Positions 1 to 64,000 of a stretch of DNA of 64,000 bases are shown here, in pieces. Below the pieces are notes generated by a model, which searched no databases, had not been told where the DNA came from, and saw nothing but the letters and a program-made list of their open reading frames with translations. A program made the position numbers and the translations under genes. Origin of the DNA: Verrucomicrobiaceae bacterium (GTDB lineage Bacteria > Verrucomicrobiota > Verrucomicrobiia > Verrucomicrobiales > Verrucomicrobiaceae); the NCBI GenBank assembly GCA_947458455.1, contig CANGYJ010000002.1:186001-250000 (forward strand), in the 5' to 3' direction. Numbering within the stretch: the first letter of the stretch is position 1; each line of letters starts with the position of its first letter.

Positions 1-641
1 GCTTGTGCCGCCACCAGCCAAAAGGGCACGATGAGCGAGAACAGCGGCAACTGCCGTCCCACCATCGCGCTGAGCGAAAGCAGATCTAGACCCGTGATGT
101 CCGCCAGCGTCGTCAGTGGCGTGCCGAGCGAGCCAAAGGCCACCGGTGCCGTGTTGCCGATGAGCGCCAGTTTCGCGGCTTCGAGAGGTTTGAAGCCGAG
201 GCCGATCATCAAAGCGCCCGTGATGGCCACCGGCGCTCCAAAACCCGCCGCGCCTTCGATGAAAGCCCCGAAACTGAACGCGATGAGCAGGGCTTGAATG
301 CGTCGGTCACTCGAAAAGCCCGCAATTTGACGCTGCAGCACGGCGAACTGGCCGGTCTCGACACTCAGATTGTAAACGAACATCGCATTCAGCACGATCC
401 AGCCGATGGGAAACAAGCCAAACACCGCGCCATTCACCGCGGCCATGCCTGCCAGTGGCGCGGGCATGTGATACACGAACACCGCAATCCCCAGCGCCGC
501 GATCAAACCTGCCAGCGCCGCGAACTGCGCTCGCACATGCCAGAACGCCAGCAACCCCAGCAGCACCACCACCGGCACCGCCGCCACGAGCGAGGAGAGA
601 ATTAGATGGCCGAGGGGATCGTAGTTTTGGGTCCAGTGCAT
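1..641 (-). CDS. lldP: L-lactate permease, N-terminal part (cut by window edge)
   Basis: Imports lactate (and glycolate) with protons across the inner membrane. About 213 residues are visible, and they follow the LctP/LldP N-terminus closely: an opening QNYDP, then hydrophobic helices, FVYNLSVETGQF, the signature FGAFIEGAAGFGAPVAIT at roughly residues 110-130, and NTAPVAFGSLG further on. The C-terminal 60 percent lies outside the window. An ATG at 641 gives the N-terminal length usual in the family; an in-frame ATG at 653, directly after a stop, is the only alternative. The gene begins about 43 bp after the stop of the truncated desaturase on the same strand. Confidence 0.9.
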   Translation of the reverse strand, partial: MHWTQNYDPLGHLILSSLVAAVPVVVLLGLLAFWHVRAQFAALAGLIAALGIAVFVYHMPAPLAGMAAVNGAVFGLFPIGWIVLNAMFVYNLSVETGQFAVLQRQIAGFSSDRRIQALLIAFSFGAFIEGAAGFGAPVAITGALMIGLGFKPLEAAKLALIGNTAPVAFGSLGTPLTTLADITGLDLLSLSAMVGRQLPLFSLIVPFWLVAAQ

Positions 642-684
642 GCGAACACCCATTCAAAACGAAATCCACCCGCCAAGTCCAGCA

Positions 685-1191
685 TCATTGTTTCTTCCTC
701 TGAAACGGATGCAAAAACTGCTGCCAGTAGCCTTTGGGCACGGGATGGCCGCCGATGCCGTAGCCCGAGGGCCAGCGGCCGTTTTCGGGCATGTGGTGGG
801 TGCCGAAGATCTTGTCGAAGAGGGGGAAGTGGACGGCGAAATTCACGTCGATGGCCTCCTTTTCGATGCCGTCATGCCAATGATGGAAGCGTGGCGTGAC
901 GAGCAACTTTTCGAGGAAGCCGAACTTCCAGCCGAGATTCGAGTGTACAAAGGCGGCGTAGAGGTAAACGACGAGGACGTAGGCATTCACGGCGCCTTGG
1001 CTAAAGCCGAGCACGATCATCGGAATGACGGTGGTGCTGCGTAGAGCCAGGATTTCGAAGAAATGCATCCGCGCCCCGGCGGTCCAGTCCATCGCCTGCG
1101 CCGAGTGATGCTCCGCATGGAAGCGCCATAGCGCCGGGATGCGGTGAACCCAGTATTTCTGCGGCCACCTGCGGCTTATAGTCTCCAGAAT
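685..1191 (-). pseudogene. 5'-truncated sterol desaturase / fatty acid hydroxylase remnant
   Basis: Reading from the stop at 685 backwards, the frame stays open to a TAA at 1192-1194. It encodes the C-terminal half of a membrane di-iron hydroxylase: WRFHAEHHS (HxxHH cluster) near 1110-1135, then TPRFHHWHD and a final FGTHHMPENG. The usual N-terminal 100 or so residues with the first transmembrane helices are absent, because the RodZ-like gene begins 80 bp away. The spacing in YWVHRIPALWRFH is shorter than the family's HRxxH...P.LWRFH. A 135-residue ATG start exists at 1092, but it would omit the HAEHH cluster. I therefore call it a decayed fragment. Confidence 0.7.
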
Positions 1192-1272
1192 TTAGTTGGT
1201 CATTTTCTGAAAAAAATTTCATCGCATCCCGCTCGTCAGCGTGTCAGATTCGACCCCGTCCAACAGACACTC

Positions 1273-1893
1273 ATGAACCTTACCTTAGGCCAGCGTCTCA
1301 AAGCCGCCCGCGAAGCTCGCGGGCTCTCGCTTGCAGATGCGGCGCATGAGACGCGGATCCCCTCACAGCGGCTGATCCATCTGGAGGCGGAAAATTACGC
1401 CTCCTTCGGCAGCATGACCTATGCCCGTTCGTTCCTGAAGCTTTACAGCGATTTTCTCGACGTGAATGCCGCCGAGGTGCTCGAAGAGCTGCCCTCTGCG
1501 GTGCTTGGCGGCCCGCAGGACTACCGTCACCTGGTGGACTCCTTTGGCCCCTGGCTCCGTGAAAAGCCGCAGCGCATGGAAAAACTCGCCGATCCGGTGG
1601 TGGGCCGACTGCAAACGATCAAATCTCCCGTTCCTGCCGCACTGGCTGTTTTTATCTGCGTGTTGGCGGCCAGCGGCATCTTTGGAAAGTATGAGATGGA
1701 TTCGCAGCGCACGCTCACGAAGCAGCAGACGGTGCAGGATCAAAAACTGCCTTCCGCTGTGGAGCAGCCGATGAACATGGCCAACGAGGCTCCGCTCAGA
1801 GAGCAGGTGCAGCTGGCGATTCCGGTGGATCCGATCACCCTTCAGCCGAAACCCCGCAGCTATACGGTGCTGCAACCCGGTGACGGCCTCTAA
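1273..1893 (+). CDS. RodZ-like helix-turn-helix membrane protein
   Basis: A 206-residue protein with a RodZ-type HTH_25 domain at residues 4-75 (LGQRLKAAREARGLSLADAA, then RLIHLEAENY and TYARSFLKLYSDFL). A cytoplasmic linker follows, then one transmembrane helix around 118-138 and a short outer segment. RodZ links MreB to the envelope. Here the extracytoplasmic part is only about 65 residues and lacks a recognisable DUF4115 beta domain, so it is a short variant. The ATG at 1273 is chosen because the HTH starts immediately after it; upstream in-frame ATGs add unrelated sequence. The stop is 3 bp before the next gene, so the two are probably co-transcribed. Confidence 0.8.
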   Translation: MNLTLGQRLKAAREARGLSLADAAHETRIPSQRLIHLEAENYASFGSMTYARSFLKLYSDFLDVNAAEVLEELPSAVLGGPQDYRHLVDSFGPWLREKPQRMEKLADPVVGRLQTIKSPVPAALAVFICVLAASGIFGKYEMDSQRTLTKQQTVQDQKLPSAVEQPMNMANEAPLREQVQLAIPVDPITLQPKPRSYTVLQPGDGL

Positions 1894-1896
1894 GCC

Positions 1897-2187
1897 ATGA
1901 CTGCTCCCGCCGTTGAACGCCGCCGCTGGTGGATCACCCCGCTTCTTTGGTCGCTCGCCATTTTCGTCGGCCTCTACATCGCCTGCCGGGTGAATGAAAC
2001 GGCCCGCGAGGTGGTGCTCCAAGCCGTCGGCTATCTTTTCGCCTTCATTACCACGCCCTTCATCCTCGAAGCCACCCTCTTCATCGGCGGCCTCGGCCTC
2101 GTGATGATCATCAACGGCCTCCGCATGGAACGCGATGGCGATGACTGGGTCGAGATGGAAGTGAAGGACGAGGAGAAGGAGCGGTAA
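1897..2187 (+). CDS. small two-helix membrane protein
   Basis: A 96-residue protein of unknown function. It has a basic N-terminus (RRRWW), a hydrophobic helix at about 12-30, a second hydrophobic stretch at about 42-75, and a charged acidic/lysine tail (MEVKDEEKER). It starts 3 bp after the RodZ-like gene, which suggests translational coupling and a shared membrane role. I do not recognise the family. Confidence 0.7.
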   Translation: MTAPAVERRRWWITPLLWSLAIFVGLYIACRVNETAREVVLQAVGYLFAFITTPFILEATLFIGGLGLVMIINGLRMERDGDDWVEMEVKDEEKER

Positions 2188-2232
2188 ACGGTGGGCCGTG
2201 GGCGGTAGGCCGTGTCGCTTGAGTCGCTTCGG

Positions 2233-3585
2233 TCACTTCCGTCCCTTCTTCTTTGCCACACGCTGCACGAGCGGCCAATCGGGATGCTCGGTGCGGGAGG
2301 ATTTCATGAGGGCTTCGGCTTTGGCCACCAGCTCGGGCTTCTGCTTGGCGAGGTCGGTTTGCTCGCTGGCATCGTTTGAGAGGTCGTAGAGCTCGATGGG
2401 CTTTTCGGGGCCGTTGCGGACGGCTTTCCAGGTGCCAAGGCGGACGGCTTGCAGGGAGGTGCCCTCGTGAAGCTCCCAGTAAAAATGATCGCGTGAGGGG
2501 GCGGGGCCGCCTTGGAGGTAGTTCACGAGTGAAAGGCCATCGGTGCGGCATTCAGCAGGGATTTTGGCTTCGGCCAGCTCGGCGGCGGTGGGAAGAAAGT
2601 CCCAAAAAGCCCAGGGTTCATCGCTCACACGGCCTGCGGGCACTTTGCCGGGCCACCAAGACAGAGCGGCTTGGCGCAAGGCCCCTTCATAAAGACCGCG
2701 TTTGTAGCCGCGGAGGCCATTGGAGGCTTGGTTGAAGAGGCTGCCGACTTCGGACTTCGGATCGAAGGACGAGCCGTTATCGCCCGCGATCATCACGAGG
2801 GTGTTTTGATCGAGTTTCAGTTCCCGCAGCAGATCGAGCAGGCGGCCCACATCGCTATCGAGCCGGGTCACCTGGGCCGCGTAGGCCTTCTGCGTGGGCG
2901 TCCAGTCTTTGTCCGCGTAGATGCCGAGCTGGTCGATCTCGTGGCGACCATGCGGGAGTGTGATGGCGTAGTAGAGAAAGAAAGGCGTGTCCTTGTGCTC
3001 ACGCACCCATTTCAATGCCTCGCCGGAGATCAGCTCCTGCGCGTAGGTCTTGCCGAGGCCTTTGCCGTTGTTGCCGGGCAGGTCGAAGCGTTGGTCGTCG
3101 TCGTAAAGGTAGGTGGGGAAGTAGCTGTGGGCGTGGCGCTGGCAGTTGTAGCCGTAGAAGTGGTCGAAACCGAGCTTCAGCGGGCTGCCGCTCGTATCGA
3201 ACATGCCCATGCCCCACTTTCCGCAGGCGGCGGTGGCATAGCCGGCATCCTTCAAAATCCGCGCCACGGTGATCGTGCCCTCCGGCAACGGCTTTTGGCC
3301 TTCCGGCTGCACCTCGCGATTCGCCCGGATGGGGCAATGGCCGGTGTGCAGGCCCGTCATGAGCACGGAGCGTGAGGGAGCGCACACCGTGGTGCCGGAA
3401 TAGCCCTGCATGTAGCGCGTGCCTTCCTTCGCCATGCGGTCGAGGTTCGGCGTCTGGATGATCTTCTGGCCGTAGCAGCCGAGATCGCCCTGCGCGAGAT
3501 CATCGCAGAGGATGAAGACGATGTTCGGCTTCGCGAAAGCGGAGACGGCAAAGAGGAGTGAGAGGGCAGAAGTACCAAGTTTCAT
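2233..3585 (-). CDS. secreted type I sulfatase (arylsulfatase family)
   Basis: Hydrolyses sulfate esters outside the cytoplasm. The 450 residues open with a signal peptide ending near AFA-KPN (residue 18). Next come the metal ligands in [11 protein letters not shown], and Cys68 in TVCAPSR, the canonical CxPSR site that is converted to formylglycine. Further sulfatase motifs are [18 protein letters not shown] and AGDNGSS. The length is typical for S1 sulfatases. The gene is last in a minus-strand run after the POT transporter. The substrate cannot be told from sequence; sulfated polysaccharide is the usual guess for Verrucomicrobiota. Confidence 0.9.
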
Positions 3586-3637
3586 GTTTCAGGTGCATGC
3601 TAACGCAGCCCACGCTTGAAACTTGTAACCTGAAACC
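3577..3637. repeat. imperfect inverted repeat of the CCTGAAAC family
   Basis: A left arm AAGTTTCATGTTTCAGGT (3577-3594) and a right arm rich in CTTGAAACTT / CCTGAAACCT (3614-3637) could pair. It sits between the sulfatase start and the POT gene stop. The same 7-8 bp units recur in the perfect palindrome near 13858. Confidence 0.5.
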
Positions 3638-5091
3638 TAACTCACGCCCTTCATCAGTCGGCTGAGCGGTCGCGAGAGGATGAGCAGCAGCACGCCGGTG
3701 GCTCCGGCCAGATAGACGACCTGCATGAAGATGTGCGGCATCTGCGCGGAGGCATCGCCGGTGACCTCCCCGGCCAGCAGACCAGCGAGGATATTCCCCA
3801 AGGAGCTGCCGAGAAACCAGATGCCCATCGTCTGACCCGCGAGCCGTTCGGGAGCCAGTTTGGAGACCGCGCTGAGGCCGATCGGGCTGAGGAAGAGCTC
3901 ACCCAGCGTGTGCAGCAGGTAGATGGAGATCAGCCAGGTGGGCAGCACCGGACCGGTAGCCAGCGCCTTCTGCGCAGCGAAGGCGGCCACGACAAAGCCG
4001 AGCGCCAGAGCAAACAAACCCCAGGCGAATTTGGTGATCATGAGCGGCTCCGCTTTGCGCCGTGCCAGCCTGCTCCACAGCATCGCCACCACCGGCGCGA
4101 GGGCAATGACCATCAGCGAGTTCAGCGACTGGAACTGACCCGCCGGGATGGTGCCGAGCGAACCTACCGTGCGGATCGTGTAGCGCTCCGCAAAGAGGCT
4201 GAAGGACGAGCCCGCCTGCTCAAACCCAGCAAAAAACAGCGCCGAGGCTCCAAACAGCACGACCACGAGCACCATGCGCTTCTTTTCATCGGAGGTGAGA
4301 CCAGCGAGCAGGAAGGCCCAGGCAAAAAAAGCAGCCGCGAGGCAGGAGATGATCGTGGCGGTGGCCTTCGCCAGCGAGACCGGGTCGATGACGATGACGC
4401 CCGTGGCACACAGGGCCGTCAACACACCGATGGCGGCGATGCTCAGGATGAGCAGCAGTTTGTCACGACGCATGTGCGCGGCCGGATGCTCCGGCTGCAC
4501 GCCGATGTGGGCGATGCGATGTTTCGTCAGATGAAACTGCACCAAGCCCAACACCATGCCCACCGCCGCCGCCGAGAAGCCCCAGCGCCAGCCAAAGCGC
4601 TGCGCCAGCCAAGGGCATAGGATCATGCCGATGAAGGCGCCGATGTTGATGCCCATGTAAAAGAGCGTGTAGCCCGCATCTCGCCGTGCTCCGCCCTCGG
4701 GATAAAGCTGCGCCACCATGCTGCTCATGTTTGATTTCAGCAGCCCCGAGCCCACCGCCACGATGACCAGGCCGATGTAAAACGCCTCTGGCCGCTCAAT
4801 GCCCAAGGTGATGTGCCCGAGAGCGATCACCACTCCTCCCCACCACACCGCCCGCTTCATCCCCAGTAGGCGATCTCCCACCCAGCCGCCCGGCAGCGCC
4901 ATCACATACACGAGCGCCGTGTAGAGTCCGTAAACCGCTGTGGCCTGCGCATCGCTCAGTTTGGCCCCCTGCACCTGATCCACCATGAACAGCACCAGCA
5001 GCGCCCGCATGCCGTAGTAGCTCATGCGCTCCCACATCTCGGTGAAAAACAGTGTCATCAATCCAGGCGGATGCTTCACGGGGGCGTTCAT
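3637..5091 (-). CDS. POT/PTR2-family proton-coupled peptide transporter
   Basis: Takes up di- and tripeptides with protons through the inner membrane. About 484 residues carry the PTR2 signature near the N-terminus (FTEMWERMSYYGMRALLVLF). There are roughly 12-14 hydrophobic helices, with GGWVGDRLLG after helix 2 and YTLFYMGINIGAF around residue 150. The start at 5091 (MNAPVKHPPG) places the ExxER motif at its normal distance; the upstream extension to 5169 is charged and unlike the family. It lies in a same-strand run behind an AraC regulator and ahead of the sulfatase, which hints at shared expression. Confidence 0.9.
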   Translation of the reverse strand: MNAPVKHPPGLMTLFFTEMWERMSYYGMRALLVLFMVDQVQGAKLSDAQATAVYGLYTALVYVMALPGGWVGDRLLGMKRAVWWGGVVIALGHITLGIERPEAFYIGLVIVAVGSGLLKSNMSSMVAQLYPEGGARRDAGYTLFYMGINIGAFIGMILCPWLAQRFGWRWGFSAAAVGMVLGLVQFHLTKHRIAHIGVQPEHPAAHMRRDKLLLILSIAAIGVLTALCATGVIVIDPVSLAKATATIISCLAAAFFAWAFLLAGLTSDEKKRMVLVVVLFGASALFFAGFEQAGSSFSLFAERYTIRTVGSLGTIPAGQFQSLNSLMVIALAPVVAMLWSRLARRKAEPLMITKFAWGLFALALGFVVAAFAAQKALATGPVLPTWLISIYLLHTLGELFLSPIGLSAVSKLAPERLAGQTMGIWFLGSSLGNILAGLLAGEVTGDASAQMPHIFMQVVYLAGATGVLLLILSRPLSRLMKGVS

Positions 5092-5181
5092 GGTGGGCAG
5101 AGAGGTTTTCAGGAAAGGTGAAAAGCGTTCTCTCACGATGACGACGAAACGCCAAGCCTTTATTGGCATCCACTCGCCTGC

Positions 5182-5469
5182 TCACCGGCTGCGCAGGCAA
5201 AAGCCCGCCACCATCGACGTGGCCGCCGAAGCTAGCCCGCACACGCCAGCGCATCGCGCGATGCTTTCACGCACGGAGTACCTTTCGAATTCCACCTTCG
5301 TGCGCACCGATCCGGTTCGGTCCACATAACTGCCCTCACGCTGCATCACGGCCCCATCGGCAAAGTAAGGCAGCATGACGAACACCGCGACGGCTGCCGC
5401 CAGGATGAAGGCGACAAGCGAGCCGATTTGCACGCGAACAAGAAGACGGGTGAAGCTGGACTGAGTCAT
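5182..5469 (-). CDS. small membrane protein of unknown function
   Basis: A 95-residue protein: a hydrophobic helix at about 17-38 (IGSLVAFILAAAVAVFVMLP), a polar middle (MQREGSYVDRTGSVRTKVEF) and a second, weaker hydrophobic stretch near the C-terminus with three cysteines. It starts 18 bp after the AraC gene stop, on the same strand, and precedes the POT transporter. I see no family match. Confidence 0.55.
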   Translation of the reverse strand: MTQSSFTRLLVRVQIGSLVAFILAAAVAVFVMLPYFADGAVMQREGSYVDRTGSVRTKVEFERYSVRESIARCAGVCGLASAATSMVAGFCLRSR

Positions 5470-5487
5470 CTGGCCGTGTCGATGGGT

Positions 5488-6348
5488 TCATCCCTGCCTC
5501 TCCTGCTCGCGGAACTGCGTCGGCGTGAGCTTGGTCATCTTCTTGAAGTCCTTGGAGAAGAAGAACTGGTCGTGGTAGCCCACCTGGCGGGCGATTTCCT
5601 TCACCGGATCATCGCTCTCGATGAGGCGGCGCTTCGCCTGATGAATGCGCTCGCGGCGCAGCCAGTCGATCGGGCTCGTGCCGAGCGCCGCTTTGAACTG
5701 CCGGCTGAAGTGGCTCTCGCTCATGCCGCTGAGCTGCGCCAGCTCCACGACTCGTGTGGGCATGTGAAAGTAGAGGCGCATGCGCTCCACGGCCTTTTGC
5801 ACCGCCAGCGGCAGCTCCGGCTGGATGGTGCCAGGCTCGGAAAGCCGCGCATCAAACAGGATGCCAATGATCGCCGCCACCGCCGCGCTCGTCAGCGCTC
5901 CATCACTCGGCCGCTGACCCGTCATGCGTTCAAAAGCCCGCTCAAACTCCAGCGCCACGGCCTTCGCATCCACCTTCTCAAACACCGGCTGCGAGCGAAT
6001 CTGTAGCAGCTCCGAGATGCGATCCAGCGGGCGACCCTCCACCCGTAGCCAGTAGAGCTCCCACGGCTCCCGCGTCACCGCGCCGTAGGCATGCGGGTGG
6101 TGACAGTTCACCCACACCAGCGAGCCGGGGCCCACGTCATGCTTCTTACCCGCCACCCGCAGCCAGCCCCTGCCACTGAGGCAGAGGATGAATTCATGGC
6201 CGGGATAAGTCTCCCGCTCGATGCGGTGATCGATGCCCGCTTTGAGGTGTCCGGCTCTGACCACCGAATAAAACAAATCGCGCTGCCAGTCGGCAGGCGT
6301 GGCATACAGGTTCTGGTAAAACAGCGTTTCTTGGAAGAGCGAAGGCAT
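5488..6348 (-). CDS. AraC-family transcriptional regulator
   Basis: A 286-residue one-component regulator. The N-terminal half is a cupin-like effector domain (HEFILCLSGRGWLRV, followed by LVWVNCHHPHAYG). The C-terminal 100 residues hold two helix-turn-helix motifs: LAQLSGMSESHFSRQFK at about 195 and IARQVGYHDQFFFSKDFKK at about 250, the second ending in the AraC signature. It heads a minus-strand run with a small membrane protein, the POT transporter and a sulfatase, which are its most likely targets. The effector is unknown. Confidence 0.9.
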   Translation of the reverse strand: MPSLFQETLFYQNLYATPADWQRDLFYSVVRAGHLKAGIDHRIERETYPGHEFILCLSGRGWLRVAGKKHDVGPGSLVWVNCHHPHAYGAVTREPWELYWLRVEGRPLDRISELLQIRSQPVFEKVDAKAVALEFERAFERMTGQRPSDGALTSAAVAAIIGILFDARLSEPGTIQPELPLAVQKAVERMRLYFHMPTRVVELAQLSGMSESHFSRQFKAALGTSPIDWLRRERIHQAKRRLIESDDPVKEIARQVGYHDQFFFSKDFKKMTKLTPTQFREQERQG

Positions 6349-7069
6349 GGCGGGATATTACATCAAAGCCCCGCCAGATGTCGAGAGCGGATTCAGCCAG
6401 GGCAGAAATCAGGCGAGCCAAGCGCCTTGGTTTGGAGAAGGTTTTCGTGGCCACCGACAGGATGCGTGGGCTGGTAGCCGTCCGAGCCGGAGGCTCGCCA
6501 GAAGGTCGCCGGTGGTGAAGATGGCGCAGCCATCGGGAACCACCGGAGTCGAGGACATCGCCTCCCATGACCACCACGCGCTGGAGGGAGCGCGAGAAGC
6601 ATTCCGCCTAAATTTAGAAAGGAGGAACCACGGAATACACAGAATACACGGAAAGATCAGGCCCAGATCTGATCATGCTCTCACAGCTTTTGGATGAGTG
6701 TGGTGAAGTGGACGCATCTCTTCGTTTTCCGTGTATTCAGTGTATTCCGTGGCCGGCCATTCCCGTTTCTGGGTTCGATGGCTGTGTGGCCTTCGTCCCC
6801 TTCTCGCGCCCTTCCAGGGCGCAGCGGAGGATGAATGGGGTGTCGGCGTGGTTCCGGTGGTTTCGCTTCGCGACTTCGTAGCACCACCGACTCATTTCTT
6901 GCGAGCCTCCGGCTCGGCAGGATCACGCCTCCCTCAACGGCACCTCATCAAACCGCTCTTCATGCGATCTGCAGTGCGAGTTTAGATTCTGAAGTCGGAC
7001 GGCGAGGAGGCGCATGAGGGAGTGGTGGGCTAAACGAGCCTATCGATTTTGAGTCTGCACGGCCCATGA
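6349..7069. other. 720-bp gene-free interval with nested inverted repeats
   Basis: I see no convincing gene. The interval holds an outer inverted repeat (17 bp, CCGAGCCGGAGGCTCGC at 6482-6498 and its exact complement at 6901-6917). Inside it lies an ACGGAATACAC-type inverted repeat (6628-6752). Short reading frames here are low-complexity and repeat-derived. Confidence 0.6.
6628..6752. repeat. ACGGAATACAC-type inverted repeat, copy 1
   Basis: The left arm 6628-6654 begins CCACGGAATACACAGAATAC. The right arm 6725-6752 is its reverse complement with one mismatch, separated by about 70 bp of unrelated sequence. Full copies recur at 10172-10276 and 26388-26511, and a half copy at 27738. Confidence 0.85.
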
Positions 7070-7870
7070 CTAGTTTGTCCTTTCACGAGTCATTCGAACA
7101 TACCAACTTCTCCCAGCCTTATCGGTTACAAAACCGGGATCATCGATAGAAAGCGGTTCATCCTGATTCTCGACTTCAATCCATCCGCCATTTGGAAACT
7201 GGAAACGTTCAATCCAAATTTCACGATATGTGAATGTGGAATAAGTAGTCATGCCGAATCTGTCTTCACCCGTCTCTTCGGATTCAGACCGTGATTGCAC
7301 TCGAATATCCGCCAACACCTTGTATTTCTTGTCGGAACTCTCAGGCTCAACCTCCACATAATACCTTGCCTTAAAGTTAGGCTTCTCCAGAAAGTGCCCA
7401 ATGATTGGGACGCCATAATGCTCAATGAGAGCAACTTTCTGCCAACCAAAAAGGAAGTATACAAAAGCGAAGCATCCAGCAACGAGTGGCGTCAGCTTCT
7501 TCTCAATCACAGCGTCAGCTATTCCGATGGTGACCAACAAAAAAAGAGTCGGAACAGCTATGAGTGACATCAAAAGAAACAATGACTCTGACTGTGATGC
7601 AAGAGGGCCGTAACCGAGCCACAGACAGACAAAAAGCCTCCAGTAATCCCCATCAGTCGGGCGTCGATAGACTCGTGGCTCATGGTCAAGATGCGTCAAT
7701 CGCCAACAAAATATCGCCAACGTCCACCCAATGGAAATGGCCGCAATTGCAATGACTGCTTGAGCCACCCAAGGCACCCACTTGAGTGCATATCCGGATA
7801 AAAGCTTCAATCCGAACAATCCCCATAGCAGCATATTCAGCTTATCCTCGTGCTTGATGTGAAGTGGCAT
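7070..7870 (-). CDS. multi-helix membrane protein of unknown function, AT-richer than its surroundings
   Basis: A 266-residue protein with about four hydrophobic helices in the first 165 residues (for example SGYALKWVPWVAQAVIAIAA and FLLMSLIAVPTLFLLVTIGI). A soluble, charged C-terminal domain of about 95 residues follows (YYVEVEPESSDKKYKVLADI). Base composition is visibly lower in GC and codon use differs from the neighbours, which suggests recent acquisition. It stands alone between repeats and sbcD. I recognise no family. Confidence 0.65.
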   Translation of the reverse strand: MPLHIKHEDKLNMLLWGLFGLKLLSGYALKWVPWVAQAVIAIAAISIGWTLAIFCWRLTHLDHEPRVYRRPTDGDYWRLFVCLWLGYGPLASQSESLFLLMSLIAVPTLFLLVTIGIADAVIEKKLTPLVAGCFAFVYFLFGWQKVALIEHYGVPIIGHFLEKPNFKARYYVEVEPESSDKKYKVLADIRVQSRSESEETGEDRFGMTTYSTFTYREIWIERFQFPNGGWIEVENQDEPLSIDDPGFVTDKAGRSWYVRMTRERTN

Positions 7871-7954
7871 GGCTAGGTGTAAGGTTTTACTGATACGGGT
7901 TTGGATTGGTCTGGAAATCTGTTCTGATTTTTGAAACTAGATCGTTTCGAGTAT

Positions 7955-9169
7955 TCACCCAAGCGCCCTCTCCTCCCTCAACGCTAGCAGCTCATCAAAC
8001 ACGGCGGTGAGTTCGTCGCCTTCGATGTGCTTTTCGTGGAGGAGTTCGCGGAAGACATCGCGGGGCTGGAGGTCGTGGAGGGTGGGGGCGGTGGATTGCC
8101 AGGGGGCCGTTTCGGAGACGGGGAGGTCGGCGAGGACTTTGAGGACCTCGAAGCGGCCTGCGGCGGCTTCGCGGACCTGACGGTCGAGATCGGGCTCGGG
8201 GGCGTCGAGCTTCACGGTGACCTCGGCCCAGGCTCCGGCAGGCATGTTGGCGAGATCGGCGGTGAGGGACGCGCGGTTTGCCTTCACGCGGACGAGCTGG
8301 CGGGTGGTGGGTATCGGCAGAGTCTGAACTTCAATTCTTCTGTCCCCATTCTTTTGTCGATCCGGGTCGGATTTCGACAGGAGAATGGGGACAGGAGAAT
8401 GATCTTGAGTGTCAATGATGACTACAGACTTCGCATCGGCGGCTTCGGAGAAGCTGAGGGGGATGGGGGAGCCGCTGTAGCGGATGGTTTCGTGGCCGGC
8501 GACACGTTGCGGGCGGTGTAGGTGGCCGAGGGCGGTGTAGTCGAAGCCGTCAAAGATGTCCGCGCCGACGGAGCCGAGGTTGCCGATGTGGATGTCGCGC
8601 TCGCTGTCGCTGGTGGTGGCACCGAGGACGGTGAGGTGGCCCATGGCGATGACGGGACGGCCTTGGGCGAGAGCGCGACACGTGGCGAGCTGCGAGGCGT
8701 AGTGGGCGCGAATGGCGGCGCGGACCTGCTCATGCACGGTGGCGAGCGTTTCACCCGCCGTGGCCTGGCGGAGGTCACGCTCACGCAGGAAGGGCACGGC
8801 GGCGACGACCGCGCCGCCGAGATCGACGAGGTTGTTTTCGCCCGCGTGGCCGAAGACATGCACGTCGAAGCGGCGCAGCAGATCACGCGGGGCGTTGAGG
8901 TGGGAGGCAGAGTCGTGGTTGCCACCGGTGATGATGGCCTTCACCGTTTTCAGATCAGCGAGGCGCTTCAAGAAGTCGAAGTAGAGCGCGACGGCCTCCT
9001 GCGGCGGGTTCGCGGCATCGAAGACATCGCCGCTGAGGAGTAGGGCGTCGATTTTTTCGGTGCGGAGCGTTTCGATGAGCCAGTCCACGAAGGCCGCGTG
9101 CTCAGCGAGGCGGTCCCGCTCAATGAGGCGGGCACCGAGATGCCAGTCGGCGGTGTGGAGGAGGCGCAT
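7955..9169 (-). CDS. sbcD: SbcD nuclease subunit (Mre11-type exonuclease)
   Basis: The nuclease subunit of the SbcCD complex, which cuts DNA hairpins and processes ends in the cytoplasm. About 404 residues carry all the phosphoesterase motifs: HTADWHLG (residues 5-12), LLSGDVFD, GGNHDS, AMGHLT and LGHLHRPQ. The usual C-terminal SbcD domain follows. The start at 9169 gives the standard MRLLHTADWHLG opening; an ATG at 9178 adds three residues. No sbcC lies next to it here. Residues of about 256-278 are encoded by an inserted palindromic repeat (8334-8400) that keeps the frame. Confidence 0.9.
   Translation of the reverse strand: MRLLHTADWHLGARLIERDRLAEHAAFVDWLIETLRTEKIDALLLSGDVFDAANPPQEAVALYFDFLKRLADLKTVKAIITGGNHDSASHLNAPRDLLRRFDVHVFGHAGENNLVDLGGAVVAAVPFLRERDLRQATAGETLATVHEQVRAAIRAHYASQLATCRALAQGRPVIAMGHLTVLGATTSDSERDIHIGNLGSVGADIFDGFDYTALGHLHRPQRVAGHETIRYSGSPIPLSFSEAADAKSVVIIDTQDHSPVPILLSKSDPDRQKNGDRRIEVQTLPIPTTRQLVRVKANRASLTADLANMPAGAWAEVTVKLDAPEPDLDRQVREAAAGRFEVLKVLADLPVSETAPWQSTAPTLHDLQPRDVFRELLHEKHIEGDELTAVFDELLALREERALG
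8334..8400. repeat. in-frame palindromic repeat inside sbcD
   Basis: Arms of about 27 bp (8334-8360 and 8374-8400), each containing CTGTCCCCATTCT or its complement GAATGGGGACAG, flank a 13-bp loop. The sequence is read through in the sbcD frame as HSPVPILLSKSDPDRQKNGD and a few more residues. SbcD homologues have no such segment there (family knowledge). Confidence 0.8.
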
Positions 9170-9209
9170 GCAGTTCATTTAGCTCGGGAGTGCGGGGAGA
9201 AAAGACGGA

Positions 9210-10127
9210 GTGATGGAGTTTTGGAGAAATGATGTTGGCCGGAAGAGGGAAGAGACGCCAGATTTCCGGGCTTTGTCCGCCGAACTCCCGACCCGCCCTT
9301 CTTTGCCTGAGAAATCACCGCCGTGGTGGTTGTGGCCGCATGTGCTGAGCCTGGAGGCGCCGCTGGTGGCGGTGCTGTGGCAGATGGGCCTCGCGAAGGC
9401 GCACGGGCTGCATCTGATGCCGATGGTGCATGCGGGTCTGGGACTGGTGGTGTGGATCATCTATGTGCTCGACCGGCTGTGGGACACCTTTCGCCAGCCG
9501 CAGGCGGAGCTGGATGTGCGGCATGCGTTTTACCGGCGGCATCGCGTGCTCTTTATGGCGCTCCTCATGCCGCTGGCGCTGGCGGCGGCGGCATGGATCG
9601 CCTTGAAGGAAATCCCGGAAGGCATCCTGTGGCAGGCGGTAAGCATCGCGGTCTTTGTAGCGCTGTATTTCTTCATCTATGTGGCCCGCATCGCCCCGGC
9701 GCTGATGCCGCGACCCCACGCGGCGGCGCTGCTCTTTGCGCTGGGCTGCACGGCGAGCATTCGCTTCTTCTCGATGCCGGAGACCTGGGCGGACCCGATG
9801 CTGGAATGCGCGGTGCTGACGCTGCTGTTCCTCGCGAACCTGAGCGCCCTCGCCGCGAAAGAAGAAGAGGCCGCTGGCAAATCCGCGCACTGGCACGCCG
9901 CGCATCCTACCCTGCTCGGCGGCAATGTGCTGGTGATGGTGGCGGTGCTTTATTTCATTCAAAAAGGCACCTTCGATGCCGTCCTGCTCGCTCCCGCCAC
10001 GGCGGCGCTTGTCGGTCTGGCCCTCATGACCATCCTGCATCGCTTCCGTGGCAAACTGAGCGTCGAGCAGCACCGCGTGCTGGCGGATCTGGCGATGATT
10101 TTGCCGCTGCCGGTGGTGTGGATGTGA
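9210..10127 (+). CDS. UbiA-like integral membrane protein
   Basis: A 305-residue protein with about seven or eight hydrophobic helices. After the first helices comes YVLDRLWDT, an aspartate pair reminiscent of the first prenyl-diphosphate-binding motif of UbiA prenyltransferases. A basic loop RHAFYRRHR follows. The second canonical aspartate motif is not evident, so activity is uncertain. The first 20 codons overlap repeat-like sequence (GGAGTGATGGAG units), so the true start may be further in. It is divergent from sbcD. Confidence 0.5.
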   Translation: MMEFWRNDVGRKREETPDFRALSAELPTRPSLPEKSPPWWLWPHVLSLEAPLVAVLWQMGLAKAHGLHLMPMVHAGLGLVVWIIYVLDRLWDTFRQPQAELDVRHAFYRRHRVLFMALLMPLALAAAAWIALKEIPEGILWQAVSIAVFVALYFFIYVARIAPALMPRPHAAALLFALGCTASIRFFSMPETWADPMLECAVLTLLFLANLSALAAKEEEAAGKSAHWHAAHPTLLGGNVLVMVAVLYFIQKGTFDAVLLAPATAALVGLALMTILHRFRGKLSVEQHRVLADLAMILPLPVVWM

Positions 10128-10171
10128 GCGGCGGAGACGTGTGGACTTTCACCCTGGCCGGGAATGGTTGA

Positions 10172-10276
10172 CCACGGAATACACAGAATACACGGAAGTA
10201 AGAATGAGGGTTTCGATAGCAGCTCCGTGGGGCATGTGCCGCTTTTTCTGTTCCGTGTATTCTGTGTATTCCGTGG
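10172..10276. repeat. ACGGAATACAC-type inverted repeat, copy 2
   Basis: The 26-bp arms at 10172-10197 and 10251-10276 are exact reverse complements (starting CCACGGAATACACAGAATAC), with about 53 bp between them. It lies between the convergent UbiA-like gene and the DUF1287 gene, where a hairpin could end both transcripts. Confidence 0.9.
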
Positions 10277-10282
10277 TTCCTC

Positions 10283-10912
10283 TCACCGTCTCGGCTGCCA
10301 GCGGTAGTGGCCGGTGAGCGGAAACTCAAAGAGGCGGTTTTCGCACTGCGGGCCCTGGCCGATGTTGTGGACGATCCAGGGCGTGCTGCCGCCATCAGGC
10401 GCGGGGACGACCAACGCAATGTGCGGGAGCTTCCCGGCGACGGTGCAGGTGATGAGATCGCCCGGAAGATAGTCAGAGCCGTTTAGCGTGACGGGCAGCG
10501 AAGCTCCCTGACGCTTGAAAAACATCTGCAAATTCGGCACGCGGCGGTGGTCGATGTTTTTATCCGGCGCGGAGAGGCCCCAATGCTTCGGGTAGGCGGC
10601 GAAGTGGCGCTTCATGTCCTCATGAACGAGCTTTTGTAGATCGAAACTGAGCTTCCGATAGCTGCGGATGACCTCGTCCGTGCACACGCCGGTGCCCGCT
10701 GGCACATCACCGCCAGGATAATCGAGCCTCACATAGACCGGATCATAGCGCACGACCTGATGCGTGCGATCCAGCGCCGCATGCACGAGCCGCGAAGCAA
10801 GGCTGCCATCCTCTGGCATCTGCTTCCGCGATTGTTCCGCCTGCTCATGCGTGCTTTGCGCCTCTACCGAAAGGATGGCGAAAGCGAGTAGGAACCAGGT
10901 GCGGCGTTTCAT
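10283..10912 (-). CDS. DUF1287 family secreted protein
   Basis: A 209-residue exported protein with a signal peptide (MKRRTWFLLAFAILSVEA). The DUF1287 core shows VRLDYPGGDVPAGTGVCTDE, then LQKLVHEDMKRHF, NIDHRRVPNLQMFF, LPGDLITC, LPHIALVV and a terminal VHNIGQGPQ. The conserved Cys and His suggest an NlpC/P60-like papain fold, but activity is unproven. The ATG at 10912 starts the signal peptide. The gene lies 11 bp downstream of the C39-like peptidase gene on the same strand, so the two are probably one operon. Confidence 0.85.
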   Translation of the reverse strand: MKRRTWFLLAFAILSVEAQSTHEQAEQSRKQMPEDGSLASRLVHAALDRTHQVVRYDPVYVRLDYPGGDVPAGTGVCTDEVIRSYRKLSFDLQKLVHEDMKRHFAAYPKHWGLSAPDKNIDHRRVPNLQMFFKRQGASLPVTLNGSDYLPGDLITCTVAGKLPHIALVVPAPDGGSTPWIVHNIGQGPQCENRLFEFPLTGHYRWQPRR

Positions 10913-10923
10913 GGCGAAGTGAA

Positions 10924-12402
10924 TCAAAAGCCCACCGTGTAAAAGAAGCCCTGGGAGACCATTTCGGCCTCTTGCAGCGTGATCCAGCGCTCTTTGTAAC
11001 GCTCGCCCCAACTGTCGCTGAAGGCGATTTCGTTGGTTTCTTTGTTGTAGCCGATGATGAGCACGACGTGGCCGCTTTCCTTGTCTTTGCGCATGGGATT
11101 GCTCGCGGCCTCGCCGGTGACTTTGGTCTTCCACTCGGCCCAGTTGGTGACGGTTTTGCGGGCCTTCGTGCGCTCGTTGGCGGTCTTGTTGAAGTCGTCC
11201 GTGCTGAAGAGGGTCCAGATGACCGGCACACCCTTGTCGATGTGCTTTTGCAGTTCCTTGAATTTCAGCTCACCCTGCCAGGCGTCGGCGGAGCGGTTCT
11301 TGCTGCGGATCTGCTTACCCATACCTTCAAAGATGGCCTGCATGCTCGTCCCACCGCCAAAGCCGGTGTTGCCCTTGTTGGCGATGATATACATGTCCGC
11401 CGGGATGCCGAGGAAGCGCATGGCACGCTCTGCCGTGGCGGGAGCGCAGTAGCCTTTCGGGCCTTGATCGACCATCGGGATGTCGCCGATGACCACATCG
11501 CCGTTTTCGCGCTTTTCGAGGTTCGCGAGGGCACGAGCCTTGATGACCTTGTCCACGGTGTCTTCCACCTTGCCGCCGGCATCGGCAAAGGCACTCGGCA
11601 CGATCTGAATGCCGACGTACTCGCCCTCCACATCGGCCAGCAGGATGCTGTGACCACGCCAGTCCCAGCGCAGCATGTTTTCCCGCACGGACTGCGAATC
11701 GCCGATGCGCTCCTTCTTTGGCTCGCCGAGTTTTTTCGTCAGCGTGGCGGTGATGGCGGCCACGTCCTTGTCCATCGCCGTTTTGACGATGGCGGCGGCC
11801 TTCGCTGGCGGGGTGTCCTTGTCGAAATGCATCTCACCGCTGCCCTTGGCGCTGAAGAGATCGCCCTTGTTGGCAAAGACGAGCGAGAAGGACGTCACGC
11901 GATCATTCTCCGCATACATGGCGACGGAGAAAGGATGCGCCCCGAACATCTGGAAATCGTCCTTCGTGTAGCTGCGGAAGCTGCTCGCGACCTTCGTCTT
12001 CGACTCCGCCGGGAGGTCGAGCTTCTGCGCCAGCTCCTCGGCTGGGCTGTCCCAAAGCGAGGTCTCCGAGAAAAGCGGCTGGCCGATGGCTTCATTCACC
12101 GCCGCAGGCTCCAGCTTGTCATTGGGCGAGGGTTTAAAGGTCGCCTTGCTGACTACAGGCGCGGCAGCGGTGGCGGGCATCGACTTCAAATACTGCTGAT
12201 CCGCCGCCGAGAGGGACGTGATGGGCAGCGTGAACTGCTGGCCCGCCGCCGTTACGATGGTCATATTCGCGCCGCTGATGCCGAGCACGCGGGCCTGGAC
12301 GGTTTTGCCCTGCGCACTGGTGAACGTGCGCAGTTCCGCCTGGGCCATGGCGAGGCCGGAGAAAGCTGCGAGAGCGAAGAAGAGACGGGTGGGGGTCCTC
12401 AT
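10924..12402 (-). CDS. exported SHD1-domain protein with C39-like cysteine peptidase domain
   Basis: About 492 residues. A signal peptide (LFFALAAFSGLAMAQA) is followed by an SHD1-like module (RTFTSAQGKTVQARVLGISG, residues 23-75), a domain frequent in Verrucomicrobiota and Planctomycetota. A long central region comes next, then a C-terminal C39/papain-like domain with the cysteine in GPKGYCAPATAERAM, the histidine in SGHVVLIIGY and the aspartate/asparagine region FSDSWGE. All catalytic positions appear present. The start at 12402 gives a clean signal peptide. It probably acts in the periplasm or outside; the substrate is unknown. It is co-oriented with the DUF1287 gene. Confidence 0.75.
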   Translation of the reverse strand: MRTPTRLFFALAAFSGLAMAQAELRTFTSAQGKTVQARVLGISGANMTIVTAAGQQFTLPITSLSAADQQYLKSMPATAAAPVVSKATFKPSPNDKLEPAAVNEAIGQPLFSETSLWDSPAEELAQKLDLPAESKTKVASSFRSYTKDDFQMFGAHPFSVAMYAENDRVTSFSLVFANKGDLFSAKGSGEMHFDKDTPPAKAAAIVKTAMDKDVAAITATLTKKLGEPKKERIGDSQSVRENMLRWDWRGHSILLADVEGEYVGIQIVPSAFADAGGKVEDTVDKVIKARALANLEKRENGDVVIGDIPMVDQGPKGYCAPATAERAMRFLGIPADMYIIANKGNTGFGGGTSMQAIFEGMGKQIRSKNRSADAWQGELKFKELQKHIDKGVPVIWTLFSTDDFNKTANERTKARKTVTNWAEWKTKVTGEAASNPMRKDKESGHVVLIIGYNKETNEIAFSDSWGERYKERWITLQEAEMVSQGFFYTVGF

Positions 12403-12462
12403 GGCGGCCTTTTTATCGGAGCGACGGGGAAAGGTCAAGAGGGCTCAGGGGCTGAGAATCAA

Positions 12463-12684
12463 TGGAGTGATGGAGTGGTGGAGTGGTGGAGTGATGGAGT
12501 GGTGGAGTGGTGGAGTGGTGGAGTGGTGGAGTGGTGGAGTGGTGGAGTGGTGGAGTGGTGGAGTGATGGAGTGGTGGAGTGGTGGAGTGGTGGAGTGGTG
12601 GAGTGGTGGAGTGGTGGAGTGGTGGAGTGGTGGGGTGATGCCGAAGTCTCAACACTCCAGCACTCCGATTCTCCACCACTCCAT
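12463..12684. repeat. 9-bp minisatellite with inverted partial copy
   Basis: About 19 tandem copies of the 9-mer GGAGTGGTG (with GGAGTGATG variants) run from about 12463 to 12634. A reverse-oriented stretch follows at 12650-12684 (AACACTCCAGCACTCC and CCACCACTCC). It fills most of the 330-bp gap between the divergent peptidase and esterase genes. Units of the same family occur at 25837, 34470 and 57629. It is not a CRISPR: the units are 9 bp with no spacers. Confidence 0.9.
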
Positions 12685-12734
12685 CTCCTCCGACGCCGAA
12701 ACTTCCCGCGCCCGCCGCCGTTTGAAGCGCTCGC

Positions 12735-13841
12735 ATGAAAAAGCTCCTTCCACTCCTCGCTTTCTTGTCACTCAACGCCGCTGCCCAGCAGCGGCCCAAT
12801 CCCTTCACCAACTGGGATCGCAACCAAGATGGCAAACTCAGTCCCGAAGAGCTGCCGGAAGGTCTGCGGAAGAATTTTGACCGCGTGGATGCCGACAAGG
12901 ACGGCTTTGTCTCGAAGACCGAGCACGAAGCCATCTTCAACCGAGCCGCGCAGGCACTCAACAACGCCCTCACCCCGCAGGGCATCGACGCGAAGCGCGA
13001 CATCGCCTACGCGGACACCGAGAACCCACGCCAGCGTCTCGACCTCTACCTGCCGAAGAAGCGGGCGAGCGACAAGCCGCTGCCGGTCATCGTTTTCATC
13101 CACGGCGGCGGCTGGAAGGGCGGCGATAAAGCGGGCGGCATCAGTAACGTGGGCCGCTTTGTGGGCAGCGGTCACTACGCCGGTGTCTCCGTGGGCTATC
13201 GACTCACCGGCGAGGCGCAGTGGCCCGCGCAGATCCATGATTGCAAAGCCGCCATCCGCTGGATCAAAGGTCACGCCAAAGAGCACGGGCTCGACGCCAG
13301 CAAGATCGCCGTGTGGGGCTCCTCTGCGGGCGGGCATCTCGTCTCCTTCCTCGGCACCAGTGGCGATGTGAAATCGCTCGAAGGCACGCTCGGCAAGCAC
13401 ACCGATCAAGACAGCAAGGTCGCCTGCGTGGTGAACTTCTTCGGCCCGGAGAACTTCCTCACCATGGTCACCCAAAAAAGCACCGTGGACCGCACCACGC
13501 CGGACTATCCTGAGGCCTTGCTGCTCGGCGGTCGCGTGCAGGAAAAGCAGGAAGCCGCGAAGGAAGCCTCACCCGTCACCCACATCTCCGCGGGCGATGC
13601 GCCCTTCCTCACCGCCCACGGCACGGAAGACCCGCTTGTGCCTTACGAGCAGGCTACGGAACTCGATGCCGCCTTGAAGAAAGCCGGTGTGGAATCCCTC
13701 CTCATCACGATGACGAATGGCGGCCACGGTTTCCGCAGCCCGGAGCTCGATCAGCGCATCCAGCAGTTCTTCGATCAACACCTCCGCGGCATCCCAGCGG
13801 AGATTTCGACGGCTGCGATCACCGTCGAGCCGAAGAAGTGA
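12735..13841 (+). CDS. secreted alpha/beta-hydrolase esterase with N-terminal EF-hands
   Basis: A 368-residue exported hydrolase. Signal peptide MKKLLPLLAFLSLNAAAQ; two EF-hand calcium loops, DRNQDGKLSPEE and DADKDGFVSKTE (residues 28-65). Then a carboxylesterase/BD-FAE-type domain: oxyanion motif FIHGGGWKGGD, nucleophile elbow VWGSSAGGH, acid in HGTEDPLVP and histidine in TNGGHGF. The catalytic triad looks complete. It probably de-esterifies plant or algal material, but the substrate is not determined. It converges with the PLP enzyme gene across a palindrome. Confidence 0.85.
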   Translation: MKKLLPLLAFLSLNAAAQQRPNPFTNWDRNQDGKLSPEELPEGLRKNFDRVDADKDGFVSKTEHEAIFNRAAQALNNALTPQGIDAKRDIAYADTENPRQRLDLYLPKKRASDKPLPVIVFIHGGGWKGGDKAGGISNVGRFVGSGHYAGVSVGYRLTGEAQWPAQIHDCKAAIRWIKGHAKEHGLDASKIAVWGSSAGGHLVSFLGTSGDVKSLEGTLGKHTDQDSKVACVVNFFGPENFLTMVTQKSTVDRTTPDYPEALLLGGRVQEKQEAAKEASPVTHISAGDAPFLTAHGTEDPLVPYEQATELDAALKKAGVESLLITMTNGGHGFRSPELDQRIQQFFDQHLRGIPAEISTAAITVEPKK

Positions 13842-13845
13842 GGGC

Positions 13846-13871
13846 GTTTCAGGTTTCATGAAACCTGAAAC
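13846..13871. terminator. perfect 26-bp palindrome between convergent genes
   Basis: GTTTCAGGTTTC followed by ATGAAACCTGAAAC-type sequence reads the same on both strands over 26 bp, then two further CCTGAAA units extend to 13885. It lies between the esterase stop (13841) and the PLP-enzyme stop (13886). It lacks a T-run, so a bidirectional terminator or mRNA 3'-end role is inference. Related units occur at 3577-3637. Confidence 0.5.
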
Positions 13872-13885
13872 CTGAAACCTGAAAC

Positions 13886-15364
13886 TCACGCCGCGAGCGC
13901 TTCATCAAACCTCGCGATGAGGTCGGCCGTGTCTTCGAGGCCAGCGGAGACGCGGAGAAGCCAGCGGCTCACGCCGACGCTTTCCACCCATGGCAGCTCG
14001 TCGTAATGGGCGAGCAGCGTGTAAGGGCAGGCGAGCGTGAAATCCGTGCCGAGGCTGGGGCCTTTCGTGACGCGGAGGGCATCATACACCACGGGGCTGC
14101 GTGTCTCGGGGTTCTTCAAGGTGAAGGAGAACAAGCAGCCGTAGCCGCCGTTGTCGCGGCGGATGAATTCATAGCCGCGACCGCCATCCACCTTGGCATG
14201 CCACACACGATCCACCGCCGGATGCGAGCGGAGATGCTCGGCGAGTGCGGTGGCGTTCTGGCTCATGCGGGTGACACGCTCGACGAAGGTGCGGCTGTGT
14301 TGTTCCAAAGAGACGGCATCGCCGCGCCACAGCTCATGATCGGCATGCGCATGCAGGAAGGCGGAAAACGCGGCGTGATGCGGTGAGCGACGGTTCAGCA
14401 CGACACTGCCCGCGAGCACATCGCCAGCACCCGAGAAGCTCTTCGTGAGGCTGGTGGTCACCACATCGGCCACGCGATGCGCATCCGCATGCGCCACGGC
14501 GGCGATGGTGTCATCGACGACGATCGGCGTGTCTGGCTGCGCCTCTCGGCGGATCTCCAGCAGGCGTTCAAAGTCCACGCAGCGCAGCAGCGGATTGCTC
14601 GGCGCTTCACAAAAGAGGCCTGCGAGAGCTTCACGTTTCAGCAACGCACGCAGATCATCATACTCGCTCTCTTGAATCATCGGCAGGAAGTGCGCTCCGC
14701 TGCCCAAACGCTGCTGCAGCTTCAGCACATCCACATAGGGGAAGTCGAGCTGGGCGGTCTTCCGACCGGGGAAGAGCGTGGTGAGCATGCGATGCACCGC
14801 GTAATTTGCCGCCATGCCGCTGGGAAAGAGAAACACATCTTCCGGCTGCTGCCCGGCGAGCGCGGCGATGCGGGCGCGGATGGTTTGATTGGCTTCGTGG
14901 CCTTGCGCTGCGGTGACGCCAGCGAGGTGCGTGCCCAGCGCATCCGCTGCCTGGCGGGTGCTCACGCATTCACCGCAGAAGCGCCAAAAGCGCCGCGCTT
15001 CATCATAGGCCGCCGCAGGAAAGATGGCCACGCCGAGGCGCTCATCCGTCCACGTGGTGGCATGGCCGGTTTGAATGAAATCGAGGCACCTCTGCGCATG
15101 CACGAGGCGTGGGAAGACGAGGCAGCGCTCGCCTTCCTTGGCAAACTCACGCTCCGCCAGAGCGAAGAGCGAGCTGATGGCCGGCGGGCAGCAGAAGCGC
15201 GGGTAGCCGCTTTGGAAGCTCGCCACAATCGCAGGATCTTTTTCCTCGTAGCCGATGACGTGTCTCCAAAGCGGCAGGCATACCGACACGCCAAATTCGT
15301 GCGGCGGGATGGCCTTGCCGAGGTCGGCGGCATGGCAGAGCGGGTGCTGGAGGAGGTCGGTCAT
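13886..15364 (-). CDS. cystathionine gamma-synthase-like PLP-dependent enzyme
   Basis: About 492 residues of the Cys/Met metabolism PLP family (fold type I). Visible: FLFPSGMAANYAVHRML, where the cofactor phosphate binds; CEAPSNPLLRCVDF; the aspartate in VVDDTIAA; and the Schiff-base lysine in TTSLTKSFSGAGD (about residue 335). The protein is longer than bacterial MetB (about 380) because of a roughly 110-residue N-terminal extension, which resembles the fungal-type cystathionine gamma-synthases. The start at 15364 (MTDLLQHP) is chosen; upstream codons look non-coding and run towards the divergent gene. The exact reaction is uncertain. Confidence 0.8.
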   Translation of the reverse strand: MTDLLQHPLCHAADLGKAIPPHEFGVSVCLPLWRHVIGYEEKDPAIVASFQSGYPRFCCPPAISSLFALAEREFAKEGERCLVFPRLVHAQRCLDFIQTGHATTWTDERLGVAIFPAAAYDEARRFWRFCGECVSTRQAADALGTHLAGVTAAQGHEANQTIRARIAALAGQQPEDVFLFPSGMAANYAVHRMLTTLFPGRKTAQLDFPYVDVLKLQQRLGSGAHFLPMIQESEYDDLRALLKREALAGLFCEAPSNPLLRCVDFERLLEIRREAQPDTPIVVDDTIAAVAHADAHRVADVVTTSLTKSFSGAGDVLAGSVVLNRRSPHHAAFSAFLHAHADHELWRGDAVSLEQHSRTFVERVTRMSQNATALAEHLRSHPAVDRVWHAKVDGGRGYEFIRRDNGGYGCLFSFTLKNPETRSPVVYDALRVTKGPSLGTDFTLACPYTLLAHYDELPWVESVGVSRWLLRVSAGLEDTADLIARFDEALAA

Positions 15365-15449
15365 CGGAGGCGGCTTTTCTTCACGCAAAGCCGCCGCCGC
15401 GCAAAGGATCATTGCGCAGGATTTGCAGCCCCGGTAAAGGTCACACGAC

Positions 15450-15773
15450 ATGAGCGACCTCGCCGAACGCATGCGCCACGACCTCGAAGAGATCGGCCGC
15501 ACCTGCATGCCCTTTGGCAAATTTGGGCCGCAGCACTTCCCGCCCAATGGCGCTCCCATCTTCGACATCCCGGCCGAGTACCTCGCGTGGTTTGCCAACA
15601 AGGCCGGCTTTCCCAAAGGCCGCCTCGGTGTGCTGCTGCGCATGGTGTATCAAATGAAGGTCGATGGCAGTGACATCGTGTTTGAGCCCTTTCGGAAGCG
15701 AAACGGCGGTCGGACGCCACTGCGACCCGAGAGGCCAAAAACCATCGTGCGGAACGATGACCTACCGTTTTGA
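15450..15773 (+). CDS. DUF3820 family protein
   Basis: A small 107-residue cytoplasmic protein with the DUF3820 pattern MPFGKFGPQHFPPNGAPIFD, EYLAWFANK, GFPKGRLGVLLRMVY. Members are sometimes labelled quorum-sensing-regulated virulence factors, but the biochemical role is unknown. It is divergent from the PLP enzyme. Its stop codon abuts the stop of the convergent histidine phosphatase gene with no gap. Confidence 0.8.
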   Translation: MSDLAERMRHDLEEIGRTCMPFGKFGPQHFPPNGAPIFDIPAEYLAWFANKAGFPKGRLGVLLRMVYQMKVDGSDIVFEPFRKRNGGRTPLRPERPKTIVRNDDLPF

Positions 15774-16322
15774 TCAGCGGATCATCTCATACACCCGCGC
15801 ATGCTGCGCGATGCCGATGCGCGGGCCGGCGAAACCGCGACGGATGAGTTCCTTCCGCAGATAAAGCATCATCCCGGCATGCGAGACGAGCAGTACCTCG
15901 TCGTTTTGCGATTCGATCAGATCCGCCACCGCCTTCACGCGGGTGAAAAAGGCATCGCGCAGATGCCTTTGCGATGCATGACCGCTCAACCAAGCCAAAC
16001 GGATCACCATCCGCCAAGCCCACACCGGCAGCCGCAGCTCACCGGTGCCAAACGGACCAAACTCCGCCTCCCGCAGCGTGGGCAGCCGCGTGATCTCGCC
16101 GCGAAACAGCGCCCGCGCCGTCGTTTCCGCCCGCGGCAGATCGCTCGTGTAGCAGCGGGACCAGCGCGGCGTTTCATCGGCCACCGGAAAGGGCTTCACC
16201 TCCGCGATGTCGTAGTGCGCCCGCCATGCCTGAAGCTCCGCCGAGGTGCACCGGCGGCTCGGCCAAGGCACCGGAACGGGAAAGTGACGCGCGAGGCCGA
16301 TGCGCAGGGCATTCTTTTTCAT
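15774..16322 (-). CDS. histidine phosphatase superfamily protein with ARHF motif
   Basis: A 182-residue phosphoglycerate-mutase-like phosphatase. The phosphohistidine site is ARHFPVP (residues 11-17), with phenylalanine in place of the usual glycine of RHG. Other conserved points fit the fold: CYTSDLPRAETTARAL (the second arginine), REAEFGPFGTGE (the acid) and LLVSHAGMM (the second histidine). Substrate unknown; such short forms act on sugar or nucleoside phosphates. It converges end to end with the DUF3820 gene. Confidence 0.75.
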   Translation of the reverse strand: MKKNALRIGLARHFPVPVPWPSRRCTSAELQAWRAHYDIAEVKPFPVADETPRWSRCYTSDLPRAETTARALFRGEITRLPTLREAEFGPFGTGELRLPVWAWRMVIRLAWLSGHASQRHLRDAFFTRVKAVADLIESQNDEVLLVSHAGMMLYLRKELIRRGFAGPRIGIAQHARVYEMIR

Positions 16323-16429
16323 GGTGGGCGTGCATGTAGGCCATGAAACCGAGCACGCAAGAGACCTGAACCGAGTGACCCACTTGGCTTTTGCATGGTC
16401 CGCCAGCTGACCGCCGTATTGCCAAGCTC

Positions 16430-17134
16430 ATGCGTTCCTTGTCGTCACCCATCCAGCTGGCCTTAAAGCTCGTCGTCATGGCCATTGGCATGGTCGGCAG
16501 CCTCCATGCGCAGGATGACGAAGCCATCCCACGGCCCATGCGAGAGGAGACCTTCGAGGCCCTCATGGCTAATCCGCCTTTCACCCGCTCGCTCGGCTTC
16601 TCCGACTCCATCATCCTCACGGGCGTGGCCAAATTTGATCAGGACACCTTCGCCACCCTGATGGACACCCAGACGATGGAATCCCAAATCGTCTCCAAGA
16701 TTCCGAACCGCGAAGGTTGGCAATTGATTGGCGTCGGCGGAAATTCGGCCAAGGCAGAAACCTGGATCGCCAAGATTCAAATTCGCGGCGGAGAGATCGT
16801 CTCCATCCGCTATCAAAAGCCACCGCCACGTCCCCCGAAGTCCGGTGCCAGCGGCAAAGGAAGCAGCGGCAGCAGCGGCGGATCAGGCACGCTCACCACC
16901 GCGCAGATCAGTGAGGCACGTGCTGCCGCCGTGAACTACAAAGAAGGCTTCACCTCCGACGGTTATCCCCGTCAGCCGCCACGCGAGATGGTCGAAAAAC
17001 TCTCCCGCCTGAACGTCAACCAGCGTGAAGAGATCAACCGCGAGATGATCAGCCACCGCAACCGAGGCCTCGGACTCGACGAGCGCCGCAAAATTTATGA
17101 AGGCCTCGTGGACCGCGCCATGCAGCGGCGGTGA
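16430..17134 (+). CDS. exported protein of unknown function
   Basis: About 234 residues. A signal peptide (ALKLVVMAIGMVGSLHAQDD) precedes a conserved-looking domain (FTRSLGFSDSIILTGVAKFD, then EGWQLIGVGG). A proline/serine/glycine linker follows (PPPRPPKSGASGKGSSGSSG), then a charged helical C-terminus rich in arginine (NREMISHRNRGLGLDERRK). The start at 16430 directly precedes the signal peptide. The shape suggests a periplasmic, perhaps peptidoglycan- or nucleic-acid-touching, protein, but I recognise no family. Confidence 0.7.
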   Translation: MRSLSSPIQLALKLVVMAIGMVGSLHAQDDEAIPRPMREETFEALMANPPFTRSLGFSDSIILTGVAKFDQDTFATLMDTQTMESQIVSKIPNREGWQLIGVGGNSAKAETWIAKIQIRGGEIVSIRYQKPPPRPPKSGASGKGSSGSSGGSGTLTTAQISEARAAAVNYKEGFTSDGYPRQPPREMVEKLSRLNVNQREEINREMISHRNRGLGLDERRKIYEGLVDRAMQRR

Positions 17135-17192
17135 TAAGCGCAAGTGCCGTAGCGAGAGAAGGGTTGGCTAACCGTTCAGGAATTGAACACCC

Positions 17193-19436
17193 TCACAGCA
17201 ATTCCCGCAGCCCGGTGAAGCGCTTGCGGCTTTCTTGTTTGCTGATGGCGAGGGAGAGGGCGCGCTCATCGCCGACGAGGATGCAGAGCTTTTTGGCGCG
17301 GGTGATGGCGGTGTAGATGAGGCTGCGCTCGAGGAGGACGTAGTGCTGCGTGCTGACGGGGATGATGACGCAGGGGAACTCGCTGCCCTGGCTTTTGTGA
17401 ATCGTCAGCGCATAGGCGGGCTGGAGCTCGTCGAGCTCGCCGGGTTCGTATTCGACGGTGCGCTGGGCATCGAAGCGGACGTGGAGCTTCACGGGATCGG
17501 CATCAATGGCGGTGATGTGGCCGATGTCGCCATTGAAGACTTCTTTGTCGTAGTTGTTGTGGGTCTGGATGACTTTGTCGCCGACGCGGAAGGTCGTTTG
17601 AAAGCGCTCGATCTCGAATTTGACCTCGTTGGGCGGATTGAGGGCGAGTTGCAGCGAGTGGTTCAGTGAGGCGGTGCCGAGGAGGTTGCGGTTCATCGGC
17701 GTGAGCACCTGGATATCGGCGATGGGATCAAAGCCGTATTTGGCTGGCAGGCGGGTGTGGGCGAGCTGCACGATCAAATCGCGGATCTCTTCGGGCTCGC
17801 TGGCTTCGAGGAAGAAGAAGTCGCTGCGGCTGGCGGGCTTCAAATCGGGCACCTGGCCGCGATTGATGGCGTGGGCGCTGGTGATGATGCGGCTGCTGGC
17901 GGCCTGGCGGAAGATTTCGGTGAGCTTCACGCAGGGCACCGCGCCGCTGGCGATCAAATCGTGCAGCACCATGCCGGGGCCGACGGAGGGGAGCTGATCG
18001 GCATCGCCCACGATAAGCAGATGCGCACCCGGTGGCAGGGCAGAGAGAAACTGCGCCATGAGCGGCGCGTCGATCATGGAGGCCTCATCGACGACGAAGA
18101 GCTCGCCGACGAGCGGCTTGCCGCGATGTCGCCCCCAGTCGCCCTCGCCTTGGTATTCGAGCAAGCGGTGGAGGGTCTTCGCTTCGAGGCCGGTGCTTTC
18201 GCTGAGTCGCTTCGCGGCGCGACCGGTGGGCGCGGCGAGGACGAGTTTGACCTGCTTGCTCTGCAAAATGAGCAGGATGCTGCGCAGGATGGTGGTCTTG
18301 CCGACGCCGGGACCTCCAGTGATGATGAGCAGGCGCTGTCGCAGTGCCTCACGCACGGCCCGCTGCTGGCTTTCGGCCAGTTCGGTGACGGTTTTCTTCA
18401 TCACCCAGGCCAGCGCGGCATCTTCGTCGATGGGCGGATAGGCGGCGGGCGAGGCGGCGAGGGCTTTCACGCTGGCGGCGATGCTTTGCTCGGCGGCGCG
18501 GAGGGGCGGGAGGTAGAGAAAAGTGGTGTGGGCATTCGCTTCGCGGCTTCGCAGCATGCCCGCAGGGTCAGCGTCTTCATGGCGGGCAGGAGTGCCCGCA
18601 TCACTGGTCACGCGCTCGATTTGGCTGCTTTCGATGAGGGGCTCAATTTGGGAGCGAACGAGCTCGTCGGAGGCACCGAGGAGTTCGAGAGCCTTTTCGA
18701 TGGTTTTGGCTTCGGGGAAGCAGCAGTGGCCGTTTTGGGCCGCCGTCTCCAAAACATGCAAAAGACCGGCTTTGAGGCGCTCCGGGGCATCATTGGCCAC
18801 ACCGAGGCGGTAGGCGATGTCGTCGGCGGTTTTGAAGCCGATGCCACGGATGTCCTGCGCCATCCGATAAGGGTTCTCTTGGAGCACCGCCTGGGCTTCA
18901 TCGCCGTAGGTCTTGTAGATGCGCAGGGCGCGGGAGGAGCTGATGCCATGCTGATGGAGGAAGAGCATGATACTGTGCAGCGATTTCTGCTTCATCCATG
19001 ACTCGCGAATCTCCAGTCGGCGCTTTTTGCCCACGCCCTCGACATCTTCGAGCTTCTTCGATTCGTTCTCGATGATATCGAAGACCTTGGGGCCGAATTT
19101 TTCGACGATGCGCTTCGCATGCGCCGGGCCGATGCCTTTGATCAAACCGCTGCCGAGGTATCGCTCGATGCCGCCGAGCGAATCCGGCCGTTTCAGCTTC
19201 AAGTCATCGGCTTCGAACTGCGGCCCGAAGTCGCGATTCGGCTCCCACACGCCGCGAGCCTCGAATTCCTCGCCCGCGACGACACGCGGCGCTTTGCCGA
19301 GCAGGCTGACCGTGCCGGTTTTGCCATCCGGGATGATTTTGAGGATGCAGAAGCCGTTCTCTTCATTGTGAAACACCACACGCTCGACGAGTCCGCGGAG
19401 GACTTCGGCTTTGGGGGTGTTTCTGGGTGGTGGCAT
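17193..19436 (-). CDS. recD2: RecD2 family ATP-dependent DNA helicase
   Basis: A 5'-3' superfamily 1B helicase involved in DNA repair and replication-fork stability, independent of RecBC. The 747 residues show the RecD2-specific N-terminal OB region, helix-hairpin-helix segments (LIKGIGPAHAKRIVEKFGPK, VEGVGKKRR), Walker A ITGGPGVGKTT (about 370), Walker B FVVDEASMIDAP, VGDADQLPSVGPG and the C-terminal YALTIHKSQGSEF. Length is normal. Residues of about 277-300 (SDAGTPARHEDADPAGMLRS) look like an in-frame repeat insertion. Confidence 0.92.
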   Translation of the reverse strand: MPPPRNTPKAEVLRGLVERVVFHNEENGFCILKIIPDGKTGTVSLLGKAPRVVAGEEFEARGVWEPNRDFGPQFEADDLKLKRPDSLGGIERYLGSGLIKGIGPAHAKRIVEKFGPKVFDIIENESKKLEDVEGVGKKRRLEIRESWMKQKSLHSIMLFLHQHGISSSRALRIYKTYGDEAQAVLQENPYRMAQDIRGIGFKTADDIAYRLGVANDAPERLKAGLLHVLETAAQNGHCCFPEAKTIEKALELLGASDELVRSQIEPLIESSQIERVTSDAGTPARHEDADPAGMLRSREANAHTTFLYLPPLRAAEQSIAASVKALAASPAAYPPIDEDAALAWVMKKTVTELAESQQRAVREALRQRLLIITGGPGVGKTTILRSILLILQSKQVKLVLAAPTGRAAKRLSESTGLEAKTLHRLLEYQGEGDWGRHRGKPLVGELFVVDEASMIDAPLMAQFLSALPPGAHLLIVGDADQLPSVGPGMVLHDLIASGAVPCVKLTEIFRQAASSRIITSAHAINRGQVPDLKPASRSDFFFLEASEPEEIRDLIVQLAHTRLPAKYGFDPIADIQVLTPMNRNLLGTASLNHSLQLALNPPNEVKFEIERFQTTFRVGDKVIQTHNNYDKEVFNGDIGHITAIDADPVKLHVRFDAQRTVEYEPGELDELQPAYALTIHKSQGSEFPCVIIPVSTQHYVLLERSLIYTAITRAKKLCILVGDERALSLAISKQESRKRFTGLRELL
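18536..18605. repeat. in-frame GC-rich hairpin repeat inside recD2
   Basis: A perfect stem GCGGGCA / TGCCCGC (18582-18588 and 18593-18599, loop GGAG), with an additional TGCCCGC copy at 18556. It lies in a poorly conserved linker ahead of the Walker A motif and encodes AGTPARHEDADPAGMLRS in the recD2 frame. Confidence 0.55.
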
Positions 19437-19504
19437 GCGGCGGTAGAAACAGAGTGAATCCAGAATAAGACCAGGTTCGCAAGGACGTTAACCAAATCCT
19501 ATCT

Positions 19505-20134
19505 ATGAAACGCCCTTGGAAAGACATCTCCGTGCCGCTGCGCGATGGCATGGCGCACTGGCCAGGTGACCCGGAGTGTCGCATCACGCGGGTGAACAAG
19601 ATGGAGGAGGGGGCGGTGTGCAATCTCACGCACCTTTCCATGAGCGCCCACACGGGCACGCACATGGATGCGCCTCGGCATTTTGTGGCGGATGGCCTGA
19701 CGATGGAGCAGATGCCGCTGGAGCCGGTGATCGGCCGATGCCGGGTGGTGGAGTTTGAGGTGGAGAGCCAGATCACGGCGGATGATTTGAAGGATCTGCG
19801 CCTGCTGCCGGGTCAGCGGCTGCTTTTCAAGACGCGGAATTCCACGCGAAGCTGGGCGATGAGCGAGTTCGACAAGGACTTCATCTCCATCCGGGCGGAC
19901 GCCGCGCAGCTCCTCGTCGATTTGAAGATCGTGACCGTGGGCGTGGATTACCTGAGCATTGGCGGTTACGGCAAGGACGTGGTCGAAACGCATCAAATCA
20001 TGCTCGGCGCTGGCATCTGGGTGATCGAGGGCTTGAACCTCGCGGCGATCAAACCGGGTTACTACGACCTCATCTGCCTGCCGCTGAAGATTGAGGGCGC
20101 GGATGGTGCTCCCTGTCGGGCGGTGCTGCGCTAG
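19505..20134 (+). CDS. cyclase-family metal-dependent hydrolase (kynurenine-formamidase-like)
   Basis: A 209-residue member of the cyclase family (PF04199). The zinc signature is MSAHTGTHMDAPRHF, the family's HxGTHxDxPxHF, at about residues 47-61. The opening DISVPLRDGMAHWPGDP and the later TVGVDYLSIGGYG and HQIMLGAGIWVIEGL also match. Related enzymes hydrolyse N-formylkynurenine or isatin, but no tryptophan-pathway genes are nearby, so the substrate is open. Its TAG overlaps the stop of the convergent rhomboid-like gene in a shared CTAG. Confidence 0.85.
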   Translation: MKRPWKDISVPLRDGMAHWPGDPECRITRVNKMEEGAVCNLTHLSMSAHTGTHMDAPRHFVADGLTMEQMPLEPVIGRCRVVEFEVESQITADDLKDLRLLPGQRLLFKTRNSTRSWAMSEFDKDFISIRADAAQLLVDLKIVTVGVDYLSIGGYGKDVVETHQIMLGAGIWVIEGLNLAAIKPGYYDLICLPLKIEGADGAPCRAVLR

Positions 20135-20937
20135 CGGCGCTTTCGCATCTCTTGGCTGGCTTTGTCGAGGATGCGGCGCTCTTCGGCGGTGATACTGTGC
20201 ATGCCCTGATGGCTGATCTTGTCGAGGATGTCATCGACAGTGGGAGCGACCGGTTTCGATGGCGGGGCGGCTTTGGCGGGCTCGGGAGAGGTTTGTGGCA
20301 TGGAGGGGAGCTTCAGCTCGCCCTTCTCAAAACGGATGAAGGCATACGCGGTGCCGACGGTGGAGGCCAAAAGGATGAGCGAGCTCAAATCGCGGACGAA
20401 GAGGGATTGCAGCACATTCACGCCGACGAGGATGGCAGCGAGCACCCAGGCATCGAGCGTGACGATGAGGATGCTGACCTTGGCGGTGGGATAGAGCGTG
20501 GCAAAGGCGATGAAGATGGCGAACTCGATGGCCATGATGCCTGCGCAGGCAAAAGCGCCCATGCCGAGCATGCCGAAGAGGGAAATGACCACCGGTGGAA
20601 CCAGACAGAGAAGCAGCAGCAACCTCACAAAAGCACGGCGGCCGATGTGGCGCTCCACCGCCTCGCCAAAATTCCAAAGGAGGTAGCAGCCAATGAGGGT
20701 CCAGAGGCTGGGCGGATTGAAAAACGGGTAGGTGAAGGGCGTCCAGAGATGGTGCTGCCGGAATAAGCTCTCGTAGCTGAAGATGAACTGCGTGGAGATC
20801 TGCGGCCCGAGCAGGGCGGTGAGGATCATGCTGGCCAAGGCCCCGAGTGCGAGGATCGCGGCGAGGTAAACGGGTTGCTGCCGCCACCAGGTGAGCGGCA
20901 GATGGTCTTGGGAGGGTGGGAGCCAGCGGTCAAACAT
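20131..20937 (-). CDS. rhomboid-like membrane protein, catalytic serine not seen, DUF6576-type tail
   Basis: A 268-residue protein with about six hydrophobic helices in a rhomboid-like order (WTPFTYPFFNP, LWNFGEAVERHIG). A soluble tail ends VDDILDKISHQGMHSITAEE, the DUF6576 type that follows bacterial rhomboids. Where active rhomboids carry GxSG, this protein has AFACAGIMA, and no helix-6 histidine is evident. It is therefore probably an inactive pseudoprotease, perhaps a membrane-protein-binding factor. Co-oriented with the Xer gene 12 bp away. Confidence 0.65.
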   Translation of the reverse strand: MFDRWLPPSQDHLPLTWWRQQPVYLAAILALGALASMILTALLGPQISTQFIFSYESLFRQHHLWTPFTYPFFNPPSLWTLIGCYLLWNFGEAVERHIGRRAFVRLLLLLCLVPPVVISLFGMLGMGAFACAGIMAIEFAIFIAFATLYPTAKVSILIVTLDAWVLAAILVGVNVLQSLFVRDLSSLILLASTVGTAYAFIRFEKGELKLPSMPQTSPEPAKAAPPSKPVAPTVDDILDKISHQGMHSITAEERRILDKASQEMRKRR

Positions 20938-20949
20938 AGGTCAAAATGT

Positions 20950-21864
20950 TCACGCCCGCGGATGCGCGAGGTCATAGACCTCTTTCATGCGCTGGGTGGA
21001 GACGTGAGTGTAAATCTGCGTGGTGGAGAGGCTGGCGTGGCCGAGGAGGCTTTGCACGCTGCGAAGATCGGCGCCGTTGTTTAAAAGATGGGTGGCGAAG
21101 CTGTGGCGGAATTTATGCGGCGTCATGTGGACGGCGAGGCCGGAGAGTCGCCAGTATTTTCCCACCACATCCGCCACGGCCACGCGGGTCATGCGGCGGC
21201 GAACCTTGCTGAGAAAGAGAGGGCCGTTCTGCACGCCTGCCTGATGCCGATAACGCTGGATGGCCTCCAGGGCGGGCCTGCCGAGCGGACAGAGGCGCTC
21301 TTTGCGGCCTTTGCCAAAGACGCGGGCGACTTCGCCGATGACATCAATGTCCTCCACATTGAGCCCGACGAGTTCACTCAAGCGCATGCCGGTCGAGTAA
21401 AACAGCTCAAGGATGGCGGCATCACGCGGCGGACCCCAGATAGGGGCTTGCTTGTCCTTCGGCGTTTTGAGCGGCAGGGAGAGGAGGTCGTCGATTTGGG
21501 TCACGGTGAAGACCACGGGCAGCTTTTTCTCCATTTTGGGGAGCATCACATCCATGAGCGGATTGTGCTTCCAGCCACGGCGGCGAGTGAGCCATTTGAA
21601 AAAGCTGCGCAGCGCGGCGAATTGCAGCCGGATGGTGGTGCGGGCACGCTCCTGCTTCATCAGATCAAAGAGAAAGGCCCGGAAGTCATCGGAGCTGAGC
21701 TGATCCCAGCCTTTGAACGGCCTGCGCCACTGCCGGAACTGCCGCAGAGCCGTCTCGTAAAGCTCCAGCGTGCGGGGAGAGCTGCGCCGCTCGGCATCGA
21801 GAAACTGCAAAAAGCCTTCCGCGAGCTCGTCAGGCGGTTCGATGGTGGCGGGGGCTTCGGGCAT
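20950..21864 (-). CDS. tyrosine recombinase of the XerC/XerD type
   Basis: About 304 residues. An N-terminal SAM-like DNA-binding domain (FLQFLDAERRSSPRTLELYE) precedes a catalytic domain with the R-K-H-R-H-Y set: STGMRLSELVGL, FGKGRKERLCPLG, HMTPHKFRHSFATHLL, SLLGHASLSTTQIYTHV. Length and plain architecture fit chromosome-dimer resolution rather than a mobile-element integrase, and no att site or integron array was seen. The start at 21864 is preferred; an ATG at 21876 adds four residues, and sequence above it is repeat. Confidence 0.85.
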   Translation of the reverse strand: MPEAPATIEPPDELAEGFLQFLDAERRSSPRTLELYETALRQFRQWRRPFKGWDQLSSDDFRAFLFDLMKQERARTTIRLQFAALRSFFKWLTRRRGWKHNPLMDVMLPKMEKKLPVVFTVTQIDDLLSLPLKTPKDKQAPIWGPPRDAAILELFYSTGMRLSELVGLNVEDIDVIGEVARVFGKGRKERLCPLGRPALEAIQRYRHQAGVQNGPLFLSKVRRRMTRVAVADVVGKYWRLSGLAVHMTPHKFRHSFATHLLNNGADLRSVQSLLGHASLSTTQIYTHVSTQRMKEVYDLAHPRA

Positions 21865-21880
21865 GCGTGGGAGCATATAG

Positions 21881-21916
21881 AAAGGACGAAAGGGACGGAA
21901 AGGACGAAAGAGACGC
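21881..21916. repeat. two tandem 18-bp units
   Basis: AAAGGACGAAAGGGACGG is followed by AAAGGACGAAAGAGACGC, in the leader between the divergent Xer and LptF genes. The reverse of this sequence encodes repeated RPF. Similar GGACGAA tracts occur singly elsewhere. Confidence 0.7.
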
Positions 21917-21988
21917 GGTGGTAGGCGAAAGGTTACGAGTTGCGAAACAGGATAACAGAGAACAGAGAACCGCGAACCAATCCGCCCC

Positions 21989-23107
21989 ATGCCCTTCCGC
22001 ATCTTTGACCGCTACCTCGCCCGCCAGATCGGCATGGCGACGCTGATCGGCGTGGCGCTGCTCAGCGGCGTGATGGTGCTGGGGAATGTCTACAAGAAGC
22101 TCGACGAGCTGCTGGGGAATACCGAGCTGCCCATCTCCGTCGTGCTGGAGTTTGTGGCGCTGGTGATTCCCTTCTCGCTGATTTACACCATCCCCTGGGC
22201 CTTCCTCACCGGCATCCTGCTCGTGTTTGGACGCCTCTCGGCGGATAACGAACTCGTCTCCCTGCGCATGACCGGCATGTCCATGCCGCGCATCTGCCTG
22301 CCGGTCTTCGGAATGGCCGTGCTGCTCAGCGCCGTGTGCTTTTATGTGAATGTCGATCTGGCTCCGGCAGCCAAGGACCGCATGAAGCGCCTCTTTTATC
22401 GTGTCGTGGCGGATAATCCCGAGACGCTCTTCCAGGAAGGTCAGGTGCTCGACAAGATGCCCGGCTACCGCATCTACACCGGTAAGCGCAACGGCACCGA
22501 GCTCAAAGACCTGCACATCATGCAGATCTCCGGGGCCACCACCGCCTACATCCGCGCCACGGATGCCACGCTGCATGCGAAGCCCGGCTCTCTCGATTTC
22601 ATGCTCAATCTCCGTGATGAGCACCTCGAGCAGGCGGGCAGCGGCGCGGGCGATAAGACGCAGGCCCTGGGTTTTGGCAGCAAATGGCTCTCCTTCTCGC
22701 TGGCGAAGCTGCAGGAGGACACCGTGCGCATCAATGCCAGCATGAAATCCACGCCGGCCCTCTCGCAGGAGGTGAGCACTGGGAAGGATTGCTTCACCGG
22801 GGTGGAGCTCACGCCGCTACAGAAGTCCCTCTCGCACACGGAGCTGAACAAACGCTACAGCTTCTCCCTCGCCTCGATCACCTTTGCCCTCGTGGGCATC
22901 CCGCTGGGCATCACCGCGCAGCGTCGCGAGACCTCCATGGGCTTTGTCATCGGCATCGCCACGGCACTGGCCTACATGAGCTTCATCATCCTGGCGGAGG
23001 CACTCGGAGAAAAGCCCGGTGCCATGCCTCACCTGCTCATGTGGCTGCCGAATGTGCTTTTCCTCGGCATCGGCGCCTGGATGTTTCGCAAGCTGAGCCG
23101 CAAGTAA
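21989..23107 (+). CDS. LptF/LptG family permease
   Basis: Membrane subunit of the LptBFG ABC transporter that extracts lipopolysaccharide from the inner membrane. The 372 residues have the YjgP/YjgQ layout: an opening FDRYLARQIG, three N-terminal helices (IPFSLIYTIPWAFLTGILLV then LSADNELVSLRMTGMS), a periplasmic beta domain from about 110 to 270, and three C-terminal helices (ITFALVGIPLGITAQRRETS). LptF and LptG cannot be told apart here. No partner or lptB is adjacent, which is common outside Proteobacteria. Confidence 0.85.
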   Translation: MPFRIFDRYLARQIGMATLIGVALLSGVMVLGNVYKKLDELLGNTELPISVVLEFVALVIPFSLIYTIPWAFLTGILLVFGRLSADNELVSLRMTGMSMPRICLPVFGMAVLLSAVCFYVNVDLAPAAKDRMKRLFYRVVADNPETLFQEGQVLDKMPGYRIYTGKRNGTELKDLHIMQISGATTAYIRATDATLHAKPGSLDFMLNLRDEHLEQAGSGAGDKTQALGFGSKWLSFSLAKLQEDTVRINASMKSTPALSQEVSTGKDCFTGVELTPLQKSLSHTELNKRYSFSLASITFALVGIPLGITAQRRETSMGFVIGIATALAYMSFIILAEALGEKPGAMPHLLMWLPNVLFLGIGAWMFRKLSRK

Positions 23108-23138
23108 CCCCGCCTCTCATCGCGTTTTTTCAGCTGTC

Positions 23139-24065
23139 ATGCCCATCACCCTTCCCACCACCTCCCGCCGCCGCTGGATGCAGCAGGCCACCGCAGCCGG
23201 ATTCGCCTCGCTCGCCGCGAAACTGCCGGCCGCCGAGCTTCCCGAGCAGCTCTGGGTGCTGTTTTCTGATCCGCACATCGCCGAGGATGAAAAAGCCTTC
23301 TCCCGCGAGGTCTGCATGGCGGAGAATCTCACCCGCTGCGTCAATCAGGTGCTCAAAATCGGCCAAAAACCCTTCGGCGTCATCGTGAATGGCGACTGCG
23401 CCCTGCTTGATGGCAAGACCGAGGACTACGCCACCTTCACCCGGCTCATGGAGCCCCTCACCGGCAACTCCATCCAGGTCCACTGCACCCTCGGCAACCA
23501 CGACAGCCGCCAAAATTTCATCAATGCCGTCCTCCCGCCCGGTCCACCGAATGCCGAACGCCAGGTGCCCGTGGCGGATAAGCACGTCTCCGTCGTCTCC
23601 AGCGCCACGATGAACTGGGTGCTGCTCGATTCCCTCCACAGCGTCAACCAAACTCCCGGCCTGCTCGGTGATCTCCAACTCGGCTGGATCGACCGCACCC
23701 TGCGCGGCCTGCCGAACAAGCCCACCCTCGTCTGCGCCCATCACAATCCCATGCTCTCCAGCATGGAGGAGAAGAAGAAAAATGCCTGCCTCCAGGACAG
23801 CGATGCCCTTTTCAAAGTCCTCGCCGCGCACGACAAAGTGAAAGGCTTCATCCACGGCCACATCCACCACTGGAACCTCTCCAAGCACGCCGAAACCGGC
23901 CTTCCCGTGCTCAGCCTGCCGCCCGTGGCCTACACCTTTGGCAAAGACCGCCCGAATGGCTGGGTGCTCGTCCGTGCCACCGCCGAAAAAGCCGAGTTCG
24001 AGCTCCGCAGCCTTAATCCCGCCCACGACGAGCACGGCAAGAAGCATATCATCGACTTCGCCTGA
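23139..24065 (+). CDS. Tat-exported metallophosphoesterase
   Basis: A 308-residue calcineurin-like phosphoesterase. The N-terminus has a twin-arginine signal (TSRRRWMQQATAAGFASLAA). Metal-site motifs follow in order: LFSDPHIAED, VNGDCALLDG, LGNHDSR, CAHHNP and GHIHHW. Residues for a dinuclear metal centre are complete, so it is probably active after folding in the cytoplasm and export. The substrate is unknown. It starts about 30 bp after the LptF/G gene and may be co-transcribed with it. Confidence 0.85.
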   Translation: MPITLPTTSRRRWMQQATAAGFASLAAKLPAAELPEQLWVLFSDPHIAEDEKAFSREVCMAENLTRCVNQVLKIGQKPFGVIVNGDCALLDGKTEDYATFTRLMEPLTGNSIQVHCTLGNHDSRQNFINAVLPPGPPNAERQVPVADKHVSVVSSATMNWVLLDSLHSVNQTPGLLGDLQLGWIDRTLRGLPNKPTLVCAHHNPMLSSMEEKKKNACLQDSDALFKVLAAHDKVKGFIHGHIHHWNLSKHAETGLPVLSLPPVAYTFGKDRPNGWVLVRATAEKAEFELRSLNPAHDEHGKKHIIDFA

Positions 24066-24165
24066 GGATTTGGAGCCTCCGCAGCGCGGATCGAAAGCGG
24101 GTTCACTGTCCCGTGAGCTTGACCTTTCCCCCCATCGCTGCTCTCGCTAAGGACTGCCTTCACCC

Positions 24166-25062
24166 ATGACCGCCCGCGATCTCCTCACTCTCACGAAATT
24201 CCGCCTCAGTGCGCTCGTGATCGTGACCACGTTTGTCGGCTTCTGGCTGCGGGCACCCCGTCCGCTGGACTTCTGGCTGCTGGCGCACACGATTTTTGGC
24301 AGCACGCTGGCCGCCTTTGGTGCCGCCGTTTTTAACCAGCTCATGGAGATCGAGCCGGACAGCCGCATGCAGCGCACGGCGGATCGGCCCCTGCCATCGG
24401 GTCGCGTGAGTCCCTCGGCGGCGTTTGGGCTGGGCTGGTTTTTGAGCGCCTTGGCGCTCATCCATCTGGCGAATCGCGTGAATGTGGAAGCGGCCGCTCT
24501 CACGGCGGCCACGCTGGCGGTTTATCTTTTCATCTACACGCCGCTGAAGCGCCAAAACGCCATCAACACGCTTGTTGGCGCGGTTTCAGGCGCTTTGCCA
24601 CCGCTCATCGGCTGGGCCGGGGCGGCCGGGCCGGCCACCAGCATCACGCCGTACTTCCGCTGGCAGCTCATGCTGGAGCCGGGAGCCATTTATCTCTTCA
24701 TGCTGCTCTTTCTCTGGCAGCTCCCACACTTCCTGGCGATCAACTGGATGTATCGGGACGAGTATCGCAAAGGCGGCTTCATCATGCTGGCGAACGAGGA
24801 CGAGCACGGCGCGAAGACCTCCCGCCATGCGCTCGCCTACGCCTTCGCCACGCTGCTGCTGATGCTTTATCCCGCCTACACGGCCACGGTGAGTTTGGCG
24901 TGGTTTTTGCCACCTGCGTTGCTGCTCAGCGGCTGGCTCGGCTGGCTGGCGCTGCGCTTTAATCGCCAGCCAGAACGTCCGACGGCGCGAAAGCTCTTCT
25001 TTTGCACGCTCGCCTATCTGCCGCTCATTTTGATCGTCACCGTGCTGGCCTGGAAACGCTGA
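24166..25062 (+). CDS. ctaB: protoheme IX farnesyltransferase
   Basis: Converts heme B to heme O for cytochrome oxidase in the inner membrane. The 298 residues show about nine helices and the UbiA-family motif NQLMEIEPDSRMQRTADRPL (residues of about 60-80), with glutamate replacing the usual first aspartate. The second loop MYRDEYRKGGFIML is followed by DEHGAKTSRHALAY. The next genes encode a Sco-type copper chaperone and a DUF420 protein, the usual company of ctaB in oxidase assembly. Confidence 0.92.
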   Translation: MTARDLLTLTKFRLSALVIVTTFVGFWLRAPRPLDFWLLAHTIFGSTLAAFGAAVFNQLMEIEPDSRMQRTADRPLPSGRVSPSAAFGLGWFLSALALIHLANRVNVEAAALTAATLAVYLFIYTPLKRQNAINTLVGAVSGALPPLIGWAGAAGPATSITPYFRWQLMLEPGAIYLFMLLFLWQLPHFLAINWMYRDEYRKGGFIMLANEDEHGAKTSRHALAYAFATLLLMLYPAYTATVSLAWFLPPALLLSGWLGWLALRFNRQPERPTARKLFFCTLAYLPLILIVTVLAWKR

Positions 25063-25098
25063 TCCAAAGGCCGTTTTCCTTCGTAACCTCCGCGCTCC

Positions 25099-25827
25099 AT
25101 GTCCGAACCCTCCTCACCACCTGCCAAACAGCCTCTGAATCCGTGGTCCATCTGGATCCCGATCATCATGGTGATGCTCGGCGTGGTGGTGTTCTATAAC
25201 TGGCTCATCTTCCGCCAGCGTCAGGAGATGGACCTGGCCAAGGCGGAGGCTGCTGGCATGCCCTCACGCCCACCCATCATGAGCCGCCTTTCGAACGATC
25301 TGGAGCTCACCGAGCGCAGCGGGAAGAAAGTGCATCTCGCCGAGTTGAGGGGTAAAATTCTCGTCACCTCGTGGGTCTTCACCCGCTGCACTCGCGGCTG
25401 CTCGGCGGTCACCTCGTTGATGAAAAAACTCTACGACGAGTTCGCTGATCATCCGGAGATCCACTTCCTGTCCTTCTCGCTCGATGCTGACGACACGCCC
25501 GAGATGCTCTCGAAGTTCGCGAGCAATCTCAACATCCCCGCCGATGCCCGCTGGTGGTTCCTCAGCGGAGATAAGAAGAACGTGCGCGATTACATGACGC
25601 GCCAGTTTGGCTTCCGCGCCGTCGAGGACATGCCGGAGAAGGATCGCCTCGGCCCCGATGACAAATACATCCACGATTTGCGCATCGCCGTCGTCGATCA
25701 CCAAGGCCACGTCCGCCGCCTCGAAGACGTGATGAATGCCGATCCCACCACCGCCCAATACTGGAGCGAGCAGCTCCGCCGCGACCTCCGCTGGCTCATT
25801 GACTACCGCGATGGCAAAGTGAACTGA
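25099..25827 (+). CDS. SCO1/SenC family copper chaperone
   Basis: A membrane-anchored thioredoxin-fold protein that delivers copper to the CuA site of cytochrome oxidase. The 242 residues contain an N-terminal anchor helix (IWIPIIMVMLGVVVFYNWLI), the Cu site CTRGC in FTRCTRGCSAVTSLM (CxxxC, residues of about 98-102), and the third ligand histidine in KYIHDLRIAVVD. It lies 37 bp after ctaB and precedes the DUF420 gene. Confidence 0.9.
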   Translation: MSEPSSPPAKQPLNPWSIWIPIIMVMLGVVVFYNWLIFRQRQEMDLAKAEAAGMPSRPPIMSRLSNDLELTERSGKKVHLAELRGKILVTSWVFTRCTRGCSAVTSLMKKLYDEFADHPEIHFLSFSLDADDTPEMLSKFASNLNIPADARWWFLSGDKKNVRDYMTRQFGFRAVEDMPEKDRLGPDDKYIHDLRIAVVDHQGHVRRLEDVMNADPTTAQYWSEQLRRDLRWLIDYRDGKVN

Positions 25828-25836
25828 CCCAGCATC

Positions 25837-25910
25837 GGAGTGATGGAGGGCTGGATTCGTGGATTGATGTGACTCAGACCTCCACTACTCCAAAACTCCA
25901 CTTCTCCATT
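25837..25910. repeat. 9-bp-unit inverted repeat between sco and DUF420 gene
   Basis: GGAGTGATGGAG on the left (from 25837) faces CCTCCACTACTCCAAAACTC on the right. It is a degenerate inverted pair of the GGAGTGGTG family inside an apparent operon. Confidence 0.6.
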
Positions 25911-25922
25911 TCCCCAGCCCCT

Positions 25923-26357
25923 ATGACCGTCTTCGAACTCCCCAAGCTCTACACGATCTTCAACGCCTGCGCCCTGCTGCACATCATTCTGGGCCTCGTC
26001 ATGATCAAAAAAGGCCAGCGCACGCCGCACATCGCCAGCATGGTCATTGCGCTGTTGTTCTCGACCGCCTTCCTCGGCTGCTACCTGTATTACCACTACC
26101 ACGCCGGGCATGTGAAGTTCGCCGGCACCGGGATGACGCGGCCCATTTACTTCACCATCCTCTTCACCCACATCCCGCTGGCCGTGCTGAGCCTGCCTTT
26201 GATCATCATGACCGTCGTCCCGGCGCTGCGGAACCGCTTCGACAAGCACAAGCGCATGGCCAAGTGGACCGTCCCCGTCTGGCTCTACGTCTCCGTCACC
26301 GGCATCATCGTTTATCTGATGTGCTACGTCTGGTATGGACCGCCGATTCGCGGCTGA
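25923..26357 (+). CDS. DUF420 family membrane protein (oxidase cluster)
   Basis: A 144-residue protein with four hydrophobic helices and conserved histidines (LLHIILGLVMI, YYHYHAGHVKF, TRPIYFTILFTHIPLAVLSL, NRFDKHKRMAKWTVPVWLYV). The pattern is that of DUF420, which travels with ctaA/ctaB and sco genes and is thought to help assemble heme-copper oxidases. The start at 25923 is used because the upstream in-frame part lies in a repeat. Confidence 0.85.
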   Translation: MTVFELPKLYTIFNACALLHIILGLVMIKKGQRTPHIASMVIALLFSTAFLGCYLYYHYHAGHVKFAGTGMTRPIYFTILFTHIPLAVLSLPLIIMTVVPALRNRFDKHKRMAKWTVPVWLYVSVTGIIVYLMCYVWYGPPIRG

Positions 26358-26387
26358 GGCAGTTAGCCTAGAAACGGAAATGGCTGA

Positions 26388-26511
26388 CCACGGAATTCAC
26401 TGAATACACGGAAATGAAGGGCAGTGCTCAATTCGCCAGAGTCATCCACAAGGTGAGCGAACAAGATATGACCCATGCCTGATCCTTCCGTGTATTTCGT
26501 GTTTTCCGTGG
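26388..26511. repeat. ACGGAATACAC-type inverted repeat, copy 3
   Basis: Left arm 26388-26413 (CCACGGAATTCACTGAATAC onwards) and right arm 26486-26511 (TTCCGTGTATTTCGTGTTTT onwards). The arms are slightly diverged from copies 1 and 2. It lies between the convergent DUF420 and GT4 genes. Confidence 0.8.
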
Positions 26512-26533
26512 TTCCTCATTTCTGAGTTTAGGG

Positions 26534-27718
26534 CTAGCGCAAAGCCCGCTCGTAAGCGGCGTGAAGGCTGGCGGTGCTTTTTTGCCAGTTCAGCTCGGTG
26601 GTGAGGCGGTCAAAGCCGGCGCGGCCCATCTGCTGGCGACGCGTGGGATCATCGAGGAGGCTCGAAATGGCTTCCGCGAGCTTCACGGCATCGTTTTCCA
26701 TGACATAGACCGCAGCCTCGCCAGCGCTGTGGCGACCCTCGATGGTGCCAAACATGACGACGGGCTTCGCGAAGGCCATGTACTCGAGCACCTTGTTCAT
26801 GGTGCAGTGGTCGTTGTAAGCATTGATAGGATCACAGGCGATGCCGAGATCGATCGTCTGCAAGGCGGAGCAGAGAAAGGCATCGCTCACACGACCGGGC
26901 ATGCTGACCTGCGCCGTGAGGCCCAACTCATCCCGCAGGCGCAGGAGAGCGTCATACTCTGGTCCGCTGCCCATGAGGAGGAAGTGCACATCGGTTCTTT
27001 TTTGCATCTGCACGAGGTGATGCGCCGCTTTGAGCAGGTACTCGACGCCATCCGCACTGCCCATCACACCGATGTAGCCGACGAGGTGCGTTTTGCCCTG
27101 CTTCAAGGCTTCATCACGAGGCGCGGCGGTATCGAGAGCGTTCGGCGCGGTGCGGACGACGAAGGCGGCATCGGCGTGGAGATGCCCACGACGCGTCACC
27201 GCGGCAAGCACGCTTTGATTCGTGGCGATGACGACATCCGCCAGCGCCAGCGTGGCCCGCTCGGCGAGACGCACGGCGCGGTAGAGCAGTCCACGCGCAT
27301 CGAATTTGGCCTCGAACATCTCCGGGCAGAGGTCATGCACATCAAAGACAACGCGGGTGCCGAAGAGCAGCTTAAAGGGCAGAGCCACGAGGAAGAGAAG
27401 GTCCGGCGGATTGCAGAGGTGAATCACATCGAAGCGGCCACGACGGCTCATCGCCTTCCAGGCATGCCAAAACTCGCCGACGAGGGCGCTGGCGTATTCG
27501 AGGAGGAAACCGAACGGCGTGCGGGCCTCCGCCGCGATCCAGTGGCGGTAGATTTGAATGCCATCGAGCACCTCCTCCGCCTGCGTGTGGCCTCGCATGC
27601 GCGGGCAGATCACCGTGACCTCGTAACCGCCATCCCGCAGCGCACAGGCTTCCTGCCAAACCCGCCGGTCAAAGGGGACCGGGAGGTTTTCCACGAGGAT
27701 GAGGACTCGGCGGCGCAT
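26534..27718 (-). CDS. GT4-family glycosyltransferase
   Basis: About 394 residues with a GT-B fold. The N-terminal half begins RVLILVENLPVPFDRRVWQE and contains FDVIHLCNPPDLLF. The C-terminal nucleotide-sugar half contains VGYIGVMGSADGVEYLL, FLLMGSGPEYDALL and the acidic-loop region VLEYMAFAKPVVMF...GEAAVYV. It probably builds exopolysaccharide or LPS O-chain. No wzx/wzy genes lie nearby. The start at 27718 gives the family-like MRRRVLIL; ATG 27727 is an alternative. Confidence 0.85.
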   Translation of the reverse strand: MRRRVLILVENLPVPFDRRVWQEACALRDGGYEVTVICPRMRGHTQAEEVLDGIQIYRHWIAAEARTPFGFLLEYASALVGEFWHAWKAMSRRGRFDVIHLCNPPDLLFLVALPFKLLFGTRVVFDVHDLCPEMFEAKFDARGLLYRAVRLAERATLALADVVIATNQSVLAAVTRRGHLHADAAFVVRTAPNALDTAAPRDEALKQGKTHLVGYIGVMGSADGVEYLLKAAHHLVQMQKRTDVHFLLMGSGPEYDALLRLRDELGLTAQVSMPGRVSDAFLCSALQTIDLGIACDPINAYNDHCTMNKVLEYMAFAKPVVMFGTIEGRHSAGEAAVYVMENDAVKLAEAISSLLDDPTRRQQMGRAGFDRLTTELNWQKSTASLHAAYERALR

Positions 27719-27737
27719 GGCGTGCATTCGATGAGCC

Positions 27738-27763
27738 TACGGAATACACAGAAGACGCGGAAA
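27738..27763. repeat. single arm of the ACGGAATACAC repeat
   Basis: CTACGGAATACACAGAAGAC and following bases match the left arm of the family. No partner arm was seen, so this is a solo or degraded copy just upstream of the GT4 gene. Confidence 0.6.
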
Positions 27764-27779
27764 GGGGAATGAATTCGCC

Positions 27780-29276
27780 TCAAGGCGTGGCCGTGCGCTT
27801 CTCTTTGGGCAGCCATTCGATTTCGAGGCCCTTGCCATCGCTCTTTTTGCCGCCACCAAAGAAGTCACCCGTATCCTTCACGGTCACAAAGATGAGGAAA
27901 CCGAAGAGCATGAGGGCGCAGGCGGTTTGCAGGTATTCGAGCAGCCTGCCCTGCGGGGGCTTGCGGCGGATGGCCTCAAGCGCCGCCATGGTGATGTGCC
28001 CACCATCGAGCACCGGGAAGGGCAGCATGTTCATGATAGCGAGGTTGATGTTGAAGACGACGCTGAACCACAACACGAGACGCCAGCCATCCGGGTGCTG
28101 GAAGAGCTTGTAATAGAGGCGGCCGACTCCGACGGGGCCGCTCATGTGCGCGGGGCTGAGGTCGGATTTGGGTGAGAGGAGCTTGGAAACCAGCGCTCCC
28201 ATGTGGCGCATGGCATCACTCACCTGCTCCACGGGCGTAGGGCCGGGCTTGATGGTGGTGCGCTTGCCTTCCACATCCCACACGATGCCGACCATGGGGA
28301 ATTCGGTTTTATCGCCGACTTCCTTCATGTTGTTCTTGTCAGGCACACGCGGAGTAATGGCGAGCGTGATGATCTGGCCGTCACGTTCGACATCGAGTTG
28401 CACCGCTTTGTTGGCCTTGTCCTGAATGTGATCACCGAGGTCAATCATGCTGCGCAGGGACTTGCCATCGGCACGAACGACGAGATCGCTAGGCTGGAGG
28501 CCCGCATCCGCGGCGGGGCCGCTGGGCATGACCTTGGCCACCATCGGGGTCATCTGGCCCATGAGGCCCACATCTCGCAATTCGGGGCGTTTGAAGATGG
28601 CATTCCACCAGGAGGCTTTCTCTTCTTTTTCCTCTTTCTTGAGCTCCGGCCACGCTTTCGGATCGACGTCGAACTTCAGCAAGCCGGCCTGCCCAGCTCG
28701 CTCGACTTCAAAGGGGATCGTATCGCCCTCACTGGCCACCATGCTCCAGCGCACGCTGTCCACGAGGCCTTCGAAACGTTTCACCGGATGGCCGTCCACC
28801 GTTTTGACAACATCCCCAGCCAGGATGCCCGCTTTTTCCGCCGGACTGCCTTTGGCAACGTGGCCGACGATGGTGGTGGAGTGCATCTCACTCTGCGGTT
28901 TTCCAAACTGCCACACGGCCACCGCGAAGGCGCAGGCGAGCAAAAAGCTAAACAACGGACCCGCGAAGGCGACGATGGCTTTATCGAGTGGGGTGATGGT
29001 GGGAAGATTGTCCTGATCGACTTCGCCTTCGAGGCCACCCATGGGGGCCATCTGTGGCAGGGCCACAAAGCCGCCGAAGGGAATGCTGCCGAGGCCGTAC
29101 TCGACGCCGTTGATCTTCTTCTTCCACAGTGGTTTGCCGAACCAGACGTAGAATTTGTCGATCTTCAGCCCACGCCAGCGGGCAGCAAGAAAATGGCCCC
29201 ACTCATGCACAACGATCATGAGATTGAAGACGAGGACGACGAGAAAGAGGGTGCCGATGAAGGAGAGCCAGGCCAT
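27780..29276 (-). CDS. rseP: RIP metalloprotease RseP (site-2 protease)
   Basis: An intramembrane zinc protease that cleaves anti-sigma factors and signal-peptide remnants. The 498 residues carry HEWGH in the first helix (VVHEWGHFLAARW, about residue 24), FGGFVALPQM, two PDZ domains (GHVAKGSPAEKAGILAGD and AKVMPSGPAADAGLQPSD) and the third zinc ligand region NMLPFPVLDGGH. Slightly longer than E. coli RseP (450). A sigma/anti-sigma pair at 49 kb could be a target, but that is inference. Confidence 0.93.
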   Translation of the reverse strand: MAWLSFIGTLFLVVLVFNLMIVVHEWGHFLAARWRGLKIDKFYVWFGKPLWKKKINGVEYGLGSIPFGGFVALPQMAPMGGLEGEVDQDNLPTITPLDKAIVAFAGPLFSFLLACAFAVAVWQFGKPQSEMHSTTIVGHVAKGSPAEKAGILAGDVVKTVDGHPVKRFEGLVDSVRWSMVASEGDTIPFEVERAGQAGLLKFDVDPKAWPELKKEEKEEKASWWNAIFKRPELRDVGLMGQMTPMVAKVMPSGPAADAGLQPSDLVVRADGKSLRSMIDLGDHIQDKANKAVQLDVERDGQIITLAITPRVPDKNNMKEVGDKTEFPMVGIVWDVEGKRTTIKPGPTPVEQVSDAMRHMGALVSKLLSPKSDLSPAHMSGPVGVGRLYYKLFQHPDGWRLVLWFSVVFNINLAIMNMLPFPVLDGGHITMAALEAIRRKPPQGRLLEYLQTACALMLFGFLIFVTVKDTGDFFGGGKKSDGKGLEIEWLPKEKRTATP

Positions 29277-29416
29277 GGGGGAGCGAAAAAGGGCAGAAAT
29301 CTACCACCCCGGCATTCCGGGCGCAAACCGTCACACGATTCTTTTGGGTGAAAGGACCGCTCCGGGGTAGAAATGGCTACCGGAATGGAATATGGCCCCC
29401 ATTCTCGCTCTCAACC

Positions 29417-30214
29417 ATGATGCCTGCCGCAGCCCCGACTCTCATTCACCGCGCCTGCCTGATCCTCCTGGCGCTCGCCACCTCCTTTCTCTGCTCCTGC
29501 AAGACGACGAAGAGTGTGTTCGCCTCCGTGAGCGTGAAGCCCTCCAGCTTTCTCAGTCACGGCAGTGAATTGAAGGAGGACCGCTCCCGCAGTGCCTTTC
29601 TGGGTAACTGGTGGACCTCCGACAAGAAACACCAGACCGCTGCGGAGGCCATCAGGAAGCTCTACATCAGCCCCGTGCGCATCGATGCCGTGCGCCCGAT
29701 GAAGAACTACCTCGCCAGAGTGGAGTTCAGCGATGAGCGGCGGCAGAAAAAGCTCGTCGAGCTAGCCAGCTATGCGCAGAAGCGATTCATCAAGGCATTC
29801 AAAGACTCGAAGACTCCACGCTATGAAATCGTCGATGCGCCAGCGGAAGATGCGATGACACTCGACCTACATCTCCTCGAGTGGGAGCCAGCTGCCTTTA
29901 GCGGTTTCCTCGCTCGTGAGACGATTGATTTGATCACCTTCCCCGCTGTGGGTGATCTCCTTTGGAAGCCGGAGCGTGCCGCCACCACCATCGAAGGCCG
30001 CCTGATCGAACCGAAGAGCCAGAAGTCGGTGTTTGAGTTTGCGGACAAAGAGGAAGCCAAGACGATCATCGTGCTGCCCGTGCAGGAAGCCTTTCCCACC
30101 GGGCAGGCCCGCTTCGCTATCCGGGAGTGGGCACGGCAGTTCGAGGTCATGATGAACAATGATTCCGCGAAGCGTCCGAAGGATAGCTCGCCGATCCAGA
30201 TCTGGGCCTTTTGA
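29417..30214 (+). CDS. DUF3313-like lipoprotein
   Basis: About 265 residues. A signal peptide ends in the lipobox-like FLCSCKTT (residues 21-28). The body starts VKPSSFLSHGSELKEDRSRS and resembles DUF3313 lipoproteins, which have a small alpha/beta fold of unknown role (LDLHLLEWEPAAFSG, IEGRLIEPKSQKSVFEFAD). The ATG at 29417 or 29420 opens the signal peptide. Divergent from rseP. Confidence 0.65.
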   Translation: MMPAAAPTLIHRACLILLALATSFLCSCKTTKSVFASVSVKPSSFLSHGSELKEDRSRSAFLGNWWTSDKKHQTAAEAIRKLYISPVRIDAVRPMKNYLARVEFSDERRQKKLVELASYAQKRFIKAFKDSKTPRYEIVDAPAEDAMTLDLHLLEWEPAAFSGFLARETIDLITFPAVGDLLWKPERAATTIEGRLIEPKSQKSVFEFADKEEAKTIIVLPVQEAFPTGQARFAIREWARQFEVMMNNDSAKRPKDSSPIQIWAF

Positions 30215-30332
30215 GCGGATTTTTCATAACGAGCAGGTCGAGTAGAAATAGACTGCTCTTCACATCCGGCTTCCCACTTGCCAGAGAGGTCGAGTTCTGG
30301 TGCGATACGAGCGTCTCTTGCTCCTGACGCCC

Positions 30333-30830
30333 ATGAAAACGCTCACCTTAAGCCTCGCTGCTCTCTTGTTGGTTGGCAGCAGCTTGTTCCTCACCTCCTG
30401 CGCCCATCCCTACGGTGCGGGAGTCCTCGGTAGCGGCATCGCCCGCCGACAGGCCACTCCGCCACTGCTCAGCTCCGTCCTGGCAGGTGCCACACGAAAC
30501 ACCCAGGCCAACAGCTGGCTCTTCGCCAACACCCGCTTCGATCCCTGCTCGCCCAGCTACCGCCGCTCGTCCTACATCACCAGCACCTATCACACGCGGC
30601 ACGCACGCCCCTACTACTCGAACTACGGCTGGGGTTGCCCTTACTATGGCTCCACCTGGGATGCCTATCCCTACACCACGCAGTGGCACCAGCCGGGCTA
30701 CAGCCGATACAACAACTACAGCAGCCCGCTGGTGAGCTACGGCCAGCCGATGAGCCACTACGGCGGCTGGAGCTATGTGTACCGCCCCGCCTACTGGCCT
30801 GCGAGCAACAGCTTCTATCGCTGCCGATAA
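30333..30830 (+). CDS. tyrosine-rich small lipoprotein
   Basis: A 165-residue exported protein: signal peptide with lipobox LTSCAHPYG (MKTLTLSLAALLLVGSSLFL before it), followed by a low-complexity region rich in Tyr, Ser, Pro and Trp (YYSNYGWGCPYYGSTWDAYP). Such composition suggests a surface or matrix protein, but no family is recognised. A strong hairpin terminator follows the stop codon by 23 bp. Confidence 0.65.
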   Translation: MKTLTLSLAALLLVGSSLFLTSCAHPYGAGVLGSGIARRQATPPLLSSVLAGATRNTQANSWLFANTRFDPCSPSYRRSSYITSTYHTRHARPYYSNYGWGCPYYGSTWDAYPYTTQWHQPGYSRYNNYSSPLVSYGQPMSHYGGWSYVYRPAYWPASNSFYRCR

Positions 30831-30853
30831 GGCATCCCATGCTTCACGAAAAA

Positions 30854-30880
30854 GGCGGGCCTCACAGCCCGCCTTTTTTT
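30854..30880. terminator. rho-independent terminator, probably bidirectional
   Basis: Perfect stem GGCGGGC / GCCCGCC (30854-30860, 30867-30873), loop CTCACA, followed by seven Ts. Five As precede the stem, giving a T-run on the other strand too. It sits between the convergent lipoprotein and sulfatase genes. Confidence 0.92.
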
Positions 30881-30895
30881 ATTTCTCACCTCGGC

Positions 30896-32407
30896 TCATT
30901 GCGGAATCGGGTCACCGCGTTTCACGGTCTTACCTTCCCACACGGCCTCATCGGTCTTTTTATCGTAAGTGAGCACGCGGCTGGCGCTGTTCGGAGCTGG
31001 TGGCACGTCGATCTTCGGCAGCCATTTTTTATGCTCGGCCATGATGGCGGCGTTTTCAGGCTTCGCGGCCACATTGGTCCATTCGTTCGGATCGTTGACC
31101 ATGTCGTAGAGCTCCTCGCTGCCGTCGGCGTAATGAATGTAGCGCCATTTTTCACTGCGAACGCCGTGGTTTCCTTGGTTGTGGCTGGTGACGGCGGGGC
31201 GCTCGCGTTTCGTGGCGGAATCCTTGAGCTGCGGAGAGAGGCTGAGGCCTTCCAGGTCATCGCGTTTCGTCAAACCGGCGAGCTCAATGAGCGTGGGATA
31301 AAGGTCGAGCAGCTCGGCGGGCTGGTTGCAGCGCTGGCCGGGCGTGATGCCCGGTCCGGCAAAGACAAGCGGGACCTTGGTGCCGCGATCCCAGAGGGTG
31401 TTTTTGCCGGTGATCTCCTTTTCACCGAGATGCCAGCCATGATCCCCCCACACGACGACGAGGGTGTCATCGCGATGACCGGACTCGTCGAGGGCGGTGA
31501 GCAGGCGGCCGATCTGCGCATCGGTGAAGCTCGTGCAGGCGAGGTAGCTGCGGACGAGATTGCGCCATTGGTTGGCTTCCTTGAGGAACTTCAAACGTGG
31601 CTCCGGCAGATGCCAGTGGAGGTACCACGAGAAGCGCGGCGTGTCGGCGCGGTCGTTCTCGATGATCTTCGGCAGCACGCTGTCGTCATCGGGATACAGG
31701 TCGAACCACTTCTGCGTCGCGTAGCAGGGCACATGCGGCAGGAAGAAACCCGCAGCGATGAAGAAAGGCTGGTCCTTTGGTGCCTTCTTGATCTGCTCGA
31801 CCGTCCACGAGGCCACTTGGTAGTCGCCTTTGCCAGTGTCGTCATTGTCCAGCGGCCACACGCCCCAATCGACGAGCGGATTGTTGCCCATCGGCGTAGG
31901 GTTCACGAGCTTCTGCGGCGGCTTGGTGCCCACGCCGCCATACGGCGCGGTGAGCATGAACTCCGGCTTGGCATCGGCTGACTTCTTCGCGGCGTTTTTG
32001 CCCTTTCCTTTGCCAACGCCGCCACCCGTGCCGCCGTGGTAGATTTTGCCGGTGGCAGCCGTGAGATAGCCGTGATTCTCAAAATGCTGCGGCAAAGCCA
32101 CGCGGTCCTTCCACTGCGGCAGCGTGCGAAACCATGGCGAGAGGCCGTAAATGCCCGTCGTGGTCGGGCGCAGGCCGAGGAGCAGGCTGGTGCGGGAGGG
32201 ATTGCACAGTGGCATGTTGCAATGCGCATTGGTGAAGGTCGTGCCGCGAGCGGCCAGCTTGTCGAGGTTCGGCGTCTTCGCCATCGCATGACCGCCGAGA
32301 TGACCGATCCAGTCGTTTTGGTCGTCGATGGCGATGAAGAGGACATTGGGCTTCGCGGCGAAGAGCGAGGCAGTGAAGACAGCGAGAAAAAAGATCGAAC
32401 GGAACAT
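30896..32407 (-). CDS. secreted sulfatase, iduronate-2-sulfatase-like
   Basis: About 503 residues. Signal peptide MFRSIFFLAVFTASLFA, metal site FIAIDDQNDWIG, formylglycine site Cys68 in PLCNPSRTSLLLG (canonical CxPSR). Then GKIYHGGT, FFIAAGFFLPHVP, WGDHGWHLGEK and LFAGPGI patterns, typical of the iduronate/choline sulfatase branch (S1_7-like). The start at 32407 gives the signal peptide. It is divergent from an MFS sugar-acid-type transporter, which may import the released product. Confidence 0.88.
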   Translation of the reverse strand: MFRSIFFLAVFTASLFAAKPNVLFIAIDDQNDWIGHLGGHAMAKTPNLDKLAARGTTFTNAHCNMPLCNPSRTSLLLGLRPTTTGIYGLSPWFRTLPQWKDRVALPQHFENHGYLTAATGKIYHGGTGGGVGKGKGKNAAKKSADAKPEFMLTAPYGGVGTKPPQKLVNPTPMGNNPLVDWGVWPLDNDDTGKGDYQVASWTVEQIKKAPKDQPFFIAAGFFLPHVPCYATQKWFDLYPDDDSVLPKIIENDRADTPRFSWYLHWHLPEPRLKFLKEANQWRNLVRSYLACTSFTDAQIGRLLTALDESGHRDDTLVVVWGDHGWHLGEKEITGKNTLWDRGTKVPLVFAGPGITPGQRCNQPAELLDLYPTLIELAGLTKRDDLEGLSLSPQLKDSATKRERPAVTSHNQGNHGVRSEKWRYIHYADGSEELYDMVNDPNEWTNVAAKPENAAIMAEHKKWLPKIDVPPAPNSASRVLTYDKKTDEAVWEGKTVKRGDPIPQ

Positions 32408-32465
32408 AGGCAGGGGTGTGGGGTAACGTAGCTTGTCGTCCGATACTTCAACTATCCTCCCCCTC

Positions 32466-33704
32466 ATGCCGCCCACCCGCCCTCACTTCTGGAAATGGTA
32501 TGTCTGCGGCCTGCTGCTGCTGGCCACGACGATCAATTACATGGACCGCGTCACGCTCGCGAATGCCTCCGTGCGGGTGACGAAGGAATTCGGCCTCAGC
32601 GAGGAGCAGTATGGGAATCTCGAACTGGTCTTCGGCTGGGCCTTTGCCGCTGGATCACTCGTCTTCGGCTTCCTGGCGGATCGTTTGAAGGTCTATTGGC
32701 TCTACCCCGTCGTGCTCGCAGGCTGGTCCGTCATGGGCATGATCTCCGGGTGGACGAGCAGCTACTCCGAGCTGCTCGTGTGCCGCCTGTGCCTCGGCTT
32801 TTTCGAGGCCGGACACTGGCCCTGCGCCCTGAAGACCACCTTTGCACTTCTCGATGAAAAAGATCGCACCATGGGAAACAGCGTGCTCCAAAGCGGTGCC
32901 AGCATCGGGGCCATCATCACGCCGCAAATTATGAAAGCCCTCATGACCGATGACATCGGCTCGTGGCGCGGGGCCTTTGTCATCGTCGGTGCCGTGGGCC
33001 TCGGATGGGTCGTCGTGTGGTTTATCTCCATGCGTCCTCGCGAGCTGGAGACGGCTCCTCTGCCTGAAAAAGCCTCCGGTGGACCGGGAAGCCTCGCTTG
33101 GATCCTCAGTCGGCGCTTCTGGGCGCTGGCGCTGCTCATCACCGGCACGCAGACGGTGTGGCACATCTACCGCGTGTGGATGATGAAGTTCCTCCAAACC
33201 GGCCGCGGCTACAGCGAGGCCGCCGCGCTGAATTTTCAAAGTGCCTACTACATCGCCACGGATGTCGGCTGCATTCTTGCCGGGGTGATTTCGATCTGGC
33301 TGGCCAAACGCGGCCTGGATGCGCATGGCGCACGGCGACGTGTGTATGCCACCGCCTGCCTGCTCACCTCGTTGAGTCTTTTCATCCCCTGGCTGCCTCA
33401 GGGTTGGCTGCTGCTCGGCGTGCTGCTCATCATTGGTGGAGGGGCGCTGGCACTGTTTCCCTGCTACTACAGCTTTGTGCAGGAAGTCTCCGCCACGCAT
33501 GTGGGCCGTGTCACCGGCCTGCTGAGCATGTGGGTATGGGCCGTCACCTCGCCGCTGCACACGCTCTTCGGCTGGATCGCCGATCAAACCGGCTCCTATG
33601 ACAAAGGCCTCGTCATCGCCGGACTCGCACCATGGCTCGGCGTGATCGCGATGAAGCTGCTGTGGGATCGCCGTCAGTCAGCGCCGAATCACTTCGCGGT
33701 GTAA
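32466..33704 (+). CDS. MFS transporter, anion:cation symporter (hexuronate) type
   Basis: About 412 residues, 12 helices. The N-terminus WKWYVCGLLLLATTINYMDR matches ExuT/GudP-type transporters of galacturonate, glucarate and related acids. Other matches are FGLSEEQYGNLELVFGWAFA, FLADRLKVYWLYP (the loop 2-3 motif) and LGFFEAGHWPCALKTTF. Next to it, on the other strand, are an SDR, an HpcH-type aldolase and an RraA protein, fitting uptake and breakdown of a sugar acid. Its 3' end overlaps the SDR gene's 3' end by 16 bp. Confidence 0.85.
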   Translation: MPPTRPHFWKWYVCGLLLLATTINYMDRVTLANASVRVTKEFGLSEEQYGNLELVFGWAFAAGSLVFGFLADRLKVYWLYPVVLAGWSVMGMISGWTSSYSELLVCRLCLGFFEAGHWPCALKTTFALLDEKDRTMGNSVLQSGASIGAIITPQIMKALMTDDIGSWRGAFVIVGAVGLGWVVVWFISMRPRELETAPLPEKASGGPGSLAWILSRRFWALALLITGTQTVWHIYRVWMMKFLQTGRGYSEAAALNFQSAYYIATDVGCILAGVISIWLAKRGLDAHGARRRVYATACLLTSLSLFIPWLPQGWLLLGVLLIIGGGALALFPCYYSFVQEVSATHVGRVTGLLSMWVWAVTSPLHTLFGWIADQTGSYDKGLVIAGLAPWLGVIAMKLLWDRRQSAPNHFAV

Positions 33705-34465
33705 CCGCCATCGACAGGCAAGTTCACGCCGGTGATGTAGCGGGAAGCATCGCTGAGGAGAAAGATCACCGCGCCACCAAGATCCGTCTCATCCGCCATG
33801 CGGCCGAGCATGGTGTGCTCACAGTAGCGCTGCAAAAACGGCTCAGGCTGGTTGTTGAAGAAACCTCCGGGCGCGAGGTTGTTCACGCGGACGTTCTTCG
33901 GGCCGTAAAGCGCGGCGTAGAAGCGCGTGAGGTTTTCCATGCCGCCTTTGTGGAAGAAGTAATCCGGCGGCATGTCGCCCATGTTCGTGCCGGTGTAGAG
34001 TTCGTAGCTCGGGCCGATCATGCCCTGAATGCTGCCGATGTTCACGATACTGCCACGTCCGGCTTCAGCCATCGTTTGGCCGAAGTGACGGTGCATGAGC
34101 ATCACGCCCGTGGCATTCACCCGCATGGATTCGGCGAACTGCTCCACCGCGCCGTTCGCCCCTTTCATCGGACGCAGCACCGCATTGTTCACGAGGCCGT
34201 GCAGCGGACCAAACTTCGCTTGGATCCGATCATGCAAAGCGATCACGGAAGCTTCATCGCCTTGATCGAGCGCTTCAGCGAAGACCGTGTGGCCCTTCGC
34301 GGTCTCTTCATCCGCCACGACTTGCAGTTTCTCCACATTCCGAGCCGCGAGGATAAGCGTGGCCCCCGTTTGAGCCAGCATCGCGGCCAAACCTCGACCG
34401 TAGAGACCCGCACCACCAGTGAGGAGGATGGTTTTGTTTTGGAGAGAGAAGGTGGGGAAGGACAT
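33689..34465 (-). CDS. short-chain dehydrogenase/reductase
   Basis: 258 residues, classical SDR. Cofactor-binding TGGAGLYGRG (residues 16-25), NNAV near 90 for the usual NNAG, SIQG with the active serine, catalytic YFFHK (YxxxK) and a closing YITGVNLPVDGGYTAK. Probably oxidises a sugar or sugar acid using NAD(P). It is the last gene of a minus-strand set with the aldolase and RraA genes, although an 89-bp repeat-bearing gap separates it from them. Confidence 0.88.
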   Translation of the reverse strand: MSFPTFSLQNKTILLTGGAGLYGRGLAAMLAQTGATLILAARNVEKLQVVADEETAKGHTVFAEALDQGDEASVIALHDRIQAKFGPLHGLVNNAVLRPMKGANGAVEQFAESMRVNATGVMLMHRHFGQTMAEAGRGSIVNIGSIQGMIGPSYELYTGTNMGDMPPDYFFHKGGMENLTRFYAALYGPKNVRVNNLAPGGFFNNQPEPFLQRYCEHTMLGRMADETDLGGAVIFLLSDASRYITGVNLPVDGGYTAK

Positions 34466-34469
34466 GGGA

Positions 34470-34548
34470 GGAGTGATGGAGTCTTGGAGTGCTGGAGTGG
34501 TGATGGCTTTGGATCAACGGCCCATCACTCCCCGACTCCATCACTCCG
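34470..34548. repeat. 9-bp-unit inverted repeat
   Basis: Left part GGAGTGATGGAGTCTTGGAG (34470 onwards) with further GGAGT units; right part CCATCACTCCCCGACTCCAT (34521 onwards). It fills the gap between the aldolase and SDR genes and could form a long hairpin in the mRNA. Confidence 0.75.
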
Positions 34549-34553
34549 CTGTT

Positions 34554-35363
34554 TTACTTGTTCGCATACACGGAGTCACTGCTCGGAGCAGCAGCACCGC
34601 CACCGAAGTCCTTCACCATCTTGTGGAAAGCGTTGCCGAGTTCGATCACATCGGCACCGAGGGTGAAGACGCGGGTGCCTTCTTCGATGAGCTGGTCTTT
34701 TTGACCGAAGAGGGAGGCGACGGCGACATACTTGCCGTGCTTGACGGCGGCGGCGTGGACGCGTTTGCGGGCGGCGACGACTTCGGGGCAGGTGGCCTGG
34801 CCGAGCTTGCCGATGCGGTGGCTGAAATCACCCGCGCCGAAGAGCAGCATGTCGAATCCCGGCACGGCGGCGATCTCTTCGACAACTTCGAGTGCCTCGG
34901 GGCTTTCGATCTGGAGGATGACGAATTTCTCGGTGTTGCAGTGATGGGCGTAATCCGCCAGCGACACCTGGCAGAAGAGGCCGTCCATGTTTCCGGCGTC
35001 GAGCGCTTTGCTGCCCATCGGGCGGCAGCGGACCATATCGACGACATTGCGTGCTTCATCCGCGCTGGTGATGTGCGGGACCATGATGCCGGTGGCATCG
35101 CACTCGAAAGGCTTCACATACTCGCTGTAACCACCTTTGTTGACGCGGACGATGGTGTCCATGTCGTAGAGCTTGGCGGCGCGGATCTGGTGCTCCAAAT
35201 TGAGCCAGTCATTCGGCACGTGCTCATTGCAAAGCCACACGGCACTGGCTCCGGCCAGCCCGGCGAGCTCGACGATGCGCGGATCACCGAGGTTGAGCTT
35301 CAAGATGGTGCTGTTTTGACCGGCGCGGAGTTCGCGGAGGATACGGGAGGGGCGGAGTTTCAT
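34554..35363 (-). CDS. HpcH/HpaI-type aldolase
   Basis: A 269-residue TIM-barrel class II aldolase of the HpcH/HpaI/citrate lyase beta family. Core motifs: ILKLNLGDPRIVELAGLAGA, WLCNEHVPND (usually EHxxxD), IVRVNKGGYSEYVKPFECDA, GIMVPHITSADEAR, ILQIESPEALEVVEEI (metal-binding glutamate) and LLFGAGDFSHRIG (metal-binding aspartate). It would split a 2-keto-3-deoxy sugar acid into pyruvate and an aldehyde. The next gene upstream is rraA-like (28 bp gap), consistent with one pathway. Confidence 0.85.
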   Translation of the reverse strand: MKLRPSRILRELRAGQNSTILKLNLGDPRIVELAGLAGASAVWLCNEHVPNDWLNLEHQIRAAKLYDMDTIVRVNKGGYSEYVKPFECDATGIMVPHITSADEARNVVDMVRCRPMGSKALDAGNMDGLFCQVSLADYAHHCNTEKFVILQIESPEALEVVEEIAAVPGFDMLLFGAGDFSHRIGKLGQATCPEVVAARKRVHAAAVKHGKYVAVASLFGQKDQLIEEGTRVFTLGADVIELGNAFHKMVKDFGGGAAAPSSDSVYANK

Positions 35364-35391
35364 AGTGAAGGAATGAGAAAGGACGAAGGAG

Positions 35392-36141
35392 TCACCACTC
35401 GCCTTCGCGGCGGAATTTGGCTTTCACGTTGGCGCTGAACTGGGTGATGGAGGCTTCGAGGTTGGCGAGGACTTGATCGGTGGACAGTCCGGTGGCGCTG
35501 CGGGCGGCGGGGATGACGGTTTCACATTCGTTGCTGTCCATGAAGCGGGAGGCGTCGAGCAGCGTGGGCTGGTCTTCGGGTGGGATGACGAGGAAGCCGT
35601 GCTTGTCGGCATGGATGAGATCACCGGGGCGGATGGTGCGGCCAAAGACCTCCACTTCGCAGCCCCAGCGCACGGGATGCACATGGGCATGGCCGACGCA
35701 GAGACGTCGAGCGAGCGCTTTGAAGCCGGCGTTGGTCATTTCATCCACATCGCGGATGGCCCCATCGGTGATGGTGCCGACGCAGCCGAGGGCGCGGTGC
35801 ATGTTCGCACTCACCTCACCCCAGGCGGAGCCGATGACGCGTGGCTTATCAAGGTCCTGCACGATGACGATTTTCGGCCCCGGCATGCTGGCGATGTAGC
35901 GCCGGTATTCGTTGCCAGCGCTTGGATTGGCTTCGCGGTGCGCTTTGTTGCTCGGCTCGATGACGACGGTGACGGCGTAACCGACCATGGGTCCCATCTG
36001 CGGCATGAAATCGCGTGTCTCCTCGATGTTGAAGGCAGCGGCACCGGAGTTGCCTTTCGTGATCTGTTCCCAGCCGTTGTAGATGGTGGGTGTGTTCCAG
36101 CGCTTGAGCTGGAGGAGATCGGCGTGGCTGAGGAGAGGCAT
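35392..36141 (-). CDS. RraA-family protein (aldolase-like)
   Basis: About 249 residues of the RraA/HMG-aldolase family. Core: LKRWNTPTIYNGWEQI, AVTVVIEPSN, PKIVIVQDLDKPRVIGSAWG, GEVSANMHRALGCVGTITDG, AIRDVDEM and the later WGCEVEVFGRTIRPGDLIHA with DKHGFLVIP. The GxxxANxHxALG and R-D residues for a 4-hydroxy-4-methyl-2-oxoglutarate or oxaloacetate lyase are present, so enzymatic activity is more likely than RNase E control. The start at 36141 fits the family; an ATG at 36195 would add 18 residues. Confidence 0.8.
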   Translation of the reverse strand: MPLLSHADLLQLKRWNTPTIYNGWEQITKGNSGAAAFNIEETRDFMPQMGPMVGYAVTVVIEPSNKAHREANPSAGNEYRRYIASMPGPKIVIVQDLDKPRVIGSAWGEVSANMHRALGCVGTITDGAIRDVDEMTNAGFKALARRLCVGHAHVHPVRWGCEVEVFGRTIRPGDLIHADKHGFLVIPPEDQPTLLDASRFMDSNECETVIPAARSATGLSTDQVLANLEASITQFSANVKAKFRREGEW

Positions 36142-36220
36142 GGCCGCGAAGGAAGGAGGGAAGCCGGCGGGCGGCAATGCGCAGTTCATGGTCACGGCCT
36201 GTGACCATTCATGGGAAGCC

Positions 36221-36919
36221 TCAGGCTTTGATCCGATACTGCGTGCGGCGGCTATTCAGCCAGCGGACGCCGAGCATGTCCATCGTGGCCCGCCAGGCGC
36301 GGTTGCCGAAGCCGTATTTGCTCACGCCGCTCACACGCGCTCGATGGTTCACCGGCAGCTCGGTGACACGCCAGCCCATGTTCCGAATAAGCGCGGGAAT
36401 GAAGCGGTGCATGCCGTTGAAGAGCAGCAAAGCCTCTCGGCAATCGCGGCGCATGGCTTTGAGCGTGCAGCCAGTGTCGCGGACGCCATCGCCGACGAAA
36501 CGAGCGCGGACGGCATTGGCGATGCGGCTTTGCAGGCGTTTGAAGGCAGTGTCCTTGCGCTTCTGGCGGTAGCCGCAGACGAGATCCCAGCCTTGGTTAA
36601 GCATCGTGAGCATCGCCGGGATGTCTGCGGGGTCGTTTTGAAGATCGCCATCAAGGGTGACGATGACATCACCACGGGCGCTGTGAATGCCGGCGTGCAT
36701 GGCGGCGCTCTGGCCGCTGTTTTTCTCAAACTGGATCACCCGCACGCGTTCGCCGCCGGGGATGTTCGCCAGCGTGTTGTCCGTGGAGGCATCATCGACG
36801 AGGACGATCTCGTAATCGCGGGTAGCCAGCGCGGTCTCGATCTGGCGCTGAAGCTCCGCGACATTGCCTTCTTCATTGTAGAGAGGGACGACGACGGAGA
36901 TGGCGGGGCTGGCGGGCAT
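36221..36919 (-). CDS. GT2 polyprenyl-phosphate sugar synthase
   Basis: A 232-residue GT-A glycosyltransferase like dolichol-phosphate mannose synthase. Motifs: ISVVVPLYNEEGNVAEL, EIVLVDDASTDNT, the DxD-type TLDGDLQNDPADIP, GYRQKRKDTAFKRLQSRIAN and GCTLKAMRR. No C-terminal helices, so it is a soluble or peripheral form. It starts 7 bp after the GT39 gene, whose product would use the lipid-linked sugar it makes (inferred). Confidence 0.88.
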   Translation of the reverse strand: MPASPAISVVVPLYNEEGNVAELQRQIETALATRDYEIVLVDDASTDNTLANIPGGERVRVIQFEKNSGQSAAMHAGIHSARGDVIVTLDGDLQNDPADIPAMLTMLNQGWDLVCGYRQKRKDTAFKRLQSRIANAVRARFVGDGVRDTGCTLKAMRRDCREALLLFNGMHRFIPALIRNMGWRVTELPVNHRARVSGVSKYGFGNRAWRATMDMLGVRWLNSRRTQYRIKA

Positions 36920-36926
36920 TGGACGC

Positions 36927-38354
36927 TTAGATTTCCGGCGGGCGGTAGTCGTGGCAAGAGAAGATTTTCAGCCAGCGCACTTCATTCCCGGCGTGCATCA
37001 CCCGGGCCACGGAAAGCAGCTCCCAGGAGGCAAAACGAGCCTCCAACTCGGGCGGTGGCTTCACGGCCGCAGGCTCGTCGGTGATGAAAAGGACATCCTG
37101 AGCTTTTTGAAGGTCGGCGAGGTCCACAAACCGCGAACCGCTCTTCGAGTAAAACTCAAGCTCGGCGGCCATTTGAGCATTCGAGGCCATCGAGAAGCTC
37201 TTCGGGGCCTTTTCGAGGGCTGCATCGAAGAGCCGGGCGCTTTCACGCCAGCCTCGCATGACCGAGGAAGGGTCCGCGATGAAGAAGCGGCTCCATTCCG
37301 CCTGCGGCGGTAGGTTGCCCGCGAAGCGCCATGGCACGCCCAGCGTGCGCAGGAGATCGCTGTGCATCAAAAACACGCTTTGCAGCGCCGCACACACGAT
37401 GGCGATCGTGCGCAGGCTGATCTTCTGCTCGCTGGGCATGGCACCGAAGACCGCGCCCTGATGCGCCAACACGATGGCCGCCGGTAGCAGCCAGGCCGCG
37501 CCACCCGTATCCGGCCAGCGATCCCACGGGCCGTACAGCAGATCGAGTGCCGCCATCGGCAGCGTGAAGCCCAGCGGCAGCGCTCGCATGCCCACGAGCG
37601 CCACATTCGGCAGGATGATCCGCCCCACCAGCACCAGCAGCGTGATCAGCATCGGCGAGGCGAGCATGATCCAGCGGAAGAGATTCGGCGCGAGAGCCAG
37701 CGCGGGCATTTCAAACGCCCGCCAGCTTTGGCTCAGCACCGCCGCCGCCAGCCACATCACCACGATGGCGATGAAGCCACGCGATTGCAGATGATGGCGG
37801 AGCCGATTCGGCCACGCGAGCGAGGTGGCGATGCCCAAAACCAAGGCCAAACCCGGCGGAGCCACGAGTACGGACGCCGCCGCGCAGGCTCCAGTGGCAA
37901 ACCACGCCCAATGCAGCGGATGCGCATGCAGCAGCGCCACCCGCAGGCAGAGCATCGCGGCGGCGGTGAGGGCAAAAAGCGCCGTTCCAGGCGTGAGCGA
38001 GACGGCAGCGAGGTTGAAAGCCGGTAGCACATTCAGCACCACCACCGCCCAGCCGGCGATCATCGGATCAAACAAACCCCGCGTGAACCGCCACACCGCC
38101 AGCGAAGCCATCAACGCCATCAACGGCGCGAAGAACCGCACCCCAAACTCACCCGTGCCAAACACCGCCGTGCTCACCTTCACCATCCACACGAGCAGCG
38201 GCGAATCGGCGAACGCTCCATGCTTCGCCGCCAGTGCGAGAGCCGCCTCATCGGGAGAGAGTTCCAGCGTCGGCAGCAGCGCCCAGCGCCAGAGCGTGAG
38301 CAGGGCGAGGCCGATGAAGAGAAAGCGTTGGCGCTGCATGGCGGATTCGCCCAT
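36927..38354 (-). CDS. GT39-type (ArnT/PMT-like) membrane glycosyltransferase
   Basis: Roughly 470 residues with about 11-12 hydrophobic helices. The first periplasmic loop carries LELSPDEAALALAAKHGAF (the aspartate-glutamate of the ArnT/PMT family), then SPLLVWMVKVSTAVFGTGEF and VRFFAPLMA. A soluble tail follows from about residue 330. It would transfer a sugar from a polyprenyl phosphate to lipid A, protein or polysaccharide outside the membrane. ATGs at 38354 and 38339 are both possible. Coupled to the GT2 gene 7 bp downstream. Confidence 0.82.
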   Translation of the reverse strand: MGESAMQRQRFLFIGLALLTLWRWALLPTLELSPDEAALALAAKHGAFADSPLLVWMVKVSTAVFGTGEFGVRFFAPLMALMASLAVWRFTRGLFDPMIAGWAVVVLNVLPAFNLAAVSLTPGTALFALTAAAMLCLRVALLHAHPLHWAWFATGACAAASVLVAPPGLALVLGIATSLAWPNRLRHHLQSRGFIAIVVMWLAAAVLSQSWRAFEMPALALAPNLFRWIMLASPMLITLLVLVGRIILPNVALVGMRALPLGFTLPMAALDLLYGPWDRWPDTGGAAWLLPAAIVLAHQGAVFGAMPSEQKISLRTIAIVCAALQSVFLMHSDLLRTLGVPWRFAGNLPPQAEWSRFFIADPSSVMRGWRESARLFDAALEKAPKSFSMASNAQMAAELEFYSKSGSRFVDLADLQKAQDVLFITDEPAAVKPPPELEARFASWELLSVARVMHAGNEVRWLKIFSCHDYRPPEI

Positions 38355-38407
38355 TGAATAGAGGACGCAGGGCTCATGTCAAAGCGTCCCTCCCCACCCA
38401 GCTCCAC

Positions 38408-39109
38408 ATGAAACGCCTCACGTTCCTCTGCCTCTTCGCCTTCGCCTCCAGCCTCCGCGCCGAAGATCCCCAGCCCAAAACTGCCGAGCAGATCCTGCGT
38501 ATCGTGCGCCTCAGCTACGCCCTGCAAAACCACAAGATGGACGGCGTGCTCCGTGACGACGCCAGCGGCCGTGTGGAACCGATGGAGCTGAACATGGAGA
38601 AGCAGGTGATGCGCTTCCGTTTCAAAAATCCGCCGCCGGAGATCGTCCACCTCGATCTCAACACCACGCCCGCCACGCTCTATCAGGTGCGCCCCGGCGG
38701 CTCCAGCGAGGTGCCCGCCTCGCAGATGGACAAAAAGGTGCGGAACATGGAGCTCAACTACCTCGACCTCTCGCTCGGCTTTCTCTACTGGCCGCGTCCG
38801 CAGCATCTCGGGGAGGAGCGTGTCACCGGCCAGAAGTGCTGGAAAGTCCGCGTCACGAATCCGAACCTCAAACGCCAGGGCCCTTACTGGACCGTCGATA
38901 TTTGGGTACATCAAGGCAGCGGCGGCGCGGCGAAAATGGAAGCCTACGACTGGAACAGCAAACTCATCAAACGCTTTCAGGTGACCAAGGTGCAGGAGGT
39001 GGATGGTGCTACCACGCTCAAAGAGATGAAGATCGAAAGCTTCAATCCCTTCGACGGTGCCCGCAAATGCCGCACCTACATGACGATGGAAAACCCGACG
39101 AAGAAGTAA
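38408..39109 (+). CDS. outer-membrane lipoprotein-sorting-like protein (LolA-fold)
   Basis: About 233 residues, exported (MKRLTFLCLFAFASSLRA). Resembles the PF17131 LolA-like proteins: EQILRIVRLSYALQ at the N-terminus, SLGFLYWPRPQHLGEERVTG, CWKVRVTNPN, VDIWVHQGSGGAAKMEAYDW and a C-terminal TTLKEMKIESFNP. Members are periplasmic half-barrels that bind lipid or lipoprotein. The start at 38408 opens the signal peptide. Divergent from the glycosyltransferase pair. Confidence 0.75.
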   Translation: MKRLTFLCLFAFASSLRAEDPQPKTAEQILRIVRLSYALQNHKMDGVLRDDASGRVEPMELNMEKQVMRFRFKNPPPEIVHLDLNTTPATLYQVRPGGSSEVPASQMDKKVRNMELNYLDLSLGFLYWPRPQHLGEERVTGQKCWKVRVTNPNLKRQGPYWTVDIWVHQGSGGAAKMEAYDWNSKLIKRFQVTKVQEVDGATTLKEMKIESFNPFDGARKCRTYMTMENPTKK

Positions 39110-39121
39110 GCAGGTGTAGGC

Positions 39122-39547
39122 TCAATCAAGCCAGTTTTCAAAGCGCAGTCCGGGGATCTCGCGGAAGTCACCCACATTTCGCGTGAGCAGAAGTGCGTCG
39201 TGCACGAGGCAGGTGGCGGCGATCTTCAAATCCATGGTGCCTCGTCTAGGAAACTCGGCCCGCAGCGCTGAGAACACTTCGGCGGCCTCGTCATCAAAGG
39301 GCAGCACACCCAGTTTCATCGCGCCATCCAGCGTCGCCAGCATGCGTCCGTAAGTGCCCACCTGAGCTGGGCCTGGCCTTTCTCGATTGAGTAAGGCCAT
39401 CCATCCCTGAAGAGACTCCTCTACGACGACGATGCAGGTAAAGACATCCGCCGACTCGTCTTGAATTCGTTTCTTGAGATGTGAACCGGCCACAGAGCCA
39501 CCCACAAACTCACGCAAGTGATTGGTATCGAGGATCGCGAAGCTCAT
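39122..39547 (-). CDS. PIN-domain toxin (VapC-like)
   Basis: A 141-residue putative endoribonuclease. PIN acidic residues: Asp in AILDTNHL (residue 7), Glu in VVVEESLQG, Asp in TMDLKIAAT and Asp in RNVGDF near the C-terminus. The ATG at 39547 is inside the 4-bp ATGA overlap with the antitoxin gene, the usual arrangement of VapBC-type modules. All catalytic acids are visible, so unlike the two modules at 62-63 kb this one looks intact. Confidence 0.82.
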   Translation of the reverse strand: MSFAILDTNHLREFVGGSVAGSHLKKRIQDESADVFTCIVVVEESLQGWMALLNRERPGPAQVGTYGRMLATLDGAMKLGVLPFDDEAAEVFSALRAEFPRRGTMDLKIAATCLVHDALLLTRNVGDFREIPGLRFENWLD

Positions 39548-39732
39548 CGCCGCTCGTTTTCTTTTTGACGCCATTGTTCGCCCAGCCGAGCGGCTTCACG
39601 GAACAACGCGTCATCCGGCACGGTGCCAAAGGCTTCCTTCCAGCCGGATTTCAAGGCCAATGGTCGTCCTGCTCGGCGGGCACGCACTTCTGCGACGACG
39701 CTTTCGATAGTGGATTTCAGGGCGGTGGCCAT
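39544..39732 (-). CDS. antitoxin of the PIN toxin pair
   Basis: 62 residues, charged and helical (MATALKSTIESVVAEVRARR, then WKEAFGTVPDDALFREAARL). It precedes and overlaps the PIN toxin by 4 bp, so it is assigned as antitoxin by position and size. I do not see a clear AbrB or MetJ/Arc DNA-binding motif, so its family is uncertain. Confidence 0.7.
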   Translation of the reverse strand: MATALKSTIESVVAEVRARRAGRPLALKSGWKEAFGTVPDDALFREAARLGEQWRQKENERR

Positions 39733-39830
39733 ACGAACGCGATTGTATGACGCCTCAAGCCTGATGCCACCGCAAATTTACTGACCTTCGGAAGCTATGG
39801 GAGCAGCTCTCGAAAAATAAACGATAGGAG

Positions 39831-41534
39831 TCACTTGGCTTTCTTCTTCGGCTGCCCTTCACGGCGGTGCTCCTCTCCCCAGTCGTTGCGGGCTTCGCCG
39901 ATCCATTCATCGACGAAGCTGCTGGCGGCCCAGTCTTCCCACTGGCGGATGAGGTGCTGGCTGAGGGCGGGGAATTTGCCGATGATGTCCTGCTGCTCGG
40001 TGCGGTCGTCGTCGATGTGGTAGAGTTCCCACGGGCCTTTGAATTTCTTCACGAGCTTCCACGGGCCGGTGCGCAGCGCACGATTGCCCTCGTGCATCCA
40101 GAAGATCGGCTTCACGCGATGCAGCGGCTCGCCGTGGATCGCAGGCATGAGCGAGAGGCCTTCCGCTGGCAGGATCTTGTGCCCTTTGAATTCGGCGGGA
40201 TAGACGACACCAGTCACGTCGCAAGCGGTGGCCATGATGTCGATGAGATGCGCAGGCTGGTGCTCTAGCCTGCCCTTTCGGGCCGCTGGGATGCCGGCGG
40301 GCCAATGTGCGATGAGGGGCGAGCTGATGCCGCCTTCGTGCGTGAAGTGTTTATACCGGCGGAAGGGCGTGTTGTTCAGCGTGGCCCAGGTCATGCCGAG
40401 AAAGACATGGCTGTCCGGGCCGCCGAGCACCTCACCCTGCGTGATGCCACGCGGACCGCCCTCGGCATTGCCACCGTTGTCGCTCATGAAAAAGATCAGC
40501 GTGTTGTCGAACAGGCCGCGTTCTTTTAATCCCGCGATCATGCGACCAACGCTTTGATCCACGCAGTCGAGCATGGCGGCGTAGATGGCCATGAGGTGAT
40601 CGTAGCGGTCTTTGTCCTCCTCGCTGAGCGAATCCCACGCGGGCACATCCGCCGGACGCGGACTGAGTGGCCATTTGGCATCCACGATGCCGAGTTCGAT
40701 CTGCTTTTGGTGTCGCGCTTCGCGCAGCTTGTCCCAGCCGATTTTGTATTTGCCGCGATATTTCGCGATCACCTCCGCCGGAGCCTTCAGCGGGAAATGC
40801 GGTGCCCCATGGGCGAAGTATTGGAAGAAGGGCTTTCCGCTCGCTTTGGCATCATCGAGGAATTTCAGCGCCCAATCCGTGAACATGAAGGTGGAATACC
40901 ACTCGCCTTTGCCGACCTCCGGTGAATCGGCCGCGACCTTCCGTCCATCGAGGTAAACCCACTTGCAGGGATCTTTGCTGCGTTCTTTGGGGAAATACAG
41001 CTCGCCAAACTGCGTCGTCGCCGTGCGCTGAAAGCCACGCTCCCACGGCGGCGTGCCGTTAGGCTGCCCGAGATGCCATTTGCCGACGATGGACGTGTGA
41101 TAACCCGCCGAGCCGAGTACCTCCGCCATCGTCACGCAGCGGTCATCGAGCTTCGCGTGGGTGCCTTTGGACTCCGGCAGCTTCAAACCATCGAGATAAC
41201 CCATGCCGGCCTGGTGCGGATACAAACCGGTCATCAAAGCAGCCCGCGTGGTGCTGCACCGGGCGGTGTTGTAAAACTGCGTGAAGCGCACGCCGCCTGC
41301 TGCCAGCGCATCGAGATTCGGCGTGGGAATCTCTGAGCCGTAGCAGCCGAGATCACTGAAGCCCATGTCATCCACGAGGATGACGAGGATGTTGGGCCGC
41401 TCTGCGGCCAATGACGAATGCAGAGCCGAGCAAAGCGAGACAGCCAGCATCGCGAAGCGTATGCTGCCCCGCAGGGGTGAGCGAAGCGAAGCAATGACGA
41501 ATGACGAAACGAGGGCGAGCAGGAAGTGCTTCAT
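39831..41534 (-). CDS. secreted sulfatase with CSTTR site and enlarged signal peptide
   Basis: About 567 residues. Metal site VILVDDMGFSDLGCYG, then FYNTARCSTTRAALMTGLYP: the modifiable Cys93 is present, but the motif is CxTxR rather than CxPSR/CxASR. Further matches: VGKWHLGQP, FFQYFAHGAPHFPL and FMSDNGGNAEGG, the arylsulfatase A-like branch common in Planctomycetota and Verrucomicrobiota. The leader before AERPNIL is about 44 residues instead of 20, because a repeat-like segment (41410-41505) lies inside it. Start at 41534 (MKHFLLALVSS). Confidence 0.87.
   Translation of the reverse strand: MKHFLLALVSSFVIASLRSPLRGSIRFAMLAVSLCSALHSSLAAERPNILVILVDDMGFSDLGCYGSEIPTPNLDALAAGGVRFTQFYNTARCSTTRAALMTGLYPHQAGMGYLDGLKLPESKGTHAKLDDRCVTMAEVLGSAGYHTSIVGKWHLGQPNGTPPWERGFQRTATTQFGELYFPKERSKDPCKWVYLDGRKVAADSPEVGKGEWYSTFMFTDWALKFLDDAKASGKPFFQYFAHGAPHFPLKAPAEVIAKYRGKYKIGWDKLREARHQKQIELGIVDAKWPLSPRPADVPAWDSLSEEDKDRYDHLMAIYAAMLDCVDQSVGRMIAGLKERGLFDNTLIFFMSDNGGNAEGGPRGITQGEVLGGPDSHVFLGMTWATLNNTPFRRYKHFTHEGGISSPLIAHWPAGIPAARKGRLEHQPAHLIDIMATACDVTGVVYPAEFKGHKILPAEGLSLMPAIHGEPLHRVKPIFWMHEGNRALRTGPWKLVKKFKGPWELYHIDDDRTEQQDIIGKFPALSQHLIRQWEDWAASSFVDEWIGEARNDWGEEHRREGQPKKKAK
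41410..41505. repeat. repeat-like segment inside a sulfatase signal peptide
   Basis: The motif AATGACGAATG occurs directly at 41410 and again near 41493, enclosing GCGAAGCG-rich partial palindromes (around 41450-41490). It adds about 25 residues, including ASLRSPLRGSIRFAMLA, to the leader of the sulfatase at 39831-41534. Confidence 0.5.
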
Positions 41535-41604
41535 GGTTGTGGCATGAAGACGAAGGCAACGCGGCAAACTTACCACCGGCGCCTATCGGCTTTCCACCCT
41601 CCGA

Positions 41605-42657
41605 TCAGGGCAGGACGGTGAAACGGTAGATCGTCTCCGTCTCGTAGCGGTCACCGGGGACGAGCAGCGTGCTCGGAAAGGCCGGCTGGTTCGGTGAATC
41701 GGGGAAATGCTGCGTTTCGAGGCACAAGCCACCGCGGAAGGGATGCTTCGCGCCGCCTTTGCCGATCTGCGTGCCATCGAGGAAGTTGCCGGAGTAGAAT
41801 TGCATGCCCGGCTCGGTGGTGAGCACCTCCATCAGACGGCCGCTGGAGGGATCGACGAGACTTCCGGCGAGTCGCAGCGTGCCGGGGCGGCCATCGACGA
41901 CGAAACAGTGATCGTAACCGCGACCGAGCACCATCTGCGGCTCGGTCGAGTCGATGCGGTCGCCGATGCGGGTGGGATTACGAAAGTCCAGCGCAGTGCC
42001 TTCCACATCGGCGATCTCACCGGTGGGGATGAGCGTGTCGTCCACGGGGATAAAAGCCTTCGCGGCGAGGCAGAGCTTGTGATTGAGAATGGTGCCCGCG
42101 TTGTGCCCGGCGAGATTGAAGTAGGCGTGATTCGTCAAATTCACATGCGTGGGAGCATCCGTCACCGCGTCGTAGCGGATCGAGAGCTCGTTGGCGGGGG
42201 TCAGCGTGAAAGTGACATGGACGGTGAGATTCCCAGGGTATCCTTCCTCGCCATGCGGGCTCACGCGGGAGAAGCGGACACCATCGGTGACGACCTCCGC
42301 CTCCCAAAGAAACTGCCCGAAGCCGGTCACGCCGCCATGCAGGTGCTGCTGCCCGTCATTCCGCTCGAGCTGGTACACCTCATCGCCGACTGGCAAGCGG
42401 CCATCGCAGATGCGGTTGCCATAACGACCGGTGGTGCAGCCGAAGTGCGAGCGGCCTTCCTCGTAACCGCGAACGTCATCGTAACCCAGCGTCACATCCT
42501 TGAGCACGCCTCGGCGGTCCGGTACATGCAGTTGCACGAGGGTGGCACCTAAGTCGGTCAAGGCCACGCTCATGCCATCGGGCACTTTGAGGAGGTACAA
42601 CGAGGCCTCGCGGCCGTCTGCGAGCTTTCCGAAGGGCTTTTTCGTAATTTCGATCAT
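41605..42657 (-). CDS. galM: aldose 1-epimerase (mutarotase)
   Basis: Interconverts alpha and beta anomers of glucose or galactose. The 350 residues match GalM: VALTDLGATLVQLHVPDRRG, FGCTTGRYGNRICDG (substrate arginine), HLHGGVTGFGQFLWEAEV (first catalytic His), VNLTNHAYFNLAG (second His), FVVDGRP region and the base-containing LCLETQHFPDSPNQPAFPS near the C-terminus. Cytoplasmic; no signal peptide. It stands between the sulfatase (same strand) and divergent murJ. Confidence 0.93.
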   Translation of the reverse strand: MIEITKKPFGKLADGREASLYLLKVPDGMSVALTDLGATLVQLHVPDRRGVLKDVTLGYDDVRGYEEGRSHFGCTTGRYGNRICDGRLPVGDEVYQLERNDGQQHLHGGVTGFGQFLWEAEVVTDGVRFSRVSPHGEEGYPGNLTVHVTFTLTPANELSIRYDAVTDAPTHVNLTNHAYFNLAGHNAGTILNHKLCLAAKAFIPVDDTLIPTGEIADVEGTALDFRNPTRIGDRIDSTEPQMVLGRGYDHCFVVDGRPGTLRLAGSLVDPSSGRLMEVLTTEPGMQFYSGNFLDGTQIGKGGAKHPFRGGLCLETQHFPDSPNQPAFPSTLLVPGDRYETETIYRFTVLP

Positions 42658-42777
42658 CGCCGCATCCTAGGCCACGTTTGAGAAGTGGCAAACGCGGCTG
42701 CCTTCATCGCGAATTCACCGGGCTGTCACGCGGCACATCTTGCTTTCACGCAGGCTCCGGGCTTGATTCGTGCCCCA

Positions 42778-44376
42778 ATGTCCAGCCAAGCCCGATCCAC
42801 CGGCATCGTCTCCATCGCCATCCTGTGCAGCCGCATCCTCGGACTTGTGCGTGACCAGGTGCTCGGCGGCGTGTTTGGCATGAAATTCGCCGGTATCTTC
42901 ACGATGGCCTTCCGCACGCCGAACATGCTGCGGGACCTTTTTGCCGAGGGAGCGCTCTCGACGGCCTTCGTGACCACATTTTCGAAGAAGATCAAAATCG
43001 AGGGTGATGAGGCCGCGTGGGCTTTGGGACGCAAAATGATGTCTCTCTCGCTTTGCTTCATGACGATGGTGGCCGCCGCAGGCACCGCCCTGACCCCGCT
43101 GATCTTCCCGCTGCTCACGCTGGGCTGGAAGGATGAAAGCAGCGTGGCTCTCGGCGTGTGGCTAGCGCAGATCATGTATCCCTTCATCGCCATCGTGTCC
43201 CTCACGGCGCTGGTGATGGGCATGCTGAATGCCAAAAAGGTCTTCTTCGTCCCGGCGGTGGCTTCCGCGTTCTTCAACCTCGGCTGCATCATCGGCGGTT
43301 ACGCCTGCGCCTGGATCATCGACCCGCCGTTTCGCAGCGGTGTGATCACCGAAAAGAGCCTCGCAGGCTTCGCGGTGGGCACGCTGATCGGCGGGCTGAT
43401 GCAGCTCGCGGTGCAGCTTCCTTCGTTGAAGCGCGTCGGCTTCCGTTTCGGCATCGACTTCGGCTGGAAAGACAGCGGCGTGAAGGAGGTGCTGCATCTG
43501 ATGTGGCCCTCGCTCGTCGCGGCGAGCGGCACGCAGGTGAATGTGTTTCTCAATTCGATCTTTGCCTCGTTCACACCCGGCCAGGAGGCTGCCGCAGGCT
43601 GGCTGGGTTATGCGCAGCGGCTTCAACAACTCCCACTCGGCCTTTTCGGCGTGGCCGTGGCCACGGTGACGCTGCCGATGCTCTCACGTCTGGCCACCGA
43701 AGGCATCACGCCAGCCTTTCGCGGTGCTTTGGCAAAGGGCCTGCGCCTCGTGCTCTTCCTCACGCTGCCCTGCGCCGCCGGCCTAGCCTTGCTCTCACAT
43801 GAGATCATCTCCGTCATCTTCGAGCACGGCCGCGTGAGTGCCTTTGATGTGGCTCAAACCGCCGCGCCGCTCCAGGCCTTCGCCTTCGGTCTCGTCTTCT
43901 ACGCCGCCATCAAGGTGCTGCAGCCGTCCTTTTACTCCATCGGCAAGCGCTTCATCCCGATGTACACCTCGCTCGCCGTGATCGCCTTCACCGCAGGGGC
44001 GAATGCCTTCACCGTCTTCGTGTTGAAGTGGGACCACACCGCGCTCGCCTGGGGTACCGCCATCGGCCTGGCGCTGAATTTCAGCGTGCTCTACCTCGCC
44101 ATGCGGAAATTCGCTCAAGGCCTCGAAACCACCTCGTTGCTGACCTCGCTGGGCCGCATCAGCCTCGCCTCTGCGGCGATGGGCGGGCTTTGCCTCGCGT
44201 CGAAATTCACGCTGATGGCGGATTGGACGCATCTGAGTACACTCGCCCGCTGCGGCACGCTCGGCGTCACCATCGCCGCCGGTGCGGTGGTCTATTTTGC
44301 CCTCACGAAGATGCTCAAGGTCGAGGAGTCCGGCGAGTTCCTCTCGATCGTGAGCCGCCGCTTCGGCAAACGTTGA
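42778..44376 (+). CDS. murJ: lipid II flippase MurJ
   Basis: Flips lipid II across the inner membrane for peptidoglycan synthesis. About 532 residues, roughly 14 helices of the MOP superfamily. Diagnostic N-terminus: ILCSRILGLVRDQVLGGVFG, then FRTPNMLRDLFAEGALSTAF, including the conserved RxxN/RDLFAEG patch. Later GMLNAKKVFFVPAVASAFFN and ARGL-like GYAQRLQQLPLGLFGVAVAT are typical. The start at 42778 is taken because upstream codons are non-family. The next gene follows after 6 bp. Confidence 0.93.
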   Translation: MSSQARSTGIVSIAILCSRILGLVRDQVLGGVFGMKFAGIFTMAFRTPNMLRDLFAEGALSTAFVTTFSKKIKIEGDEAAWALGRKMMSLSLCFMTMVAAAGTALTPLIFPLLTLGWKDESSVALGVWLAQIMYPFIAIVSLTALVMGMLNAKKVFFVPAVASAFFNLGCIIGGYACAWIIDPPFRSGVITEKSLAGFAVGTLIGGLMQLAVQLPSLKRVGFRFGIDFGWKDSGVKEVLHLMWPSLVAASGTQVNVFLNSIFASFTPGQEAAAGWLGYAQRLQQLPLGLFGVAVATVTLPMLSRLATEGITPAFRGALAKGLRLVLFLTLPCAAGLALLSHEIISVIFEHGRVSAFDVAQTAAPLQAFAFGLVFYAAIKVLQPSFYSIGKRFIPMYTSLAVIAFTAGANAFTVFVLKWDHTALAWGTAIGLALNFSVLYLAMRKFAQGLETTSLLTSLGRISLASAAMGGLCLASKFTLMADWTHLSTLARCGTLGVTIAAGAVVYFALTKMLKVEESGEFLSIVSRRFGKR

Positions 44377-44382
44377 TCTCGC

Positions 44383-44979
44383 ATGCAAACTCAGCGCCTC
44401 TGGCTCCAGGTGATCGCCTTTCTCGCTCTCGTGTGGGCGGGTGTGGCGGCGGTGATGTGGGCCACGGAAGATGACGTTTTCACGCCCGAGAAGACGCTGG
44501 CCCTCATGAACGAAGCACCCTGGCTCGAAGACGAGCGCCTCGGCCACGAGCAGCGCATGCAGCATCTGGATCAGGTGATCACCTCAGTCGTGAAGCTCGA
44601 CTTCACCCAGCGTGCCCGCATGCGTGAGGATGGTGAAGAGACCATCGAGCGCTTCATGAAATCCCTCAGCGACGAGGAAAAGGGCGAGTACATCGGCCGC
44701 GTGGTCGAGGAGCACTTCAACGCCGTGATGAAGGGCATCGACAAACTCCCTGCCGAGGACCGCCGCCGCATCGTGGGCACCATTCACCGCGACATGAAGA
44801 AACGCGCCGCGAAGAACCCGGAGATGCAATTGCTCATGGACATGGACCCAGCCGGCTTTGAGAAGAACTTCACCCAGGACATGGGCCTCTTCTTCAAAGA
44901 AGCCCCGCTCAGCGCCAAGCTGGAGATGGCCCCGATGCTCGAAGCCTTCCACGCTCGCATGCAGGGTCTGCGGAGGTAA
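44383..44979 (+). CDS. single-helix membrane protein of unknown function
   Basis: 198 residues with one N-terminal helix (VIAFLALVWAGVAAVMWATE) that may anchor it to the inner membrane. The rest is a charged, almost wholly helical domain (DERLGHEQRMQHLDQVITSV, PAEDRRRIVGTIHRDMKKRA). It begins 6 bp after murJ, so it is probably co-transcribed, and a cell-envelope role is likely. No family recognised. Confidence 0.7.
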   Translation: MQTQRLWLQVIAFLALVWAGVAAVMWATEDDVFTPEKTLALMNEAPWLEDERLGHEQRMQHLDQVITSVVKLDFTQRARMREDGEETIERFMKSLSDEEKGEYIGRVVEEHFNAVMKGIDKLPAEDRRRIVGTIHRDMKKRAAKNPEMQLLMDMDPAGFEKNFTQDMGLFFKEAPLSAKLEMAPMLEAFHARMQGLRR

Positions 44980-44988
44980 AAGGAAGCA

Positions 44989-45744
44989 TCACCCCACCAC
45001 CAGCTCCACCGGGCAGTGGTCGCTGCCGTGGATGTCATCGCGGATGAGGCATTGCTTCAAAGCGGGGCGCAGCTTCTCGGAGGCCAGCCAGTAGTCGAGC
45101 CGCCAGCCGATGTTTTTGGCGCGGGCATCCGGCGTGCGCTGCGTCCACCAGGTGTAGCGGCCGGGATTCGGATCAAACTGGCGGAAGACATCGAGAAAGC
45201 CCGCTTCGAGGTGGCGGGTGAGGCTGGCGCGTTCCTCATCGCTGAAACCGGGGTTCATGCGGTTCGATTTGGGATTGGCGAGGTCAATCTCCTGATGGGC
45301 GCAGTTCAGATCTCCACAGGCGATGACGGGCTTTTTCTGCTCCAGCTTCTTTAGATAGGCGCGGTAGGCATCGTCCCAGGAAAGGCGGTAGCTCAGGCGA
45401 GCCAGCTCGGCCTGCGAATTGGGCGTGTACACATTCACCACATAGAAATCGGGATACTCCACGGTGATGAGGCGACCCTCGCGATCGTGCTCGCCGATGC
45501 CTAGGCCGAGCGACTGCGAGAGCACGGGCAGGCGGCTGAGGATGAGCGTGCCGGAATATCCCTTCTTCTCCGCGCTGTTCCAGACGGCGTGGTAACCCTC
45601 GAACCAGCTCAGATCGACCTGCTCCTGCTGCGCCTTCGTTTCTTGAAGGCAGATCACATCGGCATCACCGCCGGTCAGGTACTCACGAAGGCCTTTGTTG
45701 AGGGAGGCACGGATGCCGTTGACGTTCCAGGAGGTGAGTTTCAT
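44989..45744 (-). CDS. xth: exodeoxyribonuclease III (AP endonuclease)
   Basis: Base-excision-repair nuclease, 251 residues. Motifs: MKLTSWNVNGIRASL at the start, ICLQETKAQQ with the metal-binding Glu, YSGTLILSR, VVNVYTPNSQ, ACGDLNCAHQEIDLANP with the catalytic Asp/Asn, GFSDEERASL, and GSDHCPVELV with the terminal Asp-His pair. The start at 45744 is the standard one; the upstream ATG at 45801 adds 19 unrelated residues. Convergent with the murJ operon. Confidence 0.93.
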   Translation of the reverse strand: MKLTSWNVNGIRASLNKGLREYLTGGDADVICLQETKAQQEQVDLSWFEGYHAVWNSAEKKGYSGTLILSRLPVLSQSLGLGIGEHDREGRLITVEYPDFYVVNVYTPNSQAELARLSYRLSWDDAYRAYLKKLEQKKPVIACGDLNCAHQEIDLANPKSNRMNPGFSDEERASLTRHLEAGFLDVFRQFDPNPGRYTWWTQRTPDARAKNIGWRLDYWLASEKLRPALKQCLIRDDIHGSDHCPVELVVG

Positions 45745-45812
45745 GCGGCCGCCAGCAGTACACGGCAATGTGCTTGCCGCAATAGCCGCCCGGCCCATCA
45801 TGGCGGCCCTCC

Positions 45813-46817
45813 ATGAAATTCCCGACGCTCCTCACGCTCTCCGCCGCGCTCGCTTTGACCTCCTGTGACAAACCACAGGAAGTCGCCAAGGAAGCCCCCA
45901 AGCCCGTCGAGACCCCCAAAGTCGAAAAGAAGGTCGAAGCTGCCGTGGAGCCTGTCGGTCAGCACACCGATGAGATCTTCAAAAAGGCCGCCAATCCCGT
46001 GGATGTGGGCGCTTTCGGCAGTGATCAGCCGGTGGAGCGGGCCGACCTGCCGAAGCGCGGTGTGATCGTCTTTGGCAAGCAAGAGGTGGAGCACGATCCC
46101 CGCGAGCACTGGGAGCAGTGGAACTGGAAAAGCTTCCAAGCGAAGCGCGGGGGCCGCTATCACGTGCGCCTGACCTACACGATGCCCTTCGCCAGCACGC
46201 AGACGCAGTTCCGCTTTGGCCAGCAGGCGCTCAAAAACACGCTCCAAGCTGCCCCCGAACCCACGAAGCATTACCTCGGTGAAATCTATGTCGATCAGCC
46301 CGGCGATTATGCTTTCGCCTTGTTTGCACCCGCCAGCGCCGCTGAGAAAAAGATCGAGATCCATGAGCTGGCCCTCATTCCCGCCCCCGAAGGCCCCATG
46401 AGCGTGCAGGCCGCCGATGGCAGCATCACGCTGGAAGCCAAAACCGCCACCACTTGGTCCGAAGCCATGCGCTACGAACCCAAGCCCGAGAAGAACTGCC
46501 TCGGCTTCTGGACCAGCGAAGAGGACTTCGCCGAGTGGGAATTCGAAGTCAGCAAGCCCGGCAAATTCAACGTGAGCGTGTTTTACGGCTGCGGCGGTGG
46601 CAACAACGGCAGTGAAGTGACTGTGAAGAGCGGCGGCACCGAATGGAAGTTCACCACGGCGGACACCGGCGGCTTCCAAAACTGGCAGGAAGCGAAACTC
46701 GGCCAGCTCGAGATCACCCAAGCCGGCAAGACCTTCCTCGCCGTCGATCCCGTGACCAAAGTGAAGTCCGCCGTGCTCGATGTGCAGCGCGTGGTGCTCA
46801 CGCCCCTTGCAAAGTGA
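45813..46817 (+). CDS. lipoprotein with C-terminal carbohydrate-binding-like domain
   Basis: 334 residues. Signal peptide with lipobox LTSCDKP, then a Lys/Pro/Glu-rich spacer (EVAKEAPKPVETPKVEKKVE). Two beta-rich domains follow: one around GRYHVRLTYTMPFASTQTQF, and a C-terminal one with EFEVSKPGKFNVSVFYGCGG and KTFLAVDPVTKVKSAVLDVQ. The latter resembles the CBM6/DUF5077-like modules attached to Verrucomicrobial fucosidases and sulfatases. There is no catalytic domain. Its last 20 bp overlap the convergent antiporter gene. Confidence 0.65.
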   Translation: MKFPTLLTLSAALALTSCDKPQEVAKEAPKPVETPKVEKKVEAAVEPVGQHTDEIFKKAANPVDVGAFGSDQPVERADLPKRGVIVFGKQEVEHDPREHWEQWNWKSFQAKRGGRYHVRLTYTMPFASTQTQFRFGQQALKNTLQAAPEPTKHYLGEIYVDQPGDYAFALFAPASAAEKKIEIHELALIPAPEGPMSVQAADGSITLEAKTATTWSEAMRYEPKPEKNCLGFWTSEEDFAEWEFEVSKPGKFNVSVFYGCGGGNNGSEVTVKSGGTEWKFTTADTGGFQNWQEAKLGQLEITQAGKTFLAVDPVTKVKSAVLDVQRVVLTPLAK

Positions 46818-48492
46818 TCGCCGCATCCGCCACGGCGCGGCTGGCTTCTTGCTCGTCGTTGATGACGACGGTGGCACCGAGGCGTTTGAGGCGCTCGACA
46901 TCGCTGGCGAACCTCGCCCGGGCGAGCACGGGGATGTCGGGACGGGATTCGCGGATGATGGCGAGGGCCTGCGCATTGATGAGGGCATCGGGAAAGGTCA
47001 GGGCGACGAGGCGAGCCTTGGCGAGCTGGGTGAGCTCCCATGTTTCCTGATGCGTGGCATCGGCGAAGAGCACCGTCTGGCCATGGCGCTTCAATTGGCG
47101 CACGGTTTCGGCGTTCAGCTCGATGACGAGTGTGGTCACGCCGCTATCGAGCAGCTCTTTGTTGAGCTTTTCACCCACCGGGCCATGGCCGCAGATGATG
47201 GCGTGATCGTGCATGCCTTTCACGCGTTGGCGGAGCTCACCGGCATCACTCAGCGCGACCTTGCGGCGACCCCAACCGCGTTTTTCGAGCCAGATGGCGA
47301 GTGGGGTGCCAAAGCGCATCGCGGCCGGTAAAAGGCCCATCGAAAGGGCGGAGGCGGAAAGCAGGATCTGCTGCGTCGAATCGCTCCACAGCGCGGATTC
47401 GCCCGCCAGCCGCAAAAGGACGAGCGAGAACTCACCCGCGCTGCACAGACCAATGCCCGCCATCAGCGCCTGGCGATGCGCGAGGCCGAGCTTTCGTGCG
47501 ATGGTGGTGATGAGGGCTGTTTTGCCAAGCATCAGCACGAGCGTGAGCGCGAGGATCGGCTGCCAGTGCTGCGCGGCCATCTTCACATCAATCATGAGGC
47601 CGACGGTGACGAAGAAAAGTGTCAAAAACAGATCCTTCAGCGGCATCACATCGGCGAGGATGCGGTGCTTGAAGATGGATTCGCTGACCGCGAGGCCCGC
47701 CACGAAGGCCCCGAGAGCCAGCCCGAGCCCGAGCAGCCCACCGGTGAACGCGAGACCCACGCAGCAGCCGATGACAGTCAGCGTGAAGAGCTCGCGATTG
47801 CGGGTGCGGGTGACCGCATTGAGCAGCCAGGGAATGATCCAGCGTGCCGCCACGCCGGCGAAGACGACAAACAAAGCCCCACGCAGCACCAAACTGCCCA
47901 GGCTGGCTCCCAGCGCCTTTGTTTCACCCGGCTGCGGCAAAATGAGCGGCACGAGAAGGAAGAACGCGATGATGAACAGATCTTGGAAGATCGCCACGGC
48001 CAGCGCCATGCGAGCACCGGGACTCGATTCGAGGCCGAGATCCTGAAAGCTCTTCAAACTCACGGCCGTGGAGCTCATCGCCAGCGCCACGCCGAGCACC
48101 ACCGCGCCTTGCCAGCCGATGCCAAAGCCAAAAACCACCGCCGCCGCCAGTGCGATGCACAGGCCCATTTGGAACCCACCACCCACGAAAGCCAGCCGCC
48201 GCAGGTATTTCAGCTCACCCAGTGAGAACTCCAGGCCCAGCGTGAACATCAGCAGCACCACGCCAAACTCCGCCATGTTGGCAATCTGCGCCTGCGAATC
48301 ACCTCCGCCGAGCAGCGTCATGATGCCGGAATTGGCAATGACCACGCCGCAGAGGAAATAGCCGGCGAGCAGCGATTGCTGGAGCCGCAGCAGCAACAGC
48401 GACACGAGCACCACGCCGCCCAGCATCACCGCGAGCAGGGCGAAGATGGGCGGAATCGTTTCAGCAGCGGCCAAGGGCAGATCAAAAAGCAT
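46798..48492 (-). CDS. CPA2 monovalent cation:proton antiporter with TrkA-N domain
   Basis: Exports K+ or Na+ for protons across the inner membrane. About 564 residues: around 12 helices with [39 protein letters not shown] and [18 protein letters not shown] cytoplasmic Rossmann domain follows, starting [19 protein letters not shown] (GxGxxG-like NAD site) at about residue 425, as in KefB/YbaL/RosB. No ancillary KefF/G gene is adjacent. The start at 48492 (MLFDLPLA) is preferred over 48501 or 48522. Confidence 0.85.
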
Positions 48493-48583
48493 GCGCGGCA
48501 TCCATCCTCGCGTTTGCGGCACGGATCAAATGCTTGGGTGCCGGGTTGCTTCTCTCCTTGAAAACAGCCCCGCCTCCCGCATC

Positions 48584-49096
48584 ATGACCGCCCGTATGAC
48601 GAAAACCGCCCGTTTCATCGCCTTCGCAGCCAGTTTGGCCCTCGCGTCCTGCCAGAATCCCGCCGATCCTGCTGCCAACGTCAGCGATCCGTATGCCTCG
48701 AACTACAACGACGGCTTCTACAATCCCTACCCCGGCCAGGGTGGACACGTGCAGCCCGGCGCCCAGCCGCCGCCCTCCTACCAGACGCCTCCTGTGACGG
48801 CCGAGGCCCCGCCACCCGAGCCTCCTGCCAATCCGTATGCCTTTGGCGGTGCCGAATCGAAGCCTGCTGCCTCATCCACGAGCAGCAGCTCGTCGAAAAA
48901 GCCCACCACGAGCTCCTCGAAGTCGAAATCCAAGTCGAAGCCGAAATCCTCCAGCGTCTCGAAGTACACCGTCTCGAAGGGTGATTCGCTCTACGCCATC
49001 GCGTTGAAGAAAAAGACCACCGTGGCGAAGCTCAAGGCCGCCAACGGCCTCAAGAGCGATCTCATCCGCCCAGGTCAAGCGCTCAAAATCCCCTGA
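48584..49096 (+). CDS. LysM-domain lipoprotein
   Basis: About 170 residues: signal peptide with lipobox ALASCQNP, a Pro/Tyr-rich stretch ([20 protein letters not shown]), a Ser/Lys low-complexity linker ([20 protein letters not shown]) and a C-terminal LysM motif ([20 protein letters not shown] ... [11 protein letters not shown]). LysM binds peptidoglycan or chitin-like glycans, so it probably tethers to the wall. Start at 48584 or 48596. Divergent from the antiporter and upstream of the sigma-factor operon. Confidence 0.8.
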
Positions 49097-49161
49097 TTCG
49101 AGTCCCCTGGCTTGAATAAACCGGCTGCGTCCGGCGTCCGAAACCCGCCTTTAACCTGAAA

Positions 49162-49779
49162 ATGTCCGCCGCCGCCCCTGCCGCGACTGATCCCGTCGAG
49201 CCACTCGACGTCGATCTCGTCAAACGGAGCCAGGCGGGAGACACGCGTGCGTTCGATCTGCTCGTCACACGCTACCGGTCGAGGATCTACGCCATGACTT
49301 ACCATCTCATCCAGAATGAAACCGAGGCCTGGGACCTCGCGCAGGAGGCCTTCATCAAGGCCTGGCGGGCCCTGCCGAATTTCAAGCTGGATGCCGCCTT
49401 CTACACCTGGCTCTACCGCATCGCCCACAACGTGACCTACGACTGGCTGCGGAAGAAAAAGATCCAGGGAGATGGCGAGTTCGATGACGAGCGCACCGAG
49501 CACCGTGCGATGCCCGGCTCCCGCACCGCGCCGCAGGGCTTTGACGCCCCGGATCGGGCCATGAAGCGCCAAGAACTCGGCTGCCGCATTCAGGACGCCA
49601 TCGCCCGCCTCTCGCCGGATCACCGCCAGGCGATCGTGCTCAGAGAAATCGAAGGTCTCTCGTATGAAGAGATCGCCGAGATGATGAAATGCTCGCTCGG
49701 CACCGTCATGTCCCGTCTTTTTTACGCCCGCAAGAAACTCCAGGAAATGCTCAAGGACACCTATGAAAACCCCGTCTGA
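49162..49779 (+). CDS. RNA polymerase ECF sigma factor (RpoE-like)
   Basis: 205 residues. Sigma region 2: RAFDLLVTRYRSRIYAMTYH, DLAQEAFIKAWRALPNFK and FYTWLYRIAHNVTYDWLRKK. Region 4: IQDAIARLSPDHRQAIVLRE, GLSYEEIAEMMKCSLGTVMS and RLFYARKKLQEML. Length and layout fit group ECF sigma-70 factors. Its 3' end overlaps the following membrane-anchored gene by 17 bp, the standard sigma/anti-sigma coupling. Confidence 0.92.
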   Translation: MSAAAPAATDPVEPLDVDLVKRSQAGDTRAFDLLVTRYRSRIYAMTYHLIQNETEAWDLAQEAFIKAWRALPNFKLDAAFYTWLYRIAHNVTYDWLRKKKIQGDGEFDDERTEHRAMPGSRTAPQGFDAPDRAMKRQELGCRIQDAIARLSPDHRQAIVLREIEGLSYEEIAEMMKCSLGTVMSRLFYARKKLQEMLKDTYENPV

Positions 49780-50407
49780 TGAAAACCACGATCTCATCCG
49801 CTGGCTCGACGGTGAAATGACCGCCGATGAACGCCGCACTTTTGAGGCCACCCTCCAAAACGACCCCGAGCTCGCCGCCGAGGCCGAATCCATGCGCCAA
49901 CTGAGCGAAAGTCTCAAGACGCACCTCCCCGCCGAGATGCCCGTGCCACACGCGGACTTCTTCAACTCGCAAATCCAGGTCCGCATCGCCCAGATGGACC
50001 TCGACGAGGCACGTGAACGCGAAAAGGCCGCCGCATCCACCGCTAGCTGGTTCTCCTGGCTGCGCATGCCTTGGCTGGCCGGAGCAGCCGCAGCCGCAGC
50101 CGCGTTTGCCATCGCGGGCCTTGTTTGGACGCAAAACAGCTCCAGCGGCACCAGCACCATCGCCAGTACCTACACGCCGAATCCCGCCGTTCACGCCCAG
50201 GTCTTCCACTCCTCCGATGCTCAGGCCACCGTCCTCATGCTCGATGGCCTAGAGCCCGTCCCTGCCGAGAAAAAGATCGTCGGCTTCCGCGTCCACCGCG
50301 CCGAATCCGATGCCGAATTGGCTACGACGACCCTCTTTGATGAAAACGGCGCTGTTTTGGCCGTCGTGGCGATGAATGCCAAAGGCCAACCGACCCTGCT
50401 CCAATGA
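49763..50407 (+). CDS. putative anti-sigma factor
   Basis: 214 residues. The N-terminal part resembles the zinc-less anti-sigma domain (HDLIRWLDGEMTADERRTFE, then LQNDPELAAEAESMRQLSES). One transmembrane helix at about 103-125 (WLAGAAAAAAAFAIAGLVWT) is followed by an outer domain. It would hold the ECF sigma factor at the membrane until cut; RseP at 28 kb is a possible protease. No HxxxCxxC zinc motif. The start overlaps the sigma gene by 17 bp. The stop overlaps the next ATG (ATGA). Confidence 0.78.
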   Translation: MKTPSDENHDLIRWLDGEMTADERRTFEATLQNDPELAAEAESMRQLSESLKTHLPAEMPVPHADFFNSQIQVRIAQMDLDEAREREKAAASTASWFSWLRMPWLAGAAAAAAAFAIAGLVWTQNSSSGTSTIASTYTPNPAVHAQVFHSSDAQATVLMLDGLEPVPAEKKIVGFRVHRAESDAELATTTLFDENGAVLAVVAMNAKGQPTLLQ

Positions 50408-50535
50408 TGAATGAGGAATTCAGAATGACGAAAGAATATCCAATTCCCAAGTCCGAAGTACATCCCCGCAAAGCGTGGCTTCGTGCCTGGTGCTTCCTCA
50501 TTCTTTCGTCCTTCCTCATTCTGAATTCATCATTC
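50403..50535. repeat. GAATTCAGAATGA-type inverted repeat forming a signal peptide
   Basis: Left arm from about 50403 to 50436 contains GAGGAATTCAGAATGACGAA. Right arm 50497-50535 contains TCATTCTGAATTCATCATTC. The arms are reverse complements with a small gap. Both arms are inside the coding sequence at 50404-50982. Confidence 0.8.
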
Positions 50536-50982
50536 TGCCCTGCTCAGCAGCCCGCTCCGGTTCCCGCCAAAAAACCCGCCACCGATGGCAAAGTCTGGGG
50601 TGCCCTCGTCTATGCCACGACGGATGCCGCCAAGCTCACTGGCAGCTCCGAAAAGGCACCGGAGAACCAAAAAGACCTCTTCGGCCGTCTCGGGAAGGTC
50701 TTCATGCCTTACACGCACTTTGAGATCATCGGCCAGCACGTCCAGGATGTGTTTCGCGAGTATGAATCGTGGGTCGTCCCCTCCCGCGATCTGTTTTTGA
50801 AGATCGACTCCAAAGGCCCCGCGCCAGATGGCGGCATGAATCTCCACCTCCAGGTCTGGCGTGAGCAGCAGGTGCTCGTCAAAACGGATGCCGTGCTGCA
50901 CCCCGGAAGCCCGCTCTTCATCGGCGGCCCGAAGTGGCGGGATGGTCAGCTCCTCTTCGTGCTCGATCTGGCGAAGAAGTAA
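50404..50982 (+). CDS. exported protein whose leader is built from an inverted repeat
   Basis: 192 residues, function unknown. The start codon (ATGATGAATG) and first residues MMNEEFRMTKE come from the left arm of a palindromic repeat. The hydrophobic core FLILSSFLILNSSFCPAQQP comes from the right arm. The mature part has ALVYATTDAAKLTGSS and a possible beta-rich domain (GMNLHLQVWREQQVLVKTDA). It overlaps the anti-sigma gene by 4 bp, so it is the third gene of the sigma operon. Whether the long leader is cleaved (AQQ) or the protein stays anchored is unclear. Confidence 0.65.
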   Translation: MMNEEFRMTKEYPIPKSEVHPRKAWLRAWCFLILSSFLILNSSFCPAQQPAPVPAKKPATDGKVWGALVYATTDAAKLTGSSEKAPENQKDLFGRLGKVFMPYTHFEIIGQHVQDVFREYESWVVPSRDLFLKIDSKGPAPDGGMNLHLQVWREQQVLVKTDAVLHPGSPLFIGGPKWRDGQLLFVLDLAKK

Positions 50983-51039
50983 CCACGCCGGCGCGGTTTC
51001 TTGTAGCTCCTGCACGGCGGACTGCGTAGTCTCAGGGTC

Positions 51040-53250
51040 ATGCAACCGCACGCGCCCAACTCCTGTTGCTGCGCATCTCCGAACCCGGATGATGCCGTGA
51101 AGGTCGTTTCGACTCCGGTTGCTGCCAAAACCGCCGCCTTCATCTGCCCGATGTGCGAGGGCGTGGGCTCGGACAAGCCCGGTGCCTGCCCCAAATGCGG
51201 CATGGACCTCAAAAAGAATCCGCTGGCCGTGAGCAGCACGCCTGAGTGCTGCAGTGATGGCGGTTCTGCTGAGCTTCGCGAGCTGTGGTGGCGCTTGCGT
51301 TGGGGGGCGTTGATGACGCTGCCCGTCGTGGTGTTGAGCATGGGCATGGATTTGCCGGTGATCCGCGACATCCCCGCAGATGCCTCGGCGTGGATGCAGC
51401 TCGTGTGGGCCACACCAGTCGTGTTTTGGTGCGGCTGGCCGCTGCTGGTGCGTTTTGCCCGCTCCTTCGCCACGCTGAAGACGAACATGTTCACGCTCAT
51501 CGGCCTCGGCGTGCTTTCCGCGTGGGTTTACAGCACGCTCGTGGTCGGCGTGCCGGATCTTTTGCCGCACAGTGGCGGTCACGGGCATGCGCCGGTGTAT
51601 TTCGAGAGTGCTGCCGTGATCACCGTGCTCGTTTTGCTCGGCCAGCTCCTCGAATCCCGTGCCCGCCGCGCCACCGGCTCCGCCATCGAGTCATTAATGA
51701 AGCTCGCACCGCCGACGGCGCATCTCGTGGATGGCTCCGTCGAAAGTGAAATCCCGCTCGATGCCGTGAAGCCCGGCGATGTGCTGCGCATCAAGCCCGG
51801 CGGCAAAATCCCCGTCGATGGCCTCGTGCTCGAAGGCGTCTCCACCATTGATGAATCCATGCTCACCGGCGAGCCGATGCCGGTGATGAAGAAAGCCGAG
51901 AGCCGTGTCACCAGCGGCACCGTGAATGGCAATGGCACGCTCTTGATGAAAGCCGAGCGAGTCGGCGCGGACACGCTTTTGAGTCAGATCATTGCCCTCA
52001 CGGCCCAGGCACAACGCAGCCGCGCCCCGGTGCAGCGACAGGCAGATCGCGTTTCAGGCTGGTTTGTGCCCGTGGTGGTCTTGATCGCGATTTTGACCTT
52101 CCTCGCGTGGTGGGAGTTTGGACCGCAGCCGAGCCTTGGCTTTGCCATCGTCAACGCGGTGGCCGTTTTGATCATCGCCTGCCCCTGTGCGCTTGGTCTG
52201 GCCACGCCGATGGCCGTGACGACTGGCATGGGTCGCGGTGCGCAGCTCGGCGTGCTCATCAAGGATGCCGAGACGCTCGAACGCCTCGGCACCATCGACA
52301 CCATCATGCTCGACAAGACCGGCACGCTCACCGAGGGCAAACCGAGTGTCGTCGAAGTGCATCCGCTGCCCGGCTTGTCCGCTCGCGATCTCCTCGCTTG
52401 CGCCGCCGCCGTCGAAACGGCCAGCGAGCATCCTCTCGCCGCCGCGATCGTCGCCGCCGCGAAGGAACGAAACATCCCGCTGGCTGCGGTGAAGGATTTT
52501 CAAGCCGTGCCCGGCGGTGGTGTGCTCGGCACCGTCGGTGAGACGGAGGTCTTCGTGGGCCAGGCCGCCTTCTTGAAGAAAAAAGGCGTCTTCATCGACA
52601 CCGAATGTGCCACCCGCTCCGCCGAGCTTCAGGCCAGCGGCTTCACGGTCGTGCTCGTCGTGCTCGATGGCCGCCCGCTCGGCCTCATCGCCCTCACCGA
52701 TAAAATCAAAGAGAGCACCAAGCCCGCCATCGACGCGCTCCACGCCCTCGGATTGAAGTTCAAGATGCTCACCGGCGATACCCGCTCCACCGCCGACCGC
52801 GTGGCGAAGGATCTGCGCATCGACGAAGTCGCCGCCGAGCTCAGCCCGCATGACAAACTCGTGCATGTTTATCAGATGAAGGAACAAGGGCGGAAAGCCG
52901 CCTACGTCGGCGATGGCATCAACGACGCCCCCGCGCTCAGCGGCGCGGAAGTCGGCATCGCCATGGGCACCGGCACCGATGCCGCCATGCACAGCGCCTC
53001 CGTCACCCTCGTGAAAGGCGATCTCCGCGCCCTCCACCGCGCCTTCACTCTCAGCCGCGCCACCTTGCGCATCATCCGGCAAAACCTCGCCTTCTCCTTC
53101 CTCTACAACGCCATCGGCATCCTCATCGCCGCCGGCGTCCTTTACCCCTTCACCGGCCGCCTCCTCAGCCCCATGCTGGCGAGCGTGGCGATGTCCCTAA
53201 GCAGCCTCACGGTGATCTTGAACTCGCTGCGTTTGCGCTGGTTCAAATAA
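51040..53250 (+). CDS. Cu(+)-exporting P1B-type ATPase
   Basis: 736 residues. N-terminal heavy-metal-binding domain of the CxxC...CPxCGM type (FICPMCEGVGSDKPG, ACPKCGMDLKKNP; residues 30-60) instead of an HMA fold. About eight helices include the transport motif ACPCALGLATPMAV (near 383). Actuator TGEPMP, phosphorylation site DKTGTLTEG (about 424), SEHPLAAAI (nucleotide-binding HP) and GDGINDAPAL. Pumps Cu(I) out of the cytoplasm. An upstream in-frame CCCASPNPDD region is cysteine-rich. No chaperone gene is adjacent. Confidence 0.92.
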   Translation: MQPHAPNSCCCASPNPDDAVKVVSTPVAAKTAAFICPMCEGVGSDKPGACPKCGMDLKKNPLAVSSTPECCSDGGSAELRELWWRLRWGALMTLPVVVLSMGMDLPVIRDIPADASAWMQLVWATPVVFWCGWPLLVRFARSFATLKTNMFTLIGLGVLSAWVYSTLVVGVPDLLPHSGGHGHAPVYFESAAVITVLVLLGQLLESRARRATGSAIESLMKLAPPTAHLVDGSVESEIPLDAVKPGDVLRIKPGGKIPVDGLVLEGVSTIDESMLTGEPMPVMKKAESRVTSGTVNGNGTLLMKAERVGADTLLSQIIALTAQAQRSRAPVQRQADRVSGWFVPVVVLIAILTFLAWWEFGPQPSLGFAIVNAVAVLIIACPCALGLATPMAVTTGMGRGAQLGVLIKDAETLERLGTIDTIMLDKTGTLTEGKPSVVEVHPLPGLSARDLLACAAAVETASEHPLAAAIVAAAKERNIPLAAVKDFQAVPGGGVLGTVGETEVFVGQAAFLKKKGVFIDTECATRSAELQASGFTVVLVVLDGRPLGLIALTDKIKESTKPAIDALHALGLKFKMLTGDTRSTADRVAKDLRIDEVAAELSPHDKLVHVYQMKEQGRKAAYVGDGINDAPALSGAEVGIAMGTGTDAAMHSASVTLVKGDLRALHRAFTLSRATLRIIRQNLAFSFLYNAIGILIAAGVLYPFTGRLLSPMLASVAMSLSSLTVILNSLRLRWFK

Positions 53251-53280
53251 TCGGCACAGGTTGCGGCTCGATAGCAACCC

Positions 53281-54165
53281 ATGTCCGACCTCAAGACCTA
53301 CCTCACCCAGCGCTGCCAGATCATCGACGTGGCGCTCGATCAATGCATCCCGTCGGCAGAGACGCGGCCTGTTTCGCTGCACAAGGCGATGCGGCATAGC
53401 GTGTTCGCGGGAGGGAAGCGTTTGCGCCCGATTCTGACGTTGGCGGCGGCGGAAGCCTGTGGCGGCACGATCGAAAAGGCGATGCCGAGTGCCTGCGCGG
53501 TGGAATGCCTCCACACCTACTCGCTCATTCATGACGATCTGCCTTGCATGGATGATGACGACATGCGCCGCGGTGTGCCCACTTGCCACATCGTCTTTGG
53601 CGAGGCCATCGCGCTGCTCGCCGGCGATGCGTTGCAGGCGCTGGCTTTTGAGCTCACGGCGCAAACACCCGCGACGAGCCGTCACACAGCAGCGAGCTTG
53701 GTTTCCGAACTCGCTCGCACAGCGGGAAGCCTTCATCTCGTCGGTGGCCAAGTGGCTGACCTCGAAGGCGAGCAAAAGAAGCTGCCACTCGATGATTTGC
53801 GCTTCGTTCATGAGGGTAAAACGGCCGCACTGCTCACCACGAGCATCACGCTGGGGGCGATGAGCGCCGATGCCACGCCGGAGCAATTGCAGGCGCTGCA
53901 CGACTTCGGCATGGCCACCGGCCTCGCCTTCCAGATCATCGACGACATCCTTGATGTGACGCAGACGAGCGAAAAGCTCGGCAAGAGCGCCGGCAAGGAT
54001 GTGGCATCCGAGAAGAGCACTTACCCGGCTCTCCTCGGCCTCGACGCCTCACGAGCGGAGGCGCATCGCCTCACGACGGCGGCACATGATGCGCTGGCGA
54101 TCTTTGGCGAGAAAGGCACGCGGCTTCGCGAGTTGGCGGATTATCTGCTGAACCGTGATTATTGA
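53281..54165 (+). CDS. ispA: polyprenyl (farnesyl/geranyl) diphosphate synthase
   Basis: Condenses isopentenyl diphosphate with allylic diphosphates. 294 residues; first aspartate-rich motif in SLIHDDLPCMDDDDMRRG (about 85-102), second in AFQIIDDILDVTQTSEKLGK. HSVFAGGKRLRPILTLAAAE holds the IPP-binding Lys-Arg. Length and the two residues between the aspartate pairs (DDxxxxD, insertion type) fit the IspA short-chain group giving C15, though chain length is inferred. The stop overlaps the ATGs of the downstream frame; the regulator follows within 50 bp. Confidence 0.9.
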   Translation: MSDLKTYLTQRCQIIDVALDQCIPSAETRPVSLHKAMRHSVFAGGKRLRPILTLAAAEACGGTIEKAMPSACAVECLHTYSLIHDDLPCMDDDDMRRGVPTCHIVFGEAIALLAGDALQALAFELTAQTPATSRHTAASLVSELARTAGSLHLVGGQVADLEGEQKKLPLDDLRFVHEGKTAALLTTSITLGAMSADATPEQLQALHDFGMATGLAFQIIDDILDVTQTSEKLGKSAGKDVASEKSTYPALLGLDASRAEAHRLTTAAHDALAIFGEKGTRLRELADYLLNRDY

Positions 54166-54212
54166 GCTTTCGGAGCCACGGCCAACCGCTAGCATCCGCA
54201 CCTTTCCGCCGC

Positions 54213-55151
54213 ATGGCCTCCATTCTCAAATCGCTAAGCCTCATCGCCGATCCCACCCGGGTGCGGCTGCTGCTGCTGCTCGAGCGAGAAGAACTCAGTG
54301 TGGCCGAGCTGCAGGAAATTTTATCCCTGCCGCAGTCAAACATCTCCGCGCAGCTCGCCAAGCTCAAAGGCGCGGGGCTGGTGAGTGATCGCCGCAGCGG
54401 CAAGAACCGTCTCTACCATCTCGAAAGCCCGGCGGAGAAGGAGCGTGAAGCCCACGAGCACTTCCTCGCTCTGATCAAGGCTGCGGGTGCCGAGATGCGT
54501 GAAGCCTCGAAGGATCTTACCGCCCTCGAGATCGCTCTGCGCAAGCGTGCCGAAACAGCCAAAGCCTACTTCGATGCGCTCGCGGGTAAATTTGGCCGTC
54601 ACTACATCCCCGGCCGCTCGTGGAAGGCACTTGGCGAAACTCTTTTGAAGCTCATGCCGCCGCTGGTCATCGCGGATCTCGGCGCGGGGGAAGGTACGCT
54701 CTCGCAACTGCTGGCTCAGCGGGCCAAAAAAGTCATCGCCGTGGATAACAGCGAAAAGATGGTGACCTACGGTGCGGAGCTCGCCTTGAAGCATGGCTTC
54801 ACCAATCTCGAATACCGCCTTGGCGATCTCGAAAAGCCGCCCGTCGAACCGGCGAGTGTGGACCTCGTTTTCCTCAGCCAGGCATTGCACCACGCTCAGA
54901 ATCCCCAGGCGGCGCTTCGCGGTGCGTTTGGCATTTTAAAGCCCGGCGGCCGCATCGTGGTGCTCGATCTACTCCAGCATACCTTTGAGAAGGCCCGCGA
55001 GCTCTATGCCGATGTGTGGCTGGGCTTCACGGAGGCGGCGCTGCACGAAATGATGTCCGCCGTTGGCTTCCGCACCATCGAGACGGGCGTCGTCCATCGG
55101 GAGACTCGCAGCCCGCATTTCCAGACCGTGCTCGTCACCGCGGAGAAGTAG
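54213..55151 (+). CDS. ArsR-type HTH regulator fused to a SAM methyltransferase
   Basis: About 312 residues. N-terminal winged HTH of the ArsR/SmtB type (LIADPTRVRLLLLLEREELS, ELQEILSLPQSNISAQLAKL, KGAGLVSDRRSGKNRLYHL), then a class I methyltransferase: motif I in VIADLGAGEGTLSQLL (about 153), DNSEKMVTYGAE, VDLVFLSQALHHA and GGRIVVLDLL. No clear metal-binding CxC in the HTH. Fusions of this type regulate methionine/SAM metabolism in some bacteria; here the target is unknown. Start at 54213 matches the HTH boundary. Confidence 0.85.
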   Translation: MASILKSLSLIADPTRVRLLLLLEREELSVAELQEILSLPQSNISAQLAKLKGAGLVSDRRSGKNRLYHLESPAEKEREAHEHFLALIKAAGAEMREASKDLTALEIALRKRAETAKAYFDALAGKFGRHYIPGRSWKALGETLLKLMPPLVIADLGAGEGTLSQLLAQRAKKVIAVDNSEKMVTYGAELALKHGFTNLEYRLGDLEKPPVEPASVDLVFLSQALHHAQNPQAALRGAFGILKPGGRIVVLDLLQHTFEKARELYADVWLGFTEAALHEMMSAVGFRTIETGVVHRETRSPHFQTVLVTAEK

Positions 55152-55174
55152 GCCTTGGCCGAGTCCCTTATGGC

Positions 55175-56005
55175 TCACACCCGCACCATGTCCTTCAAAA
55201 TCTGCCAGTAGAGGTAGAAGCACCCGCGCCAGGAATAGCGAAACTCGCTGCTGCCGGCCTTCACAATAAGGCCTTCGAGGAGGTTGTGATCCACCTGCAC
55301 GCTCATGTCACGCTGGATGTAGGCATGCAGATACTCCGTGTCTTGCTCGGCGATCTCTTCCGTGGTCACGGCCAGCGCCTCCAGGAAGTCCCCGTGGTCG
55401 GTGAGGAGGTCCTCGAAGGAATCCGCGTCCTCGTAGCGGTTCACGAGATGCTTGGGCGGATGCTTCATCGTCGTGGGGAAGGGGTAGTTCGTCGTCGTAT
55501 AGACCACGCCATTCTTCCCGCGGGTGGTGAGGCTCACATAGGAAAAGCCCATCTCACCCTGCCTCGCCAGCGCCACGGAGGCCTGCGCCCGCTTTTCCTC
55601 ATGGTAAAAGAGCCGCATGAAATGCTCCGTCTCACTCCACATCCAGCCGGTATCACCCACTTGCACGAATCCCGCATCCTCCGCCTCGCGGGAAAGCTCG
55701 CCGAGATCGGGAAAGACATCGCGTGAAGGCGGGAAGCGATGCACCACCTCACTCTTGATCGGGAAGCGCAGGCGCCGCACGCGGAACATGATCTCCATCC
55801 ACGGCACCAGAAACCAGCCACCCACAAAGAGCGCCCCGCCTGCATGCTGCTCATCGGTGATGTAATAGCCCGCGAGGTAAAGCGCCCCCAGCATGGCGAT
55901 GGCTCCCAGCTTCGCGATGTAACGATTCTCCGACGTGCGGCAGGCAAAGGCAAACACCACGGCGGCGGCCACGAAAAGGATGTGCTGGATCGTCGATGAT
56001 TCCAT
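55175..56005 (-). CDS. membrane-anchored protein of unknown function
   Basis: About 276 residues. Three N-terminal hydrophobic segments (IQHILFVAAAVVFAFACRTS, IAKLGAIAMLGALYLAGYYI, ALFVGGWFLVPWMEIMFRVR) precede a cytoplasmic domain of about 180 residues (FPDLGELSREAEDAGFVQVG, GVVYTTTNYPFPTTMKHPPK). The start at 56005 is used; further upstream codons run towards the divergent MMPL gene. I do not recognise the family. Confidence 0.7.
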   Translation of the reverse strand: MESSTIQHILFVAAAVVFAFACRTSENRYIAKLGAIAMLGALYLAGYYITDEQHAGGALFVGGWFLVPWMEIMFRVRRLRFPIKSEVVHRFPPSRDVFPDLGELSREAEDAGFVQVGDTGWMWSETEHFMRLFYHEEKRAQASVALARQGEMGFSYVSLTTRGKNGVVYTTTNYPFPTTMKHPPKHLVNRYEDADSFEDLLTDHGDFLEALAVTTEEIAEQDTEYLHAYIQRDMSVQVDHNLLEGLIVKAGSSEFRYSWRGCFYLYWQILKDMVRV

Positions 56006-56052
56006 GAAGGGTGGCTGTCGGTCGGTGAAATTTTCTAGCGCGAGGTTATAAG

Positions 56053-58407
56053 ATGCCTCCTCGCGAATCAATGCTCATTTCAAACGCCATGCCCGCCGCC
56101 TTTTCGCGTTTCTTGTTCATCCTCCTCGTCGCCCTCGCGGGCTGGTTTGGTATCTCGCGGCTCGATTTCGATGTCGATCCGCTCTCGCTGCTGCCGAAGG
56201 ATCTGCCTGGATTGGAGGGAACTCGCCTGCTGCGCGATTTGAAGAGCGATCAGCTCATCGTCACGCTGCAAAGCGAGGACGCCGAGCTGCTCGAAGTCGC
56301 CGCCGATTCGCTCGCGGAGCATCTCGCGACCCAAAAAGACCTCGCCGCCTCCGTGCGACACAAGTCATTGCTGCAATCCGATCCTGAAGTCATCGCCGAG
56401 GTCATCGCGTGGCTGTGGCGCAATGCGCCGCCGGAAAAAGTCGCCGCGTTGAGCGCTTCGCTCGCTCCCGATAAACTCCCTGCGCTGCTGGAAAAGTCCC
56501 GCGAAGCCACCGCGAACTCGCTCGATCTCCAAAACGCCACGCTCACCGGCTACGATCCCTTTGGCATCGCCCGCGGTGCCATGGCGATGCTTTCCTCCGG
56601 CGACGACGCCAACATGCCGAGCGATGAATTCACCTCCGCCGATGGCACCCTGCGCCTGCTTTTCATCCAACCGCCCACCGCCGCGCTCGCGGACTACCGC
56701 ACGGTGAATGCCTGGCTCACGAAGCTGCGGCAAGACATCCGCGAAACCTGGCAAAAGAGCGATGAAGCGCTCGCGAAGGTCCAAATCGGCTTCACCGGCG
56801 ATCCGGCGTTTCAGGCGGAGATCGCCACGGGCATGGAATCCGACATGCGGCAGTCCATTTCCGCCGTGACCTTCATTGTCGGCTTTCTCTTCTGGCTGCT
56901 GCATCGCCGCATCGTGCCGCTCTTCTGGCTGCTGCTCGCCATCTTGTGCGCCAATCTTCTCACGCTCGGCGCGGCGGGTGTCATCTACGGCTCGCTCAAT
57001 GTGATGAGCATGGGCTTCGCCGCCATTTTGACCGGTCTCATCGAGGATTTTGGCGTCATCGGCCTCCACGCGGCCTCGGAGCATCCGCGTGAGTCGTATC
57101 GACAAATTCTGCGTCGTGTGCTGCCGGGCGTCGCGTGGTCCGCCGTGACCATCGCGGCCATTTTTGCCACGCTCGGCCTCAGTCAGCTTCCCGGCGTGGC
57201 GCAGCTCGGCTTGCTCGCCGCCCTCGGTGTGCTCATCGGCGCGGCGGTGATGCTCCTCGGCTTCCTGCCGCTCGGCATGAAGCCGTATGTGGTTCACGCT
57301 TCAGCGTGCGAAACCTCCGCTCCACGTCTCGGTCTCACCCTTCAAAAAACCTTCACCTGGCTCCTCGCCGCGCTGCTCCTCACCGCCACCGCCGCGATCA
57401 TCCTCAAAGGCCTCCCCAAGGCCGATTTCGGCTCCTCCGTGCTTCGACCGAAGCAAAGCGAGGCCTTCGATACCTCCGAGCAGATCGAGGCCAAAATGAT
57501 CGCCTCCGATCAAACCATCCCGCTCCTTTTCCACGCCGCGAACACCGATCAACTCCGCCAAACCCTCGCCGCAGCCTCCAAGCTCCTCACCGACATCCCC
57601 CACACGCTGCCCACCGCCCTCATCCCCAATCCATCCCTCCAACACTCCAACACTCCAACACTCCAGCAGCTCGCCGCCAACGAGAAGCTCCTCCAAACCG
57701 CCCTCGACACCGCCGGCTTCACCGACACCGCTTTCTCCCTCACTCAAAAGGTCCTCGCGAAGTGGCGCGACGCACAGCCCTCATCCCTGATTCCTCATCT
57801 CTCATCCCTCCTCTCCGGCACCACCGCCCTCGGCTCCTTCTCCCTCCCCCAAGGCATCCACGATCCGCTGCTCGCCAAGCTCGAAGCCATCCCCGGCGTG
57901 CATCCCGCCGGCTGGAATTACCTCCGCGTCTCGCTGGAGCCCTTGCTGGAGCGTGAGATCACCCGCGTGTGCCTGCCCACCGCAGGCATCGCGCTCGTGC
58001 TCTTCGTGCTCGTCTTCCATGGCCGACGTGAGCGACTGCATGCGGCCGGCGTGCTCATCATCACCGCCATCGTGCTGCTCGGTGCCATGGCACTGCTCGA
58101 TCTGAGCTGGAATCTGATGAGCATTGCCGCCGTGCCGCTGTGCCTCGGCCTCGGGCTCGATTTCACCATCCACATGATGCACACCCTGCGTGAAAAAGGC
58201 GCCACCGCCGCGCATGCCGCGTCGCTGGGTCGCTCGCTCGCCTATTGCGGCCTCAGCACCGGCCTCGCCTTCGGCTCCCTCGCCCTCGGCAGCAATCGCG
58301 GCCTCATCTCCCTCGGCCTCACCACCATGATCGGCGTGATCACGGTGCTGCTGACGTCCAGCTTCGTGCTGCCTTATGTGTGGTTTCGCCGAAACGATAC
58401 CGAGTGA
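56053..58407 (+). CDS. MMPL/RND-family exporter
   Basis: 784 residues with two repeats of one helix, a large outer loop and five helices (first helix FSRFLFILLVALAGWFGISR; block SAVTFIVGFLFWLLHRRIVP ... GFAAILTGLIEDFGVIGLHA; second block ending MIGVITVLLTSSFVLPYVWF). Proton-relay-like acidic residues sit in GLIEDFGV and CLGLGLDFTIHMMH. Resembles MmpL/HpnN lipid exporters. A GAGG at 56042-56045, 7 bp upstream, supports the ATG at 56053. Residues of about 525-538 and 575-588 (NPSLQHSNTPTLQQL; SSLIPHLSSLLS) are repeat-derived. Confidence 0.85.
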   Translation: MPPRESMLISNAMPAAFSRFLFILLVALAGWFGISRLDFDVDPLSLLPKDLPGLEGTRLLRDLKSDQLIVTLQSEDAELLEVAADSLAEHLATQKDLAASVRHKSLLQSDPEVIAEVIAWLWRNAPPEKVAALSASLAPDKLPALLEKSREATANSLDLQNATLTGYDPFGIARGAMAMLSSGDDANMPSDEFTSADGTLRLLFIQPPTAALADYRTVNAWLTKLRQDIRETWQKSDEALAKVQIGFTGDPAFQAEIATGMESDMRQSISAVTFIVGFLFWLLHRRIVPLFWLLLAILCANLLTLGAAGVIYGSLNVMSMGFAAILTGLIEDFGVIGLHAASEHPRESYRQILRRVLPGVAWSAVTIAAIFATLGLSQLPGVAQLGLLAALGVLIGAAVMLLGFLPLGMKPYVVHASACETSAPRLGLTLQKTFTWLLAALLLTATAAIILKGLPKADFGSSVLRPKQSEAFDTSEQIEAKMIASDQTIPLLFHAANTDQLRQTLAAASKLLTDIPHTLPTALIPNPSLQHSNTPTLQQLAANEKLLQTALDTAGFTDTAFSLTQKVLAKWRDAQPSSLIPHLSSLLSGTTALGSFSLPQGIHDPLLAKLEAIPGVHPAGWNYLRVSLEPLLEREITRVCLPTAGIALVLFVLVFHGRRERLHAAGVLIITAIVLLGAMALLDLSWNLMSIAAVPLCLGLGLDFTIHMMHTLREKGATAAHAASLGRSLAYCGLSTGLAFGSLALGSNRGLISLGLTTMIGVITVLLTSSFVLPYVWFRRNDTE
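57629..57667. repeat. 9-bp units inside the MMPL gene
   Basis: Three near-perfect copies of CCAACACT (9-bp spacing) read in frame as HSNTPTLQQ. About 110 bp further, another low-complexity stretch (57778-57816, CATCCCTGATTCCTCATCTC) gives SSLIPHLSSLLS. Both lie in the second outer loop, which tolerates insertions. Confidence 0.75.
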
Positions 58408-58423
58408 CCCTTCGCTACCTCCA

Positions 58424-58541
58424 TCGTCCTCGTCCTCCTACTCGGACTCGTCCTCGATCCGCCCGCTCCGCTGCCTGACCGCTTTCCGTGCTTGCCATGC
58501 CACTTGATCGAGGACGAGGAGGAGAACGAGTTCGAGGACGA
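58424..58541. repeat. GGACGAGGA-type inverted repeat between MMPL gene and mutS
   Basis: Left arm 58424-58459 (TCGTCCTCGTCCTCCTACTC onwards) and right arm 58506-58541 (GATCGAGGACGAGGAGGAGA onwards) pair over about 36 bp with few mismatches. A TTTTT run follows at 58542, so it may act as a terminator for the MMPL gene. Confidence 0.85.
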
Positions 58542-58600
58542 TTTTTGCCCTTCCCACCCCTTGACCATTCCCCGCCCCTCTTGACCTCTTGACGCCCTCC

Positions 58601-61126
58601 ATGTCCGACGCCGCCACCACTCCCATGATGAAGCAATACCTCGCCATCCGGCGGGAGCTTCCGGAGGACGTGCTGCTCTTCTTCCGCCTGGGCGACTTTT
58701 ATGAGCTGTTCTTCGAGGACGCGAAGGTCGCCTCGCCCATCCTCAATGTGGCGCTGACGAAACGCAACGCGGTGCCCATGTGCGGCGTGCCGCATCATTC
58801 GTCGCAGGGTTACATCGCGAAGCTCATCAAAGCCGGCAAACGCGTCGCCATCGCCGAGCAGACCACCGATCCCGTGCCGGGCAAAATCGTCGAACGGGCC
58901 GTGTCGCAGATCCTCAGCGCCGGCACCATCAGCGACCTCAACCTGCTCGACTCGAACCGCCCGAACTACCTCGCCGCCGTGTTCCGCGAAGGCAAAAAAT
59001 TCGGCCTCGCCTATGTCGATCACACCACGGGCGAGTTTGAAGTCGCCGAGTTCAAAGACACCACCGAGCTCGCCGACGAACTCGAGCGCCTCCAGGCCAG
59101 CGAACTGCTCTTCAGCGACACTCAGCGCGAAGTGATCGACGCCCTCGGCAGCCCCAGCAGCGCCCAGCCCATCGAAAGCTACCTCTTCCTGCTCGATCAG
59201 GCGCAGCACAGCCTCACGCAGCACTTCAAAGTGCAATCGCTCGATGGCTTCGGCTGCACCGGCATGAACGCCGCCATCTGCGCCGCCGGTTGCATCCTGC
59301 AATACCTGCAATTCCAGCTCCGCCGCAGTGTCGATCACATCCAGCGCCTCCGCGTTGGTCAAACCAACGACGTCGTGCTCATCGACGCCGCCAGCCAGAG
59401 CCACCTCGAACTCGTCAGCGCCCGTGGCGGCAATGCGCACACCCTTTTGAGCGCCCTCGACCGCACCTGCACCCCCATGGGTGCCCGCAAGCTCCGCCAC
59501 TGGGTCCTGCATCCCCTCCGCGATCTCGATGCCCTCACGCAGCGCCAGGACATGCTCGCCGCCTTCCTCGACGAGCCCATGCTCCTCAGCCAGGTGCGCA
59601 CCCTACTCAAAGAAGTGCGTGACCTCGAACGCACCAGCTCCCGCCTCAGCCAAGGCAGCGGCAATGGCCGTGATTTGCAGGCGCTCGCCGTTTCGCTGGA
59701 GGTCGTGCCCGCTTTGAAAGCGCTGCTGGAGAGTGGTGCAGCCGTCTCGGCTGCTCTGAGCAGGCGGGACGCCTGCACCACACTGCTGGACCGCCTCCAC
59801 GACCTCACCCCCATCTGCCAGGAAATCCAACGCGCCATCTGCGATGAGCCGCCGATGCAGATCAAAGAAGGCGGCGTCTTCCGCGAGGGCTGGCTGCCGG
59901 AGCTCGATGAGCTTCGCAATGCCTCCACGCTCGGCCGCCAGTGGATCGCGGATTTGCAGGCGCGCGAGATCGAGCGCACCGGCATCAAGAGCCTCAAGAT
60001 CAAATACAACGCCGTCTTCGGTTACTTCATCGAGATCACCAAGGCCAACGTCGGCAGCGTGCCCGCCGACTACCATCGCAAGCAAACCACCGTCAACGGC
60101 GAGCGCTACATCACCGACGAGTTGAAGCGCATGGAGGACAAGATCCTCGGCAGCGAGGAGCGCAGCAAGGCGCTCGAATACGAGCAGTTCATCGAGCTGC
60201 GCAGCCGCGTCCTCGAGCACCTCGCACACATCCAGGAAACCGCTGAAGCCATCGCCGTGCTCGATTCACTCGGCTCGCTCGCCGAGACCGCGCGGCTCTT
60301 CAATTACACGCGCCCCTTGCTCAATGAGACGCGGAACCTCTTCATCCGCGACGGCCGCCATCCCGTGCTCGATCAGAACCTCACCAGCGGCGAGCGCTTC
60401 GTGCCGAACGACGTCACCTTGGAGCCTGAGGAAAGCCGACTCATCCTCATCACCGGCCCGAACATGGCCGGTAAGAGCACGTATTTGCGCCAAACCGCGC
60501 TGCTCACGCTCATGGCGCAGATTGGCAGCTTCCTGCCCGCCGCCAGCGCGGAGATCGGCCTCGTTGATCGCATCTTCACCCGCATCGGTGCCAGCGACGA
60601 CATCGCACGCGGCCAGTCCACCTTCATGGTCGAGATGAACGAGACCTCGCTCATCCTCAACAACGCCACCGAGCGCAGCCTCGTCATCCTCGACGAGATC
60701 GGTCGCGGGACGAGCACCTTCGACGGCCTCAGCATCGCCTGGAGCGTCGCCGAGCATTTGCACGATCACATCGGTGCCCGCTGCCTCTTCGCCACCCACT
60801 ACCACGAGATCACCGCGCTCGCGCAAAGCCGCCGCGCCGTGAAGAACTACAACGTCGCCGTGAAGGAGTGGAACCAGCAGATCATCTTCCTCCGCAAGAT
60901 CCTCCCCGGCTGCGCCGAAAAAAGCTACGGCATCCAGGTCGCCAGACTCGCCGGCCTCCCCGAAAACGTCATCGCCCGAGCCAAAGAAGTCCTCCAGCAA
61001 CTCGAATCCGGCCACCAGCCCGCCGAAAGCGTCAAAGAAGTCCCCGTCGCCACCAGCGTGCCCGCGAAGACCAGGAAGAAAGCCGTCAGCGATGCAGACG
61101 CGGGGCAGATGAGTTTGTTTGGGTGA
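58601..61126 (+). CDS. mutS: DNA mismatch repair protein MutS
   Basis: About 841 residues, the usual MutS length. Mismatch-binding GDFYELFFEDA (Phe-x-Glu, residues of about 31-41), connector, lever and clamp domains, then the ABC-type ATPase: ITGPNMAGKSTYLRQTALL (Walker A, about 618), STFMVEMNETSLILNNAT, LVILDEIGRGTSTFDG (Walker B) and FATHYHEI. Starts at 58601 (MSDAATTPMMKQYLAIRREL). No mutL nearby. Residues of about 378-394 (SGAAVSAALSRRDACTT) are encoded by an inserted palindromic repeat in the core region. Confidence 0.95.
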   Translation: MSDAATTPMMKQYLAIRRELPEDVLLFFRLGDFYELFFEDAKVASPILNVALTKRNAVPMCGVPHHSSQGYIAKLIKAGKRVAIAEQTTDPVPGKIVERAVSQILSAGTISDLNLLDSNRPNYLAAVFREGKKFGLAYVDHTTGEFEVAEFKDTTELADELERLQASELLFSDTQREVIDALGSPSSAQPIESYLFLLDQAQHSLTQHFKVQSLDGFGCTGMNAAICAAGCILQYLQFQLRRSVDHIQRLRVGQTNDVVLIDAASQSHLELVSARGGNAHTLLSALDRTCTPMGARKLRHWVLHPLRDLDALTQRQDMLAAFLDEPMLLSQVRTLLKEVRDLERTSSRLSQGSGNGRDLQALAVSLEVVPALKALLESGAAVSAALSRRDACTTLLDRLHDLTPICQEIQRAICDEPPMQIKEGGVFREGWLPELDELRNASTLGRQWIADLQAREIERTGIKSLKIKYNAVFGYFIEITKANVGSVPADYHRKQTTVNGERYITDELKRMEDKILGSEERSKALEYEQFIELRSRVLEHLAHIQETAEAIAVLDSLGSLAETARLFNYTRPLLNETRNLFIRDGRHPVLDQNLTSGERFVPNDVTLEPEESRLILITGPNMAGKSTYLRQTALLTLMAQIGSFLPAASAEIGLVDRIFTRIGASDDIARGQSTFMVEMNETSLILNNATERSLVILDEIGRGTSTFDGLSIAWSVAEHLHDHIGARCLFATHYHEITALAQSRRAVKNYNVAVKEWNQQIIFLRKILPGCAEKSYGIQVARLAGLPENVIARAKEVLQQLESGHQPAESVKEVPVATSVPAKTRKKAVSDADAGQMSLFG
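59733..59781. repeat. in-frame palindromic repeat inside mutS
   Basis: Outer arms GTGGTGCAG (59733) and CTGCACCAC (ending 59781). Inside are two mini-palindromes, CAGCCGTCTCGGCTG and CAGGCGGGACGCCTG. It encodes SGAAVSAALSRRDACTT in the MutS frame. Confidence 0.75.
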
Positions 61127-61147
61127 GCTTGCTCCTCATTTCGAAAT

Positions 61148-61561
61148 TTATGAGCCACTTGGCTTAAGTGTGGCTGGCACTTTCTTTGGGAGGGAAAACC
61201 AAAGATAAACCAGTGAAGATACAAATATCCAGAGCACTAATGAATGCATCCAAGCCATCTTGAGCGCAAGATCATGTGCGATCTCATGATCATGCACAGA
61301 AAGGGTAATTTGGTTATAGTAAATGTTTGAGAAGGCAACAGGCGCGAATGGAACAAAAAGCCATTCCGCGATACCTGGTATGCATGACGGCCCCACCAAT
61401 ACTTGAGCGAGGTTGCAACATAACCAAACGGCAAACAAGATGCCAAGACGCGAAAACTGGCCGAACCTCAGTTTAACATATCTGCGCATTAGTGTGCTCA
61501 GGCAAAAAACAAAGAGGGTGAAAAGAACACCCCGAAGAAATGGATCCCAAATGAACTTCAT
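61148..61561 (-). CDS. four-helix membrane protein, AT-richer, unknown function
   Basis: 137 residues, mostly hydrophobic (FLRGVLFTLFVFCLSTLMRR, GILFAVWLCCNLAQVLVGPS, MAWMHSLVLWIFVSSLVYLW). Base composition is clearly lower in GC than mutS. Downstream partner of the gene at 61578-61880 (16 bp gap, same strand). No recognised family; possibly acquired DNA. Confidence 0.6.
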   Translation of the reverse strand: MKFIWDPFLRGVLFTLFVFCLSTLMRRYVKLRFGQFSRLGILFAVWLCCNLAQVLVGPSCIPGIAEWLFVPFAPVAFSNIYYNQITLSVHDHEIAHDLALKMAWMHSLVLWIFVSSLVYLWFSLPKKVPATLKPSGS

Positions 61562-61577
61562 ATGCTTCTCGGTATGA

Positions 61578-61880
61578 CTAGCGCCGCAAAATAGCTAGCA
61601 GCATCAGAGATGTGGAAATGACAGCGCAAAGATTACCGATCATCACCACGATCATATTAACGGCCATTGCATCCTGGTATGATTGATCTGCTACATACGG
61701 TCTGCACCGCCACAAGAATGATATGAGTGACCATATAAGTTGAATGGCAAAGCCTGTAATTGCTGGGCGGAATGCAAAGCCTAGCCGCTGCCTTCGTTTG
61801 ATCAGTAGCACCAAAGCGACGATTAACGTAATCAGATACGGAAGCTGGTAACCGATGTTGGATAATATGTTTTTCAGCAT
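61578..61880 (-). CDS. small membrane protein, AT-richer, unknown function
   Basis: 100 residues, three hydrophobic helices (YLITLIVALVLLIKRRQRLG, FAIQLIWSLISFLWRCRPYV, VNMIVVMIGNLCAVISTSLM). Same strand and similar low GC as the gene after it, so the two probably form one acquired unit. Start at 61880 (MLKNILSNIGYQ); an upstream ATG at 61934 reads into a repeat. Confidence 0.55.
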   Translation of the reverse strand: MLKNILSNIGYQLPYLITLIVALVLLIKRRQRLGFAFRPAITGFAIQLIWSLISFLWRCRPYVADQSYQDAMAVNMIVVMIGNLCAVISTSLMLLAILRR

Positions 61881-61936
61881 GGCTACTATCGTATACTGAA
61901 AACGACGTGAGGCTGCAACTGGCTTACAAACCATCT

Positions 61937-62011
61937 CAACCGCTCCTCATCCTCGTCTTCCTGCTCGGCGCGGGCTTGTGGCGGTGGCGTGCGGGCTGGG
62001 GGCAGGTGCGG
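61937..62011. repeat. 75-bp direct repeat, copy 1
   Basis: Matches 62701-62775 at 72 of 75 positions (first 45 bp identical, beginning CAACCGCTCCTCATCCTCGT). One frame reads LLILVFLLGAGLWRWRAGW, so it may derive from the 3' part of a lost membrane gene. With copy 2 it brackets the antitoxin/PIN module. Confidence 0.9.
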
Positions 62012-62093
62012 ACGGCGCGGAGGCTGGATCACACCCTACCGTCCAGGGAAGCATCTCGACAATTCCGGCCCGTGCGGGTAAACTCCGGGCATG

Positions 62094-62306
62094 ATGACTG
62101 CCTTGCCCTTCATCGACGAACTGCGCCGCATGCCTGCCGACCGGCTGGAGGAAGCGGCGGATTACATTCATACCCTTCTTGAAGAGCGGCGTGCGCGGCG
62201 CGAGCGCATGATCGATGAAACCTCCGGCAGCCTTGCGGGTGGCGAAGGCGAGGCCTTGGAAGCTGCCCTGGCCGAATGCCGTCAAATCGATGAAAACGCC
62301 TGGTAG
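62094..62306 (+). CDS. antitoxin of a PIN-type module
   Basis: 70 residues, helical and charged (FIDELRRMPADRLEEAADYI, HTLLEERRARRERMIDETSG). The pattern matches the small DUF2281/VapB-like antitoxins that precede PIN toxins. It overlaps the toxin remnant by 17 bp. ATGs at 62091 and 62094 are both possible. The frame is intact. Confidence 0.75.
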   Translation: MTALPFIDELRRMPADRLEEAADYIHTLLEERRARRERMIDETSGSLAGGEGEALEAALAECRQIDENAW

Positions 62307-62696
62307 TCTCGCCCTCGACAGCAGCGTCATCGTCCGGCACATGCGCACGGCCGATCCTGCGATTGCCGCCACGCTCAAGGCGGCTACGGAGCTTTATCTT
62401 CCTTCGCGGCCCTGGGTGAAATGCGCTTTGGCCTCCAACGCGCCGGGAACAGCCGCCGCGCGATCGAGCAGTGGGAGCGATTTTCTCGCGATGTCGTCAT
62501 CCTCCTGCCGGATGACGCCACCGCCACCGCCACCGCGTATGCCCAACTGAAGCAAGCTCTCGCCATCAAAGGAAAGCCCATTCCAGAAAACGACCTCTGG
62601 ATCGCCGCCACCGCCAAAAGCCACGGCCTGCCGCTTTACTGCCAGGATGCGCATTTCAATGAACTGGCCGGTTTGATGACGATCATTCAGGCCTGA
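62290..62696 (+). pseudogene. PIN-domain toxin (VapC-like) broken by a frameshift
   Basis: The first part reads SLALDSSVIVRHMRTADPAI with the catalytic Asp, up to ELYLP. From 62404 the match continues only in the next frame: AALGEMRFGLQRAGNSRRAI ... GKPIPENDLWIAATAKSHGL ... CQDAHFNEL, ending at 62696. A single missing base between 62403 and 62404 (in the codon before GCGGCC) would restore LYLPxAALGE, the normal VapC order. All PIN acids are present across the two frames. Real mutation or sequencing error cannot be told apart. Confidence 0.82.
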
Positions 62697-62700
62697 AGGC

Positions 62701-62775
62701 CAACCGCTCCTCATCCTCGTCTTCCTGCTCGGCGCGGGCTTGTGGTGGTGGCGTGTGGGCTGGGCGCAGGTGCGG
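62701..62775. repeat. 75-bp direct repeat, copy 2
   Basis: 72/75 identical to 61937-62011, same orientation. Begins 5 bp after the end of the PIN toxin remnant. Reads LLILVFLLGAGLWWWRVGW in one frame. Confidence 0.9.
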
Positions 62776-62874
62776 GTGATTGGCGGCTGGACGCGGGACT
62801 GATGAGTTGGCGTTGGGTGAAGGTGCCTTGAGTCTTTGCTTGCCGCGCTTCGACGGTCGCTTACGATTCGCATC

Positions 62875-63087
62875 ATGACAGCCACGCTCACTGCCCCAGT
62901 CGAAGCCTTGCTCCGGGAACAAGTTACCAACGGTCAGTTCCCCGACATTGAGCGTGCTTTGGAAACCGCTGTAAAAACGGCCTTTGGCCGCCGCGCCTCT
63001 CCTGCGTTGGAATCCTTGCTCGATGTGGCGCTGTCCCATCCCGGTCAGCGCATTCCCCTGGCCCAACTGCGCAAGCAGACCGCATGA
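62875..63087 (+). CDS. antitoxin of a ParE/RelE-type module
   Basis: 70 residues (MTATLTAPVEALLREQVTNG, FPDIERALETAVKTAFGRRA). N-terminal part resembles ParD/ribbon-helix-helix antitoxins; the C-terminal tail would wrap the toxin. ATGA overlap with the toxin frame at 63084. The frame is intact. Start at 62875; an upstream ATG at 62836 adds 13 residues. Confidence 0.72.
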   Translation: MTATLTAPVEALLREQVTNGQFPDIERALETAVKTAFGRRASPALESLLDVALSHPGQRIPLAQLRKQTA

Positions 63088-63392
63088 AGCCGGTCGTATT
63101 CAATCCCGCCACGTTGGATGACCTGGAGGAGATCGTGAGCTACATCCGCTAGGCACATGCCATGGCCGCCGAGGCTGTGTGCCACGACATTCTGGATACT
63201 GCTGAGAGCCTTGGTCATCAGCCAGACTTGGGGGTTCGTCCGCGTTTCAGTGCGCCTCGTTTTGTGGGCATCCGCTTCCTCCCTTGCCAGGGATACCCCA
63301 ATCACCTGCTTTTTTACCGAGAGCTGTCTGAGGAGGTTGAAATCCTCCGAATCCTCCACGGCGCGAGAAACCATCCACCTCTGTTCGAGTGA
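63084..63392 (+). pseudogene. ParE/RelE-type toxin broken by an amber codon
   Basis: Starts inside the antitoxin stop (ATGA) and reads VVFNPATLDDLEEIVSYIR, then TAG at 63150-63152. The same frame continues AHAMAAEAVCHDILDTAESL ... PRFVGIRFLPCQGYPNHLLF ... VEILRILHGARN, the ParE/RelE fold with its usual C-terminal strand and arginine. One substitution (for example GAG or CAG to TAG) explains it. A re-initiating 76-residue fragment from 63162 would lack the first strand and helix. Confidence 0.82.
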
Positions 63393-63657
63393 CGTCGTGA
63401 AGGAGTGGAAACCAGCGGATAAACGAGCGGGAAAACGGTGCCAAGATTCAACTGCGTGACAAAACGAAGCGGCACGAGCGAATGCATAGAAGACGCGAGG
63501 CATTTGATCTGCCCCCAAAAGCCATTTCGTAGCAGAAAACCTTCGATTTGCCGAACAGTGCGCTGGCCGGGCAGTGATGGAAGGTGACTATTTTGGTACA
63601 TTCATCCCTCCACCTTGCGACCCATCGCGGTGTTGTTTATAAAAAGTGTTTTCAAAT
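63393..63657. other. 265-bp interval without a gene
   Basis: I see no supported gene here. A weak promoter-like pair, TTGCGA (63615-63620) and TTATAA (63637-63642) with a 16-bp spacer, precedes the next start; this is tentative. Confidence 0.35.
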
Positions 63658-64000
63658 ATGCAAAAGTCTGAACCCTTAAACTCTGCCGCCAATTTGCTCG
63701 GCACCGTGAACACGCTGGTGAAGGACACGCAGGTCGATGTGACGCGCTTGATTTACATGCTCTGCCAGGACGTGGAACAGCAGATCAACCGAGCTGACCT
63801 CAAGGCGCAGATCACCCTCAGCACCTCCGCCGTCTTGATGGCCATGCTGGTGAACCTAGGAACCGGCGTGCGGACGCCGAGCTTTGCCCAGATGCAGGTT
63901 TTTGAGGGCGTGGTGCTGCTGCTTTACCTGCTGTTCATCGTCTGCATGAGCTGCGCCTTCGGGCGTGGTATTGCTGCTGCTTATCCGCGCGCCGTGAATA
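63658..64000 (+). CDS. membrane protein, cut by window edge
   Basis: The first 114 codons are visible. A soluble start MQKSEPLNSAANLLGTVNTL and DTQVDVTRLIYMLCQDVEQQ is followed by INRADLKAQ and a first helix ITLSTSAVLMAMLVNLG, then a second, VVLLLYLLFIVCMSCAFGRG. The charged segment ADLKAQ just before helix 1 recalls the membrane domains of Pycsar-type (DUF5706) effectors, which have ADxKA before the first helix. That is only a resemblance, and no cyclase gene is in view. The remainder lies outside the window. Confidence 0.6.
   Translation, partial: MQKSEPLNSAANLLGTVNTLVKDTQVDVTRLIYMLCQDVEQQINRADLKAQITLSTSAVLMAMLVNLGTGVRTPSFAQMQVFEGVVLLLYLLFIVCMSCAFGRGIAAAYPRAVN

Follow-up and report, generated by a model that had tools for sequence, protein, structure and literature searches.

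A dispersed palindromic element provides the start codon and predicted export signal of a gene in an ECF sigma/anti-sigma operon of a Verrucomicrobiaceae bacterium

In the Yersinia gene YPO1552, residues 1-30 of the predicted signal peptide, which has 41 residues in all, come from a MITE, and the signals of related proteins are unrelated (Delihas 2007, PMC2759123, PMC2229807); for YPO2495 and YE2643, too, MITE-containing signal peptides are predicted (PMC2759123, PMC2229807). Rickettsia palindromic elements (RPE) are palindromes of about 105-150 bp that lie in frame in many protein genes (PMC2229807, PMC10969869). REPs are dispersed palindromes of 20-40 bp, located mostly between genes and sometimes in ORFs; the survey that describes them also mentions CGTC repeats without a known transposase, and it found more REPs at the N-termini of ORFs than at their ends, many of them suspected of being extragenic (PMC3733652). 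In Schistosoma japonicum, many genes share a signal sequence, which has been explained by the duplication of a repeat-flanked source locus (PMC3434034). For all of these papers, our statements are limited to those parts of the text that were accessible.

We analyzed a stretch of 64,000 nucleotides from a Verrucomicrobiaceae bacterium (the window; positions are counted from its first base), in which an earlier note, made from the letters alone, had described an inverted repeat at the start of the third gene of an ECF sigma/anti-sigma operon. This operon assignment was borne out, clearly for the sigma factor gene (49162-49779, + strand; Pfam PF04542, E=1.4e-17, and PF08281, E=6.5e-18) and as probable for the anti-sigma gene (49763-50407, +), whose NCBIfam match (NF052375, E=7e-14) lies below the cut-off. 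Gene 3 (50404-50982, +) encodes a small protein of 192 aa with a leader from the element and a conserved mature part, for which Pfam, NCBIfam and PDB sequence searches gave no match; a structure model of the mature protein (pLDDT 82) found its best Foldseek match at E=0.029 and TM 0.27, which is not informative.

As delimited by the family model (R1), the complete palindromic element spans 50402-50536 and is a member of a dispersed family. A repeat search located both arms inside the 5' end of the gene 3 ORF, in agreement with the earlier note: a purine-rich left arm (50409-50435, +) and a pyrimidine-rich right arm (50509-50535, +) of 27 nt each, 89% complementary and separated by 73 nt. The note had placed the ATGA start on the left arm; the ATGA (50404-50407) does belong to the first bases of the element (50402-50408), just outside the strict 27-nt arm. 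Likewise, the right arm was said to encode a signal core ending right before AQQP, and it does code for the end of the hydrophobic core (SFLILNSSF), with C-P intervening between SSF and AQQP. The TGA stop of the anti-sigma gene (50405-50407, +) also falls inside the element, in ATGA overlap with the start of gene 3. RNA from 50385 to 50545 folded at -47.1 kcal/mol (z = -4.56), with none of 200 shuffles as stable, and no Rfam match was found at E<=1 in 50200-50800. Because both palindrome arms are present, a chance likeness of T-rich signal codons was ruled out for this gene.

Before position 50704, the open frame of gene 3 contains ATG, GTG or TTG codons only at 50404, 50407 and 50425 (50404-50427, +), all of them ATG and all in the element, within which the rarer ATT and CTG codons of this frame also lie. 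The next such codon after the element, at 50704, is residue 101, within the conserved domain. A true start past residue 55, which would have refuted the earlier note, was not supported, ATG, GTG and TTG being absent between residues 8 and 101.

A Sec signal peptide consists of a start, a charged n-region and a hydrophobic core. The gene 3 leader follows this layout, as assessed without a trained predictor: RKAWLRAW precedes the core CFLILSSFLILNSSF (50491-50535, +, from the translation), with a maximum Kyte-Doolittle (KD) value of 2.3, and the best 12-residue mean of the arm, 2.3, compares with 1.4-2.8 for 14 native signal peptides. The c-region, CPA|QQ (50536-50550, +), lies 3' of the element and meets the small-residue criterion. 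Since CPA|QQP occupies the position of xA|QQP in three orthologues with ordinary leaders (L036-L038), the native site seems to have been retained; these three are also the basis for inferring cleavage after Ala47, and Sec-dependent export is likewise an inference.

A 143-base query matched the bacterium's own genome (5.35 Mb, 28 contigs) at least 75 times at E<=10, with separate counts for the two strands of a palindrome and 40 of 90 candidates scored; a profile of 34 aligned copies returned at least 151 matches at E<=1. Merging the profile matches by hand and adding three further places gave at least 79 distinct elements, a lower bound because 150 of 1460 candidates were scored and the matches were not all listed. 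As the present copy is among the 34, its own E-values (5e-23, 2e-22) prove nothing; moreover, the automatic consensus structure gave no base pairs, so the family model is based on sequence only. In structure, the family is a palindrome, though an imperfect one, about 100-150 bp long; GAANNNN heptads make up the arms, which surround a variable centre (consensus AATGACGAATGA... for the left arm and ...TTCGTCATT for the right), and some copies retain a single arm. Scoring at most 15 candidates per genome, we detected it at E<=0.001 in at least 30 of 56 genomes, comprising at least 29 of the 35 of the genus, our own included, and at least 1 of 21 outside it; the named relatives are Verrucomicrobiaceae, some of them under the label Prosthecobacter. 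The repeat is thus dispersed, as the earlier note had it, with matches throughout its own genome and in genus relatives; within the window, an exact 13-mer search found only the two arms, and dispersal is not seen there.

The window contains other repeats. A sulfatase gene (39831-41510, -) has in its leader a probable remnant of the element (41492-41522, -; R1 E=0.022 only). This leader, near 41400-41510, reads MKHFLLALVSSFVIASLRSPLRGSIRFAMLAVSLCSALHSSLA|AERPN and seemingly joins the remnant to a second repeat-like stretch that, by eye, resembles stretches at four loci elsewhere (L108, L018, L137 and L006). Another type of inverted repeat, CCACGGAATACACAGAATACACGGAA with its complement, occurs at 6628-6752, 10171-10277 and 26367-26532, and 12469-12685 and 34470-34547 hold arrays of a further type, in which TGGAGTGG/TGGAGTGA units are accompanied by their inverted form, CACTCCA.

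The build of the element makes it able to serve as a leader. On either strand, read 5' to 3', the purine arm comes first, ATG-rich and hydrophilic (MTNDE-like), and the pyrimidine arm second, rich in TTC, ATT and CTC and hydrophobic in the right frame; an in-frame copy of either orientation therefore offers a start, an n-region and an h-region. From this anatomy we infer that the palindrome renders the aptness of the arm independent of orientation, which explains why either one would do. Among right-arm readings of elements of at least 60 bp, 24 of 143 have a frame with maximum KD >=2 and the last 14 codons free of stops, as compared with 1 of 143 for the complementary reading, 4.8% of random 50-mers from the window and 18% of dinucleotide shuffles of the arms. 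Frames resembling signal peptides are thus no commoner than in shuffles of the same arms, indicating that the aptness resides in composition and ruling out the order of letters in the arm as the cause of its hydrophobicity.

We then considered element ends with a best frame score of at least 0.05 that face an ORF extending at least 60 codons beyond the element (72 of 75). A gene was counted as led when it had no in-frame ATG up to 95 nt past the element and its start lay in the element or at most 60 nt before it, which classified 17 of the 72 ends as led and 52 as not led, the remaining 3 being internal to genes. The gene frame was the most hydrophobic of the three frames of the arm in 15 of the 17 led cases, the exceptions being L118 and L144, and in 18 of the 52 others (Fisher p=1.2e-4). 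One of the 15 (L109, +) is spurious, lying on the antisense side of a sulfatase, and L144 is of unsure nature; without the spurious row, and with one sulfatase kept, this preference was still observed (12/14 versus 18/52, p=7.6e-4). Maximum KD reached 1.4, and hence the range of the 14 native signal peptides, in 13 of 17 led and 10 of 52 non-led ends, which include two (L104 and L114) that were read as led and excluded by the rule.

For many REPs at ORF N-termini, it has been suggested that the repeat is extragenic and that translation begins downstream (PMC3733652, in its accessible part). Such a situation probably holds for most element-adjacent genes here, an in-frame ATG occurring within 40 nt in 37 of the 52 non-led ends, and the suspicion fits many, not all, of the copies; for gene 3, however, whose next possible start lies inside the conserved domain, we regard it as extremely improbable. 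This calls for caution in annotation, since N-termini contributed by repeats in genomes of this kind look genuine in one gene and extragenic in another. As a separate observation, the first ATG lies 2-40 nt past the pyrimidine arm in many genes, leaving little room for a Shine-Dalgarno sequence.

In four sulfatases, the domain follows the leader directly, starting at residue 20 in one of them and at residue 22-24 in the other three; DUF7133 starts at residue 66 and a SnoaL/lumazine-binding-like domain at about 39. The domain lies further in for led or element-fronted genes with pectate lyase, DUF6288, PPC, ResB, PPIase, cytochrome c, PDZ, prepilin-type, CBM9 and outer membrane efflux protein assignments. 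Among the led genes are sulfatases, DUF7133, PPIase and others whose families are commonly exported. For the cytochrome c, the efflux protein and the prepilins, the element gives the start and n-region ahead of a native hydrophobic stretch, and so is not the whole signal in these genes. Export of the led proteins is a prediction and has not been shown, as no SignalP-type predictor, expression or proteome data were available.

Gene 3 had matches in 43 of the 56 genomes, two of them to the leader only (G015 and G027), which leaves the protein in 41. Thirty orthologue loci were read, of which two gave no frame, and leaders were assigned by eye throughout as of element or ordinary type. The element leader was present in 5 of 36 orthologues: our own, those of G016, G029 and G014, and L094, from a named uncultured Verrucomicrobiaceae record. 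On a tree of the 36 mature domains (support 77/94, rooted by midpoint only), the five element leaders need one change, and they formed a single group in 80% of 200 bootstrap trees. Leaders outside this group are mostly short and ordinary by eye, e.g. MKSTCILIFLTAALGCLKA|QQP, and four are longer, with no analysis beyond their length. Orthologues with the same leader and no palindrome would have refuted the earlier note; instead, the leaders outside the group are unrelated, and no palindrome unit was seen in them by eye. Its reading of a repeat domesticated as a targeting sequence is thus supported both by starts that lie only in the element and by the unrelated leaders of orthologues, with export predicted.

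The preceding gene appears to have been affected as well. Anti-sigma proteins end in LLQ* (own), VLK* (L032), LLQ* (L033) and MLK* (L034) ahead of element leaders, and in ..PRG* in the four read ahead of ordinary leaders (L036, L037, L039 and L044); L094 and L038 remained unresolved and outside this comparison. Since these residues differ together with the leaders, the simplest reading is that the element altered one end of each of the two genes. Judging by sequence comparison alone, the older signal peptide of gene 3 would most simply have been replaced by the element. With the stop codon also in the element, an older signal apparently replaced and other genes affected, the domestication reading was, if anything, too modest.

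The leaders differ widely in folding, with z of -5.2 for our own copy, -5.1 for L094, -3.2 for L032 and -2.3 for both L033 and L034, and from -2.5 to +1.1 in the other orthologues folded. Within the element-leader group the palindrome weakens, while Ser36, Ser43 and Phe44 are invariant. The earlier note had suggested that a hairpin in the mRNA could affect translational coupling, an idea that received little support, as two of the four relatives fold within the range of ordinary leaders.

Retention could be followed in a second gene led here, which encodes a PPC-domain protein (L113) with matches, not all orthologous, in 39 of 39 genus genomes. Seventeen leaders of this family were read by eye, 5 being short and ordinary and 12 of element type, some of them much decayed. 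Eleven could be aligned with few gaps, leaving out L171 and L169 (nested insert); all have an ATG and a maximum KD of 2.1-3.3. The row of L166 was out of register in the identity comparison, and the nine in-register leaders share 56-83% DNA identity with our own copy. Random mutants of the latter at those identities combined an open frame, an early start and equal hydrophobicity in 0.1-23% of cases, a comparison that is weak for the closest relatives and stronger for distant ones; selection as the cause of retention is an inference.

These data bear on two alternatives. In one, the element would act mainly as a 5' RNA hairpin regulating translation, for instance in coupling to the anti-sigma gene, and its hydrophobic reading would be a tolerated by-product. 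Consistent with this are the strong hairpin over the start codon, the z of -3.7 to -5.4 in 4 of 17 folded leaders of the L113 family and the finding that, at 8 of 20 predicted pairs in one leader family, one or more sequences are changed on both sides. However, the covariation term of that family was +0.12, giving no support for a selected RNA structure, and the core is still kept where folding is poor, in other L113-family leaders with z up to +1.7 and in the two gene 3 relatives at -2.3; together with the use of the most hydrophobic frame in nearly all led cases, this makes a primarily regulatory hairpin unlikely. Alternatively, the leader might be translated and idle, a neutral passenger on a protein that is not exported, and the in-frame copies in genes such as mnmG (see below) do show that proteins can accommodate the repeat. 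That gene 3 has orthologues with ordinary-looking signal peptides, three of them sharing the A|QQP site, and that all 11 aligned L113-family leaders, nine of them diverged as given above, are hydrophobic lead us to consider an idle leader very unlikely. We thus prefer a leader kept for export.

Other leaders are common to several species. In the L028 family, 20 leaders were read by eye: 7 are clearly of element type, 2 are ordinary, 7 could not be assigned, and in 4 (L180, L181, L188 and L190) the gene is led by a second palindrome, of GCGAAGG heptads (..ALCPSPFALRA|QDP). The L190 palindrome is itself dispersed: at E<=0.001, and with both strands counted, it matched G008 26 times, G011 14 times and our own genome 10 times. 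Element leaders or fronts shared by relatives and our own genome were also observed, among others, for a SnoaL-like protein, a protein with a weak histidine-kinase match, a cytochrome c and a sulfatase; most of these loci were picked because the leader had matched, and they are examples, not a count. The SnoaL-like protein is presumably a lipoprotein, if the lipobox rule holds.

Element copies also occur in frame inside mnmG, whose product matches GIDA at E=1e-77, and, as far as our own genome shows, inside a DUF7133 gene and a radical SAM/DUF4080 gene. In 20 mnmG orthologues compared by eye, one loop has 67-75 residues in 13, this element in 3 and another insert in 4. This loop of MnmG, a tRNA-modification enzyme, appears as a hotspot in which sister species carry different in-frame, repeat-like inserts (L194-L213). 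Between genes, the elements sit tightly: of 65 genes whose 3' end points at an element of at least 60 bp, 55 have a stop that falls between -18 and +10 nt relative to the first base of the element, and 16 use the TGA of its first AATGA. Perhaps stop codons, or overlapping ATGA sites, are preferred as targets.

In its build the element resembles a MITE, being short and multicopy (79 merged, 34 aligned), with terminal inverted repeats and no room for a transposase, and orthologous loci without it exist. No mobilizer was found at the 12 Y1_Tnp loci of our own genome: two of them (2.7-3.4 kb each) hold a single unit with 3 mismatches and the rest none. The RAYT-like genes were not convincingly flanked by copies, and a RAYT was rejected as the mobilizer on this ground; the element also measures about 100-150 bp, not the 20-40 bp of a REP.

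Together, our results make it highly probable that an element copy sited at a gene boundary replaced the n- and h-regions of gene 3 and was then kept for export, the export itself being inferred. Under this scenario, a copy of an element nearly confined to one genus would have settled where the anti-sigma gene meets gene 3, in the common ancestor of a group of species, with insertion inferred as the way it arrived. It would have taken over the last residues of the anti-sigma protein along with the n- and h-regions of the gene 3 signal, leaving the native cleavage site in place, and export would then maintain the captured leader, even as its palindrome may decay. Signal peptides evolve quickly, and one can rarely see where new ones originate; here a source, a likely replacement and stages of decay can be read in sister species. 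In this bacterium, export signals appear to have arisen from the element repeatedly and to have been passed on by descent.

More broadly, the palindromes of the genus might serve as a lasting reservoir of signal peptides: inserted at gene boundaries, in whichever orientation, they would bring a start, an n-region and a core and repeatedly swap old signals for new. We find the case for and against this proposal evenly balanced. It includes that the element often donates the stop of the preceding gene, and that sister species took up a second, different palindrome family at one and the same gene. If true, signal-peptide turnover would here be driven by selfish repeats.

Among the matches listed by our literature searches, from which most subscription journals and preprints were missing, we found no report of this repeat in Verrucomicrobiota, and within the same scope none of recurrent repeat-derived signal peptides in this phylum. 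As with the enterobacterial MITEs RU-2/YPAL and RU-1, a short palindromic repeat lies within a predicted signal peptide; in those cases few loci are involved and the repeat forms part of the signal, whereas here a different repeat, in Verrucomicrobiaceae, concerns more genes, and a frame test, a comparison of sister species and leaders common to several species are added. The copies in frame in mnmG, the radical SAM gene and the DUF7133 gene recall RPE, although RPE are described, in the accessible parts of those papers, as in-frame fusions in conserved genes and not as signal peptides. REPs are likewise dispersed palindromes, and the arms here contain CGTC near, not at, the end of the consensus (..TTCGTCATT); a remote relationship to the CGTC repeats may exist. 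REPs, however, are described as 20-40 bp, against about 100-150 bp and arms of heptads in this element. In S. japonicum, too, a dispersed stretch gives genes a common signal, in a eukaryote and, as far as the accessible text goes, with a repeat that is not itself the signal. The kind of event described here thus has precedents, and what is new is its scale, the evidence from reading frames and the record left in sister species.
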